From Platanthera guangdongensis (taxonomy: Eukaryota > Streptophyta > Magnoliopsida > Asparagales > Orchidaceae), in contig CM077150.1 in NCBI GenBank assembly GCA_039583875.1, forward strand, positions 5,350,332 through 5,414,331: 64,000 nucleotides of DNA, given 5' to 3'. Shown in pieces: positions 1-64,000 of the stretch (its first letter is position 1; every line of letters starts with the position of its first letter). The notes under the pieces are model-generated. The model had not been told where the DNA came from. It did no database searches and saw only the letters and a program-made list of their open reading frames with translations. A program made the translations under genes and the position numbers.

Positions 1-450
1 TTTGAGGCGTATCAATTTGATCCCCACAAAGACTTAAATTTAAGCTATTTTGTGTTTAAAAAAACATTAGACTTTTTTATTATATATTTTTTACTTAATT
101 TAATGTGATTATATCGATCATGAAATAAACAATTAACTTTATTTTATATTTTTTTGCTTAATTTAATGTGATTATATGACTTTTTTTTAAAAAAAATAGG
201 ACTTACAATAGCCAATAGACAGCCATTATCAATAGACAGCCATTATTAATAGGACTGCTATTATTATTGGACTGACAATATCTAAAGCTGGTCTGCCAAT
301 ATAAACATCCTAAAAAAACTAAAATAAAGTATTTTTTGCCAAATAAAATTTGGCTTCATATATCATTAATAATGTATATATTCTAGAAACGTGCACAAAT
401 ATATGACCAATCACTCATTTCTGCTTACAAAATTATTTTAGCCACACTTT
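1..450. other. AT-rich intergenic DNA without a recognisable gene
   Basis: No coding frame or known element is seen. There are two loose direct duplications. A block around a shared aatttaatgtgattatat occurs near 98 and again near 160. A 17-bp caatagacagccattat motif is repeated in near-tandem at about 210-245. These look like ordinary local duplications in AT-rich DNA. Confidence 0.5.
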
Positions 451-580
451 GGCTCCGTTTGGGAGCACTTATTTTCACCCGTCAAGCGGTTACGACCGCA
501 TAAACCGGACCTTAATTAAGGTCCGGTTCATGCGGTCGTAACCGCTTGACCGGTAAAAATAAGTCCTCCCAAACAAAGCC
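451..580. mobile_element. Tourist-like MITE (fold-back), copy 1
   Basis: The 130-bp element is an almost perfect inverted repeat centred on ttaattaa. It opens with ggctccgtttggg and closes with its near-complement cccaaacaaagcc, so a single strand would fold into one long hairpin. It is flanked by ttt on both sides (448-450 and 581-583). A 3-bp target duplication and a GGCxxxGTTTGG terminus are known features of PIF/Harbinger-derived Tourist MITEs. It has no coding capacity and would need a transposase from elsewhere. A second copy of the same length lies at 1431-1560. Confidence 0.85.
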
Positions 581-583
581 TTT

Positions 584-1427
584 ATAAGGCCAGCAGTAGC
601 CGGCTGTGGTCCTGCGCAGCCGCACACCATACACAGGACGATTGCTAGCTCCACTATAAAATGTATACCATCATTCATTTACACAAGAATTGATATACAA
701 TAAGTAATTTTTTGGGTCATTTACCTAGACCTCCCCTATAAATTTCATAAATTACATGTTGCACCCCTCTGTTGAAATTATAAAAATCTCCTATGAAGTT
801 TACATTTCATAACATTAACTTCCTTTCAAGTTTACATTTCATAACATTCATGTACAAACACACCCGATTCATGCACAAAAACACACCCCGCCTAAAAATG
901 CGCCCAGGTTTCGCACTTTTTAGAAATACGACTTGTACATGCATTTTTCGGAAAAATGTTCAATAAAAATTGTAAATCTCGTCAAGATCTACGACTCGTC
1001 AAGATCTACGACTTTCGTGTTGAACACTTTTCCTAAAAATGATGTGCAAGACGTACTTCCAAAATGCGTGAAAATTTGGAAAAAAATGTGATGCGATTAG
1101 CCAAAACTGCGATGCTAATAACAATCACCTTTTTTTTTATCAACAATGTTATAGCTACAATTGAGTTATGATTTCGGACTAATGAAATATGACGTGTTAA
1201 AGAGTAAGAATTTAGGCTCCCGATGGTGGCAGTCATGAATGTAGTGGCTATGAATGGTCATCCGTGAACACCTGACCTCACCTAAACAACTTCAATCACT
1301 TTTATGTTCAAAACTAGTTTTCATTTCTTGGTGAGTTCATAACCATCGTCTTGTCAAACACGCATTCTATCAAGATGGTATTTTTGTCTAAATTCACGGG
1401 AGCAAAAACGCCGAGCCAAACGGAGGC
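584..1427. other. Intergenic DNA between the two MITEs
   Basis: No gene is recognised. A perfect tandem pair of the 17-mer ctcgtcaagatctacga lies at about 979-1012, and the motif agtttacatttcataacatt is duplicated near 797-855. The stretch could be downstream flank of the minus-strand host gene ending at 1922. Confidence 0.45.
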
Positions 1428-1430
1428 TTA

Positions 1431-1560
1431 GGCTTCGTTTGGGGGGACTTATTTGCACCGGTCAAACGGTCATGACCGCATGAATCGGACCTTAATTAAG
1501 TCCTGGTTCATGCGGTCGTGACTGCTTGACCAGTGAAAATAAATCTTCCCAAACAGAGCC
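1431..1560. mobile_element. Tourist-like MITE (fold-back), copy 2
   Basis: This second member of the family at 451-580 is also 130 bp, with the same fold-back design and the same central cggaccttaattaag. Its ends are ggcttcgtttggg and cccaaacagagcc, flanked by tta on both sides (1428-1430 and 1561-1563). The TTA duplication is the canonical PIF/Harbinger target. It has more mismatches between its arms than copy 1. Confidence 0.85.
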
Positions 1561-1755
1561 TTAATCTTCTCTACAATCAAAATGTTGCAGAGGATAAGAG
1601 GCAAAAAAGGAAACAAATAACCTAAACTTCAAGAATTTAAAATCAGATAACAAAGTTCAGAGAAGCTCATCAATAAAATTCCATCAGTATATTTAACAGG
1701 CCCTGGAGCAGGAAAAAAACTATAGGAGAGAGAAGATTACACTGAATCCAAAAGC

Positions 1756-1856
<101 letters not shown>

Positions 1857-1921
1857 TCCAAATCAAAGCCTATACCCTCATCTATCAGAGCTCCAAAAAA
1901 AGTTACGAACCATTGTCACTC

Positions 1922-4900
1922 TCATATTTGATCTGCACGCACCAATAAAATTTCATAAATCAGTCAGGTGGAATTAGAGGAGAAAGAAAGCACAATTTAT
2001 CTTTGTATTCAGACTTACATCTATGATAAAGGCTGTTTGATGTGTAAGGTTGAACTCCTAGTCTGGCCTGCAGAAACATAAGAGCGAAAAACATGGAAAT
2101 CCGTTTGAACAAAAAAAAATCGGGAGTGGAGAAAAAAAAGTCGGTTTCCATCGCCGTTCGATCCGCGCATAACCACCCCCAAGTTAGTGGGGGGGAATTT
2201 AATTAATATTTTATTATTAATTAAATGGTCTCCCGATAGCTAGTTGCTCGCATTTAAACCTATACTAAAATCATTTATGCGGGCGGTTACAGTGTGCAGA
2301 TAACCGCGTAACCACCATAACCACCTACTGGAGCCTATAGAAAGAGCTCCAGGGCTCCTCATTTCCTAACTTTTTCTTTTGAGCTTTCTTTTTCCTCAGA
2401 CCAGAGCTCTGTCGGATCATCGCCTCTCAGCCACCTTCGAGCCACCCTCGAACCGTGATCGAGCCGCCACCAAATCAAAAGCGAGCACCGGAGACGCCCG
2501 AGTCCCAAAGTCGCAGCTCAAGGAAGAAAACAACCGCTGCAGGCACGCGCTCACAGGCGCCGCCTTACAACCAGCATTCCTTCGGCGCAGCCTGTTGCCC
2601 GAAGCAAGTCATAGAATTCTCTCTCACTACAACATTGTAACGAGTAGCGGCCTGTCGCCCTCGATTCCCCAAACGCCCTGTAACCGCAAGCAAATAGTGG
2701 ATTTTGACCGGCACAAACCTGATCACGTGGTTTTTTACCCAGTTGAGGGGTTTTTCCACGTTAAAATTTTTTGTGTCAACTCTCTATTTTCATTGACTGT
2801 GCGCGCGCTCGACCGTCCCAAGAGCTAAGGCGGTCCAGTTTATTCCGGTCCGACCGGGACGCCGAATTAGTCCGCAACAATTAACAACAATTTTAGGTGT
2901 AAAATTTATACTACTGTAAATAATTTTGAAGAACTTTCATTCATGTAATTTCAAATGACTTCTCCTATTAAATCATTAAATTTTCTATTATATTTTTGTT
3001 GAAGGCAATAATCTTACTGCACTTTAAAAGCTTAAGGCCCCAATCGACCAAGGGATTGCTTGTTGGAATTAGTAATTTGATATTATTATGTCGGTCTAAT
3101 AGAGTATTTAGGGGTTGTTGGGTTTAGTCCCACATCATGAGTCCTTGTTAAGTGACTTTGTATTTCCCTATATATTACCCTTACATGAAAGTATAAAATA
3201 CATCGAATATTTTTCTCTTCTTTTTCTAATTTTACTCAAAACACAAGCCGAGACAAGGAGATGAGAAATGCGTGAAGAGAGGCCCCTCTGCTAACCCAAA
3301 AGTGACTAACTTTTTTGGATGCATCCAACTGTGCTCACCCCTAACACCATCCACTATTTTGGATTAGGGTATGAATCCACATCTTCCATTTGTTTACTGA
3401 TGTTGGATACAATCGTAGGCCCAGGTCGTCTCCTTCCTAATCCTAAAATTATTCAATCAACACGTCTATAGGTGCATTATTCTACTTTCTGTTGTACATG
3501 ATGCCCAACCTTAGCAGCATATAAATCTAGTTTCAAGTGGGCAGATAAAAATTTAAATTCATATATCATAAACAACACAAGGATACCTGATAAGTGCCTG
3601 CATGGCTTCTAGTTTGGTAAAAAGCGCCTGAAAATTATGAGAAAAATTATGATATGCTAATACTCTTCAACAAAAAGGAAATCAAACAAATGATTGGAAA
3701 AGTCTGATAATACCTGCAGAATAACTAGCAGGAAGAGGCTGGTGTGGATAATGCAGTAGCGACGAACCAACCACACTATGAGGCATCATAGGATAGCTGA
3801 AATATAATAAAGCTGCAACAATTTAGAATTTATGGGAAAACATTCACTTGTGTTAGAGTTAGTAGTATTTTAGTATTATTGTGTTTAGTCCCACACCGCC
3901 TATCGGTGTTGAGTCATGTTGTATTTCCTATATAATGCCCCTTTGTGGAAAGAATAAATTGCACCTTTCATTTCCTTCTACATGGTATCAGAGGATCGAT
4001 CTGAAACCTAAAAATAATTTTTTCCCCCTGATTCCTCGGCTACTACTATTCTCCCCCCTGACCCGTGTTTTTTTTCCGCGAGCTGCTAGGGCACCCGCCG
4101 CTCCCGCTCCTGTCGACGAAGTCGATAGCTGATCCCGTCGACAGGAGCGGCTCCGATTCCGTCGCTGCTGCCGAGTGCTGCTTTCGCCGGCGTCATCGAC
4201 TGCTTTCGCCGGCATCGTCGACTGCTTCCGCCGGCATCATCGACTGCTTCCGCCTGCATCATCGACGGCTCAGTCTGCTTCCATCTTCTCCTGTCGGGCT
4301 CTCTTCTTCTCTTCTTCTTATTCTCTTGCTGCACCTGACGCAGCCCTTGTCAGCGCCGGATCCCGCTGCTCCCGTCGGCTCCCCTCTGCATCGTATCAGA
4401 GATCCTGACGTCTTCTTCCTTGGCGTCTTCAACTCAATAATGGCGTCTTCTTCCTCATTGGTCATCGTCAGCAACCTTGTCAGAGCTTGTTACTGCTTCT
4501 CTCTGGATCTTGTCCCCTCTGCGCGCTGCTTCTCCCGTCAACGAGGGCTCCATCCTTTGCTCCTCCTGTTGCTGTCGCGCCTCCTCCGGAGCCAGGTATG
4601 CCCTGCAGCTTCTTCTCCGCACAGGTGATGTGCTCTGCTTTGCTGCGGCCCACTGCTCCTATCTTCTGGTCGAGCTCCTCTGTCGATGCTGCTCTCCGGC
4701 AGACCTTCTTTTGGCCTTATCTTTCCGCTCACCGGGGATATGGATCTTGTTGCCCCCATCGCTCATTGTTGATGGTGCTACTGTAGTTGTTTTTTGTTAG
4801 TTGTTTGTTGTTGTTTGTGTTATTGTTTGCGTCTCTTTGCGATTTCGGCCTTCCTCCACGTGAACTGGGTTCATGTACCCGACGAGGGTCCCACACGTGA

Positions 4901-7900
4901 ACGTGGTCTACGTGAGGGGGAGTGTACGTCACAGCCTCCGGGCATAGTCTATGCCTTCTTGCACGTATTCCACGTGAGGGGGAGTGTTTGTGATAACGGC
5001 GACTCAGATGCCTCTTTCCCGACTTCTGCCTTAGTCGCACATGGCCCCCAGGTTGATTTCGCTTGTTGTGTGTGTTCCCGTTTCTTTTCTTCGCTTGGTG
5101 GTAAGAATGGTTTGGCATTCTTGGTTGACCTAGTTTCAGCTCTGAGTGTATCCAGCGTGATCATGGTCGATTTGTGGACCAACGTCGTGTGGCCTTTGCC
5201 CGGGTGTAGTATTCCCGGTGACACGCGATTGGGCCTCGGTGGCTGCTGTTTTGTCCCATGTTGCCAACCTTCTTTTACGTTCCGTTTTATGTTGTGTTCA
5301 AGCTGTAGGTTTCCCCTCCAGCTTGAGGGAGAGTGTTAGAGTTAGTAGTATTTTAGTATTATTGTGTTTAGTCCCACACCGCCTATCGGTATTGTGAGTC
5401 ATGTTTTATTTCCTATATAATGCCCTTTGTGAAAGAATAAATTGCACATTTCATTTCCTTCTACAACTTGCAATAACAATACCAATGAAGTGTTTTTCAC
5501 AAATTAGTAAGAAATCAAAAGCATATAAAAATATTTGGTCAATTTTTGAATCGTTTTTGAATGATGTCTTTATCAGTCTTAAGAAAGTAGAATTATTTAT
5601 GTTTTTTTGAAACAGTAGGTTGCTTTTAAAAAAGTAGAACTATTTATGTTTTCTAAAACAGCAGGTTGCTTTAGAAAAAGTTAATTAAGGAACCTCTCCT
5701 GGGACTGTACATAATTATAGGGACCTCTTCTCTATCTTCAACCCCCCCCCCCCCCCCCCCCCCCCCCACCCTTAAATTTATAACATTACAAGACACCTTA
5801 TCTCAGCTAACACATATTATGAATGCACTCCTCCCAGAGGGGAGGTTTACTGAATTACTGTGCTCAATATAAACTAAGATGAGAGATTTTTATAATTTCA
5901 ACCAATAGAAAGAAATCCCTATAATTATGTTAACTAGCCTTTAAAAGAATTATGAAATGCCCTTTTGAAAAAGATGCCTTCACATTCTAAAACATATTTG
6001 TTTTCTTAAAACAAACTTATTGTACATGAAATCAAAAAACTCATAAGAACTAACTTAGTAAATAACCAAGTTTAATAAATTAACAAATAAAAAATATTTA
6101 ATATATAAACATTTTACTAATCGAATACATAACAATTTAATTTTTCAATAAACAATTCATGTAAATATTTATTAAATTATTTAGCTTAGTTAATTTTAAT
6201 CATACATGTTTAACCTAGTTCACAAATAAACAACAATAACAACACTCAAGCCTTTATTCCACTATAGTGGGGTCGGCTATATGGATCCTTTGTCGCCATT
6301 GTGGCTATCTTTAATCATAATCTCACTAATGCCTAAGTACATCATTTCTTTCCTTATAGTTTCATTCCAAGTCTTTATTGGTCTACCCCTCCCTTGTTTA
6401 ACATTCCTAGTGACTAAACTCTCACAACGCCTAACAGGTGCCTCTAATGGTCTCCTTTGTACGTGCCCAAACCATCTTAGTCGAGCTTCTCGCATCTTCT
6501 CTGCAATTGGCGCTACTCCTGTCTTATCCTTGACATATTCATTCCTAATTTTATCTAGTCTCGTGTGTCCACACATCTACCTAAGCATTCTCATCACCGT
6601 AACTCCCATTTTTTGCTCATGTACACAATTCACTGCCCAACGGTCAGAACCATAGAGCATGGCTGGTCTAATTGCAGTACGGTAAAACTTACCTATAAGT
6701 TATAATAGTACTTTACGATCACATAAGATCCCTGACGCGCCTCTCCACTTCAACCAAACTGCTTGGATTCTAAGTGTCACATCTTTATCAATACCTCCAT
6801 TTTTTGAACTATCGATCCAAGATATTTAACACACTTACTGCGGAAATATTTTGATCACCCAACTTAATAACGAAGTCATCCATCCTTCTTGCACTGCTAA
6901 ATTTAAGCTCTATATACTCTGTCTTTGCCCCTCTCAACCTAAAACCCTTCTAAAATGTCTCGCCAAGATTCAAGTTTTGAGTTTACACTCTTGTGTGTCT
7001 CATCGACCAAAATGATATCATCTGCAAACAATAAACACCAAGGTATTGCTTGTGGATATGTCCAGTGAGCACATCTAAGATAATGGTAAAGAGAAAAGGG
7101 CTTAAAATTTAATTTTGATGTAAGCCAACAGTGATAGGGAATTTCTGTATTAATCCTCCAGTTGTCCTCACCTTTGTTACTGAATTTGTATACATATCTT
7201 TGATTATATCAATGTATGATACATTTATTTGTTTAACTTTTCAGTGAAAAGTATAAGAAAAACAAATAAACAAGAAGTCAAATATGGCTTTGGTTAAATA
7301 CATATATACCTGCATAATATTTCAAAAAAACTTTTATCTTCCTATACTTCATATCTATGGAATAATGTGCATATTTTAAATTTAAAAATATAGTTCATAT
7401 TTCAAGTGGCATGTTTCAATATCATATACTCATTTGTCTCATTTTTTACATTTCAAATGTATTTGATTAAAGAATTGATGCTTTAATAGGAAATTTATAA
7501 TAAAATCCTTACGATACACCCTTAATGAATAACAGAATTTGTATAGAATGACATCAAAAGATTAAAATATTCAACAGCAAGCTAGAGAACTCTTGCTGAG
7601 AGAAAAAAAATTAAGGTGGTAAAAAGATTAAAACTGGACAAGAGTAATTTGATAAGCTAAAAACAAATTCAGAACAAACAAGAAAAAAATAGTCAAGGAA
7701 TAATATTTTACAAAACCAGAAGAAAGAATTTTTTTGAGTTAATAAAAAGTGAGACCTTGGGCCTGGTACTCCAAAATTGTTATCAAGAAGAGTTCGGGGA
7801 AGCCCTCTCAAATCAGAATATATCATATCATTTCCCTGCAACATCAAACATATTGAGAAGAACACACAAGGAGAAAAAGGAAATGAAGGAAGATTAAAAT

Positions 7901-7980
7901 ATGGCCAAGTAAAATCACCAATGTCGAGAAGGCGCGTTTTACACCAACTAAAGCTGGTGAATAATCCTGTGAGGCAAGGC
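1922..7980 (-). CDS. Unidentified host plant gene, C-terminal six exons
   Basis: Six short blocks on the minus strand are each bounded by AG (acceptor) and GT (donor): 7980-7919, 7835-7756, 3796-3714, 3627-3587, 2067-2019 and 1932-1922. Their lengths (62, 80, 83, 41, 49, 11) keep one reading frame through all five introns, with phases 0, 2, 1, 0 and 1. The frame ends in TGA at 1924-1922. The partial protein is about 107 residues and contains [20 protein letters not shown], then [20 protein letters not shown], and ends in LYHRYQI. The tail is rich in Pro, Tyr, Ser and His and looks disordered, as in many RNA- or DNA-binding regulators. I do not recognise the family. The first listed exon starts mid-codon, so more 5' exons must exist, perhaps as far up as 18.9 kb. 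The introns hold a LINE and LTR elements. Phase agreement makes chance unlikely. Confidence 0.8.
2188..2889 (+). mobile_element. Solo LTR-like block (probably Ty1/copia)
   Basis: The block lies inside a host-gene intron. Its right part carries acgtggttttttacccag, ggggtttttccacgt and ttttgtgtc, a combination typical of the R-U5 region of plant copia LTRs. The right end reads aacaaca. No primer-binding site follows, so it would be a solo LTR or a remnant. The left limit is a guess based on a TG near 2188 and no clear target duplication was found. An open frame at 2379-2828 is an artefact of this LTR. Confidence 0.35.
3061..3247 (+). mobile_element. Solo LTR-like remnant
   Basis: The sequence starts tgttggaattagtaat. 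It contains the phrase tttagtcccacatcatgag and the TATA-like ctatatattaccc, which resemble the LTRs at 3851 and 17186 (both have tttagtcccacac or tttagtcccacat followed by tatatt or tataat). This suggests a related LTR family. No target duplication or second LTR is visible. Confidence 0.35.
3851..3982 (+). repeat. 5' LTR of the 3851-5465 element
   Basis: 132 bp running tgttagagttag to ccttctaca. It contains a TATA-like tatataatgcc and is followed at once by the primer-binding site. It differs from the 3' copy by a few substitutions and small indels. Confidence 0.85.
3983..3994 (+). promoter_or_regulatory. Primer-binding site, initiator-Met tRNA type
   Basis: tggtatcagagg abuts the 5' LTR. 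It is the plant copia PBS complementary to the 3' end of initiator methionine tRNA, with one change from the usual final c. Confidence 0.8.
4179..4266 (+). repeat. Four 22-bp tandem repeats in element leader
   Basis: Four consecutive 22-bp units of the form tgcttycgccggcatcatcg plus ac, with 1-3 changes between units. They lie between the PBS and the gag-like start of the 3851-5465 element. Comparable leader expansions occur in the larger copia elements of the window. Confidence 0.85.
5334..5465 (+). repeat. 3' LTR of the 3851-5465 element
   Basis: 132 bp, beginning tgttagagttag directly after the purine tract and ending cttctaca directly before the duplicated target acttg. Confidence 0.85.
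5742..5767. repeat. Poly-C homopolymer (26 nt)
   Basis: An uninterrupted run of 26 C, inside a host-gene intron. The exact length may be affected by sequencing error. Confidence 0.9.
6228..7240 (-). pseudogene. RTE-clade LINE, 3' part of reverse transcriptase, degenerate
   Basis: Read on the minus strand, 7240 to 6280 encodes the second half of an RTE-type reverse transcriptase with several stops and frameshifts. The catalytic block reads [14 protein letters not shown] near 7030-6998, followed by a KLE..R..L...G region. The C-terminal block (6576-6277) contains [23 protein letters not shown] and ETIRK, the signature tail of plant RTE elements. The 3' end has ggatccatatagccgacccc and finishes near 6228 in a gttgttattgttgttt tail instead of poly(A), as RTE elements do. 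It is 5'-truncated, the normal result of aborted target-primed reverse transcription. It lies in a host intron, sense to the host gene. Confidence 0.85.
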
Positions 7981-8272
7981 CTGGAAAAAGAGAAAGTTGT
8001 AATATGTTTAAGAAACAAATATCAATTGAATGAAACTTCATATGCACGTACCAAAAGAAATTCACTCGTTAAGGACTACAGATGGACAGCAAACAGTACC
8101 AATAGTACAGCATACATTAGTAAAGGGCAGTTTGTTTCTAGTATTTTCAAGTTATTGGATTTCACTATCACAGAGCATTTGTTTTGAAATTAGATAATCA
8201 CTTTTTAAAATTAAAAAGTTCGGAAGGTGAATTTCAATCTTGAGAGTATATTTTCAGTTTAAATTGTTTGCT

Positions 8273-8387
8273 GGTTTTTTTGCGGAATGCACCCCCGAAT
8301 ATCTCCCGATTGGCAGAATGCACAACAAATATTTAAATATGGCGGAATGCACCCCCGATTATTATAGTTTTGGCGGAATGCACCCTC
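8273..8387 (+). repeat. Left terminal inverted repeat of the MULE
   Basis: It contains three copies of gcggaatgcacccccga-like motifs plus one ggcagaatgcac. Its sequence is the reverse complement of 16086-16203, apart from scattered changes. Confidence 0.85.
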
Positions 8388-9117
8388 ATTAAGGGTATTT
8401 TGGCCGGTTTGTTTTATTATTAGGTCCCCCCCCCTCAAAACACCCCCGATCCTTTTATTTTTAGGTTTTCCTTCGACGGAGCGGCGGCGTCGCCGTGCTT
8501 CGCCGCTGGCCGTGTTTCGCCGCTCGTCGTGCTTCGTAGACGCAGTCGCAGTCCCCGTGGTTCGCATTCGCAGTCGCGCCTGGCCGACTATCGGCTGCAT
8601 TATCTATCCACCAGCCATGATTCTCTACTGTTTTTCTCCGACAGGTATAACATTTACACAGAGGCTAGATTTTTTTGTAGTTTAGGGTTTCTCCTTGTTC
8701 TTGCTTTAAGTTTTTTTTCCTTGTATATCATAGAATCTCAAACATAAATTGGGATAATTTTTTGTTTGAAGGAGATCTAAATGCCTCTAACAGTAGTAGT
8801 GATTCAAGTTGTAGTGAGGATAATGATTCGTCATTTTCCGATGAGTTTGTGGAGAGTGACTTTGAATTAGATGATGTTATTTTTGATGAGAATGTGGATC
8901 ACGAAATTGAAAGTGTTGGCAAAAGAGATGAACAAAAAGGATACCCGCGTAAAAAACAAGGAATACAAATTAGAGAGTGCGCTAGTCACATTTCATCAAC
9001 AAACAAAGTTTCTACAATTCAAATTTATCAAGACAATGCAAACGAATTTGACTTTGAGTTTAATATTGGAATGTGTTTCAATAGTTCTAATGATTTTAAA
9101 GAAGCGGTGAGACTATA

Positions 9118-9425
9118 TGTTATGCTACTAGAAGAAGAGATAGGAGATAGAGAGAAGAAAATAGGGTTAGAGTAAGAAGGAGAAGGAGAATACCTTAATA
9201 CAATTATTAATAGTGCTCCAAGTGGGGTTCCGGGTATATATATACTCGGAACCATGGGGTCGGCCGGCCCCCAAATGGGCTGAACCGTGTGATTTAGCCC
9301 CGTCGGTCTGAGATTAGTGAATGGGGGCTGAACCGGCTGGTTCAGCCCCGTTGCTCCCTGCCGCCTCCTTAGGTCGTTGAGCATATTTGGGCCCCTTGAA
9401 CCGTAGCACGTTTGGGGGCATAACA
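9118..9425 (-). repeat. 3' LTR of the nested gypsy element
   Basis: 308 bp from tgttatgctactag to ggcataaca on the plus strand, with a TATA-like gggtatatatatact block. It is a close copy of 14359-14668. Confidence 0.9.
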
Positions 9426-9441
9426 TTCCCCTCCCCATCAA
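9426..9441 (-). promoter_or_regulatory. Polypurine tract
   Basis: On the minus strand this reads gatggggaggggaa, directly before the 3' LTR. It is the expected primer for plus-strand DNA synthesis. Confidence 0.75.
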
Positions 9442-10710
9442 ACACCAACTTGTCCTCAAGGTGGAAGTCGAGAAACGAGTCGCGGAATTCCAGCAGATCG
9501 ACCCAGGTATTGTGTGCAGATGTCAAATTGTCATTTAACTAGTATCTCGGGCCAATATTCAGTACCATGTTGCTTGCACTTGATCAACAATATTTCCTCT
9601 GGTAAGGGACGCAGCTCCCCTGATGCGGTAGCCTTGGGTAAGAGGGGGTTTGTCTGGACGGCGTCGCCAAGCTTCTTCTTGAGTTGGGATACATGAAAGG
9701 TCGGGTGTATACGGGAGCCCTTCCGGGAGCGCCAAAGTGTATGCCACCGGTCCCACCCGCTGAGTGATGCGGAACGACCCATAGTATCGTGGTGCCAGTT
9801 TTTGATTCGCCCGACGGGAGACGGAGAGCTGTCGGTAAGGTTGGAGTTTGAGGAATACCTCGTCTCCCACTGCGAATTCCCTCTCGGTCCGATGTTTCTT
9901 TGCATGTACCTTCATCCTGTCCTGAGCTGCTCGGAGATTGTCACGCAAGAGAGCTAAGGTGTGATCACGATCGCGCAATTGTCGGTCGACCGACGGAAGA
10001 GCCGTGCTGTCGGGCTCATATGAGCCCAAAGAAGGCGGAGGGCGGCCGCATACAACCTCGAACAGGGTAAGCTTGCTGGCAGTATGATACGAGGTATTGT
10101 AACAGTACTCGGCCCAGTGTCACCATCAGGCCCACGTACGGGGCTCGTCCATCACGAAGCAGCGTAAGTATGTTTCCACCCCGCAATTGAGAACCTCTGT
10201 ATGGCCGTCCGACTGAGGATGATAGGCCGTGCTCAGGCGTAGTCGTGTTCCTTGTAGACGAAAAAGCTCCTTCCAGAAGTTGCTCACGAACACTGGGTCA
10301 CGATCCGAGATTATAGACCGGGGCACGCCGTGAAGACGTACGATCTCGCGAACAAAAAGGTCGGCCGCGACTTCTCCCGTGTAGGGGTGGCTCAGGGCAA
10401 GAAAATGTGTGTATTTGGAGAGTTTGTCAACCACCACCAAGATGACTGACTTGCTCTGAGATTTGGGTAATCCGTCGATGAAGTCCATGGAGACCGTTTC
10501 CCAAATATGGTGTGGAATTTCCAGTGGGATAAGCAAACCGGCCTGAGAGATTGTTTCATATTTCTGTCGTTGGCACACCTCACACTGTTGTACAAACTGT
10601 TGAACGTCACGGCGTAAGCCCTTCCAGAAGACGTTCGCCCTCAACCTTTGGAGGGTTCGAAGCACTCCGACGTGGCCTCCTGTCGGCGACGAGTGAAACT
10701 CCTGCATCAT
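9440..10710 (-). pseudogene. Integrase with chromodomain-like C-terminus (gypsy)
   Basis: The core (10710-10126) starts at the zinc-binding region (FHSSPTGGHVG ... CEVCQRQK). It carries the three catalytic blocks: SMDFIDGLPKS (first Asp), IISDRDPVFVSNFW (second Asp) and AYHPQSDGHTEV (Glu). All three catalytic residues remain. After a stop the frame continues at 10029 with [12 protein letters not shown] and APRYYG.FRI, the GPY/F-type module. In another frame, 9720-9430 shows [11 protein letters not shown], then LVKW and, past a break, TWVDLLEFRDSFLDFHLEDK, which resembles a chromodomain. In chromoviruses this tail directs insertion to marked chromatin. At least two frame changes separate the parts. 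Confidence 0.8.
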
Positions 10711-10729
10711 AACTGTCCTCTAGGCTGAG

Positions 10730-12265
10730 GACGGAGGAATGACCACGCGGCCCTGATAATAAAGGTGCCCCCCTTGGAGCCAGTACCCGGTGTGGTAGGC
10801 TGCCCCTGTCGCAGTGTGTCCACAGGAGCCTCAGTTTAGGATCCTGTTGCACCTCCGCATGGATGTCGTTGAGGGAATCGATAAAGGGACCCGAAATGTG
10901 GGCGAGCGAGCTCTCTGGAAGGCGAGAGAGGGCATCAGCGGCCACATTCTCCTTCCCTTGGTTGTAGATGATCTCATAATCATAACCCAAGCACTTGGTC
11001 ACCCACTTTTGTTGAAGAGGGGAAGCTAGTCGTTGCTCCAGAAAATGTTTCAAGCTTCGATGGTCTGTTCAGACCATGAAATGATGCCCCAGTAAGTACG
11101 GCCGCCACAGGGTCACTGCGTGTATGATGGCTAGCATCTCCTTCTAATAGGTGGACAATCCCAGAGTGCGGGCGGCGATAGCCATGCTGAAGTAGGCTAA
11201 CGGTCTCCCGTCTTGCATCAAAACCGCATCGATGCCCACTCCGGATGCATCGGTCTCCAGCACAAATTCCTTGTTGAAATTCGGTAGGGCGAGGACCGGT
11301 GTAATAGTCATGGCGCGTTTCAGGGCTTGAAAAGCTGCCTCAGCGTCGTCTTGTCATACGAATGCCTCCTTCTATAAAAGCTGAGTGAGCAGCGGCCGTG
11401 CAATCTTGTCATAGTCTTTTACGAATCTCCGGTAGTAGCCTGTGAGACCAAGGAATCCCTGTAAAGCGCGTAACGTCGTGGGGCGGGTCCATGTCACCAT
11501 ACTCTCGATTTTGTGCGGGACAGCTCGGACACCTTGGGCCGAAACCAAATGGCCTAGATACTCGACCTCCGCCTGACCGAAAGAGCACTTGGACTGCTTA
11601 GCGTACAACTGATTATGACGCAATATGATAAGAACTTGATGCACGTGTTGGAGATGCTCTGCCCAACTACTACTGTAAACCAAGATATCATCAAAAAACA
11701 TCAACACGAAACGTCGTAGAAGTGGCCGAAAGAGTTCATTCATCACCGCCTGAAAGGTGGAGGGGGCATTGGTAAGCCCGAAGGGCATCACAAGGAACTC
11801 TTAATGTCCATCGTGGGTTCGGAAGGCCGTCTTATGAATGTCCTCTCGCATCCGAATTTGATGGTAGCCGGAGCGCAGGTCCAGCTTGGTGAATAAACAT
11901 GCCCCGTGTAGTTCGTCCAAGACTTCCTCGATCATATGAATGAGAAATTTACCCTTGATGGTTGAACTATTCAGGCTCCGGTAATCAACACAAAATCGCC
12001 ACGAACCGTCTTTCTTCTTTACCATAATAATGGGTGACGAGAAGGAACTGGTGCTGGGGAGGATGATTCCGGCGGTGAGCATCTCCCGAATGTTACGCAC
12101 GATCTCCTCCTTCTGGATGCGCGGGTAGCGGTACGGTCGGATATTGGTAGGTTCCGACCCCACCTTGAGCTGAATCGCGTGATCCCGAAATCTCAGTGGA
12201 GGAAGGGTGTGCGGCTCCTGGAAGACTTCCTCATACTGAGTCAATAAGGGTCGCATCGGCTCCAA
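10730..12265 (-). pseudogene. Reverse transcriptase and RNase H (gypsy)
   Basis: RT runs from 12265 (MEPMRPLLTQYEEVF) through IIMVKKKDGSWRFCVDYRSL, FTKLDLRSGYHQIRM, MPFGLTNAPSTFQ and the catalytic FFDDILVYS (near 11700) to LGFLGLTGYYRRFV. A stop lies between HDGH and MPFGL near 11800. RNase H follows in pieces at about 11390-10800 with LETDASGVGIDAVL, TDHRSLKHFLEQ, and KENVAADALSRLP at its end. Several in-frame stops occur, for example near 11370, 11145 and 11070. Active-site aspartates are still recognisable. Confidence 0.85.
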
Positions 12266-12548
12266 TACTTCAGATTAGATAGGAGGAGAAGATGCTAGGC
12301 CCATAATCATTGTCATCAAGCTGCCCTCTTCGGAAAGACGTTCTAAACTTCGAATCGAGATATCCTTTAACGGGGCTGATTTGAGACCGTGGATGCAATG
12401 TTCCCGCCCAAGCTGTGTGAAATCCATGGTCATCTGGTCCCAGTCGAAAGTGACTTCGCAACTGTCGTAGCCACTAAACTCCCAATAAAATATCAGATCC
12501 CCGGATGGGTAGCAAGTAGATATCGGTGCGACAAGTGTACCCCTGTAT

Positions 12549-12896
12549 TCACAGGTCGACTCCCCTCATCACCCCTTCACACCTCAGTTTGCTCTCATCC
12601 GCTACCATGACCTGGAACGCGACGCCATGATCTACCTGGCGCCCCACCATTCTTGCCACAGTAGGGTTGATGAAATTGTGGGTACTCCCACGATCAATCA
12701 GTATGGTGATCCGCTCCTGGGCGACCTTCCCGGCTATGTGCATAGTGAGGGGGGCTGTGCACCCCTCCAACGCCCGGATGGAGATCCCGAACTCGGTCAG
12801 GGTCAAGTCCCCCTCTAGGTCCAGCTCAGTGGTATCCTCCTCATCTTCCTTTCTCAACATGAAAACCTGGATCTGCTGACACATGCCCGGGAGCAT
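12549..12896 (-). pseudogene. Retropepsin-type protease (gypsy)
   Basis: The conserved stretch reads ITILIDRGSTHNFINP, where an active enzyme has ID-S/T-G-ST. The residue after the catalytic Asp is Arg, which would disrupt the D-S/T-G active-site loop. It is followed by the usual VADESKL region that leads toward RT. It lies between the gag zinc-knuckle region (about 12900-12950, degraded) and RT. Confidence 0.75.
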
Positions 12897-13165
12897 ACTT
12901 CTCGTCGCAGTTGAAACACAACCCCTTTTCCTTCGTGCCTAGAATTCAGGTCATGTTAGTCGCGTCACTGTTGGTCGCCCGGCCGACGGTTGGAAACTCC
13001 TAACCAGTATGGAGGCCGTGACAGCTTTCCCTGCGGTGCGGGTCCGTTGTCTGTTGAAACGTTCCTCCTATATCCTTGTCAGGCTGATAGCATGACTGAG
13101 GCTGCGGGGCATGTAGGCATGAACCTCATCCCGTAGGTGATCTTTTAGACCCGAGACAAAGCAGC

Positions 13166-14329
13166 TCAGCAAGGTTCTCTCCTCCCAATGGACCCTGTTG
13201 GCGATCTCTCAAACTCGGTGCGATATTCCATCACGGTTTCCCGTTGTTGTAGCTTCTGTAGCATGGCCTCGACGTCTTCATGCTCCAAAGGGCCAAACCG
13301 AGCCGAGAATTCCCCTACGAACTCGGTCCAGGGCGCAAAATCTCTGCCCCTCAAGAACCACAGCGTCCACTGGTAGGCGTCATCCTCCAAGTGAAAAGTT
13401 GTCAGATGTACCCATTGCTCCTCGGGAATTTCCTGATAATGGAAGAACAGTTCCTCCTTCTGTATCCACTCGAGCGCATCCCCTCCCCCGAATTTCGGGA
13501 AATTCATACGAGTCCTCTTGGGTGGCATGTGGGGCCGTTGGTGCGCTTGTCCAATCCCACTCATCTCCTGTCCGTACCCCGCTGCCCTCTGCTGTTCCAT
13601 AGGGGGGTATGGTCCTTGGGGTCTGGGAAGGTGCATTCCTCCTGGGACTGCAGTCGGGAAAAAACGTTACCTTCCTTGTTTGCCACCGGGGTGTTGTCCA
13701 TTCCCGTAGATCCCCGCCGTTGGTGGCTGCATGTACCATTGATCGTCAATTACGTAACCCGTAGGGTGTCCGCCACTCCGCGGAAGGGGTAATAAGCCAG
13801 CGACTCCCCTAATGGAACCACCCGTAACCCTCGCAGGTCGGACCTGCCCCGCCGCCTGTTCCGGAAGTCGTCCAAGGCTTGTGCGACCTGTGTCGAACTC
13901 GCCCCAGCTCGCCGAAGAGCCGCCTAGGGCGGACGCTCCCGCCGCCTGCTCCGGTGACCGCCAGGACCCCGCACGCCCTCCTCCGGCGTCGGTTCCCGCC
14001 GGGTGACACTCGCTCGTGCCGAATCCGGGGTACGGGTTTCCGTCGGGGCCGCATTGCGCAAATTCGCTCGAACCCGAAAGCGGCGGCTGTGGCGGAACGG
14101 GATCAGGGATTTTCTCCTCTGATCCCTCCGTAACCGCTGCTTTTCCTTTGAGGTTTTGAGTTAGGAGGGCCTTGATCTCCTCCATACGGGCATCCATTCG
14201 CTACTTTAGTTGTTGGGTTGAAACCTTCATCATTTCTTCCATGACCGTTACCGTATCCGTCAACCTGATGTAGTTCTCCTCTAACGAAGCTAGTCGGCCG
14301 GCCTCTTCATTCGAACGAGTGGTAACCAT
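13166..14329 (-). pseudogene. Gag polyprotein (gypsy)
   Basis: The likely start is the ATG at 14329-14327, giving MVTTRSNEEAGRLASLEENY, a helical N-terminus. This frame meets a TAG near 14204 and continues from MDARMEEIKALLTQNLKGK (14197). After frame changes near 13640, the gag capsid-like core reads PKRTRMNFPKFGGGDALEWI, EQWVHLTTFHLEDDAYQW, and EFSARFGPLEHEDVEAMLQK (13530-13230). That pattern is the retrotransposon gag domain of plant chromoviruses. Confidence 0.75.
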
Positions 14330-14344
14330 GGTTGGAGGACGGAT

Positions 14345-14356
14345 CCTCTGATACCA
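14345..14356 (-). promoter_or_regulatory. Primer-binding site (gypsy element)
   Basis: On the minus strand it reads tggtatcagagg, 2 bp inside the 5' LTR. It is complementary to initiator-Met tRNA. Confidence 0.8.
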
Positions 14357-14358
14357 AG

Positions 14359-14668
14359 TGTTATGCTACTAGAAGAAGAGATAGGAGATAGAGAGAAGAA
14401 ATTAGGGTTAGGGTAAGAAGGAGAATACCTGAATACAATTCTTCATAGTTCTCCAAGTGGGGTTCCGGGTATATATATACCCGGAACCATGGGGCCGTCC
14501 GGCCCCCAAATGGGATGTGGGCTGAACCGTGTGGTTCAGCCCCGCCGGTCCGAGATTAGTGAATGGGGGCTGAACCGGCTGGTTCAACCCCGTTGCTCTT
14601 CTGCCGCCTCCTTAGGTCGTCGAGCAGATTTGTGCCCCTTGAACCATAGCACGTCCGGGGGCCTAACA
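14359..14668 (-). repeat. 5' LTR of the nested gypsy element
   Basis: 310 bp from tgttatgctactag to ggcctaaca, directly followed by the duplicated target ctata. Confidence 0.9.
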
Positions 14669-16085
14669 CTATATGTTACTACGAAAGGGAAACCAGTAAA
14701 GTTCACCAAAAATTGTAGTGATAAAATTCAAATCACTTGTGAATGCGGATGAGTTATATTTGCTTCTTTCATATCCAAGAATGAGAGAACGTTCCAAATC
14801 AAAATAATTAAAGGTGAGAATACTTGTTGTAGGGTATTTTCATCGAAACAATGCAAGTCAAAGTTTCTTGCTAGTAAGTACGAACAACATATTAGAAGCA
14901 ATCCAGAATGACCAGCAAGTTCAGTGCAAGAGATTATGCAAATTGAGAATACAACATCTCTTAGTATTTGAAAAATGTATAGAGTAAAACAACAAGCAAA
15001 TAAATTAATAAGTGGTTCTGAAATGGAGCAATATGCGAAATTGTGGGATTATTGTGAGGAAATTTATAGGACTAATCCGGACACGACAATCAAGATTAAG
15101 TGTAAGCATGATACATCTTCACAAACGTGCATTTTCAAAAGACTTTACATATGTTGGGGTGCGCTAAAAAAGAATTTTTGGTCGGTTGTAGACCTATAAT
15201 CGGTTTGGACGGGACTCACTTAAAGACAAGTTTATGTGGTGCACTGTGTGCAGTTGGTATTGATGGTAATAATATGTTTCCTATTGCTTATGCTAGAAGA
15301 ATGGAGGAGTTGGAGGCGACAAAATATGGTATTAAAATGCATGGTATAAAATACTCATGTTCTATTTGTGGGATGAGAGGACACAACAAAAGGAATTGCA
15401 CATTTGATTCAACAATGCCTTCAACATCAACAAAAAAAATCTAAACTTCCGGTAAGCAAAAAAGTCATTGTTACCATATCTTTAAACATTATGAGCATAT
15501 TTTCATAATCGATTCTTTATTGTTATCATTAATTTCGTGTAGGTAAGGAAGACTATTGATGTTTGAAGAATATGTCCAACTTGGATGGTGTTTTGAAGAA
15601 AAAAATCATTGGTGAATATTATGCCATATTCCATATGTTTTTGTTACATTTAATGTTATAAAGTTTACTAAAAAAAGTTTTTTAGAAGTGTAGGTGTTGC
15701 GGGAAAAATTTGTGTATGGATGGTGGCATGTACTGGATGGTGTTTTGAAGAAATTAATGGATGGTTTTTTGTAATTTTAATATATCTGGATGATGTTTTG
15801 TAATTTTAATGTATCTGAATGGTGTTTTGAATGAAATATTGTGACTATTTTCAAAAATTTGCTTTTTGATTTGGATGGTGTTCTCAATTCAATTTTTATT
15901 ACATTTTCAAGTAAGTTTGTGGAAGCACAATGAATTAGATGGTGTTGCTTTGAAAAACGGTTTAATTATAGTGCAAAAAATGTTAAACAATCACTTTTTA
16001 GGTGATGAAATTGCAAAGATTCAGCTAAAAGATGATATTTTCGGTCAAGTGAGGACCTTGGACCAACATACCCCTAAAAAATAGC

Positions 16086-16203
16086 TCGGGGGTGCATTCC
16101 GCCAAAAGAAAGATAATCGGGGGTGCATTCCGCCGTACTAAAATCTTTGGGGTGCATTCTGCCAATCAGGAGATATTCGGGGGCGCATTCTGCCAAAATA
16201 TCT
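16086..16203 (-). repeat. Right terminal inverted repeat of the MULE
   Basis: Reverse complement of the left repeat, with four copies of the tcgggggtgcattccgcc motif. The outermost bases are more diverged, giving agatattttggc on the inverted strand. Confidence 0.85.
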
Positions 16204-16292
16204 TTTTTTGCTTTTAATAAGAAGATATATATATATATATATATAATGGGAGGAAAGGTCAGAAGATTACATGTATAATAGTATTATAATAA

Positions 16293-16615
16293 TGTTGAGA
16301 ATAGTCAGCATCAAGAAACTAGTATAACTTTGCGCACTTAATAAAGATCCTGGGTCTCTCCAACTCCAACCAATTGGTTATAGATCCGATGCTTGAGTAC
16401 TAAAATAGTATAAAAGCAGGCTGCGCCTAACACCCATTCCAAATCACCCAATTAAAAAAGAAGGCCACGTATTAGAGGTCAAAGACCCTACACATGAGGG
16501 TGTGTTGAAAATAGTTTTTCATATCCGGAAACTAACATAGCCTTGTGCATTTAATATAAATCTTGAGTCTCTCCACCTGACCAACAGATTTTAACTTGAA
16601 TGTTTGAGTTTTAAC
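16293..16615. repeat. Diverged direct repeat pair (about 110 bp each)
   Basis: Two copies start at about 16293 (gttgagaatag) and 16503 (gttgaaaatag). Both share a ttgcgcactta or ttgtgcattta block, gggtctctccaac or gagtctctccacc, and a gagt end. They could be old LTRs of a very small element. No PBS was seen. Confidence 0.4.
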
Positions 16616-16668
16616 GAATAATAATAATGAAATAATTAAGAGTAAAATATGGGTGGGCACAAGTAAAC

Positions 16669-17180
16669 TCACTTCCACCTAAAGAAAATACAAGGACCAT
16701 ACTGCAAAACAAAATATAAGATTGCAACTTGCTCACAAAAAATAAGATCCAAACCCTTCAAATGAAACACTAAGGTGGCTTGAGGATGGTTTAGCAGACA
16801 AAACTTTGCTATGTTGCACCTGCATGGAGACGGGAGACGGGATACGGGATACAGATACGAGATAAGATACGATACAGATACGATGCGCAAGGCCTTTGCA
16901 AATATCCAACCATCCAGATTTTGGAGGTTTGAAGTGCGACTCTTTCTTCAAAATTCCAATAAGAAGAGCAGCTTTTCTCCGCAAATTAAAGCAACATCAA
17001 AGAATCAACCATGACAAAAAAACACTGAATATTCAGATTGAAGCACATCCTGAGACCATCCAGAAGAGCATAACCATCGACTTCATTACAAAGTCTTGAT
17101 GTCATATTAACAACAATACACTGCTATGATGTGCTTCTGCTGCCCCCGATACATCCACCATGTCCAGACACCCCCTGATT
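16669..17180 (-). other. Possible further host-gene sequence with weak exon candidates
   Basis: On the minus strand a 29-nt block (16702-16674) has a strong acceptor (ttttgttttgcag) and a strong donor (gtgagt) and would encode YGPCIFFRWK. Its phase does not join directly to the exon at 7980. An ATG at 17161-17159 starts MVDVSGAAEAHH. These may be 5' exons of the 1922-7980 gene but cannot be proven from sequence. The region also holds a (gatac)n-like tract at 16838-16884. Confidence 0.25.
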
Positions 17181-17185
17181 TCAGT

Positions 17186-17332
17186 TGAGATAACTAATAT
17201 TAGTCTATTTAAGTGTGAGTGGATTTAGTCCCACATTATGAGTGAAGTTTTATGTATATTTGTATTTCCAATATATTCCCCCTTTATGTGGAAAAATAAA
17301 TTACTCAAGTATTTCTCCTCTTACTTTCAACT
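17186..17332 (+). repeat. 5' LTR of the 17186-18741 element
   Basis: Opens tgagataactaat and contains tttagtcccacattatgag and a tatattccccc block. It ends just before the PBS at 17333. Confidence 0.75.
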
Positions 17333-17344
17333 TGGTATCAGAGC
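17333..17344 (+). promoter_or_regulatory. Primer-binding site, initiator-Met tRNA type
   Basis: A perfect tggtatcagagc next to the 5' LTR. Confidence 0.85.
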
Positions 17345-18329
17345 GCTGAACTGAAACAGTGAACCACTAAAATTAAAAATTCTTCCCGTGTCCGCTACTT
17401 TTTCCCGTTTTTTCCTTCTGCCCCTGCTCTCGAGCCGTTCCGCCAGTCCCGCCGGGATATTTCTCTCCCACTCCCGTCGACGGTCTCTGATCCTGTCGAC
17501 GGGAGCGCCATCCTGGCTTAATTGGCCCGTCAGCTTCTCCGCCTGCGCTCAGTCCCATCGGCCTCTACTCCAGCCCCGCGATTTCAATCCCGTCTCTGTC
17601 GACTCGTCCCCCGCCTACTCCGGATGCTTCTTCTGCCATCATTGACTGCTCCGGGCCAGTCGTTGCTACCTCACAACTTCTCCCGTGTTGCTGCCTCTCG
17701 ACGCCGATCCCGCCTGTTTTTCCGTCCGCTGATCGCATCATCCGTCGGCTTCTTCCTTCGACGCCTCCTTTGGCGCCTCCATCTGCGCCAGATCATTGGG
17801 CCTCCTCCAGATCTGTTGTTCCAGATCTGTTGTGTCGTGCCTCCTCCAACTCTGTCGTTGTTCCAACTCCCTGTTCTGCCGCTGCTTCTTTGCACATGTG
17901 TTGTGCTGCTTGCTGCTGCTCCCGTCGGCTTGATACGTGTGCTCTCGGCTGATAGCCTGATACAGACAGCTCCATACTGCTGTCGAGGGTCTTCGCTGCA
18001 GTTCTGGCCGGAGATATTGTTCCCGCTGCTAGCTTCTCTCGTTGATGATGAGGATGGTGTAGTGTTTTGTTGTTTTTGAAGTTTTTGTGTGTCCTCTTCA
18101 GTGTCTTAGTGTTTTTATGCCTATATGCATGTAAGTTCCACGTGAGGGGGAGTGTTTGGGATGAGGTTGACCCGGATGATCTTTCTCGTTGTTCGCCTTA
18201 GTCCCACACGGCCTCTAGGCTTATGTCATGCGTTGTTTGTCTCCCCAAGTTTTTCTTTGATGATTGGTAGGTGGTATTTGGTGGTTCTTCCCCTTTCTCT
18301 CTTATCCTCGCGGTCATGCAGATCTGTGA

Positions 18330-18443
18330 GTGAGGTGTTATCCCCGCAATCTCGTAGATTCGTGTGTGTGGTGTTATCCCCGCGGTCCTGTAGATCCGTG
18401 CGTGTGTGGTGTTATCCCCGCGGTCTCGTGGATTCGTGTGTGG
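18330..18443 (+). repeat. About 38-bp tandem repeat (three units)
   Basis: Three units open gtgttatccccgc, continue with a ctcgtagattcgtg-like part and end in a variable (gt)n, preceded by a partial unit. They lie in the 3' non-coding part of the second non-autonomous element. Confidence 0.75.
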
Positions 18444-18574
18444 TTTCTTTCCAGTGGGTGTACTGTGTGGGAATATCCCCGGTCACCCGTCTTGTCCCAC
18501 CTCTGCCTACCACATTTTCCTTTCCATTGATGTTGTCAAGCTTGAGGTTTCCCCTCCAGCTTAAGGGGGAGAGT

Positions 18575-18720
18575 TGAGATAACTAATATTAGTCTATTTA
18601 TGTGTGAGTGGGTTTAGTCTCACATTGTGAGTCAAGTTTTATGTATCTTTGTATTTCCTATATATTCTCCCCTTATGTGGAATAATAAATTACTCAAGTA
18701 TTTCTCCTCTTACTTTCTAC
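18575..18720 (+). repeat. 3' LTR of the 17186-18741 element
   Basis: It matches the 5' LTR over its whole length and follows the purine tract directly. It ends cttactttctac where the 5' copy has cttactttcaac. Confidence 0.75.
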
Positions 18721-18741
18721 TATTTCTCCTTAGAAGTACCA

Positions 18742-18930
18742 TCAGTGAAAGTAAAACTGGAGACCAACATTGGGATTTCAAATTAAGCAATCTAATTATG
18801 TATGTCATCAGTGTTGGCGGGAGCAGTAAAATTCAGAGAGCTGGTGAAGCAGGATGACGTGTAGGGTTTACGCGCCTGTTGGCTATTTCTAGGAAACCCT
18901 AACCGAATGCAACGAAATATGATTTTTTAA
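18742..18930 (-). other. Possible 5'-UTR/promoter end of the host gene, with telo-box
   Basis: On the minus strand the sequence reads cattcggttagggtttccta. The plus strand has the telo-box aaaccctaa near 18893. AGGGTTT-type motifs are common near transcription starts of housekeeping plant genes. The stretch down to 18742 is not transposon-like and joins the 17.1-kb flank once the inserted element is removed. It may be the start of the gene ending at 1922. That would make it a 17-kb gene, which is inference. Confidence 0.3.
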
Positions 18931-19029
18931 AAAAAAAAGATTTGGGCGGACGTTGCACAGAATTTATGAAATTAAGCAACGTAATTTTGTAAAGCACGAA
19001 ATTCACTACATTGTTAGAAAATGAATTTT

Positions 19030-20510
19030 CTTAATAAAATGGTTCAATTTTAAATCCGGGAAAGAAGCTCGCAACTTTCGTTCTGTTCCCTTTGTCGTAG
19101 CACAACGGAAATCGTGAACTCCAAATACGTTACCGTTTGGAGTTTTCGACGTAGCGTTCGCTGACAAAACTCGGGAGAAAACTCAGCAAAGAGTTTATTA
19201 TTCTACGAGAAAATATAGAGGCGCACACAAAGGAAAAGAAAGAAACAATTACCCATGGAAGAGGCGTCTTCCGTATTCGAAGTCGATGGTGATCACGCGA
19301 GAACTCCTCGTCACCTCGATCTCCGCTCTGAGGTCGGCCGCTATCGCACACGGGCACCAAGGAATTAAATCACTCCCTCACACGAGGTGGTTCCACGGAA
19401 TCACTCAACAAAGTAAGGAAGCCACAAACCTAACAATCTAAATTCACTCGCTCTCACACTAAAGGCTCCATGAAATTTCTATCACTCACGGTGGATCCAC
19501 GAAATCTCTAATTACTCGAACAAGGAAGCTCCACGTAATTTCTAAGCACTAACTCTAAATCACTCTACATTAACTATTCATCCTTCAGGTGTCGAACAAT
19601 TCCATCCGCAACATTCCACAACTCTCTCTAAACAGGAAATCAAATTGCAAACAATCTCACATTTCCTTAACATCCTACAGCAACGTTCACACGAGAATCT
19701 AATTCCAGCAATGAAATCGCACTGTTCATCTCCTCTTTCACGGAGGCAACATCAAGTAATGACTCCACGACAACACTCATACTGGAAGCAAGCCCGACAC
19801 AATTGCCTTCATCAACATTCCTATACTCCCTCCTAACTCTTACAGGAAGCACGACACAGGAGCAGCAATCCTAACACCTAACAGGAGCAGTTCAGTTCTA
19901 TTATAATTCCTAAACAGGAAATTAACAAGCAGCCAGGAAGTATTGTTCATCTTCTTCTCAACTGGGAAGAACACCAAATAGAAATCACACAATACATTCC
20001 ATCATTCCCTAACTCTATCACACTAACCCTACTGTTCCTCTTCCTCAGAAGGCCAACAATTCAAGAATCCATAATCGACTCTACAACAACTACACAGGTA
20101 CAGAGCTTCTTCTTCAATTTTTCATCAATCTTAATCACCCCCTATGAATACAGATTTTCCCCCTTTTATAGGGTAACAGCAAAATCAAAACAAATCACCT
20201 CCACTAAGTTCTGAATCGACGGAGGTGTGGGGCTCGGGCAGTTGCTGAAAACTTCCACTGGATCGATCGGCCAATGGATGAAGTCGTGGCCTGGAAATGT
20301 CGCTGGACCGATCGTTGTCGCGGGCGTTCCGGAAGAAGCCGATCGTGGAGGAATCGTGGGCAGAACTCGCGTGGGGCTTCTCTTGGATCAGCGCCATGGT
20401 TGGGGAAGGTCCGGCTGAGTCTAGCCCTGACTTGCGGGAACTTCTTCTCTGGCCGAATCGAGAAGATGAACAGAGCATCTGTTGAACCGTCGGTGCTGGG
20501 TGTGTGTGTT
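19030..20510 (-). other. Unassigned repeat-like region with TATA box and poly(A) signal on the minus strand
   Basis: On the minus strand a TATA motif, ccctataaaagg, lies near 20172-20163 and an aataaa-type signal near 19201-19195, about 970 bp downstream. This resembles the promoter-to-terminator span of a large LTR or a short non-coding transcript. No convincing protein is encoded. Four degenerate units with the core tccacgaaatctctaa (or variants) recur at about 19390-19560. It could be a solo LTR of an unplaced family. Confidence 0.3.
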
Positions 20511-20513
20511 TAA

Positions 20514-20514
<1 letters not shown>

Positions 20515-20597
<83 letters not shown>

Positions 20598-20650
20598 ACC
20601 TTATATATATATATATTTGAGAGTTTTTTTTAACAGCTATATATATATGT

Positions 20651-20699
<49 letters not shown>
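20515..20699. repeat. Long interrupted (TA)n microsatellite
   Basis: Three TA-rich blocks: about 20515-20584, 20601-20616 and 20640-20699. The central gap contains gagagttttttttaacagc. Translated frames over it are meaningless Tyr-Ile runs. Confidence 0.9.
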
Positions 20700-20701
<2 letters not shown>

Positions 20702-21049
20702 CAAAAATATCCCAAAAACACAATTACAGAAATTAACACAATGCAACGTTTAGGGACGATAATGGTCCGAACAAGTGCGACGTCGGGAATTTTGCGACGA
20801 CCCAATCTAGGTTGGTCTCCACCAGCTGGTGATACTGAACATATCATTTTGAATCCAAGTGATGACACGGTCAATGTTGATATATTTGTTTCATAAATTC
20901 TACAGACATCAGTTCAAATATGCTAAGTAATCACGATAGGGATACCCTTAAAAAAACAGTATATGCTAACATCTACCATCGGAGCTGGATGCCTTGTTCC
21001 ATCTTTCAAGTTCATTGAAGTAGCTCAGATTTCTCTTAAAGCCAAATAT

Positions 21050-21313
21050 TTAGGGAGCTTTCAAAATGTTCCAAATAGAAACAGCCAACTCACTATAATT
21101 AAAAATGCGTTGACTGTCCTCAGAGTACGGATTGGTGAGACAGCAGTAGCATTTGGTCTGCGTAGGGCGGTCCCATTTAGAAGAACTTTCCAAGCATGAC
21201 GAGACAATTTGGTGGGATGATAGAGCACCCAATCCGATTGCTCCATTCCACATTTTCATGGCTGCTAAACTGAGCATCCTAACAAGAATATATGAAGAAA
21301 TTACCATCAGCAA
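21050..21313 (-). pseudogene. LINE-like zinc-binding (zf-RVT) relic
   Basis: The minus-strand frame contains KCYCCLTNPYSEDSQ, then YSELAVSIWNIL. This has the C-x-x-C ... S-E ... S.W layout of the zf-RVT domain found after reverse transcriptase in plant non-LTR elements and LINE-derived genes, with its histidine region degraded. Only about 90 residues are readable. It could also be a piece of an unrelated host gene. Confidence 0.35.
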
Positions 21314-21726
21314 TCCTCCAAATGCGGGAATTGGGAAATCAGTTGCTGCACTCGGGGAATCAAGAAATCATTCAACTTAATAGCCTCACACAGCTTTAAC
21401 ATAGGATTGAAGATAGAATCAGGCTTGACATAGTTGGACACAGGTAGATGAGGGGACCAGTTGTCAAATTTCAGAAACATGCTAGTGAGTAAAACTCAGA
21501 AATTTCTCCATGAACTTGAGGTTCTAGTGCCAGAGACTATTATTTGTTAAATGTTGAATGCTAAGAATTATTGGCTATGAAGTTTGTACTTGGTTTTGAT
21601 GAATCTCGAGCATTTAGATGTTGTTTTCATAATTTCCCAAACGGCTTTCAATCTGAAACAATCACTGATTAAACTGATTCTCTTAATGCCAGCACCATCC
21701 TGGATTATAGGCTTTGCAACTTCTTT
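21314..21726. other. No gene recognised
   Basis: Between the LINE-like relic and the first copia element I see no coding frame, repeat or splice-bounded exon that I can support. Confidence 0.4.
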
Positions 21727-21731
21727 GAAAG

Positions 21732-21934
21732 TGTAGAAAATGAGAACAATGAAGCTTGTATGTTGTATTTTTTGTATAAACAATAAGTATGAATACAAAT
21801 ATAGAGGAAGAGAGGAAGAGAGAAGAGAGAAATCCAAAAAATAAAATGTGGGACAAAACCTAAGACAAACTTAGGCCCATAAATGAGCCACAATTACAAT
21901 GGGCTTTTACATACTTTTCTACTATTTTCTAACA
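21732..21934 (-). repeat. 3' LTR of copia copy 1
   Basis: 203 bp, tgtagaaaatgag to ttttctaaca on the plus strand, next to the purine tract whose complement is ctcccccgtaagctgg. Confidence 0.9.
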
Positions 21935-22130
21935 CTCCCCCGTAAGCTGGAGCATACAAATCGTAAGCACCAAGCTTGAATAGAAACTGTTGATACAATG
22001 GCCGAGGTAGAGCCTTGGTAAAGATATCTGCAACTTGCTCGAAAGCTAGAACATGTTCCAATTCAAGTTTCTTCAGCTGGACCTTCTCCCGGACAAAGTG
22101 ACAATCAACCTCAATGTGTTTTGTTCGTTC
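21935..22130 (-). pseudogene. RNase H C-terminal remnant (copia copy 1)
   Basis: Read from 22130 it encodes HERTKHIEVDCHFVREK, then QVADIFTKALPRPLYQQFLF, and ends with LGAYDLYAPAYGGVLE before the purine tract. This is only the last 60 or so residues of RNase H. The junction at 22130 joins it directly to the end of RT (AKTPMDVNHG), so roughly 650 bp present in the sister elements are missing. Confidence 0.85.
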
Positions 22131-22910
22131 ATGGAACCGTGGTTGACATCCATAGGTGTTTTCGCGGGTTTACATCCAGAGTAACCAGCATCCTGAAGAA
22201 GGTCAAAACAATATTTCCGTTGAGACAAGACCAAACCATCAGGTCTTCGAGCAACCTCAAGTCCAAGGAAGTACCGAAGATTTCTCAGATCTTTTGTTTG
22301 GAAGAAAAAGTTTAAGTGTTGTTTGATCTGTTGAATCCCGGTAGAGTCATAGCCAGTTATCAGAATATCATCCACATAGACTAAGAGAATTACAGTCTTT
22401 GTTGATCGATGACGGGTAAAAAGAAAGAAGTCAGCCGAGCTTCGCTGAAAATCAATCACGAACAACCTTGCTAAATTTTTCAAACCAAGCTCGAGGGAAA
22501 TGTTTGAGACCATAAATCGCCTTACGCAGTCGGCATACCAAGACTCCCCCATGCTCTCAAACCCGGGAGGTTGGGTCATGAAAACCGTCTCTTGAAGATA
22601 ACCATTAAGAAAGACATTTTATATCTAGCTGATGTAATGGCCAGTGTCGGTGAACAATAAGAGATATAAGAACCCATACAGAATTTAGTTTGGCAACAGG
22701 GGAGAAGGTCTCATCATAATCCAAGCCCTGCTGTTGAGCGAACCCACGAGCCATAAGACGAGCTTTGAGGCGATCGATAGTCTCATCCGGAGCATGTTTA
22801 ATGGCAAAGATCCATTTACAGCTAATGCAGGACTGGGCAGACGGAAGGGGTACCGGATCCCAAGTATGATTAGCCCAAAGGACTGACATCTCAGCTTCCA
22901 TTGTCGCACG
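22131..22910 (-). pseudogene. Reverse transcriptase (copia copy 1)
   Basis: The N-terminal part (22901-22605) includes TWDPVPLPSAQSCISCKW, RLMARGFAQQQGLDYDETFS and HRHWPLHQLDIK. The second part (22579-22131) includes LLVYVDDILITG, the intact YVDD catalytic loop, then LRYFLGLEVARRPDGLVLSQ and DAGYSGCKPAKTPMDV. A frameshift near 22600-22580 separates the parts, and another region near 22540-22450 is scrambled. Confidence 0.85.
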
Positions 22911-23165
22911 CCACCCAGGGTATTGGAGAGCCCTCCTACACAGTGTTAAGCAAAGAAATCAAGGAAAAAGCAAGAGCAAATTTGAGCAGAGGAGGATAGA
23001 GCCGATGTAGGGAAATATAGTTGGCCAGAGAATGAGCCGTAGAGGCAGGTGCAGGATCAGCTGGCCGCGAGATAGTGCTGGTAGACGGGAGGAGTGGCTA
23101 GGCTCCGGAGTTCAGACTACGACGAGTGTAAACACGGATGAGAGGTGGTTTAGGTGTTGAGGGTT

Positions 23166-24308
23166 TTATGTGGGGTGTTGGAAGTAGAGGAGGTAGAGAA
23201 GTCGTAACTGGGATAGTAGGACGAGGCACAGGGTGCTCACAAGGAGGAGCAGAAGTGGAGGACAAAAAGGTTGGTCTTCCATAAAAGTAACATCAGCGGA
23301 CACAACCACTTTCCGGTCGACAGTAGAATAACATACATACCCTTTTTGAGTGCGAGAGTACTCTACGAACATACATTTAGTTGCTCGGGGGGCAAATTTA
23401 TCCGTAGGTGGACCGAGGTTATGGACATAGCAAGCACACCCAAACACCCAAGGTGGGAGAGGAAACAGAGACTGAGAAAGAAAGAGGAGGCTAAACGGAG
23501 TGACAAAATTGAGGACGGAGAAAGACAGACGATTGATGAGATGACACGCAGCCGAAACTACAAAGTTTCAGTATTCGATGGGTACCTGCATCTGGAGCAT
23601 TAAGGAGCGGGCAACGTCAAGAAGATGCCGATTTTTGCGTTCAGCCACACCATTTTGCTGAGGAGTGTAAGCACAAGATGTTTGATGTATAATGACAAAT
23701 TCTGTACAAAGTGAGGTGAACGTTCGGCTCGTATATTCCCGCGCATTGTCAGTGCGGATAATTTTAAGTGGGGAAGAGAACTGAGTACAAAGTTCAGTAA
23801 CGAATGTACGGAATATAGAAGTGAGTTCAGTACAATCATGTAGTAAATATAACCATGTCACGCGAGAGTAATCATCAATAAAGGTAACAAAGTAGCGGTA
23901 CTCAAATACAATAGGGACTTTATAAGGGCCCCAAATATCAGAATGGACAATGGATAAAGGAGTACTACTCCGATTACAGACAGGACTAAAAGAAACTCGA
24001 TATTGTTTACCAAAGATACAAGACTCACAAGTAAACTCATTCAAGGAGACATTCGGAAGAGCTTGCTTTAGAATCTGGAGGGGAGCATGGTCCAAGCCGA
24101 CGATGTCACTCAACAGATTAGACAATAGAAAGGGTAGATGGAAGGACCTCAAGAAGATAGAGCCAATGAGACAGCCGTCCGCTACCAATAATATTTCATG
24201 TTTCTCGATCCTGTACAACAAAAGAAGATGGTGAGAATGTAACATGACAATCAAGATCCTGAGTAAGTCAGCTAATATAAAGTAAGTTGAACGGGGAGCC
24301 CGGAACAT
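23166..24308 (-). pseudogene. Integrase (copia copy 1)
   Basis: The GAG-pre-integrase zinc region reads ILKQALPNVSLNEFTCESC. The catalytic blocks are IVHSDIWGPYK (first Asp), IIRTDNAREY (second Asp) and QQNGVAERKN (Glu), all intact (24070-23600). A frame break near 23560 separates this from the C-terminal part (23447-23166), which contains FGCACYVHNLGPPTDK and the copia-typical YSRTQKGYVCYS segment, then a low-complexity linker toward RT. Confidence 0.85.
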
Positions 24309-24737
24309 GAAGAACCGAGGTTAATGAGAGGTTGGGTGTAAGCTGGATATCAGCAGCTTCGGAGACAGGGGTGGAGTCACCATTAGCGACATTAATGAAC
24401 TTGGGATGAGGAGAGGCCAAGTATTGCGGCGGCTTCTGGCAAGTAATGTGGTGGGTGGCACCAGAGTCCACAATCCAGTGGGAACTCCGAGATAGACATG
24501 TTATACCTTCATTAGCGATGGAAGCCACAGAGCCCGAGGAGCAAGAAATCACCCCTTGGAGTTGCTGAAGCTGGGTGCGGATAGCATCAATGTCAATCTG
24601 AGCATTTGAGGAAGTCGAAGTATAAGCCACGAGCGGAGACTCGGCCTTCGTAGAAGCAGCAAGGTGGGGTGGCAGACCATGCTTACGATAGCAGGTAGCC
24701 TCCAAATGATTATCCCGACCGCAGAAAGTGCATTTAA
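24309..24737 (-). pseudogene. Zinc knuckle and aspartic protease (copia copy 1)
   Basis: The nucleocapsid zinc knuckle ends in LEATCYRKHGLPPHL. The protease motif HWIVDSGATHHIT lies near 24490-24450, with the catalytic Asp intact. It is followed by a SVLHVPGSPFNLLYIS segment, the usual flap/strand region of copia proteases. A frameshift at the G8 run near 24738-24745 disconnects it from gag. Confidence 0.8.
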
Positions 24738-25523
24738 GGGGGGGTTTTCAGTACGTCCTCGTCCGCGAGACGAATGCTGACCCACACTGGTCGAGGTACC
24801 ACGAGTGAAGAGATTTGGTGAAGGTAGCTGGAGAAGAGCTGGAGAGGGAGGCAGAGGAGCCTCGGATGGCGGAGTGACCTTCAGAAGCATGGAGCAGACA
24901 TCAGAGAGAGAGGGAGTAGTGGCAGAGCAGAGTATTTGAGCTCGAACACTGTATAGATGCGGAGGAACCTGTGTCATCATTATGGCAATCCCGACAGCTT
25001 CTTTTTGTGCCCGTCGGGCAACTAGATCAGTAGTAGGAGGCTGGTGTTGTATCCATGCCTCAACAAGTGTCTTGGCCTTGGGAACGAAGTGAGTCATATC
25101 GCCAGGTATCCCGGGATCAAGGGATTGAAGAACAGTGATGATGTCAAACAGATGTTGGAGGCTGTTTTGGCCAGAATAGAAGGAGTGGAGTTCCTCCAAC
25201 ATGGACTTAGCCGTGTCATGGTACATGGCCATCATGTATGGCTTGGTATCCATGGAGTTGAGAAGCCAGGATTTCACACGACCGTCATCACGAAGCCACT
25301 CGTCAGTAAGAAGGGTAGGAGTAGCCCGAGTCAAGTGATGAAACAGTCCTTTCGTCTGGAGGACCCGACGAACTGAATGAACCCATTCCACAAAGTTCCT
25401 TTTTCCAGTGACAGATATAGTGGTAATCCTGAGTTCATCCCGAATATCAGTAGCAGAGGAAGCAGCCCGAGGTGGTAGAGATGAAGCGCCAGCGGACTCG
25501 CCAGAGGCAGTAGTAGAATCCAT
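24738..25523 (-). pseudogene. Gag (copia copy 1)
   Basis: The likely start is the ATG at 25523-25521 (MDSTTASGESAG). The core contains RITTISVTGKRNFVEWVHSV, SWLLNSMDTKPYM, LHSFYSGQNSLQHLFDI and RRAQKEAVGIAIMMTQVPPH. That is the UBN2/gag-polypeptide pattern of plant copia elements. The open frame extends 220 bp upstream of this ATG into the repeat-rich leader, which is not expected to be translated. Confidence 0.8.
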
Positions 25524-26484
25524 GAAGCCGCGGGGAGAAGGCAGCAGCGGCGAACAGAATGCAGCAGCAGCAGCGGACAGAAGGCAGCAGCAGACAGCAG
25601 CGGACATGAGGCCACAGCGGACAAAACAAGCCGCGCACGAAGAGGCCGAGCGAAAAAGAAGCAACCCACAACCGGAAGAGAGCAGAGCAAAAACAGGAGA
25701 AGCCGCATGGTCTCGGTTCACTACACCAGCGACAAGAGGCCGCACTAAGGTGCGGAGCCAGCAGCGGGTAGAGAGGCCGCAGCGGCTAAGAGAGTCAACC
25801 TGTAACCTAAATTAGGCGGGCGGAGGAGAAGAACAGAAACCACACGGTCTCGGTGTCAACACACCAGCGGTAAGAGGCCGCGACCAAGATGCGGAGCCCG
25901 CAGCGGGTAGAGAAGCCGCAGCGGCTAAGAGAGGGCCAAGCGGGACGCCCGCAGAGAGTGAAGAAGGGAGACCACAGCGGGTAGGAGAGCAGCAGCGGAA
26001 AGAGAAGCCGCAACGACTTAAGCAAGGAAAACCACACGGTCTCGGTGAGAACACCAGCGGCACAGAACGGTGCCGCGACCAGACGCGGTGCTCGTAGCGG
26101 TTCGAAAAAACCGTAGCGAGAAAAAGAAGTCACAGCGACAAGGAACGAAGTCGCGCGATAAGATAAGAGAAGAAGAGACTGTGGGTAGAAGAAGAGACCG
26201 CAGTGAGAGGGCGGGAAGCCGGGCGGAAAGAAAGAAGAAATCGGTCGGTTAGGGGGAAGGGTCCACCAAACCGAGAGGTTTATAAAAGGGGGGGGTGAGA
26301 GGAGGAGGAGGCCACGAGAGAGAAAGAGGAAGAGGAGCGGCAAGAGAACAATACACCGCGCGGGAAGCCGCGGTTAGAAGCAGGAGAACCGGGGAAGGCC
26401 GCAAGATAGAGCGAATAAGCCGGAGATCAAACAGCCCGGTTAAAAAGAGAACCAAGCGGACAGAAACAGGCAGACCGGACCGTA
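25524..26484 (-). repeat. Expanded, repeat-rich 5' leader (copia copy 1)
   Basis: About 960 bp between PBS and gag, purine-rich on the plus strand, made of degenerate units such as gcagcggctaagagagg, accacacggtctcggtg and caccagcggnaagaggccgc. Several units recur two or three times (25700-26080). No coding function is likely. Similar leaders occur in copies 2 and 3. Confidence 0.7.
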
Positions 26485-26498
26485 TCCCTCTGATACCA
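26485..26498 (-). promoter_or_regulatory. Primer-binding site (copia copy 1)
   Basis: On the minus strand it reads tggtatcagaggga, adjoining the 5' LTR. Confidence 0.85.
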
Positions 26499-26694
26499 TG
26501 TAGAAAATGAGAACAATGAACCTTGTAGGTTTTATTTTTTGTATAAACAATAAATATGAATACAAATATATAGGAAGAGAGGAAGAAAGAAATATCAAAA
26601 ATACAACGTGGGACAAAACCTAAGACAAACTTAGGCCCATAAATGAGCCACAATTACAATGTGCTTTTACATACTTTTCTACTATTTTCTAACT
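26499..26694 (-). repeat. 5' LTR of copia copy 1
   Basis: 196 bp, tgtagaaaatgag to ttttctaact. The terminal a of taaca has become t. Confidence 0.9.
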
Positions 26695-26699
26695 GAAAG

Positions 26700-27424
26700 A
26701 ATGAAATTAGTAATTAAGATTCTTTCCGCATTTTAAAGACTGTTCTACGAATAGAATTGGTAGCCCTTAGGTGAATAGTATTGCTTTGAAGAACGTATTA
26801 CAGTAGGAGGATTCTACCAGCCTGGTTCAAAAGCTTGTTCAGCCGAATTGTTCATTTTCTTCCCATTTTTTTGCAATAAGCTCGAACGGATCGTTCCTGT
26901 GTCATAGGCAAGAACTATGAATTCAGCTCCAATTAATTATTCCTTGCATCTCTATTTAACAAAATTGCATCGAAATCATGTACAATATCCTGTAACATAT
27001 TTTCTACCATCAATTGAACCATCCGAATCAGCATGATGCAGATACCTCCACACTTTTATTTTCACTCTAACCAAAGAAGAATCTTTCACAGAGTAGAATT
27101 CATATATTTAAGAATTGGATACACATTATTTAGATGAGCACCATGAGGATTATGAATATCTTGGCTCACCATGCTCATTGCAAATGATATCAGCTCTTAT
27201 ATGGGATAGATAAATAAGCTTCCATACAATCCTTAGGTATCGCCCCTATCTACAGACTCCCCACTTACATTTTTCCGAAATTTTATTTTTATCGAGTCTA
27301 TCTGCATGTTTGCAGATAACCTTTTCACTTTCTTATAATAGATCACTAGTATGTTTATATCCTAGATAAGGATATCTATATTAATTTTGGCAATTTCCAA
27401 AATATCAACAAGTCAGTATCTTTG
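26700..27424. other. Spacer between copia copies, no gene recognised
   Basis: About 725 bp of moderately AT-rich DNA. Its right part, joined across the copia copy 2 insertion to 33873 onward, belongs with an older copia RT relic. I could not define its left part. Confidence 0.4.
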
Positions 27425-27429
27425 GTATC

Positions 27430-27619
27430 TGTAGAGAGGGAAAAATACCACCTTGTATATATGTTCACTTGTATCAAATACAAAGAATGAGTACAAATAT
27501 ATAGATGAGAGAAGAAGAGAAGGTCCTATACAAGATGTGGGACTAAAGAGAGGAGAGAAAAACAATAAATGTCCATAAATGTTGCATAATGGGCCTACAC
27601 TAAATGGGCTTTTCCAACA
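27430..27619 (-). repeat. 3' LTR of copia copy 2
   Basis: 190 bp, tgtagagagggaaaa to cttttccaaca on the plus strand. The complement of the purine tract (ctcccccgcaagctggag) follows inside. Confidence 0.9.
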
Positions 27620-28483
27620 CTCCCCCGCAAGCTGGAGCGTATAGGTCATATGCACCCAGCTTGGAAAAACACTGGTAGAATAGGGTACTAGATAAGGTCT
27701 TTGTGAGAATGTCAGCAACTTGATCAGTGCCCGGAACATGCTTTAACTCAAGTTTCTTCAATTGAACTTTCTCTCGAATAAAGTGACAGTCGACTTCGAT
27801 ATGTTTTGTGCGCTCATGAAACACCGGATTCTTTGCTATGTGTATGGCGGTTTGACTATCACAGAATAGAACAGCAGATGAGGGGAGTTTTACTCCCAGG
27901 TCAGTAAGGAGACTTTCAAGCCATGTGAGTTCTGAGACAACGAGGCCATCGACCGGTATTCAGCTTCTGCAGAGGAGCGGGCGACCACAACTTGTTTCTT
28001 ACTTTTCCATGTAATGAGATGACCACCAAAATAAGTACAGAACCCACTTGTTGACCTCCGATCGTCCAGAGAACCGGCATAATCGGCATCAGAATAAGCG
28101 ACTAATGCAGGAGCCGAGTCGGAGGTTTTGTAAACCAGCCCTTGACCCGGAGCTCCCTTAAGGTATCGGAGAATCCGTTCAACCTCCTGGAGATGAGAAA
28201 CCCGGGAGGCGTGCATGAACCGACTGACAACCCCAACAGCAAACGATATATCTGGCCTCGTGACCGTTAGATAGATCAACTTTCCCACAAGTTGTCGATA
28301 GTATTCTGGGTTCTGAAGAAGCAAATCGTCATCAGAAGCATGAGCACACAGTTTGTGATTTACCTTCATCGGGGTACAAGCTGTTTTGCAACCGGACTGA
28401 CCAAGCGTCTTTGAGAAGATCGAGACAGTACTTCCGTTGGGAGAGGACCAACCCGTCTGGTCGTCGTGCGATTTCGAGACCAA
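27620..28483 (-). pseudogene. RNase H (copia copy 2)
   Basis: The frame from 28483 includes NPEYYRQLVGKLIYLTVTRP, DISFAVGVVSRFMH, then the RNase H block ALVAYSDADYAGSLDDRRST and KSKKQVVVARSSAEAEYRSM. After a frame change near 27930 it continues with HERTKHIEVDCHF and QVADILTKTLS, and ends LGAYDLYAPACGGVLEKP at 27605. The catalytic Asp and Glu positions are present. It is a near full-length copia RNase H with one or two frameshifts. Confidence 0.85.
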
Positions 28484-30180
28484 GGAAGTAGCGAAGATGC
28501 CCCAGGTCTTTAGTCTGAAATACAGTGCTCAGATGCTGTTTGACCTCTTGATCCCCTTTGAATCTCTCATCAACACAAACCAACAGAAGACGGTTCCATG
28601 GCCCGGTGTTGGGTGAATAGGGAGAAATCTGCAGAACTCCGAGTGACCTCATCCCGAACCACCTTGTTGAACTTGTCAAACCACGCCCGAGGGGACTGTT
28701 TGAGAGCATAAAGATTTCTTGAGACATACCCGAGACTCCCCCGTGGTCTCAAATGTGGCGCATGTAGACGGCTTCTGAAGGTCGCATCAAAAAGGCGTTC
28801 TTGATATCGACTGAGAGGGGCCAGTGGCGGTGTACCTCCACGGAGAGAAGAACACGGACGGTGTCGGTTCCAGGAGAGAAGGTGATGTAGGGGTGGCTAG
28901 TGATGCTCGGAAGCTAGGACTCTCGTGCACGTGTGAATAGGCAATGCTACAGCAATGAGCATCAATGCAGAAGCTCACGCAGTGAAGGCCCCAATGCCTC
29001 GACCGACTAATTCCACAATAATTATTACGTATAAAACACAACTTAGGTAGATAAACGACCAAGTGTCAATGTCAAGTACAAACATAATACCATGAAATAC
29101 TCACGACGCAGTGGGCTGATCCGAGGCGATGGAGGATTTGACGAGCCGGATGCAAAACGAGCGATCGGAAGTGGAATCGGAGGCGACGCGGCGATGGCGG
29201 TGGCTGCCTTCGGCGAAAAGAGGCGGTGGCGGATGGTTCTTGATTTGGAAGACATACGGATCGGAGTGTCGGTGGAGACTAGGACCCGGGCTGTGAGAGT
29301 GAGAATACGGAAGTGGAGAGTAGATCGGGGAAAGGTAGTGCTAGATCAATTAGATCTAGGGTTTTCGGAGTGTTGGGGAGTGGATCGAAGGGGAAGAGAG
29401 AGGAGTGGCCGGTTAGGGTGGAGGCTCCCTAGGGTGGCTGGTTTTGGTGAGAAGAGGTGGCGGCTTGGCTGGGCTGCTGTAGGGAGAGGCCGGCTGGTAC
29501 AGGATGGAGACAGGGGTGGTGGAGTGTGCTGGTTGGTCGGCCGGTGCAGGGGAAAACAGTGGGCTGGGCTGGGGTTTGAACAGGGGCTGTCGGCTGCTGT
29601 TTTCACAGCAGGCCGGCAGATTTCGGGGGTGGTTTTGGGGCCTCCGGCGGGGAAAAAGGGGAAATGGCTGGAAAACGAAGGAGGGGGATAGGGGTTACCT
29701 GGGGATGAAGAAAACCACCTAGGAGTCGTCACCTAGGGCTCCACGGTGTCGGCACCGGGGAAGATCGCAGGCCATGAATTCTCCAAATTCTGCAATGCAG
29801 GCATCCTATTTATAAGACCATCCCCATCACGCTATGATTGGCCGGTGGGAGCCCTTAAAATACATCCAAATAAACTCAAAAAAATATAAAGTAATATAGC
29901 GTTTTGACTCGCGGCACGCTCCGGACGCAATCGCGGAGGTGTCGATCCGGGAGCATATATGGAAAGTTGCCAAATAGCTGAACCGGACGTGTCCTTGTCT
30001 CTGCTCCGCATCAGAAGGTCTCCTCATAGTCAAGGCCCTCCTGTTGCGTGAAGCCACGGGCCGACGGGCCTTCAGGCGGGCAATAGTGTCATCCGGAGCA
30101 TGCTTGATGACGAAAACCCACTTACACCCAACAGGGTGCTGACCTGGAGGTAAGGGAACCAAGTCCCAGGTCTGGTTGGC
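28484..30180 (-). pseudogene. Reverse transcriptase interrupted by an insertion (copia copy 2)
   Basis: The N-terminal part (30180-30013) encodes LVPLPPGQHPVGCKWVFVIK, HAPDDTIARLKAR and, after a break, a GLDYEETF-like end. The frame resumes at 28883 after the 28884-30012 insertion and one copy of its 7-bp duplication (VRVLLSVEVHRHWPLS). The catalytic loop near 28560 reads LLLVCVDERFKGD where sister elements have LLVYVDDILI, so the YVDD box is lost. LRYFLGLEIARRPDGLVLSQ is preserved at 28510-28440. The enzyme is dead by residue loss and by insertion. Confidence 0.85.
28884..30012 (-). mobile_element. Inserted element of an unrecognised family (copy C of promoter-module repeat)
   Basis: 1,129 bp bounded by agaaggt on both sides (28877-28883 and 30013-30019). 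Taking out the insert and one duplicate restores the copia RT codons (YEETFSP). Read on the minus strand it starts gatgcggagcagag and ends ccacccctacatc. Near its 5' end it has a CCAAT box and TATAAATA (29814-29807), then cggtgccgacaccgtgga and a splice-donor-like ccaggtaacc. A GC-rich body follows with no protein I recognise. The terminal inverted match is weak (gatg). A 7-8-bp duplication would suit a hAT-like or other DNA transposon, but the superfamily is not established. Confidence 0.65.
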
Positions 30181-30272
30181 CCAAATGGCGTCATTTCTTC
30201 GTCCATGGCAGCCTGCCAGCCGGGATATTGAAGTGCCTCCTGCAAAGAGTTAGGGACAGAAACAGAGGATAA

Positions 30273-32796
30273 TTAGGTGGCAAAGTGAAGAAGAGGTGGA
30301 GAAAGGCGGTGGAGAGAGACGTAATTCGTCATCGGATGAGCGGTGGATGCGGGAGCCGGAGCAGCAGGTAGCGGAGCACCAGATGTCGAGGCCGACTGCA
30401 GAGGGGCAACGGGAGGAGGAGAGCGACGGGAGTAGACCCGGATAACTGGTGGTGGTGGACGGACCGGAGGTAGGGCAGGAGGAGGAGAGGAGGAGCGGGG
30501 AGCAGGGATGACAGGACGAACGACGGGGTCTGGAGTAGGAGTGATATCCAGATTAGAAAAGAAGGCAAGATTTTCACGGAAAGTGACATCCGCAGAGACC
30601 GTAACTTTGCGGGCAGCAGGCGAATAACACACATAATCCTTTTGAGTGCGCGAGTAGCCAACAAAGATATGTGGGGCGGCACGGGGATCCAACTTGTCGA
30701 TGGAGGGACCAAGTTGGTGGACGTAGCAGGTACACCCAAAAACCCGAGGAGGAACGGGAAAAGGCAGAGTGGAGGGAAAGAGGAGGCTGAAGGGAGTAGC
30801 ATACTGGAGGACGGAAGAAGAGAGGCGGTTGATGAGAAAACAAGTCGCGGAGAGCGCGAAGTTCCAGTACGGTTTGGGAACCCGCATTTGGAGCATAAGG
30901 GAACGGGCGACATCAAGAAGGTGACAATTCTTGCGCTCGGCGACACCATTCTGTTGTGGAGTATACGGACACGAGGTTTGGTGAAGAATGTCGAACTCAG
31001 AGCAGAGAGTCGCGAAGGTATGACTGGTGTACTCACGTGCATTGTCAGTACGAAGAGTACGAATGGAAGCAGAGAATTGAGTGCGAGTCTCAAGTATGAA
31101 GGCTCGGAACACGCGGGGAAGCTCTGAGCGATCCCAGAGGAGATACAATCACGTCATGCGAGAGTAATCATCAATAAAAGTAAGAAAATACCGGTAGCCA
31201 GAAATACTAGTGAATTTGTACGGACCCCATATATCGGAGTGTACTAAAATAAAAGGAGCAGAGCTCTGAGTACAGTGAGAAGGAAAAGATGAACGGGGTT
31301 GTTTGCCCATAATACATGTGTCACACTGAAATGCGGGAAGAGAAATATCTGGAAGAGCCTTCCGGAGGACTGGCAGAGGAGCATGACCCAAACGGCGATG
31401 CCAAGCCGAAGAGGAGATAGATGTGAGGATAGTGGGAGAGTCGTCAAGGAGATAGAGCCCATTCTGCAGCCGCCCCCTACCAATGATAGTCCACGTCTGC
31501 TGATCCTGTATGAGAAAAGAAGAGGAAGTAAATGTCACGGAGTAATTAGAATCAGTAGTAAGGCGACCAACAGAAAGTAAATTGAAAGTAGAGCCCGGAA
31601 CGTGAAGAGCCGAGCGCAGAAGGAGAGAAGAGGTCAAGGGAATATCAGCACATCCAGAGACAGGAACAGATGCCTCATTGGCCTCAGTAATGTACTTCGG
31701 GTGAGGTGAAGACAAGTACTGAGGTGGCCGAACAGAAGTGATGTGATAAGTGGCACCAGAATTGAGGATCCATCGCGGGCCAGAGGAGAGGCAGGCGATA
31801 CCTTCATTGGAGATGAAGGCAGCGGAGGCAACCGAGGCAGGAGGGCGGCTAAGCAGTCCATGAAGATGCTGGAGCTGAAGACGAACCTCGTCGAGGTCAG
31901 TACGAGTGGAAGAGGAGTCAGTTGCAGCAACAGCGGCCTGCGGACGAGGAGGGCGGCCATGTTTGCGGTAGCACGTGGCTTCAAGATGCTCATCTTTGCC
32001 GCAGAACGAGCACTTAGGCCGAGGCCGGCCACCTCGGCCCCGGCCGGGAGAGTCAGAGCGGACACCACGAGCAGAAGATGGAAGAGGCAATAAGGGAGCA
32101 GGGGCCTGCTGAACAAGGGCCGGAGAAGGTGGGCCGGGCACATCCGGAGGCGGGGAGACCTTGAGAAGCATAGAGCACACATCGGAGAAAGATGGGGTAA
32201 CAGTAGAGGAGAGGATGTGAGCCCGTACACTATGAAGATGAGGCAGGACCCGGGCCATCATCATGGCTATACCCACAGCTTCCTTTTGGGCACGTTGGGC
32301 AGCAAGATCCAGAGTAGGAGGCTGATGATGGATCCAAGCCTCGACCAGAGACCGAGCCTGAGCAACAAAGGATGTCAGATCGGTCGCGCTACTGCTATCA
32401 AGGGCCTGGAGAGCAGTGATGATGTCGTACAGATGGTGAAGACTGTCCTTGCCAGAGTAGAGGGTGTGGAGCTCGTCCCACATGCCTTTGGCCGTCTCAT
32501 GGTACATGGCCAGGCGATAGGATTCGCCATCAAGAGAATTAAGAAGCCAAGTCTGCACCCGACCATCATTGCGTAACCAATCATCCGTAGGAGTACCGAT
32601 AACGGCCTGAGTCAAGTGATGAAGGAACCCCTTGGATTGCAGGACACGGCGAACAGAGTGTGCCCATTCTACAAAATTTTTCTTGCCGGTCAGAGAAATG
32701 GTAGTAATACGGAGCTCGTCGCGGACTTCCGGGAGAGAGGCCGGGCGGTCAGCAGGAGGAACCGCCTGTGCCAACGGAATCAGCAGAGGAGGCCAT
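30273..32796 (-). pseudogene. Gag-protease-integrase (copia copy 2)
   Basis: The likely ATG is at 32796-32794 (MASSADSV), followed by a frameshift near 32755. Then one frame runs to 31149. Gag contains ITTISLTGKKNFVEWAHSVR and RRVLQSKGFLHHLTQA. The zinc knuckle is CSFCGKDEHLEATCYRKH. The protease reads RWILNSGATYHIT, with Asn in place of the catalytic Asp. Integrase begins with WHRRLGHAPLPVLRKALPD and LVHSDIWGPYKF. A single TGA replaces a Trp codon after FIDDYSRMT near 31148, after which the frame resumes with LYLLWDRSELPRV, RTDNAREYTSH, NGVAERKNCHLLD and RVFGCTCYVHQLGPSIDK. The integrase triad is intact. Confidence 0.85.
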
Positions 32797-33660
32797 GGAG
32801 AAGAGAGGCGGCTAGGAGAACAGACCGGGCAACCAAGAAGACCGCGCGACCTGAGCAGAGACCGCCCGGGCACCAAACTGCGAAAGGAGTCTGTGACCAA
32901 AGGCGGAGGCCGGGAGAGAAATCAGGTCGCAGCGGACAGAGAGAGGCCGCAAAGAAAGGAAAAGGAGAAGACCGCGACCAAAATGCGGGAAGCAGGAGTC
33001 CGCACGGTCGGGCTGAGCACAGCAGCGGTCTAAGAGACAGGAGGTCGGTGGCGGTGAAAGAGAAGAGACCGCGAGTAGGGAAGACTCGAGCGGAAAGAGA
33101 GAGGAGACCGCAACGCCCGGGACCAACCAGCAGGAGAGACAGGCCGCAGAAGAGGCAGGCCGCAGAAGAGGCAGGTCGCTGGCGAGCTGGAGCAGGCCGC
33201 AAGAGAGGTAGTCCGCAGCGAGGAGGAGCAGGCCGCGGCGAGCTAGGTCAAGCCGCAACGAGCCGAAGTAGGTCGGGAGAGAGGCAGGCCGCAGCGAGGT
33301 ATAGGAAGCCGCAGCGAACCGGAGCGAACCAGAGCAGGTCGCGAGAAAGGCAGATCAGCAGGCCGCAGACCGCAGCGAGTTGTACCAGGCCTGAGGAGAG
33401 ACAGGCCGCAGAGAGAGAGAGAGAACATGCCGCAAGAGACAGCGGTCTGGAGGAGAGAGAGGAAATGTGGACCCGACGAGAGAGAAAGAAGGGGAAGGCT
33501 ATAAAATGCCGGAGGGGAGGGGTGGAACCACGGAGAAGAAGCGGAAGCAGAAGGAGAGGAACGGAGCGGACAGGAAGGCTGGCCGCAAGAAGCCGGGCGG
33601 GTAGCGGACAAAAGACAGACCGCGCGGTTAAGAAAGGGGAAGCCGCTCAAGGAGAATCGG
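32797..33660 (-). repeat. Expanded, repeat-rich 5' leader (copia copy 2)
   Basis: About 860 bp of degenerate units such as gaggcaggccgcag, agcgagcnggagcaggtcgc and gaccgcagcgag, tandem-like around 33130-33420. A 377-codon Arg-rich plus-strand frame over this leader is a composition artefact. Confidence 0.7.
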
Positions 33661-33674
33661 TGGCTCTGATACTA
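33661..33674 (-). promoter_or_regulatory. Primer-binding site (copia copy 2)
   Basis: On the minus strand it reads tagtatcagagcca, one base different from the standard tggtatcagagc. Confidence 0.8.
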
Positions 33675-33867
33675 TGTAGAGAGGGAAAAATACCACCTTG
33701 TATATATGTTCACTTGTATCAAATACAAAGAATGAGTACAAATATATAGATGAGAGAAGAAGAGAAGAAGGTCCTATACAAGATGTGAGACTAAAGAGAG
33801 GAGAGAAAAACAATAAATGTCCATAAATGTTACATAATGGGCCTACACTAAATGGGCTTTTCCAACA
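33675..33867 (-). repeat. 5' LTR of copia copy 2
   Basis: 193 bp, tgtagagagggaaaa to cttttccaaca, with one 3-bp gaa expansion relative to the 3' LTR. Confidence 0.9.
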
Positions 33868-33872
33868 GTATC

Positions 33873-34560
33873 AAATTCTCTTCGTATACGTTTTCTGTAT
33901 TTCCTCAATATCTCCTAAACCATCACCTATCGTGAAGATATAATTAACATACACAATTAGCTTGTCTTTTTTACTTTTTATTTCATTTGAAAAATATGTT
34001 GTGTAATAGGTCTACCCGTGTAAATATCCATGTCGTTTAATTGTTTTGGGAAGCAAACAAACTATGCTTTTGTTGACTACTTACAGCTATAGAGAGATTT
34101 TGTAATTTGCATACTTGAGCCATCATGTCTTGTTTTTCATTTCTTCAAACCTTGGAGGTATATCCATACATATTTCTTCCTTTAAGCTACCACTTAAGAA
34201 TACCTTTTCAATTTTTCACATCCATTTGAAGAAGAGGCAAATCAAATTTAACAAAGTAAAGTAGTACTCTAAATAAATTTAGTTTTGCAACCGAAGCGGA
34301 AGTCTTTGTATAATCAATCACACATGTTTGGGAAATATCTTTAGCAGCGAGGTGAGCTTTATATATTTCTATAGTACCATAAAATTTAAGCTTCATTGCA
34401 AAATCCATTTGTACTCAACAAGACATAACATTTAGTGGTTCCATCAAAGGACCATACATCGTTCTTTTTCAAGGTTGCTAATTCATCAGCTATTGTGTTT
34501 TTGTTTTTCAATATGGTTTGTCAAGGGATTCATACATATGGAAGTTTGTCAATAAATTCT
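33873..34560 (-). pseudogene. Old Ty1/copia reverse transcriptase relic
   Basis: From 34408 the minus strand reads KLKFYGTIEIYKAHLAAK, then TKTSASVAKLNLFRVLLYF and LPLLQMDVKN, a degenerate copia RT N-terminal half. Toward 33900 a remnant of the YVDD region (YVNYIFTIGDG) follows. It is of a different copia lineage from the three elements with intact ends, and copia copy 2 inserted into it. Confidence 0.7.
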
Positions 34561-34587
34561 AAAAGTGTTTTGAACACATGAGAGTAT

Positions 34588-35236
34588 CTGACGCAGGACG
34601 AATCTATAGGCGGCAGATAAACGGTGACCTAACTCTTACATGCTATGCAAATCCGACGGATAAATCACAATTAGATAATAAATAATAACATCCCCACGCA
34701 AATAATTCACAGCAAGGCAAAATAATTTATTAGGGCAAAACAAGCTTAGACTTTCCTCCTCGTGGAGAACCAAAGCTAGAGCGCGCGGCGAATCGGTCCT
34801 CCTGGAGTTAGAGATTTATCCAGGAGCAAAATACTATAATGAATTGAAAATCCAAACTAACATGTAATAAGCAAATTTTGTCAATGTCTTGCAACCCAAA
34901 AACCGATACAAAACACAATAAGACTATTAGGGTTGCTGTAATAATAATAGATCTGAACGTTGGAGGGTTAAAAGGAGGTCTCCCATAGTGAGGGGGGAGG
35001 TGATCGGGTAAGGGAGAGGTCGGTGGAGGAGTGGGAGGGCTGGATCGGAGGAGGAGACGGCTGGATCTGGGATGGAGTGCCCATATATGTGTTTTCCGGT
35101 GGGGGAAGGGAGGTTGGATGTGGTATCTCTATTGGTGGAGGCGGTGGCAGCAAGGGGGAGGGTGGCATGCGGCTCTGGGAGGAGGAATGGGGGGGGAGCG
35201 GCTGGGCAGTGGGAAGTCGGGGGGGGGGGGGGGGGG

Positions 35237-35275
<39 letters not shown>

Positions 35276-35850
35276 CTGATCAGGAAGGGGAAATAGGGGC
35301 CGACCGACTGTTCTGGGGCGGTGGCCTCGTGGAGGTGGTGCGGCTGAGAGGTGGGGGTTGGTGGTTTGAGGAGAGGGAGGTTGGAAGGGTTTGGTGGGCT
35401 AGCAAGGCTGGGCAGCAGGAAATATTTCTTGCCGGGAGGGTTTTCTTGAGGGGATCGGTGGCTGGACAACAAAAAAGGAAAGATGGAGGGTGGGGAAGGA
35501 GAAAAAATACGAAGATACAAAGACATTACCCAAGGAGTCGTCACCAAGGGGTTCCACGGGGTCGGCACCGAGGAGGAGATCACTGGAATGAAGGAAGAAG
35601 CTCTCCACACATTCATCAATGAAGATGACGACAGCCCTAAACATCATATATATAATAATCTGAAATTAGGGCGCTCGGAATCAACGGCTATGATTGGCTG
35701 TTAGTCTCGGGGCCAAAACTACATGAAATAATAACCAAAAAAATACAAAACTATATATGAAATTGATTTGCAACGCGAATCCGGACGCATCCACGGAGTC
35801 AGATCATCAATCCGGGCAAGTCATATATGGTAAGTCGCCACACCGTATCA
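34588..35850 (-). repeat. Unrecognised dispersed family, copy B (promoter-module repeat)
   Basis: Related to the insertion at 28884-30012. Reading the minus strand from 35850 there is a cttaccatatatgactt block, a gcccggattgatgat block, gatgcgtccgga and ccaatcatag (CCAAT box, 35697-35693). Then come a TATA-like stretch, cggtgccgaccccgtggaa and cgactccttgggtaatg. The body is C-rich and holds the 56-nt G/C tract. Limits are uncertain. An agtat repeat near both ends is a weak candidate target duplication. Confidence 0.5.
35219..35275. repeat. G homopolymer tract (20 G, A, 36 G)
   Basis: A 57-nt run of G broken by one A at 35239. On the minus strand it is poly-C, giving a polyproline frame. Its length is likely unstable and could be a sequencing or assembly weak point. 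Confidence 0.9.
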
Positions 35851-36190
35851 GTATGAATGAGATGCATAATTTGTGATCTAACCAAATTTTTTTGGTATAA
35901 ACAAACAACACTTTTTCCCTTTCTCCTAATTTTTCAAGGGAACCAGGTGTAAACAAGGGAACGGAAGGGAATATAACTTTTCTTCTGCACATGAATGTGA
36001 CGTTGGAGAAAACAGATTTTCAAGACAGGAAACATCCAAGGAGAGAAATAATTGTTTAGTACTTGGTGATCATATTTCTCCCGATGAGGATAATAGGGAT
36101 GGATATAGGATGTATCTCCAAATATCTTTGGTAAAAGATAAAAAAAATGAACTACGAGAAGAGTCAAGACCACCAATGAAATCTTGTAAG
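35851..36190. other. No gene recognised
   Basis: About 340 bp with no element end or coding frame that I can support. Confidence 0.4.
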
Positions 36191-36194
36191 ATAG

Positions 36195-36699
36195 TGTTAC
36201 GGTCTAACCCATAATTTATTGATATCTCGGTCCTTCATTCTCATTTCAATTTTTCTACTAATAGTCTTCCTCCGTCCAATAACTTCATAACTTTTTTCCT
36301 ATTATGCCAGAAGATCTTTTATGCGTTCTTCGCGAAGGTAGGTGTTCATGCACTTGTCTGTTATGGGCCCACAATAATACTCGCTACTTGTTAATTATTG
36401 TTAATTTATGATTTCCAGGTCTTCTATTGCATGTAGGGTGTTTTGGTAATTTGTCGAAGTCATGTCATCTTTATTTAAAGGACCCCTTGGGCCATGAATT
36501 ATTATTAATGAAATTATGAAAAGTTCTCTTCCTCTCCTTCTAGTCTTTTTCTCTTCAACCCCATTCTATGGTCAGGGTTGAGCAAAGCTCAACTTTTCCT
36601 CCATGCATTCCCTATAGGTCGAGCTCAACTCCCATGTATCTCCGCCTCCATCACCATCTCTGACAAGATCCCGACGATGTTACGAGTATGCCGGTAACA
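36195..36699 (+). mobile_element. LTR with adjacent primer-binding site (truncated retrotransposon)
   Basis: 505 bp from tgttacggtctaac to ccggtaaca, so the ends are TGTTAC/GTAACA. It is followed within 3 bp by ttagtatcagagtcat, a decayed copia-type PBS (36703-36718). A TATA-like atttaaag and an aatgaaattatgaaaag leader lie mid-LTR. The body beyond about 36800 is not recognisable, so the element is truncated. No second LTR of this family was seen. Confidence 0.55.
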
Positions 36700-36759
36700 A
36701 CTTAGTATCAGAGTCATCCTTACTCCATTTAGTGTTTCCGGGACATTCAAGTGATTTTG

Positions 36760-37110
36760 GGACAAAATAGAGCAAGCTATAGGTAAAAAAGAGCGGCTTT
36801 AGGTCATTGTTTGCAGTCGGTGACTACAAGTTGTTCATGAAGAAGACATACGCTCTCGTCTAGCACTTTGTCGCCCTCATCGGCTTCCAACGCAAGGGGC
36901 GCACTAAAATGACATATGCTCCTCGTATAGCACTTAAACGCCGCCGTCGACGTCCAGTGCAAGAGACGCAGTCCTTGACGGCTTTCAGAGCAGGAGCAGG
37001 GGATGCATCCATCGTCAACATCCTCATTGGCAACTTTAGCTGACATCATCACCAACAATAATACGGCACATCGAAGGATCCCTGCTTTGATCTCTATTCA
37101 TTTCGCCCTC
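36760..37110. other. Unrecognised sequence downstream of the truncated LTR element
   Basis: It contains a duplicated phrase: gacatacgctctcgtctagcactt is echoed by gacatatgctcctcgtatagcactta about 70 bp later. No protein similarity is recognised. Confidence 0.35.
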
Positions 37111-37114
37111 GAGA

Positions 37115-37424
37115 AGCCCTCGTTCTAAGAGACCCGAGTGTCAAACTCCCCTCTCCGGCCACTCTGTTTTGTGATAGTCAAGCTGCTATCCATATTGCCA
37201 AGAATTTTGTGCTCCATGAACGTACTAAGTACATTGAGGTTGATTGTCACTTTATTCGGGAAAAGATTTAACTAAAGAAATTGGACTTAACAAGAATGTA
37301 CTAAGTACATGTTCTTGTTGCTGAGCAAATCGCAGATATTCTCATCAAGGCTTTACCACGTCCACTATATCATCAGTTGTTCAGGCTTGGTTCATACGAC
37401 TTGTACGCTCCAGCTTGCGAGGAG
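37115..37424 (+). pseudogene. Ty1/copia RNase H remnant (plus strand)
   Basis: The plus strand encodes FCDSQAAIHIAKN, HERTKYIEVDCHFIREKI, then after a break QIADILIKALPRPLYHQLF and LGSYDLYAPACEE, the C-terminal end of copia RNase H. The purine tract cttgcgaggag and an LTR follow directly. It is the only copia coding remnant in this orientation. Confidence 0.8.
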
Positions 37425-37631
37425 TGCAAAAATAACTTGTACAAAAGGCCCATGCAATGACCCATTTAGGGCTCATTTTTATCCTTAAGGATTAGTCTCA
37501 CGTCTTAAAATGGAGTTTAGACTCCACTCTCTCTACCTATATATTTGTACAAATACTTGTATAGTATAAAGTTCTTTTATGAGAAATTAATAAAAAATTA
37601 TTTTCCCTCTCCTCTTCTGTGTTTTTCTACA
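37425..37631 (+). repeat. 3' LTR of the plus-strand copia remnant
   Basis: 207 bp from tgcaaaaataacttg to ttttctaca, length and layout like the LTRs of copia copies 1-3, with tctcacgtcttaaaatggag in the middle. Confidence 0.65.
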
Positions 37632-37670
37632 AATATGTATCATATTAGTTCAATAGCCAAGAAGATTGAT

Positions 37671-37892
37671 GTCTTGTTTGGGAGGGCTTTTTTCCTCATT
37701 TCCATTTTCTGAAAAATGTCATCGTTCATAATATTATGTTTGTTTTCTCTATCAATGGAACACAACTCATCCAAAAATAGTTATTTTACCTTTTTAGAAA
37801 GTCCCTCATCCCTAAAACAAACACAATATCATGAACAGTGACATTTTCCAGAAAACGGAAAGGAGAAAAAAAACTCTCCCAAACGGGGGGTC
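37671..37892. mobile_element. Third fold-back MITE (Tourist/Stowaway-size)
   Basis: About 222 bp. The first 55 bases (cttgtttgggagggc ... gttcat) are the near-perfect complement of the last 55 (atgaacagtgac ... ctcccaaacggg). The ends again carry a GTTTGGGAG motif like the MITEs at 451 and 1431, but the interior differs. The target duplication is not clear. Confidence 0.7.
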
Positions 37893-38018
37893 ATAGTTTG
37901 CCGAAACCTCAGGGTGTGCCGTAAAATTTCAATGAGAATCAAGGTATTAAGAATTTCCTAATACATTGAGATAGGCAGAAAACTATTCGACTACACAATA
38001 GTTCATTAGATCATCAAA

Positions 38019-38102
38019 GATAGGATTTAACATCAAGGTTTTCTTATGCCCAAAAAACTAGATAAGATTTAACATCAAGATTTTCTTATGCCCACAAAAC
38101 TA
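38019..38102. repeat. 42-bp tandem duplication
   Basis: Two exact-length units start gataggatttaacatc and gataagatttaacatc and end cccaaaaaacta and cccacaaaacta, with four differences. Confidence 0.9.
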
Positions 38103-38200
38103 GACCTTTAACTTCACAGATCATCCCAAACTTAACACAGAATCATACACAAGGATCTGGATTGAGAATCGTACACATATACTTAAGGAAATGGATTTGT

Positions 38201-38367
38201 TTACTTAGAACTCTTCTCGGTGGCATAATCAGCTTCTCTTGGAGTTTCTAAAGCCACTGACTTCTTTTGTTACGCACAAGCCAGAGCATATCCCCTTGCA
38301 TCGCCAATAATCTGCAAAGCAGAGAATCCACAACCAACAACACTCTCGGAGAGATACCGGACCACAT
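38201..38367 (-). pseudogene. Exon-like frame of an unidentified gene with one in-frame stop
   Basis: Preceded on the minus strand by the acceptor ggttttcag, the frame reads VVRYLSESVVGCGFSALQII, then GDARGYALACA, a TAA (38272-38270), QKKSVALETPREADYATEKS and SK, and ends at a TAA (38203-38201). It does not look like any transposon protein. The composition on both sides of the inner TAA is natural, which suggests a terminal exon with one nonsense mutation or a decayed gene copy. The first codon is split by the intron. Upstream exons would lie beyond copia copy 3. I do not recognise the family. Confidence 0.45.
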
Positions 38368-38543
38368 CTGAAAACCTTTATATTGATTATGTTAATTATT
38401 ATATTAAGGTTTCTTTTAGGTTTGTGGATGGGGAGCGATGACCCGTGCACATTTATTCTCATAGAAGGTGGTGAACCGTTGTCTGTCCAGACGATCCGAG
38501 TCCAGGGATGCGTCCAGATGGTTGGTCCTAGTCATTTTCATAT

Positions 38544-38730
38544 TGTAGAAGTAGGAAAACAGGAGAGAGAAAATCACCCTTAATTGTATTATTTTTCAAA
38601 GAATAGGATTACATACACTTATACAGAGGTAGAAAGAGGGAGAGACTCCTACATATACAATGTGGGACTAAAGGCATGGGCCAATACACATGGGACCCCC
38701 TAATGAACTAACTTTATCTTCTCTTTAACA
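38544..38730 (-). repeat. 3' LTR of copia copy 3
   Basis: 187 bp, tgtagaagtaggaaa to tctttaaca on the plus strand. Confidence 0.9.
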
Positions 38731-39330
38731 CTCCCCCGCAAGTTGGAGCGTACAAGTCATAAGCGCCAAGCTTGAATAAGAATTGATAGTACAAAGCCCG
38801 GGAGAGAGCCTTGGTGAAAATATCAGCAACTTGACTGGATGCTGAGACGTGTTCCAATACTATCTTCTTTGATTGAACCTTTTCCCGAATGAAGTGACAG
38901 TCAACTTCGATATGCTTTGTGCGCTCATGAAACACCGGATTCTTGGCAATATGTATAATCTCTTGACTATCACAGAGCAGGATAGAAGGAGAGGAGAGTT
39001 TGAGACCCATATCTTTGAGAAGACCCTCTAGCCAGGTGACCTCAGATACGACAGCTGTCATTGCACGATATTCTGCCTCAGCAGATGAGCGAGCAATAAC
39101 AGTCTGTTTCTTGCTCCGCCAGGTGATAAGATGTCCACCGAGGTAGGTGCAAAAACCGGTAGTGGAATGTCTATCATCAAGATACCTTGCGTAGTCAGCA
39201 TCAAAGTACGCAACCAGAGATAAGGAAGTTGATGGTTTATAAACAAGTCCTTATCCAGGAGCCTTCTTTAGATATCTGAGAATCCGCTCGACGGCCTGAA
39301 GATGAGAAGACCGAGGAGTATGCATGAATC
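38731..39330 (-). pseudogene. RNase H (copia copy 3)
   Basis: A degraded central part near 39250-39060 keeps pieces of the YADYARYLDDRHSTTGF-like RNase H core. The last part is intact from 39061: TWLEGLLKDMGLKLSSPS, LLCDSQEIIHIAKNPVFHER, QVADIFTKALSRALYYQFLF and LGAYDLYAPTCGGVLKRR. Frame breaks occur near 39060 and 39250. Confidence 0.8.
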
Positions 39331-40400
39331 AGCTTACAACTCCAACAGCAAATGAGATATCAGGTCGTGTAACTGTGAGGTAAATTAGTTTCTCCACCAA
39401 GCGTCGATAATACTCTGGATTGGTAAGCACAGGGTCATTCCCAGAGTCATGTGCCGATAGCTTGTGATTCATATCCATCGAAGTATCTATAGGTTTGCAT
39501 CCAGAATAGCCCGCACTTTGTAGAACATCAATGCAATACTTTCGTTGAGATAAGATCAGACCATCAGGTCGTCTTGCAACCTCAAGTCCAAGAAAGTATC
39601 GCAGATTGCCCAAATCTTTTGCCTGGAAGACGGAGTTCCGATGTTGTTTGATGTTCTGGATTCCGATAGTGTCGTTTCCCATGATCAGAATGTCATCAAC
39701 ATATACAAGAAGAAGTATCGTCCTTGTTGCTTGATGACGAGTAAAAAGAGAGAAATCAGCAGAGCTCCGAGTGAATCCCATCTCGCAAACCACCTTACTG
39801 AACTTATCAAACCAGGCGTAAGGGGATTGTTTGAGACCATATATAGATTTTCTGAGATGACATACACGAGACTCCCCCGTGGTCTCAAACCCAGGTGGTT
39901 GGTGCATATACACAGTCTCTTGGAGATCCCCATTGAGAAAGACATTTTTGATATCCATTTGATGAAGGGGCCAGTGGCGGTGAACAACAAGAGAGATGAG
40001 AACCCGAACAGTATTTAGTTTTGCCACGGGAGAGAAAGTTTCGTCATAGTCGAGGTCATGTTGCTGAGTGAATCCTCTGGCCACCAGACGAGCTTTGAGA
40101 CGATCAAGTGTTCCATTAGGAGCATGTTTGATAGTAAAGACTCATTTGCAGCTGACACAAGACTGATCAGGAGGGAGAGGAACAAGGTCCCAAGTCTGGT
40201 TAGCCCAAAGAGCGGTCATCTCTTCGTCCATGGCCGCACGCCAACCGGGATGTTGTAGAGCGTCCTGCAAAGAGTTAGGAATGGAAATAGTGGAGAGAGA
40301 GAGGGCAAAAGTGCGAAGAAGTGGAGAGAAGCGATGGAGGGATACATAGTTTCCCATGGGATGAGCCGCAGAGGGTGGTGTTGGATCGTCATTGCGCATA
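39331..40400 (-). pseudogene. Reverse transcriptase (copia copy 3)
   Basis: The N-terminal part (40399-40142) carries GWRAAMDEEMTALWANQTWD and LVPLPPDQSCVSCK. After a TGA at 40141, the frame from 40084 is open for 251 codons: ARGFTQQHDLDYDETFSPVA, HQMDIKNVFLNGDLQETVYM, SIYGLKQSPYAWFDKF, the intact LLLVYVDDILIMG loop and LRYFLGLEVARRPDGLILSQ, to NPEYYRRLVEKLIYLTVTRP. This is the most complete RT among the three copia elements. Confidence 0.85.
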
Positions 40401-41570
40401 AGACCATGGGGAGAAGAGGGTTGTTGTCGGGCTGCAATCCTGGACGATCGTCGAGTGTAAACACGGACGGGTGGAGGGGGTGGGAGAGGTGGTGAAGTTG
40501 GTTCTGGACGAGCGTCGAGTGAAGGTGGTACTGGAGGAGTGGAAGAGGGAGGTAGAGATGTGACGGGGACAGTTGGACGAGGTATAGCAGTCTGAGGTGG
40601 TAGAGTGGGCTGAGATGGTAGCGTGGAGGTGTTGGAGAAAAAACTTTCATCCTCAGTAAAGGTAACATCCGCGGAGACGAGTACCTTGTTGATGGTGGGA
40701 AAGTAGCAAACATACCCTTTTGGGTACGAGAGTAGTCAACAAAGATACATTTGATGGCGCGTGCGGCAAGTTTGTCACTTGGTGGTCCGAGAGAGTGGAC
40801 ATAACAAGTACAACCAAATGTGCAAGGTGTGAGAGAAAAGGGGGCCTTGGAAGGAAAGAGTAAACCGAACGAAGAGACAAAGTTAAGTGCGGAGGAGGGC
40901 ATGCGGTTAATGAGATAGCAAGCAGTAGAGACAACAAAGTTACAATATTCGGCGGGAACCTGCATTTGAAGCATGATCGACCGAGTGACATCAAGGAGAT
41001 GGCGATTCTTTCGCTCGGCCACACCGTTCTGTTGAGGTGTATATTCACGAGCATAAATTGGAGAGGTTGCGACCTGTATATTCACGAGCATTGTCAGTGC
41101 GAAGCGTTTGCACTGTTGTAGAAAATTGTGTACGTATTTCAAGAATAAAGGCACGGAAAACAGAAGTCAGCTCAGTACGATCATGAAGCAGATAAAGTCA
41201 GGTGAGGCGGGAACAATCATCAATAAAAGTGACAAAGTACCGATAACCAAAAACACTTGGAATTTTATACGGACCCCAGATATCAGAATAAACTAAAGAA
41301 AACGGAGTACTACTCCGATTACATGCAGGAGGGAAAGAAACACGATGCTGCTTGCCAAAGATACATGATTCGCAAGAGAAGTCCTGCAAGGAGACATCAG
41401 GAAGTGTTTTCTTAAGAATCTGAAGAGCAGCATGGCCAAGACGGCGATGCCAATTGACGAAGGGAACAACAGAGTGAGGTGGGAAGAACATCCAGGAGAT
41501 AAAGCCCGTTTGATAGCCGTCCTCTACCAATGATAGTCCGTGTGCGACGATCTTGCATGACAAAAGTAGA
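40401..41570 (-). pseudogene. Integrase (copia copy 3)
   Basis: Part one (41563-41198) has NWHRRLGHAALQILKKTLPD, FSCESCIFGKQHRVSF, LVYSDIWGPYKIPSV and FIDDCSRLT. A stop lies at about 41198, where a Trp is expected. Part two (41154-40400) has TPQQNGVAERKNRHLLD, FGCTCYVHSLGPPSDK and a Pro-rich tail. The segment with the second catalytic Asp is damaged near 41090, where the sequence around attcacgagcat is locally repeated (41045 and 41080). Confidence 0.8.
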
Positions 41571-42864
41571 GGGAGAAAAGATTAAACAACAATCAAGATC
41601 TTAAACAATCCTACTAACAGACAGTAGGTTGAAGGGAGATCCCGGAGCATGCAGAACCGAAGTTAAGGAGAGAGTATGGTAAGTTGTAGATCAGCAGCAC
41701 CAGACACCGGAGTAGTATCGTCATTAGCACAGTGATAAACTTGGGATACTCAGTGTGCATGTACTGAGGAGGTTTCTGAGAAGTAATGTGATGGGTGGCC
41801 CCAGAATCCAGGATCCATTGAGAGCTGTAGGAGAGACAGGAGATACTTTAAGTAGAGAAGGAAGCAACCGAGCCAGAGGAACGGTTGACAGCCCCTTGCA
41901 GTTGCAGTATCTGTAGGCATAGTTCATGGATATCTTTCTGAGCAGATGACGAGGGCTCGGTGGAAGAGGGAACCGGAGGAGCAGCAGCCGTAGTAACAGT
42001 AAGATGAGGAGGCAAACTATGTTTGCGATAGCAGGTAGCTTCAAGGTGCCTGTCACGACCACAGTAGGTACACTTGAGAGTCGAGCGCCCAGCACGTCCC
42101 CGACCACGAGACGTGAAACAGCCTCCCCGAGTAGTGGAAGATCCTCGGCCAGAGGGAGCAGGAGTAGGGAATAGGGGTTGCTGGAGCAAAGTTGGAGAGA
42201 AAGTGGTCGGAGCCTCGGGAGGTGGTGTAACTTTGAGCATCATTGAGCAATATCAGACAGAGAGGGTGTGGTTGAAGACGAGAGGATCTGAGCCCGGACG
42301 TTATGGAGATGACTAGGAACATGGGTCATCATCATAGGGATCCCAACGGCCTCCTTCTATGCTCGTTGAGTAGCAAGGTCGGCAGAGGGAGGTTGGTGTT
42401 GTATTCAGGCCTCTACCAAGGTTCTGTCCTTTGCAACAAAAGAAGTTAAGTCGCCAGTGGTTCCAGGATCCAGTGATTGAAGAGCGGAGATAATGTCAAA
42501 GAGGTGTTGAAGGCTATCCTTGCCAGAGTAGAGGGAGTGCAGCTCATCCCACATTTCTTTAGCCGTTTCATAATACATTGTCATTCGGTAAGGCTCGGTG
42601 TCCATAGAGTTAAGCAATCAAGATTGGACCCGACTGTCATCGCGAAGCCAGTCATCAGAGGGGTCATCAGGTTTGACCCGAGTAAGGTGAGCAAGTAGAC
42701 CCTTTGTTTGTAGAACACGACAAACAGAATGAGCTCATTCGACAAAGTTGGCCTTGCCACTGAGAGAGAGTGGTGATGCGAAGTTCATCACGCACCTCGG
42801 CAGCCAGGGTAGTAGGACGTGCGGGCAGAGAGGAGGGAGCTGCGATTGAGTCACTGGATGTCAT
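41571..42864 (-). pseudogene. Gag and protease (copia copy 3)
   Basis: The start is near 42864 (MTSSDSIAAPSSLPARP). Gag pieces in three frames include DELRITTLS, LNSMDTEPYRMTMYYETAKE, LHSLYSGKDSLQHLFDI and SSTTRGGCFTSRGRGRAGRS. The zinc knuckle is CTYCGRDRHLEATCYRKH (42065-42010). The protease motif is a degraded SQWILDSGATHHIT-like block near 41830-41790. Several frameshifts make it non-functional. Confidence 0.75.
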
Positions 42865-42879
42865 GACGGATAGAAGAGA

Positions 42880-43740
42880 CAGGTCGCGCGGCTAGCAGAA
42901 CAGACCACGAGATCAAATGCAAGCGGCGGACTAAGAGCAGGCCGCGGCGATGAGAACTAGATCGCACCGAGAAAAGGCCAAGAGGCGACGAAGAGCAGGT
43001 CGCAGCGAGAAGAAGTAGCCCGCGGCGACTAAGAAAAGGTCGCGACTAAGAACAGGTCACGGCGATAAGAAGTAGCCCACAGCGACAAGAACAGATCGCG
43101 ACTAAGAGCAGGTCGTAGCGAGAAGAAGTAGCCCGCAGCGACTAAGAACAGGTCGCGATTAAGAACAGGTCGCGACAAGAAGAAGTAGCCCGCGACGACA
43201 AGAGCAGATCGCGACTAAGTACAGGTCGTGGCGAGAAGAGGTAGCCCGCGGAGAAAAGAGAAGAATAGGTCGCAACGACTAAGAACAGGTCGCGGCGACT
43301 TAGGAGAGGAACAGACAACGACTAAGAAGTAGCCCACGACGAAAAGAGAAGAATAGGTCGCAGCGACTAAGAGCAGGTCGAGGCGGCTTAGAAGAGGAAC
43401 AGGCACCGGCGACGAAGAGTAAGTCGGGGCGACGAAGAGGAGGTCGCGGCGACTGGAAGGAGGTCGCGGCGACTAAGAGCAGAAGGAAGAAAAAGTAGTC
43501 GCGGCGACTAGGAACAAGTCGCGGCGAGAAGCAAAAACCCGTGGACCCCACAAGTCAGTGAGAGGAGACAATAAGAAGCCAGGGGAGGAGGGTGGAACCA
43601 CTGAGAGAAGAGGACGCGGGTGAGAAGACGCAGGCCGCAGCAGCCAAGCGATTAGAGAGGAGCGGGTAGGAGGCAGGCCGCGGCGAGTAGAGGAGGGCGG
43701 ATAGACTTTGGAGACCGCAGGAAGAGGATGATTCCTCTGA
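42880..43740 (-). repeat. Tandem-repeat 5' leader (copia copy 3)
   Basis: About 860 bp built mostly from variants of aggtcgcggcgactaagaac (20-23 bp), alternating with agtagcccgcggcgac-like units; more than 25 partial units can be counted by eye. The array runs from the PBS side to the gag start. It is the most regular leader array of the three copia elements. Confidence 0.8.
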
Positions 43741-43745
43741 TACCA

Positions 43746-43937
43746 TGTAGAAGTAGGAAAACAGGAGAGAGAAAATCACCCTTAATTGTATTATTTTTCA
43801 AAGAATAGGATTACATACACCTATATAGAGGTAGAAAGATGGAGACTCCGACATATAAAATGTGGGACTAAAGGAACTATACATGAGCCAATACACATGG
43901 ACCTCCCTAATGGGCTAACTTTATCTTATCTTTAACA
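43746..43937 (-). repeat. 5' LTR of copia copy 3
   Basis: 192 bp, tgtagaagtaggaaa to tctttaaca. The PBS (tggtatcagagg on the minus strand, 43745-43734) adjoins it. Confidence 0.9.
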
Positions 43938-43942
43938 CATAT

Positions 43943-44470
43943 TTACTTCACTTTTTTTAGCTGTATTTGACATCCGATTAGTTCAGACATTACAAGCTGG
44001 CCGATTTGAGTGCCCTAGTCATATTTCCTTAAATATATGTGTGCAACTGCTCTTTCGAAGCATCGAGGTTTTGGTTCAAATTTCTGAAATTGTCGGTCCT
44101 CTCAATGTGACTCAGAGAGGCCCCCTTTAGTGTGACTCTTAGGGTTTCCATTCTCCTTCCCTTTTCTTCATCCGCTACTTCCTCGCCTATGGGCCCAACC
44201 CAATTTCTCCCTATAGACGCATCCCATGACCTTCTCCTCTACTGATAGTCTAATAACCATTGGTCCCCCGCCCCACCGGTCGCTCAACACATCCCCACCC
44301 CGTCGAACGACGCATCCTACCCCCAAGCGGTTCGACGCATCCTCCCCAACCTACAAAGCTCGTCTCCTCTACAACCAATAACCGCAAAACCCCCTACCAA
44401 TCTCACCCGCTTTAATGTGGAATGGAGACGCGGACCCGCAACGGAGGACAAGTTTTGGGCCCGTTCGGGG
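43943..44470. other. No gene recognised
   Basis: About 530 bp. The right half is C-rich with repeated gacgcatcc phrases (44217, 44310 and 44335). No coding frame or element end is identified. Confidence 0.4.
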
Positions 44471-44473
44471 CCA

Positions 44474-44800
44474 ATTGGCTACCTACTAGATATGGCATCT
44501 CCGGATTGATGACCCGGCTCCGCGGATGCGTCCAGATTTTTCTTTACATGTTTTTTAATATATCTTTTGTATTTTCAGCTATTATTTAGTGTAATCGGGT
44601 ACCTGACACTCTCGACCAATCATAGTCGTTGATGCCAGAGTGCCCTAATGTTCTTTTAGTATAAATATGAGTATGTGGGCTGCCATGTGGTTCATTGCAG
44701 ATTTGGAGAAGAAACATTCCCGGAATCCGGCGATCCTTTCGCGGTGATGACTCTGTGAGGCCCTAGGTAACGACAACTAGGTAATCCCTTGTATCCTCTT
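44474..44800 (+). repeat. Unrecognised dispersed family, copy A (promoter-module repeat)
   Basis: It shares the module order of the copies at 28884-30012 and 34588-35850, here on the plus strand. The order is ctccggattgatgacc, gcggatgcgtccag, a T-rich stretch, gaccaatcatag (CCAAT, 44616-44620), gtgccctaatg, TATAAATA (44660-44667) and gatgactctgtgaggcccta, followed by cgacaactag and a splice-donor-like gtaatccc. The continuation to about 45400 is C-rich, as in the other copies. No protein is recognised. Confidence 0.5.
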
Positions 44801-46090
44801 TGTATCTCCTGTTAACTGCAACCCACCAGTTCCCAAATCTCCACCAAGAACCATCAGTTTTCCCCAATAAAGCCCACGCCTCCAGCCCATGGAATCGATG
44901 TTTTTTTCTCTCAGGAAATTCACGATCAGACTTTGAAATCTTCCAGGTTTTCATCTTGGGAGAACACATGCTGCAGCTCTATCACTCCCATATTCCATTC
45001 CCAGAACCCACGCCTAATCCCTTCTAGTGAATCACAATTAAATCCCCCCCCCCCCAAAAAAAAAAACCTCATCACTCTTCACTAAATCCAATGAATCCCT
45101 CGAGAAACTTTCATCCAACAAATGCCCAACAACCTCTCCTGTAGCCTCTTCCATTAAACCCAGCAAGCCCTCCCTTGTAGACTCTTCACATCAACCTTTT
45201 AGACTCCCTCCAAAACTCAGGGCCCCTCCCAGACTCCATTCAGCAAAGACCCTCCCCAACCCCAATCTCCCCTCCAGAAACCCACCCTTCAATACCTCTC
45301 AAACCAGCCCATATTCCACCCCCTCCCCATTGACAGTAGTTCCGACAGCCGGGACATCAGATCTCCACCCTATGACACCCCTACTTAGTTTAAGTATTTT
45401 ATAATTGTATGGACTTTTTGTTTTTAGTATTAAAATATGGCGATGTGATTTCATGTTTGATTGGATCTCTTATTTAGTAATTGTTTGACCTGTAATATCA
45501 TTTTGATTTGCATGATCAATTCGCTATGCATTCTTGCTTTGGCCCTCCACATGGAGGAAAGACTAAACTTGCTTTCCCTAAAAGAAATAGTTTTGCTTGT
45601 GCAAAAATTAGATGTGTGCGATTTAATTATTTATTGTTTGTTTGGTTTGATCTCTCCGTCGGGACATTGCATGTGTGCTACATATAATATTCAGGGGTTC
45701 TAAAACTACCTCCCGCACTTCACCTAGAATTGCATGTTAGTCACGCACACACGTAGCCTACCCTACATCACGCTTTCTCGCCAAACTTCCCCTTCTCTGC
45801 CATGACCATCCCACCGACGACCATTCCCTCCGCAACTCGTCCATCCTATATCTTCCTTCTGGAAGCCGCCATCTCCCAACTCCGACTTCTACCCCGGCCA
45901 TAACTCCTGATCCCTCCTTTCCCCGCCTTAAGCCACACCTGACCACCATTAATTCCCCATCGCCAACAACCGCCACCCAGTCGAAGCTAACAATCCACAG
46001 ATTTTCTCCATTGTTGTATTTCGCCTCTGCCTCCAAGCGTACGCCATATCTTGGTGTCTTATTTTTTCTATTGTTGCATGCTTGGAGTAT
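44801..46090. other. C-rich then AT-rich DNA without a supported gene
   Basis: 44801-45380 is probably the body of the copy A element (short cccag-type exons cannot be confirmed). 45380-45700 is AT-rich. 45740-46040 is C-rich with a minus-strand open frame that resembles no known protein. Confidence 0.35.
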
Positions 46091-46093
46091 ATT

Positions 46094-46219
46094 TGTTAGA
46101 TGTAATTATTATGTGTGAAATCACATGACTTGCAAGGTTTATCCATTGCACTCTTGAGATACTAGTGTCTCAATTGCAAGTGAATTAAGGTGTACTATTC
46201 AATTCAATTTCTGTGAACA
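46094..46219 (+). repeat. Left half of an older LTR-like sequence, interrupted by the Tat element
   Basis: It opens tgttagatgtaatt and is cut at the target duplication aatgt. The sequence resumes at 63564 and about 160 bp later is followed by ttgttattagagccc, a decayed PBS-like motif. Together this suggests a 5' LTR and leader of an older retrotransposon that served as the insertion site. Confidence 0.35.
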
Positions 46220-46224
46220 AATGT

Positions 46225-46932
46225 TGGACAACCTTGGGCTCGCGGGAGGCGGCTCAGGCAGCCAGGCGGAGAAGCTGGCGAGAGGGATTGGATAGGCGAG
46301 TGGGACCATGTGGTCCACTCGCAGAAGGCGAGACGGGTCTCGGCACTGTAGGTGAGACGTCCTCTAGGGCGCGGGCTGGCCCTTGAGGGTGCGATGACTC
46401 CCTTAAGACGGGAGGCCAGCGAGACGAACAGGTGGGCTCGTCTCGCCCGCTGGTCGTTTCCCCACTCGCCATATAGAAGGAAGGATGTTTTGACCTTCTT
46501 ACCCCCAAGGGGGATTTTACTCTTCTACCCCGAGTAATTTTACCCTTCTACCCTCGATGGTCTGCATATAGCCCTTCAGAACAGCGGAGTTTGGCTGTTG
46601 GCAGACCCAATCTAGGGTATTTTGGTAATTTCAGGTTGGTTCAGTATTGTTATTTGCAGATCAGACTCAGAGGCCTATAAATAGACCGATAAGGTGCCTT
46701 GAAGAGGTTGTTGAACCTTGTCATATTCTTCCTCAGAGGCACCTAGCTCAGCATTGGCTAGGGAGGGGAAGTACTTCAGATTCTTCCGGGTAAGAGGTGG
46801 GACCTCCGAGCTGAGACCATCGATCTGTTTCTGCTCCTGTGACTAACGTCGGGAGGGCGGTTCGAGAAGATTAAGTGTGTGCTGCAGCTTCAGGTCCGAA
46901 CTCTAGGTGGAACCGGGTGACTGGTTTCAACA
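46225..46932 (+). repeat. 5' LTR of the Tat element
   Basis: 708 bp from tggacaaccttggg to ggtttcaaca. A TATA-like cctataaatagaccg lies near 46673-46687, giving an R-U5 of about 220 bp. Confidence 0.9.
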
Positions 46933-46950
46933 TTTTTGGTGCGGTGAGCG
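46933..46950 (+). promoter_or_regulatory. Probable primer-binding site of the Tat element
   Basis: ttttggtgcggtgagcg follows the 5' LTR. It is not the initiator-Met type used by the other elements in this window. I could not assign the tRNA. Confidence 0.4.
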
Positions 46951-46988
46951 TGGACCGCGGCCCACACAGAAGAATCTCGAGCTACCTA

Positions 46989-48491
46989 ATGGCAGAAGGT
47001 CATGGAGAAGGAGAAGGAGACGGGTCAGATAACCCGGGAGGATTCGTTGGAAGAGAGGAGTTCATGGCGTCAATCAAAGGCATTATGGACATGCTGCAGG
47101 GGATCTCGCGACAGGGAGATTGTTCGACCCCTCTGCCTCAGGTGCCTGCTCTCGCGTCGTAGGAAGAGCTCGTCTCGGCAAGAGTGGGAGAAGATGCCCC
47201 AGGGAGGCGACCGAGGAAGGAAGTGATGGTGGAAGGAGGCGGGCGAGACATGGCGGGAAGGGAGTTGTTCCCGAGCCCCGCGAGCGCCGTCTCGCCAGGG
47301 GATATTGTCGCGCGAGTGGGGGCGGCGAGACCAGGGGCGAGAGGGTCGCCATTCTGCGAATTGATTCTGTCAGCTCCCGTCCCGGAAGGGTTCAGGGAAC
47401 CCGAGATGAACTATTATGTGGGGAAAGATGATCCCCTCCATCACCTGCAATGGTTCAAGAACGCGGTTTCGATCAGGCCGATGACGGACGCTTTCAAGTG
47501 CCGTCTTTTTGCCATCACTCTGAAGGACAAGGCTAGGGACTGGTTTCATCAGCTCCCGACAGGCTCGATATACAGCTTCGAGGACCTGAGCAGGAGCTTT
47601 CAGCTGCGTTTCTCAACTTCAAAGAAGAGGAAGAAGAACCCAGAGTCGATTTTTCTGATTAAGCAGAGGGCGGATGAGTCCCTAGCTCAGTATGTAGACA
47701 GATTTCAGGAGGAGATCTTGGATATTCAGGAGGTGCCTGGATTCGCCCTCCAGATGGCCTTTACCGTAGGACTACGGGAGAGCTTCTTCAAGATGAGCCT
47801 CACTCGGAAGGCGTCACTGTCCTTTGAGGGGTTGATGGAGAAGGCTGCGAAAGAAATAGCAATGGAGGCGGCGAATCCAGCTTTTGCAAAAAAATTGGCA
47901 AGACTGGCGGAAGTTGAGTCAAGAGAGCCAGGAGGAGGGAGACAGCAAGAAGGGAGGAGAAGAGAAGAGTCGAGGGCACCGGCGTACGAGGAGTTAGGAT
48001 GGAGGCAGCAGGGGGGCCCTGCCCAAGGGCAAGGGAGATGATTTCCACATGGAGGAAGGAACCAACCAGGAGGACTCAGAAGATTTAACCAGCATAGACC
48101 ACCCCTACCCCCGCCGTCGCAAGCTATGACCATCAGCCGAGGGAGAGGTAGAGGTCGACAGAGAGGAAGAGCAGGAGCAGGAGTTGGAAGGAGGAGAAAC
48201 CCTCAGGAGGGGAGGCGAGGGGAGGAGGTAGCGTTGTCATACTGTGACTTCCATGAGGAGGGTCACGCAACGGCTACCTGCCCAGAATTCTTGGAAATGA
48301 GAAGAGTTAGGGGAGCAGGAGAGCAGCAGAGGCCGGTACGGATAGCGGAGGTGACTGGGACCGGAGAGGAAGATCGATGTGTGGATCGAGCGGATGTAGG
48401 GGACCGAGGGGGAATTGGAGTGATCCATGGGGGGTGGGGATCGAGGCTGCCCGAAAGGCAAGCCTTCATACCATGTACCGTCGGAGCGTAA
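46989..48491 (+). pseudogene. Gag polyprotein (Tat)
   Basis: The start ATG at 46989 gives MAEGHGEGEGDGSDNPGG. An in-frame TAG at 47160 and a TGA at 48039 interrupt an otherwise single frame (ALAS*EELVSARV and GQGR*FPHGGRN). The capsid-like core (47400-47800) contains PEMNYYVGKDDPLHHLQWFK, LKDKARDWFHQLPTGSI and SFQLRFSTSKKRKKNPESIF. The end has an RG-rich segment (RGRGRGRQRGRAG) and a zinc-knuckle-like CDFHEEGHATATC, the C-x2-H-x4-H-x4-C variant I know from Tat/Athila gags. Without the two stops it would be about 500 residues. Confidence 0.85.
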
Positions 48492-49640
48492 CTTCGACGT
48501 CACAATCCCCTCCCCTGGATGAGAAGATCACCTTTTCAAAAAAGGACATGCCATACCATGAAGACCCCTTCTGTGACGCACTGGTGATCCGGACCGCCAT
48601 TGAAAATTTCACGGTATCGCGGATCCTGGTTGACAATGGAAACTCAGTAAACGTTATCTTCAAAAAGACGTTTAACGAGATGAGGGTGGAGGCCCGAAGG
48701 GTGCTGGAAGCAGATGGGCCATTGTTTGGATTCTCAGGAGAGAGGAAGGAAGTTGAGGGGGGAGTGGGACTCCAGGTAACCCTGGGGGGGCTATCCACGA
48801 ACTGTCGTTTTGTCATAGTGGATTCCCCCAGCAGTTACAATGTCATTGTTGGGTGCCCCTTGATCAGTGCTTTTAGATGTGTGTCGTGCTCTTTCCATCA
48901 ATGCCTGAAGCTCAATGCCGAAGGTACTCAAATCAGAGTAAGGGGAGACCCAAAGGCGGCCAGGGACTGCTACGTAACGGCAGTGAACACCATCTCATGG
49001 CAGGGAGAGGCCGAGGAGATGGGGAAGAGGATGGAACAATGGAAGCATGAGTTTGGTAGCGAAGCAGAGGAGAAGGAAGAAAAGGAGGTCGGAGGAGAAA
49101 GGGAGGTGGAGATGGTAGGAAGCATTGCGGTGGAGCCGGAAACGGCGGGAGAGAATGACGGAGAGATGGGGATGGAAGAGTAGAAAGAAAAAAAGGTCGG
49201 AGGAGAAAGGGAGGTGGAGATGGTAGGAGGCATTGCGGTGTGAGCCGGAAACGGCGGGAGAGAATGACGGAGAGATGGGGATGGAAGAGGAGAAAGAAAA
49301 AGAGGTCGGAGGAGAAAGGGAGGTAGAGATGGTAGGAGGCATTGCGGTGGAGCCGGAAACGGCGGGCGAGAAGGATGGAGAGATGAAGGTGGAAGAGGAG
49401 AGGGGGTCGAAGGAAGGCAAAGGGAGGAGGAAAGAAAAGAGAAAGATGGAGGAAGCAGGAGGGTTGCCCGGGGGGGAAGCCCGGCTGGAAAAAATAAGAA
49501 TTACACTACTGGAAGGAGGGAACACTAGCGAGCTGGAGATGGAGAAGCTTTGGGAAGAAATGGTGGTGACTGTTACGGATCGCGAGGCAACGAACCAGGA
49601 AGCCGGAGAACGGGGTATGCTGGGGGAGCAGGAGAAAGAA
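48492..49640 (+). pseudogene. Protease and acidic linker with 36-residue repeats (Tat)
   Basis: The protease region reads RILVDNGNSVNVIF near 48620-48660, with Asp kept and the D-x-G loop altered only at tolerated positions. It is followed by NCRFVIVDSPSSYNVIVGCP, the usual end of Tat proteases. Beyond it is a highly charged linker with three copies of a VGGEREVEMVGGIAVEPETA unit. The first copy ends in a TAG at 49181 and the second has a one-base insertion, so the frame is broken twice there. Confidence 0.75.
49088..49412 (+). repeat. Three 108-bp coding tandem repeats
   Basis: Units start at 49088, 49196 and 49305 (108, 109 and about 108 bp), each opening gtcggaggagaaagggaggt. A length of 108 is 36 codons, so the unit preserves frame when duplicated. 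The extra t in unit 2 (gcggtgtgagcc) breaks it. Confidence 0.9.
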
Positions 49641-51771
49641 GAGGAGCTGTCAAGGCTGAAGGCAGTCGTGGAGGTACTAGAGATGGAGTTCCTCACCAGA
49701 GAAGGAAGAAAAGTGAAGATAAAGGTCAGCGGCGAGCTCAGCCCAGAAGCCCAGGAGGAGATCAAGGCATGCGTGCAGAGGAATATTGACGTCTTCGCTT
49801 GGAGAGTGGCTGACATGCCAGGGGTCGATGCGGACGTGGCCTGCCACCGTCTCAACCTCGACCCAACACCCGCCCTGTGCAACAGAAGAAGAGGGTCATC
49901 GCCACTAAGATGGTCGGACTCATCAGAGAGGAGGTAGAAAAACTGCTTGAGGGAGGGTTTGTGTCTGCCTGTAAGTATTCGGGGTGGGTGAGCAATGTTG
50001 TAATGGTTAAAAAGGGGGAGGGTAAGTGAAGAATGTTTGTAGATTTCTCTCTCTTAAATAAAGTGTGCCCTAAGGATTGCTACCCTCTGCCTCGAATCGA
50101 CGCGCTGGTTGATTCAACCGTCGGTTTCTCACTAATAAGTTTTTTAGATGCGTTTTCAGGATACCACCAAGTACGCATGCACCCTCCGTACGTCAAGGAC
50201 GTCACCTTCGTCACGGAGGATGGATGTTTTTGTTTTAACATGATGCCCTTTGGGTTAAAAAATGGGGGGGCAACTTATCAAAAAATGATGGCTAGGATCT
50301 TCCGAGAGCAGAAGGGGCGGAACCTCGAGATTTATGTGGATGACCTGATGATCAAAAGCTGGGACCTCAGATCTCATGTCTTGGATCTTGAGAAGACCTT
50401 TGGAATCTTAAGAAAATATAAAATGAGGCTCAACCCCCTGAAATGCGTTTTTGGAGCCAGCAGGGGAAAGTTCATATGACATCTCCTTACCCCATCCGGA
50501 GTAGAGCCTAATCCCGATAAGGTAAAAGCAATCCTAGAGCTGGAATCTCCCAGGAATACCAAGGAAGTTCAACGTCTTACCGGCAAGCTGGCCGGACTAA
50601 GTAGGTTCCTCTCCCGAGCCGGAGAAAAATGCTCACCTTTCTTCCGGACGTTGAGAGGAGGTAAGAAGTTTGAATGGACCCCAGAGTACGAGGAGGCTTT
50701 TCAGGCTCTAAAGCAGCAGCTCACTCGGGCGCCTCTACTCCAGGGGCCGAGGGAAGGGGAGGTCTTGTTCTTGTATCTAGGAGTATGGACCGGGGCCGTG
50801 AGTTCGGTTCTCGTACGAGAGGAAGGAAAAAAGCAATTCCCGATCTATTACGTGAGCACGGTCCTAAAGAAGGCGGAACTCGGGTACCCCATCCTCGAGA
50901 AGCTAGCATTTGCCCTCATCATATCGGCAAGGAAGCTTAAGCCGTATTTTCAGACCCATTCGATTCAGGTGGTGATGGATCACCCCCTCCGTCGCATCTT
51001 GGAGGGGGTGGAGCACTCTGGGAGGTTGGCCAAATGGTCAATAGAGCTCAGTGAATTCGACCTCACTTTTACTCATCGGCTCGCCATCAAGGCACAAGCG
51101 ATGGCCGACTTCCTAGCAGACTACGTAGTGGAGATCCAAGAGGCTGAAGCACCCCCTCGAGCGGCTTGGAAGATGCTGGTAGATGGAGCGTCAGGAAAAC
51201 ATTCCTTTGGAGGAGGAATGATCTTAGTAAGTCCAGAGGGGACCAGAATTGAGCAAGCTTTGAAGATCCACTTCGCGATCACCAATAACCAAGCAGAATA
51301 CGAGGAGATCATCGCAGGGCTCGGGTTAGCTCGGGAGTTGGGCATACAAGACATTAGGGTCTCTACGGACTCTATGGTGGTTGCGGGCCAGATCAAAGGG
51401 GAGTTCGAAGCGAGGGAGCTCACCCTCCAGCTGTATCTAGGGAAGGTCAAAGACATTATCGGGCAGTTCCGCAGTTTTTCGATTCAACACGTCCCGAGGG
51501 AGGATAGTGCTCTGGGTGACCAACTCGAAAAATACGGCCCTCGGGCTGGGGGAACGACGACGAAGCTTTTCAGGCCGTCCATAGAAGAGGGGGAACTCAT
51601 GGAGATAAACCAGCAAGGGTCCTGGATGGATCCCTTCATCACGTTCTTGACCTCGGGACAACTTCCTGAGAGCAATCTCGATAAGAAGCGGGTCAGGTAC
51701 AAATCAGCGTACTACCTGTTGAAAGATGTGGCACTATACCGCAAGACGTTGTCGGGTCTGTTGGCTCGATG
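49641..51771 (+). pseudogene. Reverse transcriptase, RNase H and second RNase H-like domain (Tat)
   Basis: RT begins after LSPEAQEEIKACVQRNIDVF and ADMPGVDADVACHRLNLDP. It has breaks at about 49890 (frameshift) and 50030 (TGA after KKGEGK), then FVDFSLLNKVCPKDCYPLPR, FLDAFSGYHQVRM, MMPFGLKNGGATYQ and the intact IYVDDLMIKS loop (50330-50360). A further TGA lies at 50477. The first RNase H spans 50650-51110 (FEWTPEYEEAFQALKQQL, ILEKLAFALIISARKLKPYF, LAIKAQAMADFLADY). A second RNase H-like domain follows at 51160-51470: WKMLVDGASGKHSFGGGMIL, ITNNQAEYEEIIAGLGLARE and VSTDSMVVAGQIKGEFEA. This second domain is the marker of the Tat clade and keeps its acidic residues. Confidence 0.85.
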
Positions 51772-52877
51772 AGTATCTGAGGAGGAGGTTATGAGGGTCC
51801 TAGAAGAGATTCATTCAGGAGAATGTGGGAGTCACTCGGGGAGTCGGACTTTAGAGGGGAGAGTGTTGAGGCAGGGATACTACTGGCCTACCCTCAGGAA
51901 AGATGCAGAAGAATTCGCTAAAAGATGTCAAAAGTGACAGGAGTTCGCCCCCCATCCAACTCCTTCCCTCCCAGAGGCTACGAACAATCACGGCTCCCTG
52001 GCCCTTCGCGATCTGTGGGCTAGACCTGGTGGGTCCTTTTCCCCAGGCGAGTAGTCAGAGGAGGTTTCTATTGGTCATGGTAGATTATTTTTCAAAATGG
52101 CTGAAGGTGAAGGCGTTGGCCAAGGTGACATCGCAGGTGGTCAAAAATTTTGTATGGGGAGAGATCCTTTGCAGGCATGGGCTATCGCTGGCCATTGTGA
52201 CTGACAACGGACCACAATTTTCTAGTAGGGAATTCGTCGATTTTTGCATCCGTCTGGGCATAGATCTCTGTTTTGCTTCTGTTCATCATCCACGGAGTAA
52301 TGGACAGATGCAAGCAGCAAACAAGATCATCGTCAATCTTTTAAATAAGAAAGTGGAGAACCTAAGGGGGAGCTGGGTGGAACAGCTCCCTTCAGTTCTC
52401 TGGGCCTTGAGGACCACACCAAACACCGCCACGGGAGAGACCCCATTTAAGCTCTCTCATGGCTCAGAGGCCGTCATCCCAATAGAGTTCGAGGTCACAT
52501 CCCCAAGAGTAGTCGTTGCAAGGGAGGGAGACGAAGGATGGATGGAAGAGAAAGTGGAAGAGCAAAAACTCTCTCTTGATCTCGTGGAAGAACTCCGGGA
52601 CTTGACGCTGATCCGGCAAGAGGAAGTCAAGCGCCGGATGGCGAAATACTTTGATAAACATATAAGGATCAAGCAGTTCCAGAAGGGTAACTTGGTCCTC
52701 AAGAAGGTGGACGCAGCAGGCAGAGGGGCATCAGTAGGAAAGCTCAATCTCAACTGGGAAGGTCCTTTTGTAGTAAAAGAGGTCTTGAAGTCGGGAGGGT
52801 ACCACCTCCAGGATGTGGACGGGGTACCCCTCGATCGTGTCCGAAGTGGCGATGACTTAAAGAGATTTTATCCATAA
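51772..52877 (+). pseudogene. Integrase (Tat)
   Basis: The zinc-binding part (51775-51940) reads VLEEIHSGECGSHSG and RRQGYYWPTLRKDAEEF-like sequence, then a TGA near 51937 and a frame change. From 51903 in the new frame one open frame covers the core and C-terminus: AICGLDLVGPFPQ (first Asp), AIVTDNGPQFSSREF (second Asp) and RSNGQMQAANK. The catalytic Glu is replaced by Gln (caa at 52311-52313). The end has LVLKKVDAAGRG and GPFVVKEVLKSGGYHLQDVD and stops at 52877. There is no chromodomain, as expected for Tat. Confidence 0.85.
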
Positions 52878-53041
52878 CACTTTTTGTTCATTACATTTTT
52901 CGTCGTTCAATACTTGCAATTTTGATGTAGCCTTCTGATATGATGAAATCGCAGGTGTCCTTGTTCATGGCATTAAGAGTGAAATGGGTGCAAGGAGACC
53001 CCGAGCAGACCCGCTGACCAGGCTCTGCTCTAGCTGGCAGG
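52878..53041 (+). other. Short 3' non-coding segment ending in a piece of the 86-bp array
   Basis: Non-coding, just after the integrase stop. Its last 50 bp (52992-53041) match the 86-bp array unit found again at 57715-58668, showing that the nested element landed in the array. Confidence 0.8.
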
Positions 53042-55251
53042 TGTAACGACCTAAAATAAAAATCCGTATAAATGTTTTGAGAATATCCCCGATGATGAAA
53101 AGAGACATATTTTATGATCTTTTCCTTGCATGATGATTTTTATGGGTTGCCTTTTAAAATTATATGGACTTGTTTGATGTATATGTGGGCTATGTGCTTA
53201 TGGGTTGAACTATTATGGGTTGTTTTGTTTGTTGTGCAGGCTTGGTATGATGTGCTGGCTGAGTGTTGAAGTGCTGGCTTGGTGTGATGTGATGGCTGTG
53301 TTTTGAAGTGCTGGCTGGGTGTGTTGTACTGGCTGGAATGAGGTGCTGGCTGTTTTGGAAGAGCTGGCTGTGCTAGGTGTTGATTATGTGTATATTTGGG
53401 TTCGGTACTTAACATCTGGAGCGGTGGTTTGGCTGGACATTGTCGCTAGCCGCTGAGTTCACTGTTTAAATGTCGGGCCGATACTTCGTTCTCTCGCACT
53501 TCTGCTTCTGCGAATTTCGCGGCCTCCTTCTCCTCCTTCGTCTTTCTTCGGCTGCTCCTCTATGACAAAGAGGCATCTCTTCTTTATCTTCCTCTCCTGC
53601 TACTTCCTTCTCTGTGCCGAGCCATTTGAGTTGTCGTTGCTGTGCTCCCGTGCCGACGCTGCTTTGCCGCCGAGTCGCGTGCGCTGACGACTCTGCTGGA
53701 CCGATTAGAGCTGCTCTGTTTCCTCATCTTCTTTGCTGAGCTGTTGTAGCGTTGTTGCTGTTCCTTTCTTCTTCTGTTAGGGCTGCTGTTGTCGACCTCC
53801 TTTTGTTACTGCGTCAAGGTTCTCCCTCTTCTTCTCTGGCCGGTTATTTCTCTGCTTCTTTTTTTTTCTACTGCTACACCCGAGTATTACCTCTCCTATT
53901 TTTACAGTTGCTTCTCTTGCTGTCTCTGCTCCTGAGTTAGGGTTCCTGCTGCTCCTGAGCCTCTCCTGTGTAGCTGCTGCCACCACGAGGTTGCCGCCAC
54001 TTCTTGTAGCTGCTCCTGAGCTGCCGCCTCCCTGCTGCTTTTTCATTTGACTGGTTTAGTTTATGTGCTCTACTTGGGTTAATTTTTGGTTTTCATTTCT
54101 GATTTTGGGAGATTATGTTGTAAGCCAAGTTCAATTTTATGCGTTGTTGGACAATTGGATTAAGAGGACGGGAAGTCCATTTGGGGGGCTGGCTTTTAGC
54201 CCAATTTTGAGGTATATGACGAGTTGTCCGGCAAAGCATAAAGCTTTGGCATTTAATTGGTATTTTTGACTATTATTTAACTTTCCAATACAACTCTTGC
54301 GCCCCATGTTACAACGAGACGCAACCCAAGTTAAGATGCGTGTTATTTCAATGGTTCCCAAAGCTTAAAACTTTGAGGATGCCGTCCCGTGACAACCGTG
54401 ACATCCATGCGGCAAGGGATATGAATAAAGGAAAGAAAAGAGTGAGTATTTTATTTCTTGAAATTATGGGTATTCAATCATTTTGTCATATTTAATGTCT
54501 TTGAACAAACTTGCATGTGCATGAGTTTTTCCTTAAAGACATATCGCTAAAGAAATAAAGTGGGTGATGGGACAATTAAGCGATAATTATTCTGAGGGAA
54601 ATTATTTTATTAAAAACTCCTATTTACGCGGCAAGATAAAATTCAATTAAAGGTCTGCATGGGGAAATGTGATGGCTTCGAATCCGATGATGTGGAGGCA
54701 TCCACTGATGGATTCACCAGTAGGGGTGAGCCTACACTTACGTTCTTCGGGGGCGGGTCCCAATTCAGATGCATCACCGGAGCATTTCTCATTTTATGTA
54801 ACTAAAGTTAAGGGAATAATTTAAGGACTGATATTGAAAATAATCAAGTGACTAATTTTATTGTACTGTAAGCATATTGGTATCATCCATCTTGTTTGCA
54901 TGTATAACTGTTTCACGAAATTCTGTTCTCACATAGTCATAAATTTTTATAACTAACCCAGAGTGGACACATTTTTTTAGGAAGCAGGACCAACTCCAAG
55001 TGGAACGCGCAGGATCTTGGCAACTGAACTGGTAAAAGCACTAATTGAAGCCCGGGACTGGCATAGAGCTCGTTGTACTGGACCTATGTGTGTCTATTGT
55101 AATAAGTCTATATAGTATATGTAAATAATCGGTGTAAATAAATAAAAAGATGGAATAAAATTGTACTGTTCTTAAATATGTTGCGACTCTATTGACTCTC
55201 TGTTCAATTTCTGAAATCATTGGGAAGCCACGGAGATTTTGGGTCTTCACA
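53042..55251 (+). repeat. 5' LTR of the nested element
   Basis: 2,210 bp from tgtaacgacc to gggtcttcaca. It contains a minisatellite-like stretch of gtgctggctg motifs (53237-53390) and C/T-rich low-complexity sequence whose open frames are artefacts. Confidence 0.85.
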
Positions 55252-55254
55252 ACT

Positions 55255-55266
55255 TGGTATCAGAGC
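55255..55266 (+). promoter_or_regulatory. Primer-binding site of the nested element
   Basis: tggtatcagagc, 3 bp after the LTR. Confidence 0.9.
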
Positions 55267-55469
55267 ACGGTTCAGGTGTCAATAGAATATGCCGTAACAT
55301 AAATAGTACGAAAACATTGCATCTAAGTTACATTCATTGATAGGAACATGTCCAAGTCTATTCTAGCTGCCGCAGCCAACGCCGTCGAGAGAATCAAGAT
55401 GATCATGTCTATCAAGCAGCCACCAGATCCGAGGAGAGTGACAACGGGCATCAACAACCCCGACGTCCT

Positions 55470-56177
55470 TTGGATTTCGTGTTATCAATAGCCGAAGCTT
55501 TTAAGCTAGCTTTTCCTACGTTAGCCACTTTAGGACCCACACTTCCCCAAGAAAATCCTACTCCACCACATCAGCCACAACAACATCCAATGAACCCTTC
55601 GCCAAATCTCCCTCCTAGAGTAGAAGCTCTGACGCCCAAACACTGTCAAATGGACTTCGACCTTAAACAGTTTATGGAATTAAAAATACTGACGTTTGTT
55701 GGAGGCCTATCTCCCTTAGAAACAGTAGATTGGATACTGCGAATTGAAACAATCTTCTAAGTCATGTGTTGCCCAGAGGACCGGAAAGTTGAACTTTTGT
55801 CATTTGTGCTGGAGGGAACCGCGAAGCGTTGGTGGAACAACTTAGTCGCCACAAAATTTACGGGACGTAAAGCTGTGACGAAATGTGCCAAGTGTGGCAG
55901 AAATCACCGAGTTGAATGCTTGACTGGCGTTTGTTATTATTGTCGTGAGCCGGGTCACACAAAGAAGAATTGCCCAAAGCTCCGGAATAAAGCAATCAAT
56001 TCACAACCTCCACTGCAGCAGCAATTATATCAAATGCTTGCTGAATCATTCGCATCAGCACCATCACCAACGTCTGCACCAGTACCTGCACCTGCTCCTG
56101 TACCAGCCCCAACGCCACCCCAAGAAGGCCCAACTGATCGATTAGTTTTTCCCCGGGCTTATACCTATGGGAAATAG
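55470..56177 (+). pseudogene. Internally deleted gag of the nested element
   Basis: The frame begins near 55347 (a MSKSILAAAANAVERIKM-like start) and is clear from 55470. The gag core shows FVGGLSPLETVDWILRIETI, then after a TAA at 55758 CCPEDRKVELLSFVLEGTAK and RWWNNLVATKF. It jumps directly to two zinc knuckles, KCAKCGRNHRVECLTG and CYYCREPGHTKKNCPKL, and ends in a Pro-Ala-rich tail before a TAG. The central gag (between WW and the knuckles) is missing, and no protease or pol follows. It could be mobilised only by a relative. Confidence 0.8.
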
Positions 56178-56238
56178 GTTATGTTCCACATAGCATAGTA
56201 GTTTTCGGGGACGAAAACTCCTAAAGGAGGGTAGGATT

Positions 56239-57690
56239 TGTAACGACCTAAAATAAAAATCCGTATAAATATTTTGAGAATATCCCCGATGATGAAAAGA
56301 CACATATTTTATGATTTTTTTCTTGCATGATGATTTTTATGGGTTGCCTTTTTAAATTATATGGACTTGTTTGATGTATATGTGGGCTATGTGCTTATGG
56401 GCTGAACTATTATGGGATGTTTTGTTTGTTGTGCTGGCTTGGTATGATGTGTTGGTTGAGTGTTGAAGTACTGGCTTGGTGTGATGTGCTGGCTGTGTTT
56501 TGAAGTGCTGGCTGGGTGTGTTGTGCTGGCTGTGTTTTGAAGTGCTGGCTGGGTGTGTTGTGCTGGCTGGAATGAGGTGCTGGCTATTTTGGAAGAGCTG
56601 GATGTGTTAGGTGTTGATTATGTGTATATTTGGGTTCGGTACTTAACATCTGGAGCGGTGGTTTGGCTGGACATTGTCGCTAGCCGCTGAGTTCACTGTT
56701 TAAATGTCGGGCCGCTACTTCGTTCTCTTGCACTTATGCTTCTGCGAATCCCGCGGCCTCCTTCTCCTCCGTCTTCGTCTTTCTCCAGCTGCTCCTCTAC
56801 GACAAAGAGGCATCTCTTCTCTATCTTCCTCTCCTGCTACTTCCTTCTCTGTGCCGAGCCACTTGAGCTGTCGTTGTTGTGCTCCCGTGCCGATGCTGCT
56901 TTGCCGCCGAGTCGCGTGCGTCGACGACTCTGCTGGACCGATTAGGGTTGCTTTGTTTCCTCATCTTCTTTGCTGAGCTTCTGTAGCGCTGCTGCTGTTC
57001 CTTTCTTCTTTTGTTAGGGTTGCTGTTGCCGATCTCCTGTTACTGCGTCAAGGTTCTCCCTCTTCTTCTCTGGCCGATTATTTCTCTGCTTCTTCTTGTT
57101 TTTCTACTGCTACACCCGAGTATTACCTCTCCTGTTTTTACAGTTGCTGCTCTTGCTGTCTCTGCTCCTGAGTTAGGGTTCTTGCTGCTCCTGAGCCTCT
57201 CCTGTGTAGCTGCTGCCACCGCGAGGTTGCCGCCACTTCTTGTAGCTGCTCCCGAGCTACCGTCTCCCTGCTGCCTTTTTCATTTGACGGGTTTAGTTTA
57301 TATGCTCTACTTGGATTAATTTTTGGTTTTTATTTTTGATTTTGGGAGATTATGTTGTAAGCCAAGTTCAATTTTATGCATTGTTGGACAATTGGATTAA
57401 GAGGACAGGAAGTCCATTTGGGGGGCTGGCTTTTAGCCCAATTTTGGGGTATATGACGAGTTGTCCGGCAAAGCATAAAGCTTTGGCCCTTAATTGGTAT
57501 TTTTAATTATTATTTAACTTTCCAATACAACTCTTACCCTCCATGTTACAACGAGACGCAACCCAAGTTAAGATGCGTGTTATTTCAATGGTTCCCAAAG
57601 CTTAAAACTTCGAGTATGGCGTCCCGTGATAACTGTGACATCCATGCGACAAGAGATATGAATAAAGGAAAGGAAAGAGTGAATAAAGGA
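56239..57690 (+). repeat. Truncated 3' LTR of the nested element
   Basis: It matches the first about 1,450 bp of the 5' LTR and lacks the last about 760 bp. It has one extra copy of a 38-bp tgttttgaagtgctggctg-containing unit relative to the 5' LTR (56480-56570). Confidence 0.85.
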
Positions 57691-57714
57691 AAGGAAAGGA
57701 AAGGATATGCATAA

Positions 57715-58668
57715 AACTCACTCGGTGGTTGGTGATGGTTTGGAGAGGAGACCCCGAGCAGACCAGCTGACCAGACTCTCATCTAGCTGGCAGGGTTGTA
57801 GGCTCACTCGGTGGTTGGAGATGGTTTGGAGAGGAGACCCCGAGCAGACCCGCTGACCAGGCTCTCATCTAGCTGGCAGGGCTGTAGGCTCACTCGGTGG
57901 TTGGAGATGATTTAGAGAGGAGACCGCGAGCAGACCCGCTGACCAGGCTCTCACCTAGCTGGCAGGGCTGTAAGCTCACTCGGTGGTTGGAGATGGATTA
58001 GAGAGGAGACCCCGAGCAGACCCGCTGACCAGACTCTCATCTAGCTGGCAGGGTTGTAGGCTCACTCGGTGGTTGGAGTTGGTTTGGAGAGGAGACCCCG
58101 AGCAGACTCGCTGACCAGACTCCCACCTAGCTGGCAGGACTGTAGGCTCACTCGGTGGTTGGTGATGGTTTGGACAGGAGACCCTGAGCAGACCTGCTGA
58201 CCAGGCTCTCACCTAACTGGCAGGGTTGTAGGCTCACTCAGTGGTTGGAGATGGTTTGGAGAGGAGACCCCGAGCAGACCCGCTGACCAAACTCTCATCT
58301 AGCTGGCAGAGCTGTAGGCTCACTCGGTGGTTGAAGATAGTTTGGAGAGAAGACCCCGAGCAGACCCGCTGACCAGGCTCTCATCTAGCTGGCATGGCTG
58401 TAGGCTCACTCGGTGGTTGGAGATAGTTTGGAGCGGAGATCCCAAGCAGACCCGCTGACCAGGCTCTCATCTAGCTGGCAGAGCTGTAGGCTCACTTGGT
58501 GGTTGGAGATAGTTTGGAGCGGAGACCCCGAGCAGACCGGCTGACCGGGCTCTCATCTAGCTGCCAGGACTGTAGGCTCACTCGGTGGTTGGAGATGATT
58601 TGGAGAGGAGACTCCGAGCAGACCCGCTGAGCAGGCTCTCATCTAGCTGGCATGGTTGTAGGTTCACT
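57715..58668 (+). repeat. 86-bp tandem array (about 11 units) in the Tat 3' region
   Basis: Units open ggctcactcggtggttgg, continue with agaggagaccccgagcag and acccgctgaccaggctctca, and end tagctggcagggctgta. The spacing is 86 bp throughout, with a few substitutions between units. A partial unit lies on the other side of the nested element (52992-53041). Known biology: the 3' UTR of Tat-lineage elements is hypervariable and can seed satellite repeats. Confidence 0.92.
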
Positions 58669-59192
58669 CGGGGGCAAGTCAAGTGGTAGGAGCTCACTAA
58701 GAAAGGTGTCTATACTTATTAGGGAATTGGTAGAGGGTTCTTATGAAAAGGAAGGATTGGAGGCAATACAAGTGAGGATGAGCATTTCAGACCGGCGCTC
58801 GGTGAGGGTGGTCTCGCTCACAGCGAGCGGGTATTCACTGTCAGAGGCACAGGTCTCGCATAAGAAGGGGGACTTATCATGAAGAGTGGTTTGATCTCCA
58901 AGGTCTACCCGTGTTGGGTTCATCTCGCGACGAGACGAGGGCAAAAGGCTAGATGGTCTCGCGTTCGGCAGTGGCGAGGAGAAGTCCAACGATTAGCGCT
59001 CTGAACTAACTCTCAAGCGAGATGGCAATAGATAAAGCAATGAAATAAGAAAGAGCGAAAAGTTATTAACAAAAATCTCCTTGTTCATTACAAAAATAAA
59101 GGAGGGAGGTATCCCCATGAAACATCACTATCAGAAAAGTTTACAAGTACAAGAGACAAAAAGGGGGGCAATCTCAAGACTCTGACACCCCT
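58669..59192 (+). other. Non-coding spacer between the array and antisense gene 1
   Basis: No protein is seen. It contains the terminator side of antisense gene 1, whose stop codon is at 59195-59193. Repeated gtctcgc phrases are shared with the antisense genes and LTR. Confidence 0.5.
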
Positions 59193-61146
59193 TCACTCCT
59201 CGTCACTGGAGGTAGAGCTGTCATCCGTCTCGCCATATAGCTGGGGGACCAAGTCGCGGACCGTGACCGTCTCGACATCGTCCCTGACAACCCCCAGCTC
59301 CTTCATCATCTTCAGGACGAGCTCGGCTGTCTTGATATTAGCGTCTCGGCAGATGGCGTCGACCTCGTCCAAAGAGTAATGAGTTGGCGGGGATCTTGGA
59401 ACGGATCTGAGTGAGAATGAAGCACGGTGTTGTCCAGGAGACTGGCGTTCTCAACCTTCAATTTCTTGTTCTCCCCCTCCAAAGCCGCAATACGCGAGCG
59501 CATTCGATTGGCCGTCTCGGCATCCTGCGAGAAGGCTATCAGTCAACAAAAGTTCATGTAGAGCTAGCAGGTGAAACTGGCGAGTGGCAGTTAAAAAGCT
59601 TACCACGTCGCCCTGGCTTCGGGCGAGAAGGTTGTCAGCGACTGCCAGCAGCTTCTCGAGGTCATTTGACTTCTCGCGTTCCGCAGCAAGGCTGGTCTCG
59701 GCCTCCTTCCACTTCTTGTTATTGAAGACAAGACGACGCGAGATTCGATGCGAGAGCTCCATGGAGCGAAATTGGGCGTGAGCAGACTTCAAGACGAGGT
59801 CTCGCGACAGCTCGTTGTCGAAGGGCTCAGCTCCAGGACCACCATAAAGCCCATACCCGAGGGAGAAGGCATGACTGGTGGGCGGGTCTTGCTCCTTCCA
59901 GGAGGGAAGGAGAGAGGACACCGACACGCGATTGGAGTCCTTCTCCCACAAAAGTACCGGCTCGTCGGCGGCGTCGTTCACCACGGGCCCCATATTATAA
60001 TTCGGATGCGAGGCGGGGGCCGGGCGGCTGGAAAAACCAGCTTCGCGAGGGGGAAGCTCGGTGGGCTGGGCAGAGGTGGTGGCGGTTCGGTCAGGTGGGG
60101 CCATCTCGCGGGCAGGCGAGACGGCTTGATGGCGAGGTGAGGGAGATCTTTCCACAGAAATGGGGGTCAGAGACCCCAACATTTCCTTCCTTTCCTTGGG
60201 AGCAGCTCCTTTTTTCTCCTTTGGGAATGACACAGCCATTTTCATCTTCTTCTTTGGGCTATGCCGAGAGGTAGCGGCATCGTCCCCAGACCTTTTCTTC
60301 GGGGCGGGAGTCAGCGTTTCCTTTGCTGCCTCTGCCGCCATGTTGGCAAGGGCGAGACCCTTGTTGCTCAGGTAAGGGGAATGGACGGGGATAGTCCTCT
60401 CTCCTGAGCAAGAAAACGGTTAGAATGAAACAAGAAGACGGTAAGCATAATATTAAGAGGGCACGAGTATACCTTCACCGGGGAGGACGGGATGGAGCGA
60501 GTCGAGATCTCGCTGTAAGTAATTGACTTCAAAATTTTTCTCCATGAATAAGTCGCGGAGAGCCTTTTCAGCACCCCCAACCTTGGCGGCCTCGTAGTAC
60601 ACCTCGGCAGGCGACACCGGGGCGAGAGGGACGCCTCCCAGGTTCCCGCGAATGAAGACAAAGCGGGTGAGCCCGTGGTGGTTCTTATTAGGCGTCTCAC
60701 ACACCTTCAGACCCTGGCCGGTGAAGTAGGAGACGCCATCGTCTTTGGCGTGGTAGACGAACAACTTGCGGAAGACAGTAAGACTGAACTCGATGCGCTC
60801 GCGGCGCAGGTAGCTGGCGAAAGCGACCAACATCGAGACGGCGTTTGGGTTGAGCTGTGCGGGGACAACGCCGAAATATTTCAAAGCTTGTTTTACCTCT
60901 GGCCAGAGGGGGAGTCTTAGTCCCGCCTCGAAGTGCGAGACAGGGAAGGCGAGTTTCGCTGGAGTAGAAGGTGTTAATCGCCTCGCCGACCTTTGGCGGG
61001 CGAGACTCATACCCCTCAGCCAGGAACTCGCTGGCGAAGCGGTTGTAATCCTCTTCGGAGATTCTGCCGGGAGGGAAGTCGTGGTCGGCAAATCGCCTTC
61101 CGCAGCGGCTGCGGCCCTCGCCTTCTTCTACTCTCTTCTTCCCCAT
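59193..61146 (-). pseudogene. Antisense gene 1 of the Tat element (putative gypsy-type transposon protein), intron-containing
   Basis: On the strand opposite gag-pol, an ATG at 61146-61144 opens MGKKRVEEGEGRSRC. The frame shifts by one base near 60964 (INTFYS to AKLAFPVSHFEAGL) and continues with RLPLWPEVKQALKYFGVVPA, QLNPNAVSMLVAFASYLRRE and FVFIRGNLGGV. This matches the 'putative gypsy type transposon' domain (Pfam PF04195) as I know it. Two introns preserve frame: 60472-60404 (gtatac..cag, 69 bp) and 59603-59525 (gtaagc..cag, 79 bp). Exon 2 is Pro/Lys-rich with PKKRSG and SPKKKMKM (possible nuclear localisation signals), then helical. Exon 3 is a coiled coil (RIAALEGENKKLKVENASLL). It ends EDSSTSSDEE-like before TGA after another frame change. 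Its own TATA box is at 61306-61299. The role in the element is unknown. Confidence 0.75.
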
Positions 61147-61298
61147 GGCGAGCGAGACGACGGAAATAGAAGGGGATAGAAAAGAGAGGTGGAAGCGGGA
61201 CGCGAGAAGAGGTAGGCGAGGAGGAGCAGGCGAGAACTCTGGATCTCGGCAGCAGCAGGAAGCGATAGCGCAAGTGTAGAGCTTCTGGATCCGGGGGG

Positions 61299-61306
61299 TA
61301 TTTATA
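61299..61306 (-). promoter_or_regulatory. TATA box of antisense gene 1
   Basis: tataaata on the minus strand, 153 bp upstream of the ATG, with a ctctatctgc context and a purine/pyrimidine-rich flank. It suggests transcription independent of the LTR. Confidence 0.6.
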
Positions 61307-61689
61307 GCAGATAGAGAGAGAAGAAAAATGGGCGGGAAAGTGAGAAGGCAGAAGCCGAAGGGGCAACCCGACGGTTCATCTTCTCTCTCTCTCCTGACCC
61401 CGAGGCGCGGAACGCCGTGGCGACTTTTCCGATGAGCCAAAAAAAAAGTAGATTAATTAACACAGCTTTAATGAAAACCCAGCATGAAAGAGGTTGACAA
61501 AAATATCATAATAAAATATCATTATTTTGTCCTGCACGAAGCGGGCATCTCGTCCAAGGGGATCTAAATAACAAATTAATAATTAAGCAGGCGGGAGACC
61601 GATCAATACACAACAAAGTTACAAAGAAGCATTAAACAGGCGAGACGCTTAAACAGGCGAGACGAAGCCAAGACCCCTCAATTCTTGTG

Positions 61690-62634
61690 TCACTTCCAAT
61701 GGCCACCGCGAGATCCCGCGCATGGAGGGCGACTAGGTAGATGAAAGGCGCGGACGACGTCTAGACCGCGGCGCGCGAGACGGAGATGTTGGTCAGTCTC
61801 GCTTATGATGGCCTGGGGGTTTGTCTCATCTATTACAGCGTCGGTATCGACCACGGCAGAGAGGCGAGCGCACTCAGTTTCCAGCCAGTCAATGCGCCGA
61901 TCGGTAGCTTGCTTCTCCCGTTCCATCTCGCGGATGACGTGAGTGTATTTTCGAAACATCCTGGCCGTCCGGCGCTTCATCTCCAGAGGATCCATGTGAT
62001 CACCCAGGTAGTCTTCGATCTCATCTGGGCGAGGAAGAGGCGAGAGGGGAGACGGCGCGGGGGAATCCTCAGTACCCGAGTCAAACTGGATACCTGCGTA
62101 ACAAAAAAGTGGAAGATCATAATGAAGGGTGGTCTCGCAAGAAGGCTAGCCCGGTGGTCTCGAATGTGCCCGGTAAGGGAATAGGAATCTGTGTGAAGCG
62201 AAAGGACGGGATGAGTTTACTTACTTGGGATGCGAGAGTTCCCCACAAGCCACGAGAGGTCTTCTTTCCTCGTGGTAAGGGGGTGAGGATTCCTGAGGCG
62301 AGTCGGAGCGTTGATAATGTTGGTCGGTAACGTCAAGAGGGTTCGCAGGCATGGGGGAATCAGCGAGGTTTCCCTGAAATAGCATGGTCAATAGGCGAGA
62401 CGATACAAGAAAAGAGAGGCGAGAGGAGAAGTCAAGAATCACCTGTCTCTCCCCAGAGGACGCGGGAGGAAGTGTATCGGCTGTCGAAGGTGCCGAAGTG
62501 GTCGCGCCGGTCGATAATGGAGGGCCGGCGGTTTTTGTCTTCTTCGGGCGAGACGATGAAGGTGCTGAAGCGGGGGTGCGGACCAGAGATGGGACCAGGG
62601 CAGCCACATTGGCTTTATTTTGCTTCCGAACCAT
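61690..62634 (-). pseudogene. Antisense gene 2 of the Tat element, basic coiled-coil protein
   Basis: It opens at 62634 with MVRKQNKANVAALVPSLVRT and a SSSRPKKTKTAGPP nuclear-localisation-like stretch. A 69-bp intron (62442-62374, gtgatt..cag) leaves the frame intact whether spliced or not. A second intron (62224-62094, gtaagt..cag, 131 bp) joins exon 2 to FDSGTEDSPAPSPLSPLPRP, but the phase fits only another frame of exon 2, so an indel or alternative structure is likely. The last exon is a coiled coil (MFRKYTHVIREMEREKQATD, RRIDWLETECARLSAVVDTD) and ends GGHWK. I recognise no enzyme motif. A TATA box lies at 62740-62733. Confidence 0.6.
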
Positions 62635-62732
62635 TGCGAGACGCTCACGAAAGCTCTAGCTATGAGACATATTGAGGGTAGAAGAAAGGTGGAAATGAGA
62701 AAGGGGGCACTCCATGATGCGGTAGGGTCTCA

Positions 62733-62740
62733 TATTTATA
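62733..62740 (-). promoter_or_regulatory. TATA box of antisense gene 2
   Basis: tataaata on the minus strand about 100 bp upstream of the ATG at 62634, just inside the 3' LTR boundary. The layout mirrors antisense gene 1. Confidence 0.6.
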
Positions 62741-62834
62741 GACTCCGGGGGAGGGCCCGCCAAAGATTCTCATAAATGAACCCCAATGCCGCAAGTCTCG
62801 GTTGAATTTTCTTTCCGAGTTTGGGGCAACCTCG

Positions 62835-62850
62835 AAAAGAGCGGGGATTG
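62835..62850 (+). promoter_or_regulatory. Polypurine tract of the Tat element
   Basis: aaaagagcggggattg immediately precedes the 3' LTR. Confidence 0.7.
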
Positions 62851-63558
62851 TGTACAACCTTGGGCTCGCGGGAGGCGGCTCAGGCAGTCAGGCAGAGAAG
62901 CTGGCGAGAGGGATTGGATAGGCGAGTGGGACCATGTGGTCCACTCGCAGAAGGCGAGACGGGTCTCGGCACTGTAGGCGAGAAGTCCTCTAGGGCGCGG
63001 GCTGGCCCTTGAGGGCGAGATGACTCCCTTAAGACGGGAGGCCAGCGAGACGAGCAGGTGGGCTCGTCTCGCTCGTTGGTCGTTTCCCCACTCGCCATAT
63101 AGAAGGAAGGATGTTTTGACCTTCTTACCCCCAGGGGGGATTTTACTCTTCTACCCCGGGTAATTTTACCCTTCTACCCTCGGTGGTCTGCATATAGTCC
63201 TTTAGAACAGCGGAGTTTGGCTGTTGGCAGACCCAACCCAGGGTATTTTGGTAGATTCAGGTTTGTTCAGTATTATTATTTGCAGATCAGACTCAGAGGC
63301 CTATAAATAGACCGATAAGGTGCCTTGAAGAGGTTGTTGAACTTTGTCATATTCTTCCTCAGAGGCACCTAGCTCAGCATTGGCTAGGGAGGGGAAGAAC
63401 TTCAGATTCTTCCGGGTAAGAGGTGGGACCTCCGAGCTGAGACCATCAGTCTGTTTCTGGTCCTGTGACTAACGTCGGGAGGGCGGTTCGAGAAGAGTAA
63501 GTGTGTGTTGCAGCTTCAGGTCCGAACTCTAGGTGGAACCGGATGACTGGTTTCAACA
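62851..63558 (+). repeat. 3' LTR of the Tat element
   Basis: 708 bp from tgtacaaccttggg to ggtttcaaca, a close copy of the 5' LTR with scattered substitutions. Confidence 0.9.
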
Positions 63559-63563
63559 AATGT

Positions 63564-64000
63564 GCTCCTGAATAAATTTTATTTCAATCGATTAATTATT
63601 GTCACTTTTTAATCGGACTGTCTCAATTGCGTTTGCATCCACATTAAGGCTTTTGATAGTCACACTACATTCCACTTAGGGTTGCATCTTAAAGCATATG
63701 CACTCACAATCTAAGCTAGCATCAAATTGTTATTAGAGCCCAAGGTTGGCCCACATTATATACTACATAGTGGTAAGTTTTTCTGATCATATATGTCTGA
63801 CCCGAACCTCACAAAACCAAGATGTCAATACGAATTCGAACATGACATCTGTCAAGTTCCAAAGACTTGTACTTGATCGCTCTGAACATACCTAGTTTGA
63901 CATCATTAGAGATGACATAGTCAGGGTTAGCGCTAGAGTTGACCGGTTAGAAGCACCTTAAGGTTAGGCTACACCCCGAGCGAGAGAGACACCCCCAGGT
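63564..64000 (+). other. Continuation of the older retroelement, window edge
   Basis: It resumes the sequence cut at 46219. A decayed PBS-like ttgttattagagccc lies at about 63727, then a frame with MTSVKFQRLVLDRSEHT and, after a TAG, FDIIRDDIVRVSARVDRLE, which looks like a gag N-terminal helix. The element leaves the window, so its family cannot be fixed. Confidence 0.35.

Follow-up and report, generated by a model that had tools for sequence, protein, structure and literature searches.

The window analysed here, a stretch of 64,000 nucleotides, contains an element that is, judged by its sequence, a Retand-type Tat (Ty3/gypsy) retrotransposon of an orchid. Between pol and the 3' LTR of this element two genes are found on the minus strand, gene 1 (61146..59193) and gene 2 (62670..61690), the latter being nearer the 3' LTR. 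We consider it likely that they constitute an accessory module of spliced, TATA-started genes, which may regulate the element. A TATA promoter of its own probably starts each of them; gene 1 has two introns and gene 2 probably one or two. The initial annotation of the window had proposed two separate antisense coding units, and this holds: both are conserved, under purifying selection and linked to each other, and their TATA boxes are kept. The window copy, however, is not intact, both frames being broken in it.

The host element

The 5' LTR (46225..46932, plus strand) is 708 bp long, with TG..CA ends and the TSD AATGT, and shares 95.9% identity (29 mismatches) with the 3' LTR (62851..63558, plus strand), which has a purine-rich tract just upstream. 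The plus strand of the internal region encodes a gag-like ORF of 292 aa (47163..48041), named from the reading of its translation, and a pol composed of a reverse transcriptase (50030..50479; RVT_1, E 1.5e-20) with an in-frame stop at its end, an RNase H followed by a second, Tat-type RNase H (50480..51772; matches to RT_RNaseH_2, RT_RNaseH and RVT_3) and an integrase (51870..52877; rve, E 4.3e-12). The order of the pol domains is RVT_1, RT_RNaseH, RVT_3 and rve, which places a second RNase H between the first and the integrase; this domain (aRH) is described as a criterion for Retand, common also to Ogre (PMC6317226). Downstream of pol are found a nested LTR element on the plus strand (approximate bounds 53042..57682), recognised by direct repeats and a gag/zinc knuckle part with a zf-CCHC match, in which no pol was seen, and an 86-bp tandem array of 11.1 copies (57717..58671). 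The internal region measures 15.9 kb, or about 11.3 kb minus the nested element, and together with the LTR length this agrees with the size range given for Retand, i.e. LTRs of 315-1,194 bp and internal regions of 7.4-12.9 kb (PMC11963269). An antisense PF04195 ORF between pol and the 3' LTR, described below, is a further Retand character.

Exons, introns and TATA boxes of the two genes

The genes were compared with 29 other copies of the element from the same genome as the window copy; all coordinates below refer to the minus strand. Gene 1 starts at the ATG at 61146, and its exon 1 (60473..61146) includes a PF04195 (Transposase_28 / TRP28) domain at 60756..60941; the match of 39.6 bits, against a curated cut-off of 26.2 (E 6.1e-10), bears out by HMM the PF04195-like domain proposed initially. 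The stop-free run of 322 codons in this gene was equalled in none of 1,000 shuffles. Intron 1 (60404..60472, 69 nt) has its GT in 28/29 and its AG in 23/29 copies, and the gene model P0010 is spliced at the same point. The introns of gene 1 are well supported, since a stop lies inside intron 1 in all six copies with exon 1 open and in phase. Exon 2 (59604..60403) encodes a basic stretch and a C-terminal part which reads as helix-like, and is followed by intron 2 (59525..59603, 79 nt; GT in 26/29, AG in 28/29) and exon 3 (59193..59524). The length of intron 2 is 79, 83 or 77 in 28 of the 29 copies, none of these being a multiple of three. At the splice point of P0010, a GT..AG pair joining to the motif EGE[RK].[ILV]P is present in nine of the fourteen diverged loci that extend that far. 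These sequence features indicate that gene 1 must be spliced for a full reading. As to the two frame-keeping introns originally described, intron 1 stands as such; intron 2 opens into exon 3 in the frame expected there, without leading on to the final stop.

The window copy of gene 1 is broken by two frame breaks, one in exon 1 between about 60962 and 60945 and a frame switch in exon 3 between about 59432 and 59408. Its MGKK... frame differs from the PF04195 frame, whereas the Platanthera zijinensis protein P0001 is one continuous frame; the switch in exon 3 is absent from P0026, a gene model of the same species. Once spliced, gene 1 is open up to the final stop in 2/29 copies.

Gene 2 is less regular in structure. 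Its exon 1 (62443..62670) carries an ATG at 62670, kept in 24/29 other copies, and a second at 62634, kept in 22/29; an early in-frame stop after the first ATG is found in the window copy (62658-62656) and in 4/29 others. Putative intron 1 (62374..62442, 69 nt; GT in 24/29, AG in 28/29) is open in frame in the window copy, so that its splicing is not forced. Putative exon 2 (62225..62373) has a weak basis and a tentative frame. Putative intron 2 (62094..62224, 131 nt; GT in 28/29, AG in 25/29) differs in length among copies. Its donor and its acceptor score highest among the 175 donors and 226 acceptors of the region, in a scoring by base frequencies whose thresholds were chosen after the sites were seen. 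Exon 3 (61690..62093) encodes a long helix with 54-66% identity to P0025 and P0026, and ends in the window copy at a stop at 61692-61690, most copies extending a few codons further. The exons measure 149-404 nt and gave no Pfam match above cut-off. In the window copy no single frame runs through all three exons when the two best splice pairs are applied; gene 2 is broken there by the early in-frame stop as well as by a break of frame. The proposal of one or two introns in gene 2 is borne out in part: the GT..AG pairs 62442-62374 and 62224-62094 are present, but consistent joins are not obtained, exon 2 being in the phase required by the proposed introns in 7/29 copies. One or two introns are still probable from the sequence, with tentative junctions. 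Open frames of at least 200 codons are found in only two of the 29 copies, and the ORF length is unremarkable (a stop-free run of at least 151 codons in 47.6% of 1,000 shuffles).

Each antisense frame is preceded by its own TATA box, as initially annotated. The box of gene 1 (61299..61306) and that of gene 2 (62733..62740, about 110 bp from the 3' LTR) both read TATAAATA and are identical in 23/29 and 20/29 copies, respectively. Apart from these two, at 61306 and 62740 on the minus strand, TATAWA occurs nowhere on the two strands of the 4,049-bp region 58800-62848; dinucleotide shuffles of the region gave a mean of 0.017 TATAAATA, and two were reached in 0/300. In diverged loci TATAAA[TA]A is found in 19/20 for gene 2 and 16/20 for gene 1.

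Selection, linkage and competing readings

Selection was assessed by counting nonsynonymous (N) and synonymous (S) changes per frame among variants shared by at least four copies and among private variants. Shared variants were depleted in N changes both in gene 1 (143 N/177 S, versus 672 N/279 S private; OR 0.34, p 1.7e-16) and in gene 2 (62 N/59 S versus 295 N/108 S; OR 0.38, p 1.2e-5). No depletion was seen in the shifted frames (OR 1.14 and 1.19 for gene 1, 0.85 and 1.94 for gene 2), and that of the coding frames was stable at thresholds of 3, 6 and 8 and when CpG sites were left out (gene 2 being tested on its exons 1 and 3). Exon 3a of gene 1 (OR 0.45, p 0.13) and exon 2 of gene 2 in the frame of exon 1 (OR 0.71, p 0.57) were not significant alone. 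Median pairwise dN/dS is 0.25-0.37 for the exons of gene 1 (0.37 and 0.33 in exon 1, 0.34 in exon 2, 0.25 in exon 3) and 0.48 for exons 1 and 3 of gene 2. The variant counts and the dN/dS values show frame-specific purifying selection on both genes, acting in lineages ancestral to the copies. Splice dinucleotides are kept in a mean of 26.25 of 29 copies versus 22.3 for the intron interior, a moderate excess reached by 113/10,000 random sets. Lack of conservation, for which gene 2 and the introns were checked, did not occur.

The two genes travel together across diverged subfamilies. Twenty gene-2 loci of such subfamilies were fetched in a search for the pair, and in 18 of them PF04195 lies downstream of gene 2, on the same strand and 530-740 bp on; both genes are also annotated in P. 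zijinensis. This proximity would also suit a single known antisense gene, with a genuine PF04195 ORF and with gene 2 as a decayed exon or 5' leader upstream of it, both in one transcription unit that is alternatively spliced; P0026, in which the third exon of gene 2 is joined to the last exon of gene 1, could be taken as an example. We regard this reading as unlikely. The fusion in P0026 may reflect a deletion, because the last bases of intron 2 are read as residues, and the region's 15 best donors all lie away from the end of exon 3 of gene 2. P0025 consists of two gene-2 units with no PF04195 match in the Pfam scan, gene 2 has a selected frame of its own, and a separate TATA box stands between the genes in the 23 copies and 16 diverged loci given above.

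Less probable again is that the antisense RNA itself is functional, as dsRNA feeding siRNAs or by hindering reverse transcription, the proteins being incidental. Antisense transcripts of retrotransposons are described as able to act so (PMC7264820, PMC12786077), but frame-specific selection on both genes shows that the proteins mattered, with which an added role of the RNA would be compatible. That the genes were captured from the host, or are remnants of some other mobile element, and have no role in this family is highly improbable: the origin of such antisense genes is called unknown or unresolved (PMC7264820, PMC11963269), but one genome holds at least 60 scored gene-2 and at least 150 scored PF04195 places, gene 2 is linked to PF04195, selection acts at the family level, and protein searches, which reach close relatives only, gave no clear host-gene relative (one hit, P0010, carries a hydrolase annotation and has a PF04195 part fused on).

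Under the preferred reading of a two-gene regulatory module, the antisense introns would survive retrotransposition, because the sense genomic RNA that is reverse transcribed would carry only their unspliced complement. The gene 1 protein would be nuclear, its PF04195 domain acting on DNA or chromatin, and the gene 2 protein a nuclear helical partner or second regulator; both would modulate how the element is transcribed, silenced or integrated, by analogy with the spliced antisense proteins of HTLV-type retroviruses. The signs of the coiled coils initially ascribed to both proteins are mixed: the a/d pattern of neither was better than shuffles in a crude heptad test, gene 2 has an AlphaFold helix of 50 residues at 35-84 of the model (block-mean pLDDT 81-97 over residues 31-80), and the Tropomyosin match of P0025 is weak and below cut-off. 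The basic KKTK motif of gene 2 is kept in 5/29 copies, which does not support its Lys-rich part as first proposed. No structural relative was found by structure search with the PF04195 model, and no bZIP match above cut-off in six window ORFs and five relatives (bZIP_2 in P0026 falls below it, E 0.52).

Relation to known antisense genes

Antisense ORFs with PF04195 are already known, as are other antisense ORFs and, in Grande, an antisense gene that has its own promoter. Vicient 2025 lists 104 antisense ORFs from 63 Retand clusters, 57 with TRP28 and some others with Smc-like domains, so that many elements have more than one; like gene 1, the TRP28 ORFs of that survey are antisense and lie between pol and the 3' LTR (PMC11963269). 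The novelty at first claimed was therefore overstated. What looks new is the pairing of two spliced genes whose proteins are both under selection. The survey covered unspliced ORFs of at least 600 bp, the word "intron" is absent from its main text, and a spliced pair of genes, each with a TATA box, is not known to be described in it (PMC11963269).

Other systems share part of this arrangement. Gene23 of Grande (Gomez-Orte 2013) is likewise antisense, in the 3' internal region, with its own promoter and a nuclear protein, but is one gene rather than two (PMC7264820). Silene Retand, by its description, has two extra ORFs, ORF3 and ORF4, the latter with PF04195, and a tandem repeat (Kejnovsky 2006; PMC7264820, PMC11728184). 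In bean, PvRetro13 ORF2 and the ORFs of 14 other families are oriented against the polyprotein, are located between pol and the 3' LTR, are common to several families and are SMC-like in some; the account given there has one such ORF per family and does not mention introns (Gao 2014; PMC4093653). HBZ / APH of HTLV offers an analogy, in that a nuclear regulator is encoded by a spliced gene on the antisense strand close to the 3' LTR; HBZ, however, is of the bZIP type and is read from the 3' LTR (PMC10186651), in distinction to two TATA-box genes inside the internal region.

It is possible, though rather doubtful, that Retand elements generally carry such a module of two spliced antisense genes, and that the two proteins would form a nuclear complex regulating or protecting the element, the introns being invisible in sense RNA and the second gene and the splicing having been missed by ORF-only surveys. 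Surveys of unspliced ORFs may in any case undercount antisense genes of this type. The conserved linked partner and the introns provide handles, i.e. exact mRNAs to seek and two proteins to test jointly, and antisense introns outliving retrotransposition, if true, would be a clear natural case of orientation shielding introns from loss. Tandem arrays are often found in the same region of the Retand elements of Vicient 2025 (PMC11963269), as is the 86-bp array here.

Reading frames and candidate promoters of the antisense region

Two genes lie on the minus strand of the Retand-type Tat element: gene 1, which carries the PF04195-like domain and has three exons (61146-59193), and gene 2, with putative exons 1-3 (62670-61690). 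Selection was assessed in the window together with 29 other copies of the same family from the same genome, the codon classes being taken from the window's codons and not from a consensus. Variants found in one sequence (private) mostly represent decay after insertion, while those found in at least four (shared) mostly predate it. Gene 1 showed 672 nonsynonymous and 279 synonymous private variants against 143 and 177 shared ones (odds ratio 0.34, p 1.7e-16), and gene 2 showed 295 and 108 against 62 and 59 (odds ratio 0.38, p 1.2e-5), p-values which are optimistic because related copies have a common history. The control frames shifted by 1 and 2 have an identical history, yet the effect is absent from them (odds ratios 1.14 and 1.19 for gene 1, 0.85 and 1.94 for gene 2). 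The depletion in the coding frames persisted when the sharing threshold was set at 3, 6 or 8 and when CpG sites were left out (for gene 2, on exons 1 and 3); the lowest shifted-frame control in these reruns was 0.69 (p 0.051), and several exceeded 1. Two segments gave no significant depletion when taken alone: exon 3a of gene 1 (odds ratio 0.45, p 0.13) and exon 2 of gene 2 (0.71, p 0.57 in the frame of exon 1; 0.44, p 0.13 in that of exon 3).

The dN/dS comparison proposed in the initial annotation was run and bears out the conservation of both genes. Median pairwise values were 0.25-0.37 in the exons of gene 1 versus 0.94-1.44 in shifted frames, and 0.48 in each of exons 1 and 3 of gene 2 versus 0.78-1.12; exon 2 of gene 2 gave 0.63 in the frame of exon 1 and 0.48 in that of exon 3. 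Shared indels per 100 nt numbered 0.28 and 0.64 in exons, 2.0 and 4.0 in introns and 4.7 between the genes. Although rarer per base there, the exonic ones show no clear bias towards lengths divisible by three (2 of 5 in either gene).

Each antisense gene had been credited with its own TATA box, and this holds. The two TATAAATA boxes are the sole TATAWA matches in the region (mean of TATAAATA in shuffled sequence, 0.017) and are identical in 20/29 copies for gene 2 and 23/29 for gene 1, while TATAAA[TA]A stands at the corresponding positions in 19 and 16, respectively, of 20 gene-2 loci fetched from diverged subfamilies. This conservation supports the boxes as candidate promoters.

Introns and relatives of gene 1

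The scan of the region for donor-acceptor pairs 60-200 nt apart found five on the antisense strand and none on the sense strand, whereas 300 shuffles averaged 0.34 and never reached five; we take it as supportive only, since its base-frequency weights were approximate and its thresholds placed just below the sites in question. Four of the five pairs are the introns initially annotated (gene 1, 60472-60404 and 59603-59525; gene 2, 62442-62374 and 62224-62094), with donors ranking 1, 3, 5 and 6 of 175 and acceptors 1, 3, 5 and 6 of 226. The fifth is internal to the exon that carries PF04195, and 2/29 copies keep its acceptor. In gene 1, donor and acceptor are kept in 28/29 and 23/29 copies for intron 1 and in 26/29 and 28/29 for intron 2. 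Splice dinucleotides are kept in a mean of 26.25/29 copies versus 22.3/29 for the intron interior, a moderate excess (113 of 10,000 random sets were as high).

An in-frame stop lies within intron 1 in all six copies with an open, right-phase exon 1. Spliced gene 1 is open to its final stop, about 600 codons, in 2/29 copies; read unspliced it meets a stop by codon 241 in 28 copies and at 504 in one, many of these early stops being the copies' own earlier damage. Intron 2 measures 79 nt (17 copies), 83 (8), 77 (3) or 4 (1), the first three not being multiples of three. The end of PF04195 is reached by 14 of the 20 diverged loci, nine of which have a GT..AG pair joining to EGE[RK].[ILV]P, and four of the remaining five keep the donor GAAGGT (by eye). 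Among annotated Platanthera relatives, the gene model P0010 is spliced at the intron 1 point; P0017, P0020 and P0023 read through it and have an identical exon 2 start.

That the introns keep frame is true locally but not of the whole gene, which is broken in the window: a frame break separates the opening 65 codons of exon 1 from the PF04195 part, and the last exon switches frame, while the Platanthera zijinensis proteins P0001 and P0026, respectively, have a single frame there. The commonest remainders of exon length (1 for exon 1 in 18/29 copies, 2 for exon 2 in 15/29, 0 for exon 3 in 22/29) add up and agree with a three-exon gene. The KKK/KKMK motif is kept in 27/29 copies.

The PF04195-like domain was recovered by profile search (E 6.1e-10). 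All 24 relatives of this part among the matches listed are annotated from Platanthera, and the top match to P0001 among 150 scored genome matches reaches 76%. The predicted structure is of good quality (P0001 and 24 further sequences; pLDDT 80.8, pTM 0.81) but had no structural match in PDB or among viral models; DNA binding by PF04195 was predicted with another program by Vicient 2025 (PMC11963269). As read by eye from the table, a stop falls inside the matched part in only 7 of the 150 scored PF04195 places, so many relatives have an open exon 1.

Gene 2 and its linkage to gene 1

The third exon of gene 2 alone retrieved no relative among 52 candidates. A longer joined query retrieved P0025 and P0026 of P. 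zijinensis (gap-free identity 54% over 129 residues and 66% over 106), of which P0025 also covers the N-terminal part. With P0025, at least 60 gene-2 places were scored in the source genome from 44,353 first-look candidates. The search for paired genes in related Tat elements was positive: in 18 of the 20 fetched loci gene 2 is followed, at a distance of 530-740 bp, by PF04195 in the same orientation, and in the other two PF04195 was not found.

The N-terminal part is present in 19/20 fetched loci. It and the third exon are read in different frames in 14 of the 19 and share an open frame in one; this pattern fits introns or decay in between. The ATG at 62670 is kept in 24/29 copies and is followed in the window, after a few codons, by an in-frame stop common to 4/29; only two of the 29 copies are open for at least 200 codons. 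One or two introns had been proposed. Intron 2 is bounded by the top-ranked donor and acceptor of the region, but exon 2 has the phase needed by the putative joins in only 7/29 copies. The Lys-rich signal assigned to gene 2 was not borne out in this form, its basic KKTK motif being kept in 5/29 copies. The coiled-coil reading draws on a long predicted helix of gene 2, but a crude heptad test failed in both genes.

The annotated protein P0025 (741 aa) contains two almost identical gene-2 units in tandem, which would fit either a duplication of gene 2 inside a single element or two adjacent copies.

Host element, known systems and possible roles

The outer element is bounded by two 708 bp LTRs (46225-46932 and 62851-63558; 95.9% identity) with TG..CA ends and AATGT flanks, a purine-rich tract lying just upstream of the 3' LTR. 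Its pol domains follow the order RT, RNase H, RVT_3 and integrase given for Ogre and Retand by Neumann 2019 (PMC6317226), and its sizes, minus the nested element, fall within those that Vicient 2025 (PMC11963269) gives for Retand. The window copy is decayed, since pol carries an in-frame stop at 50479. Between integrase and 3' LTR lie the antisense region, a tandem array of 11 copies of an 86-bp unit and a nested LTR element (53042-57682) with a zinc-knuckle gag and no pol seen.

For the recent Retand elements studied, antisense PF04195 ORFs are reported in 97% of clusters. The same survey counts 104 antisense ORFs of at least 600 bp across 63 clusters, finds tandem arrays in roughly half, and notes additional domains, Smc-like ones among them (PMC11963269). 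Grande is known to carry one antisense gene that has a promoter of its own and whose product is nuclear, and the Retand of Silene has two extra ORFs (PMC7264820; PMC11728184). A 2020 review calls for examining antisense and spliced transcripts (PMC7264820). No report of a paired, spliced antisense module was found in titles and abstract openings, in a literature searched largely without subscription papers.

As both genes run opposite to gag-pol, their introns would be present in genomic RNA as complements only, without correctly oriented splice signals, and would therefore outlast copying; introns in the sense direction would not. Both products are probably nuclear. By analogy with HBZ and APH of HTLV (PMC10186651), they may adjust the element's transcription; alternatively, they may work against silencing, as has been described for Vandal DNA transposons (PMC11728184).

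The nested element sits inside the 86-bp array, with repeat-like flank on either side, and its LTRs look no younger than those of the outer element (divergence 5.3-5.6% vs 4.1%). The pol region upstream of RT holds a 109-bp tandem repeat (49070-49401, 3.1 copies), whose unit length is not divisible by three and which reads as Glu-rich repeats in one frame. By eye, 20500-43400 holds several decayed polyproteins of Ty1/copia-like type, with stretches that are about 70% alike and share one orientation.
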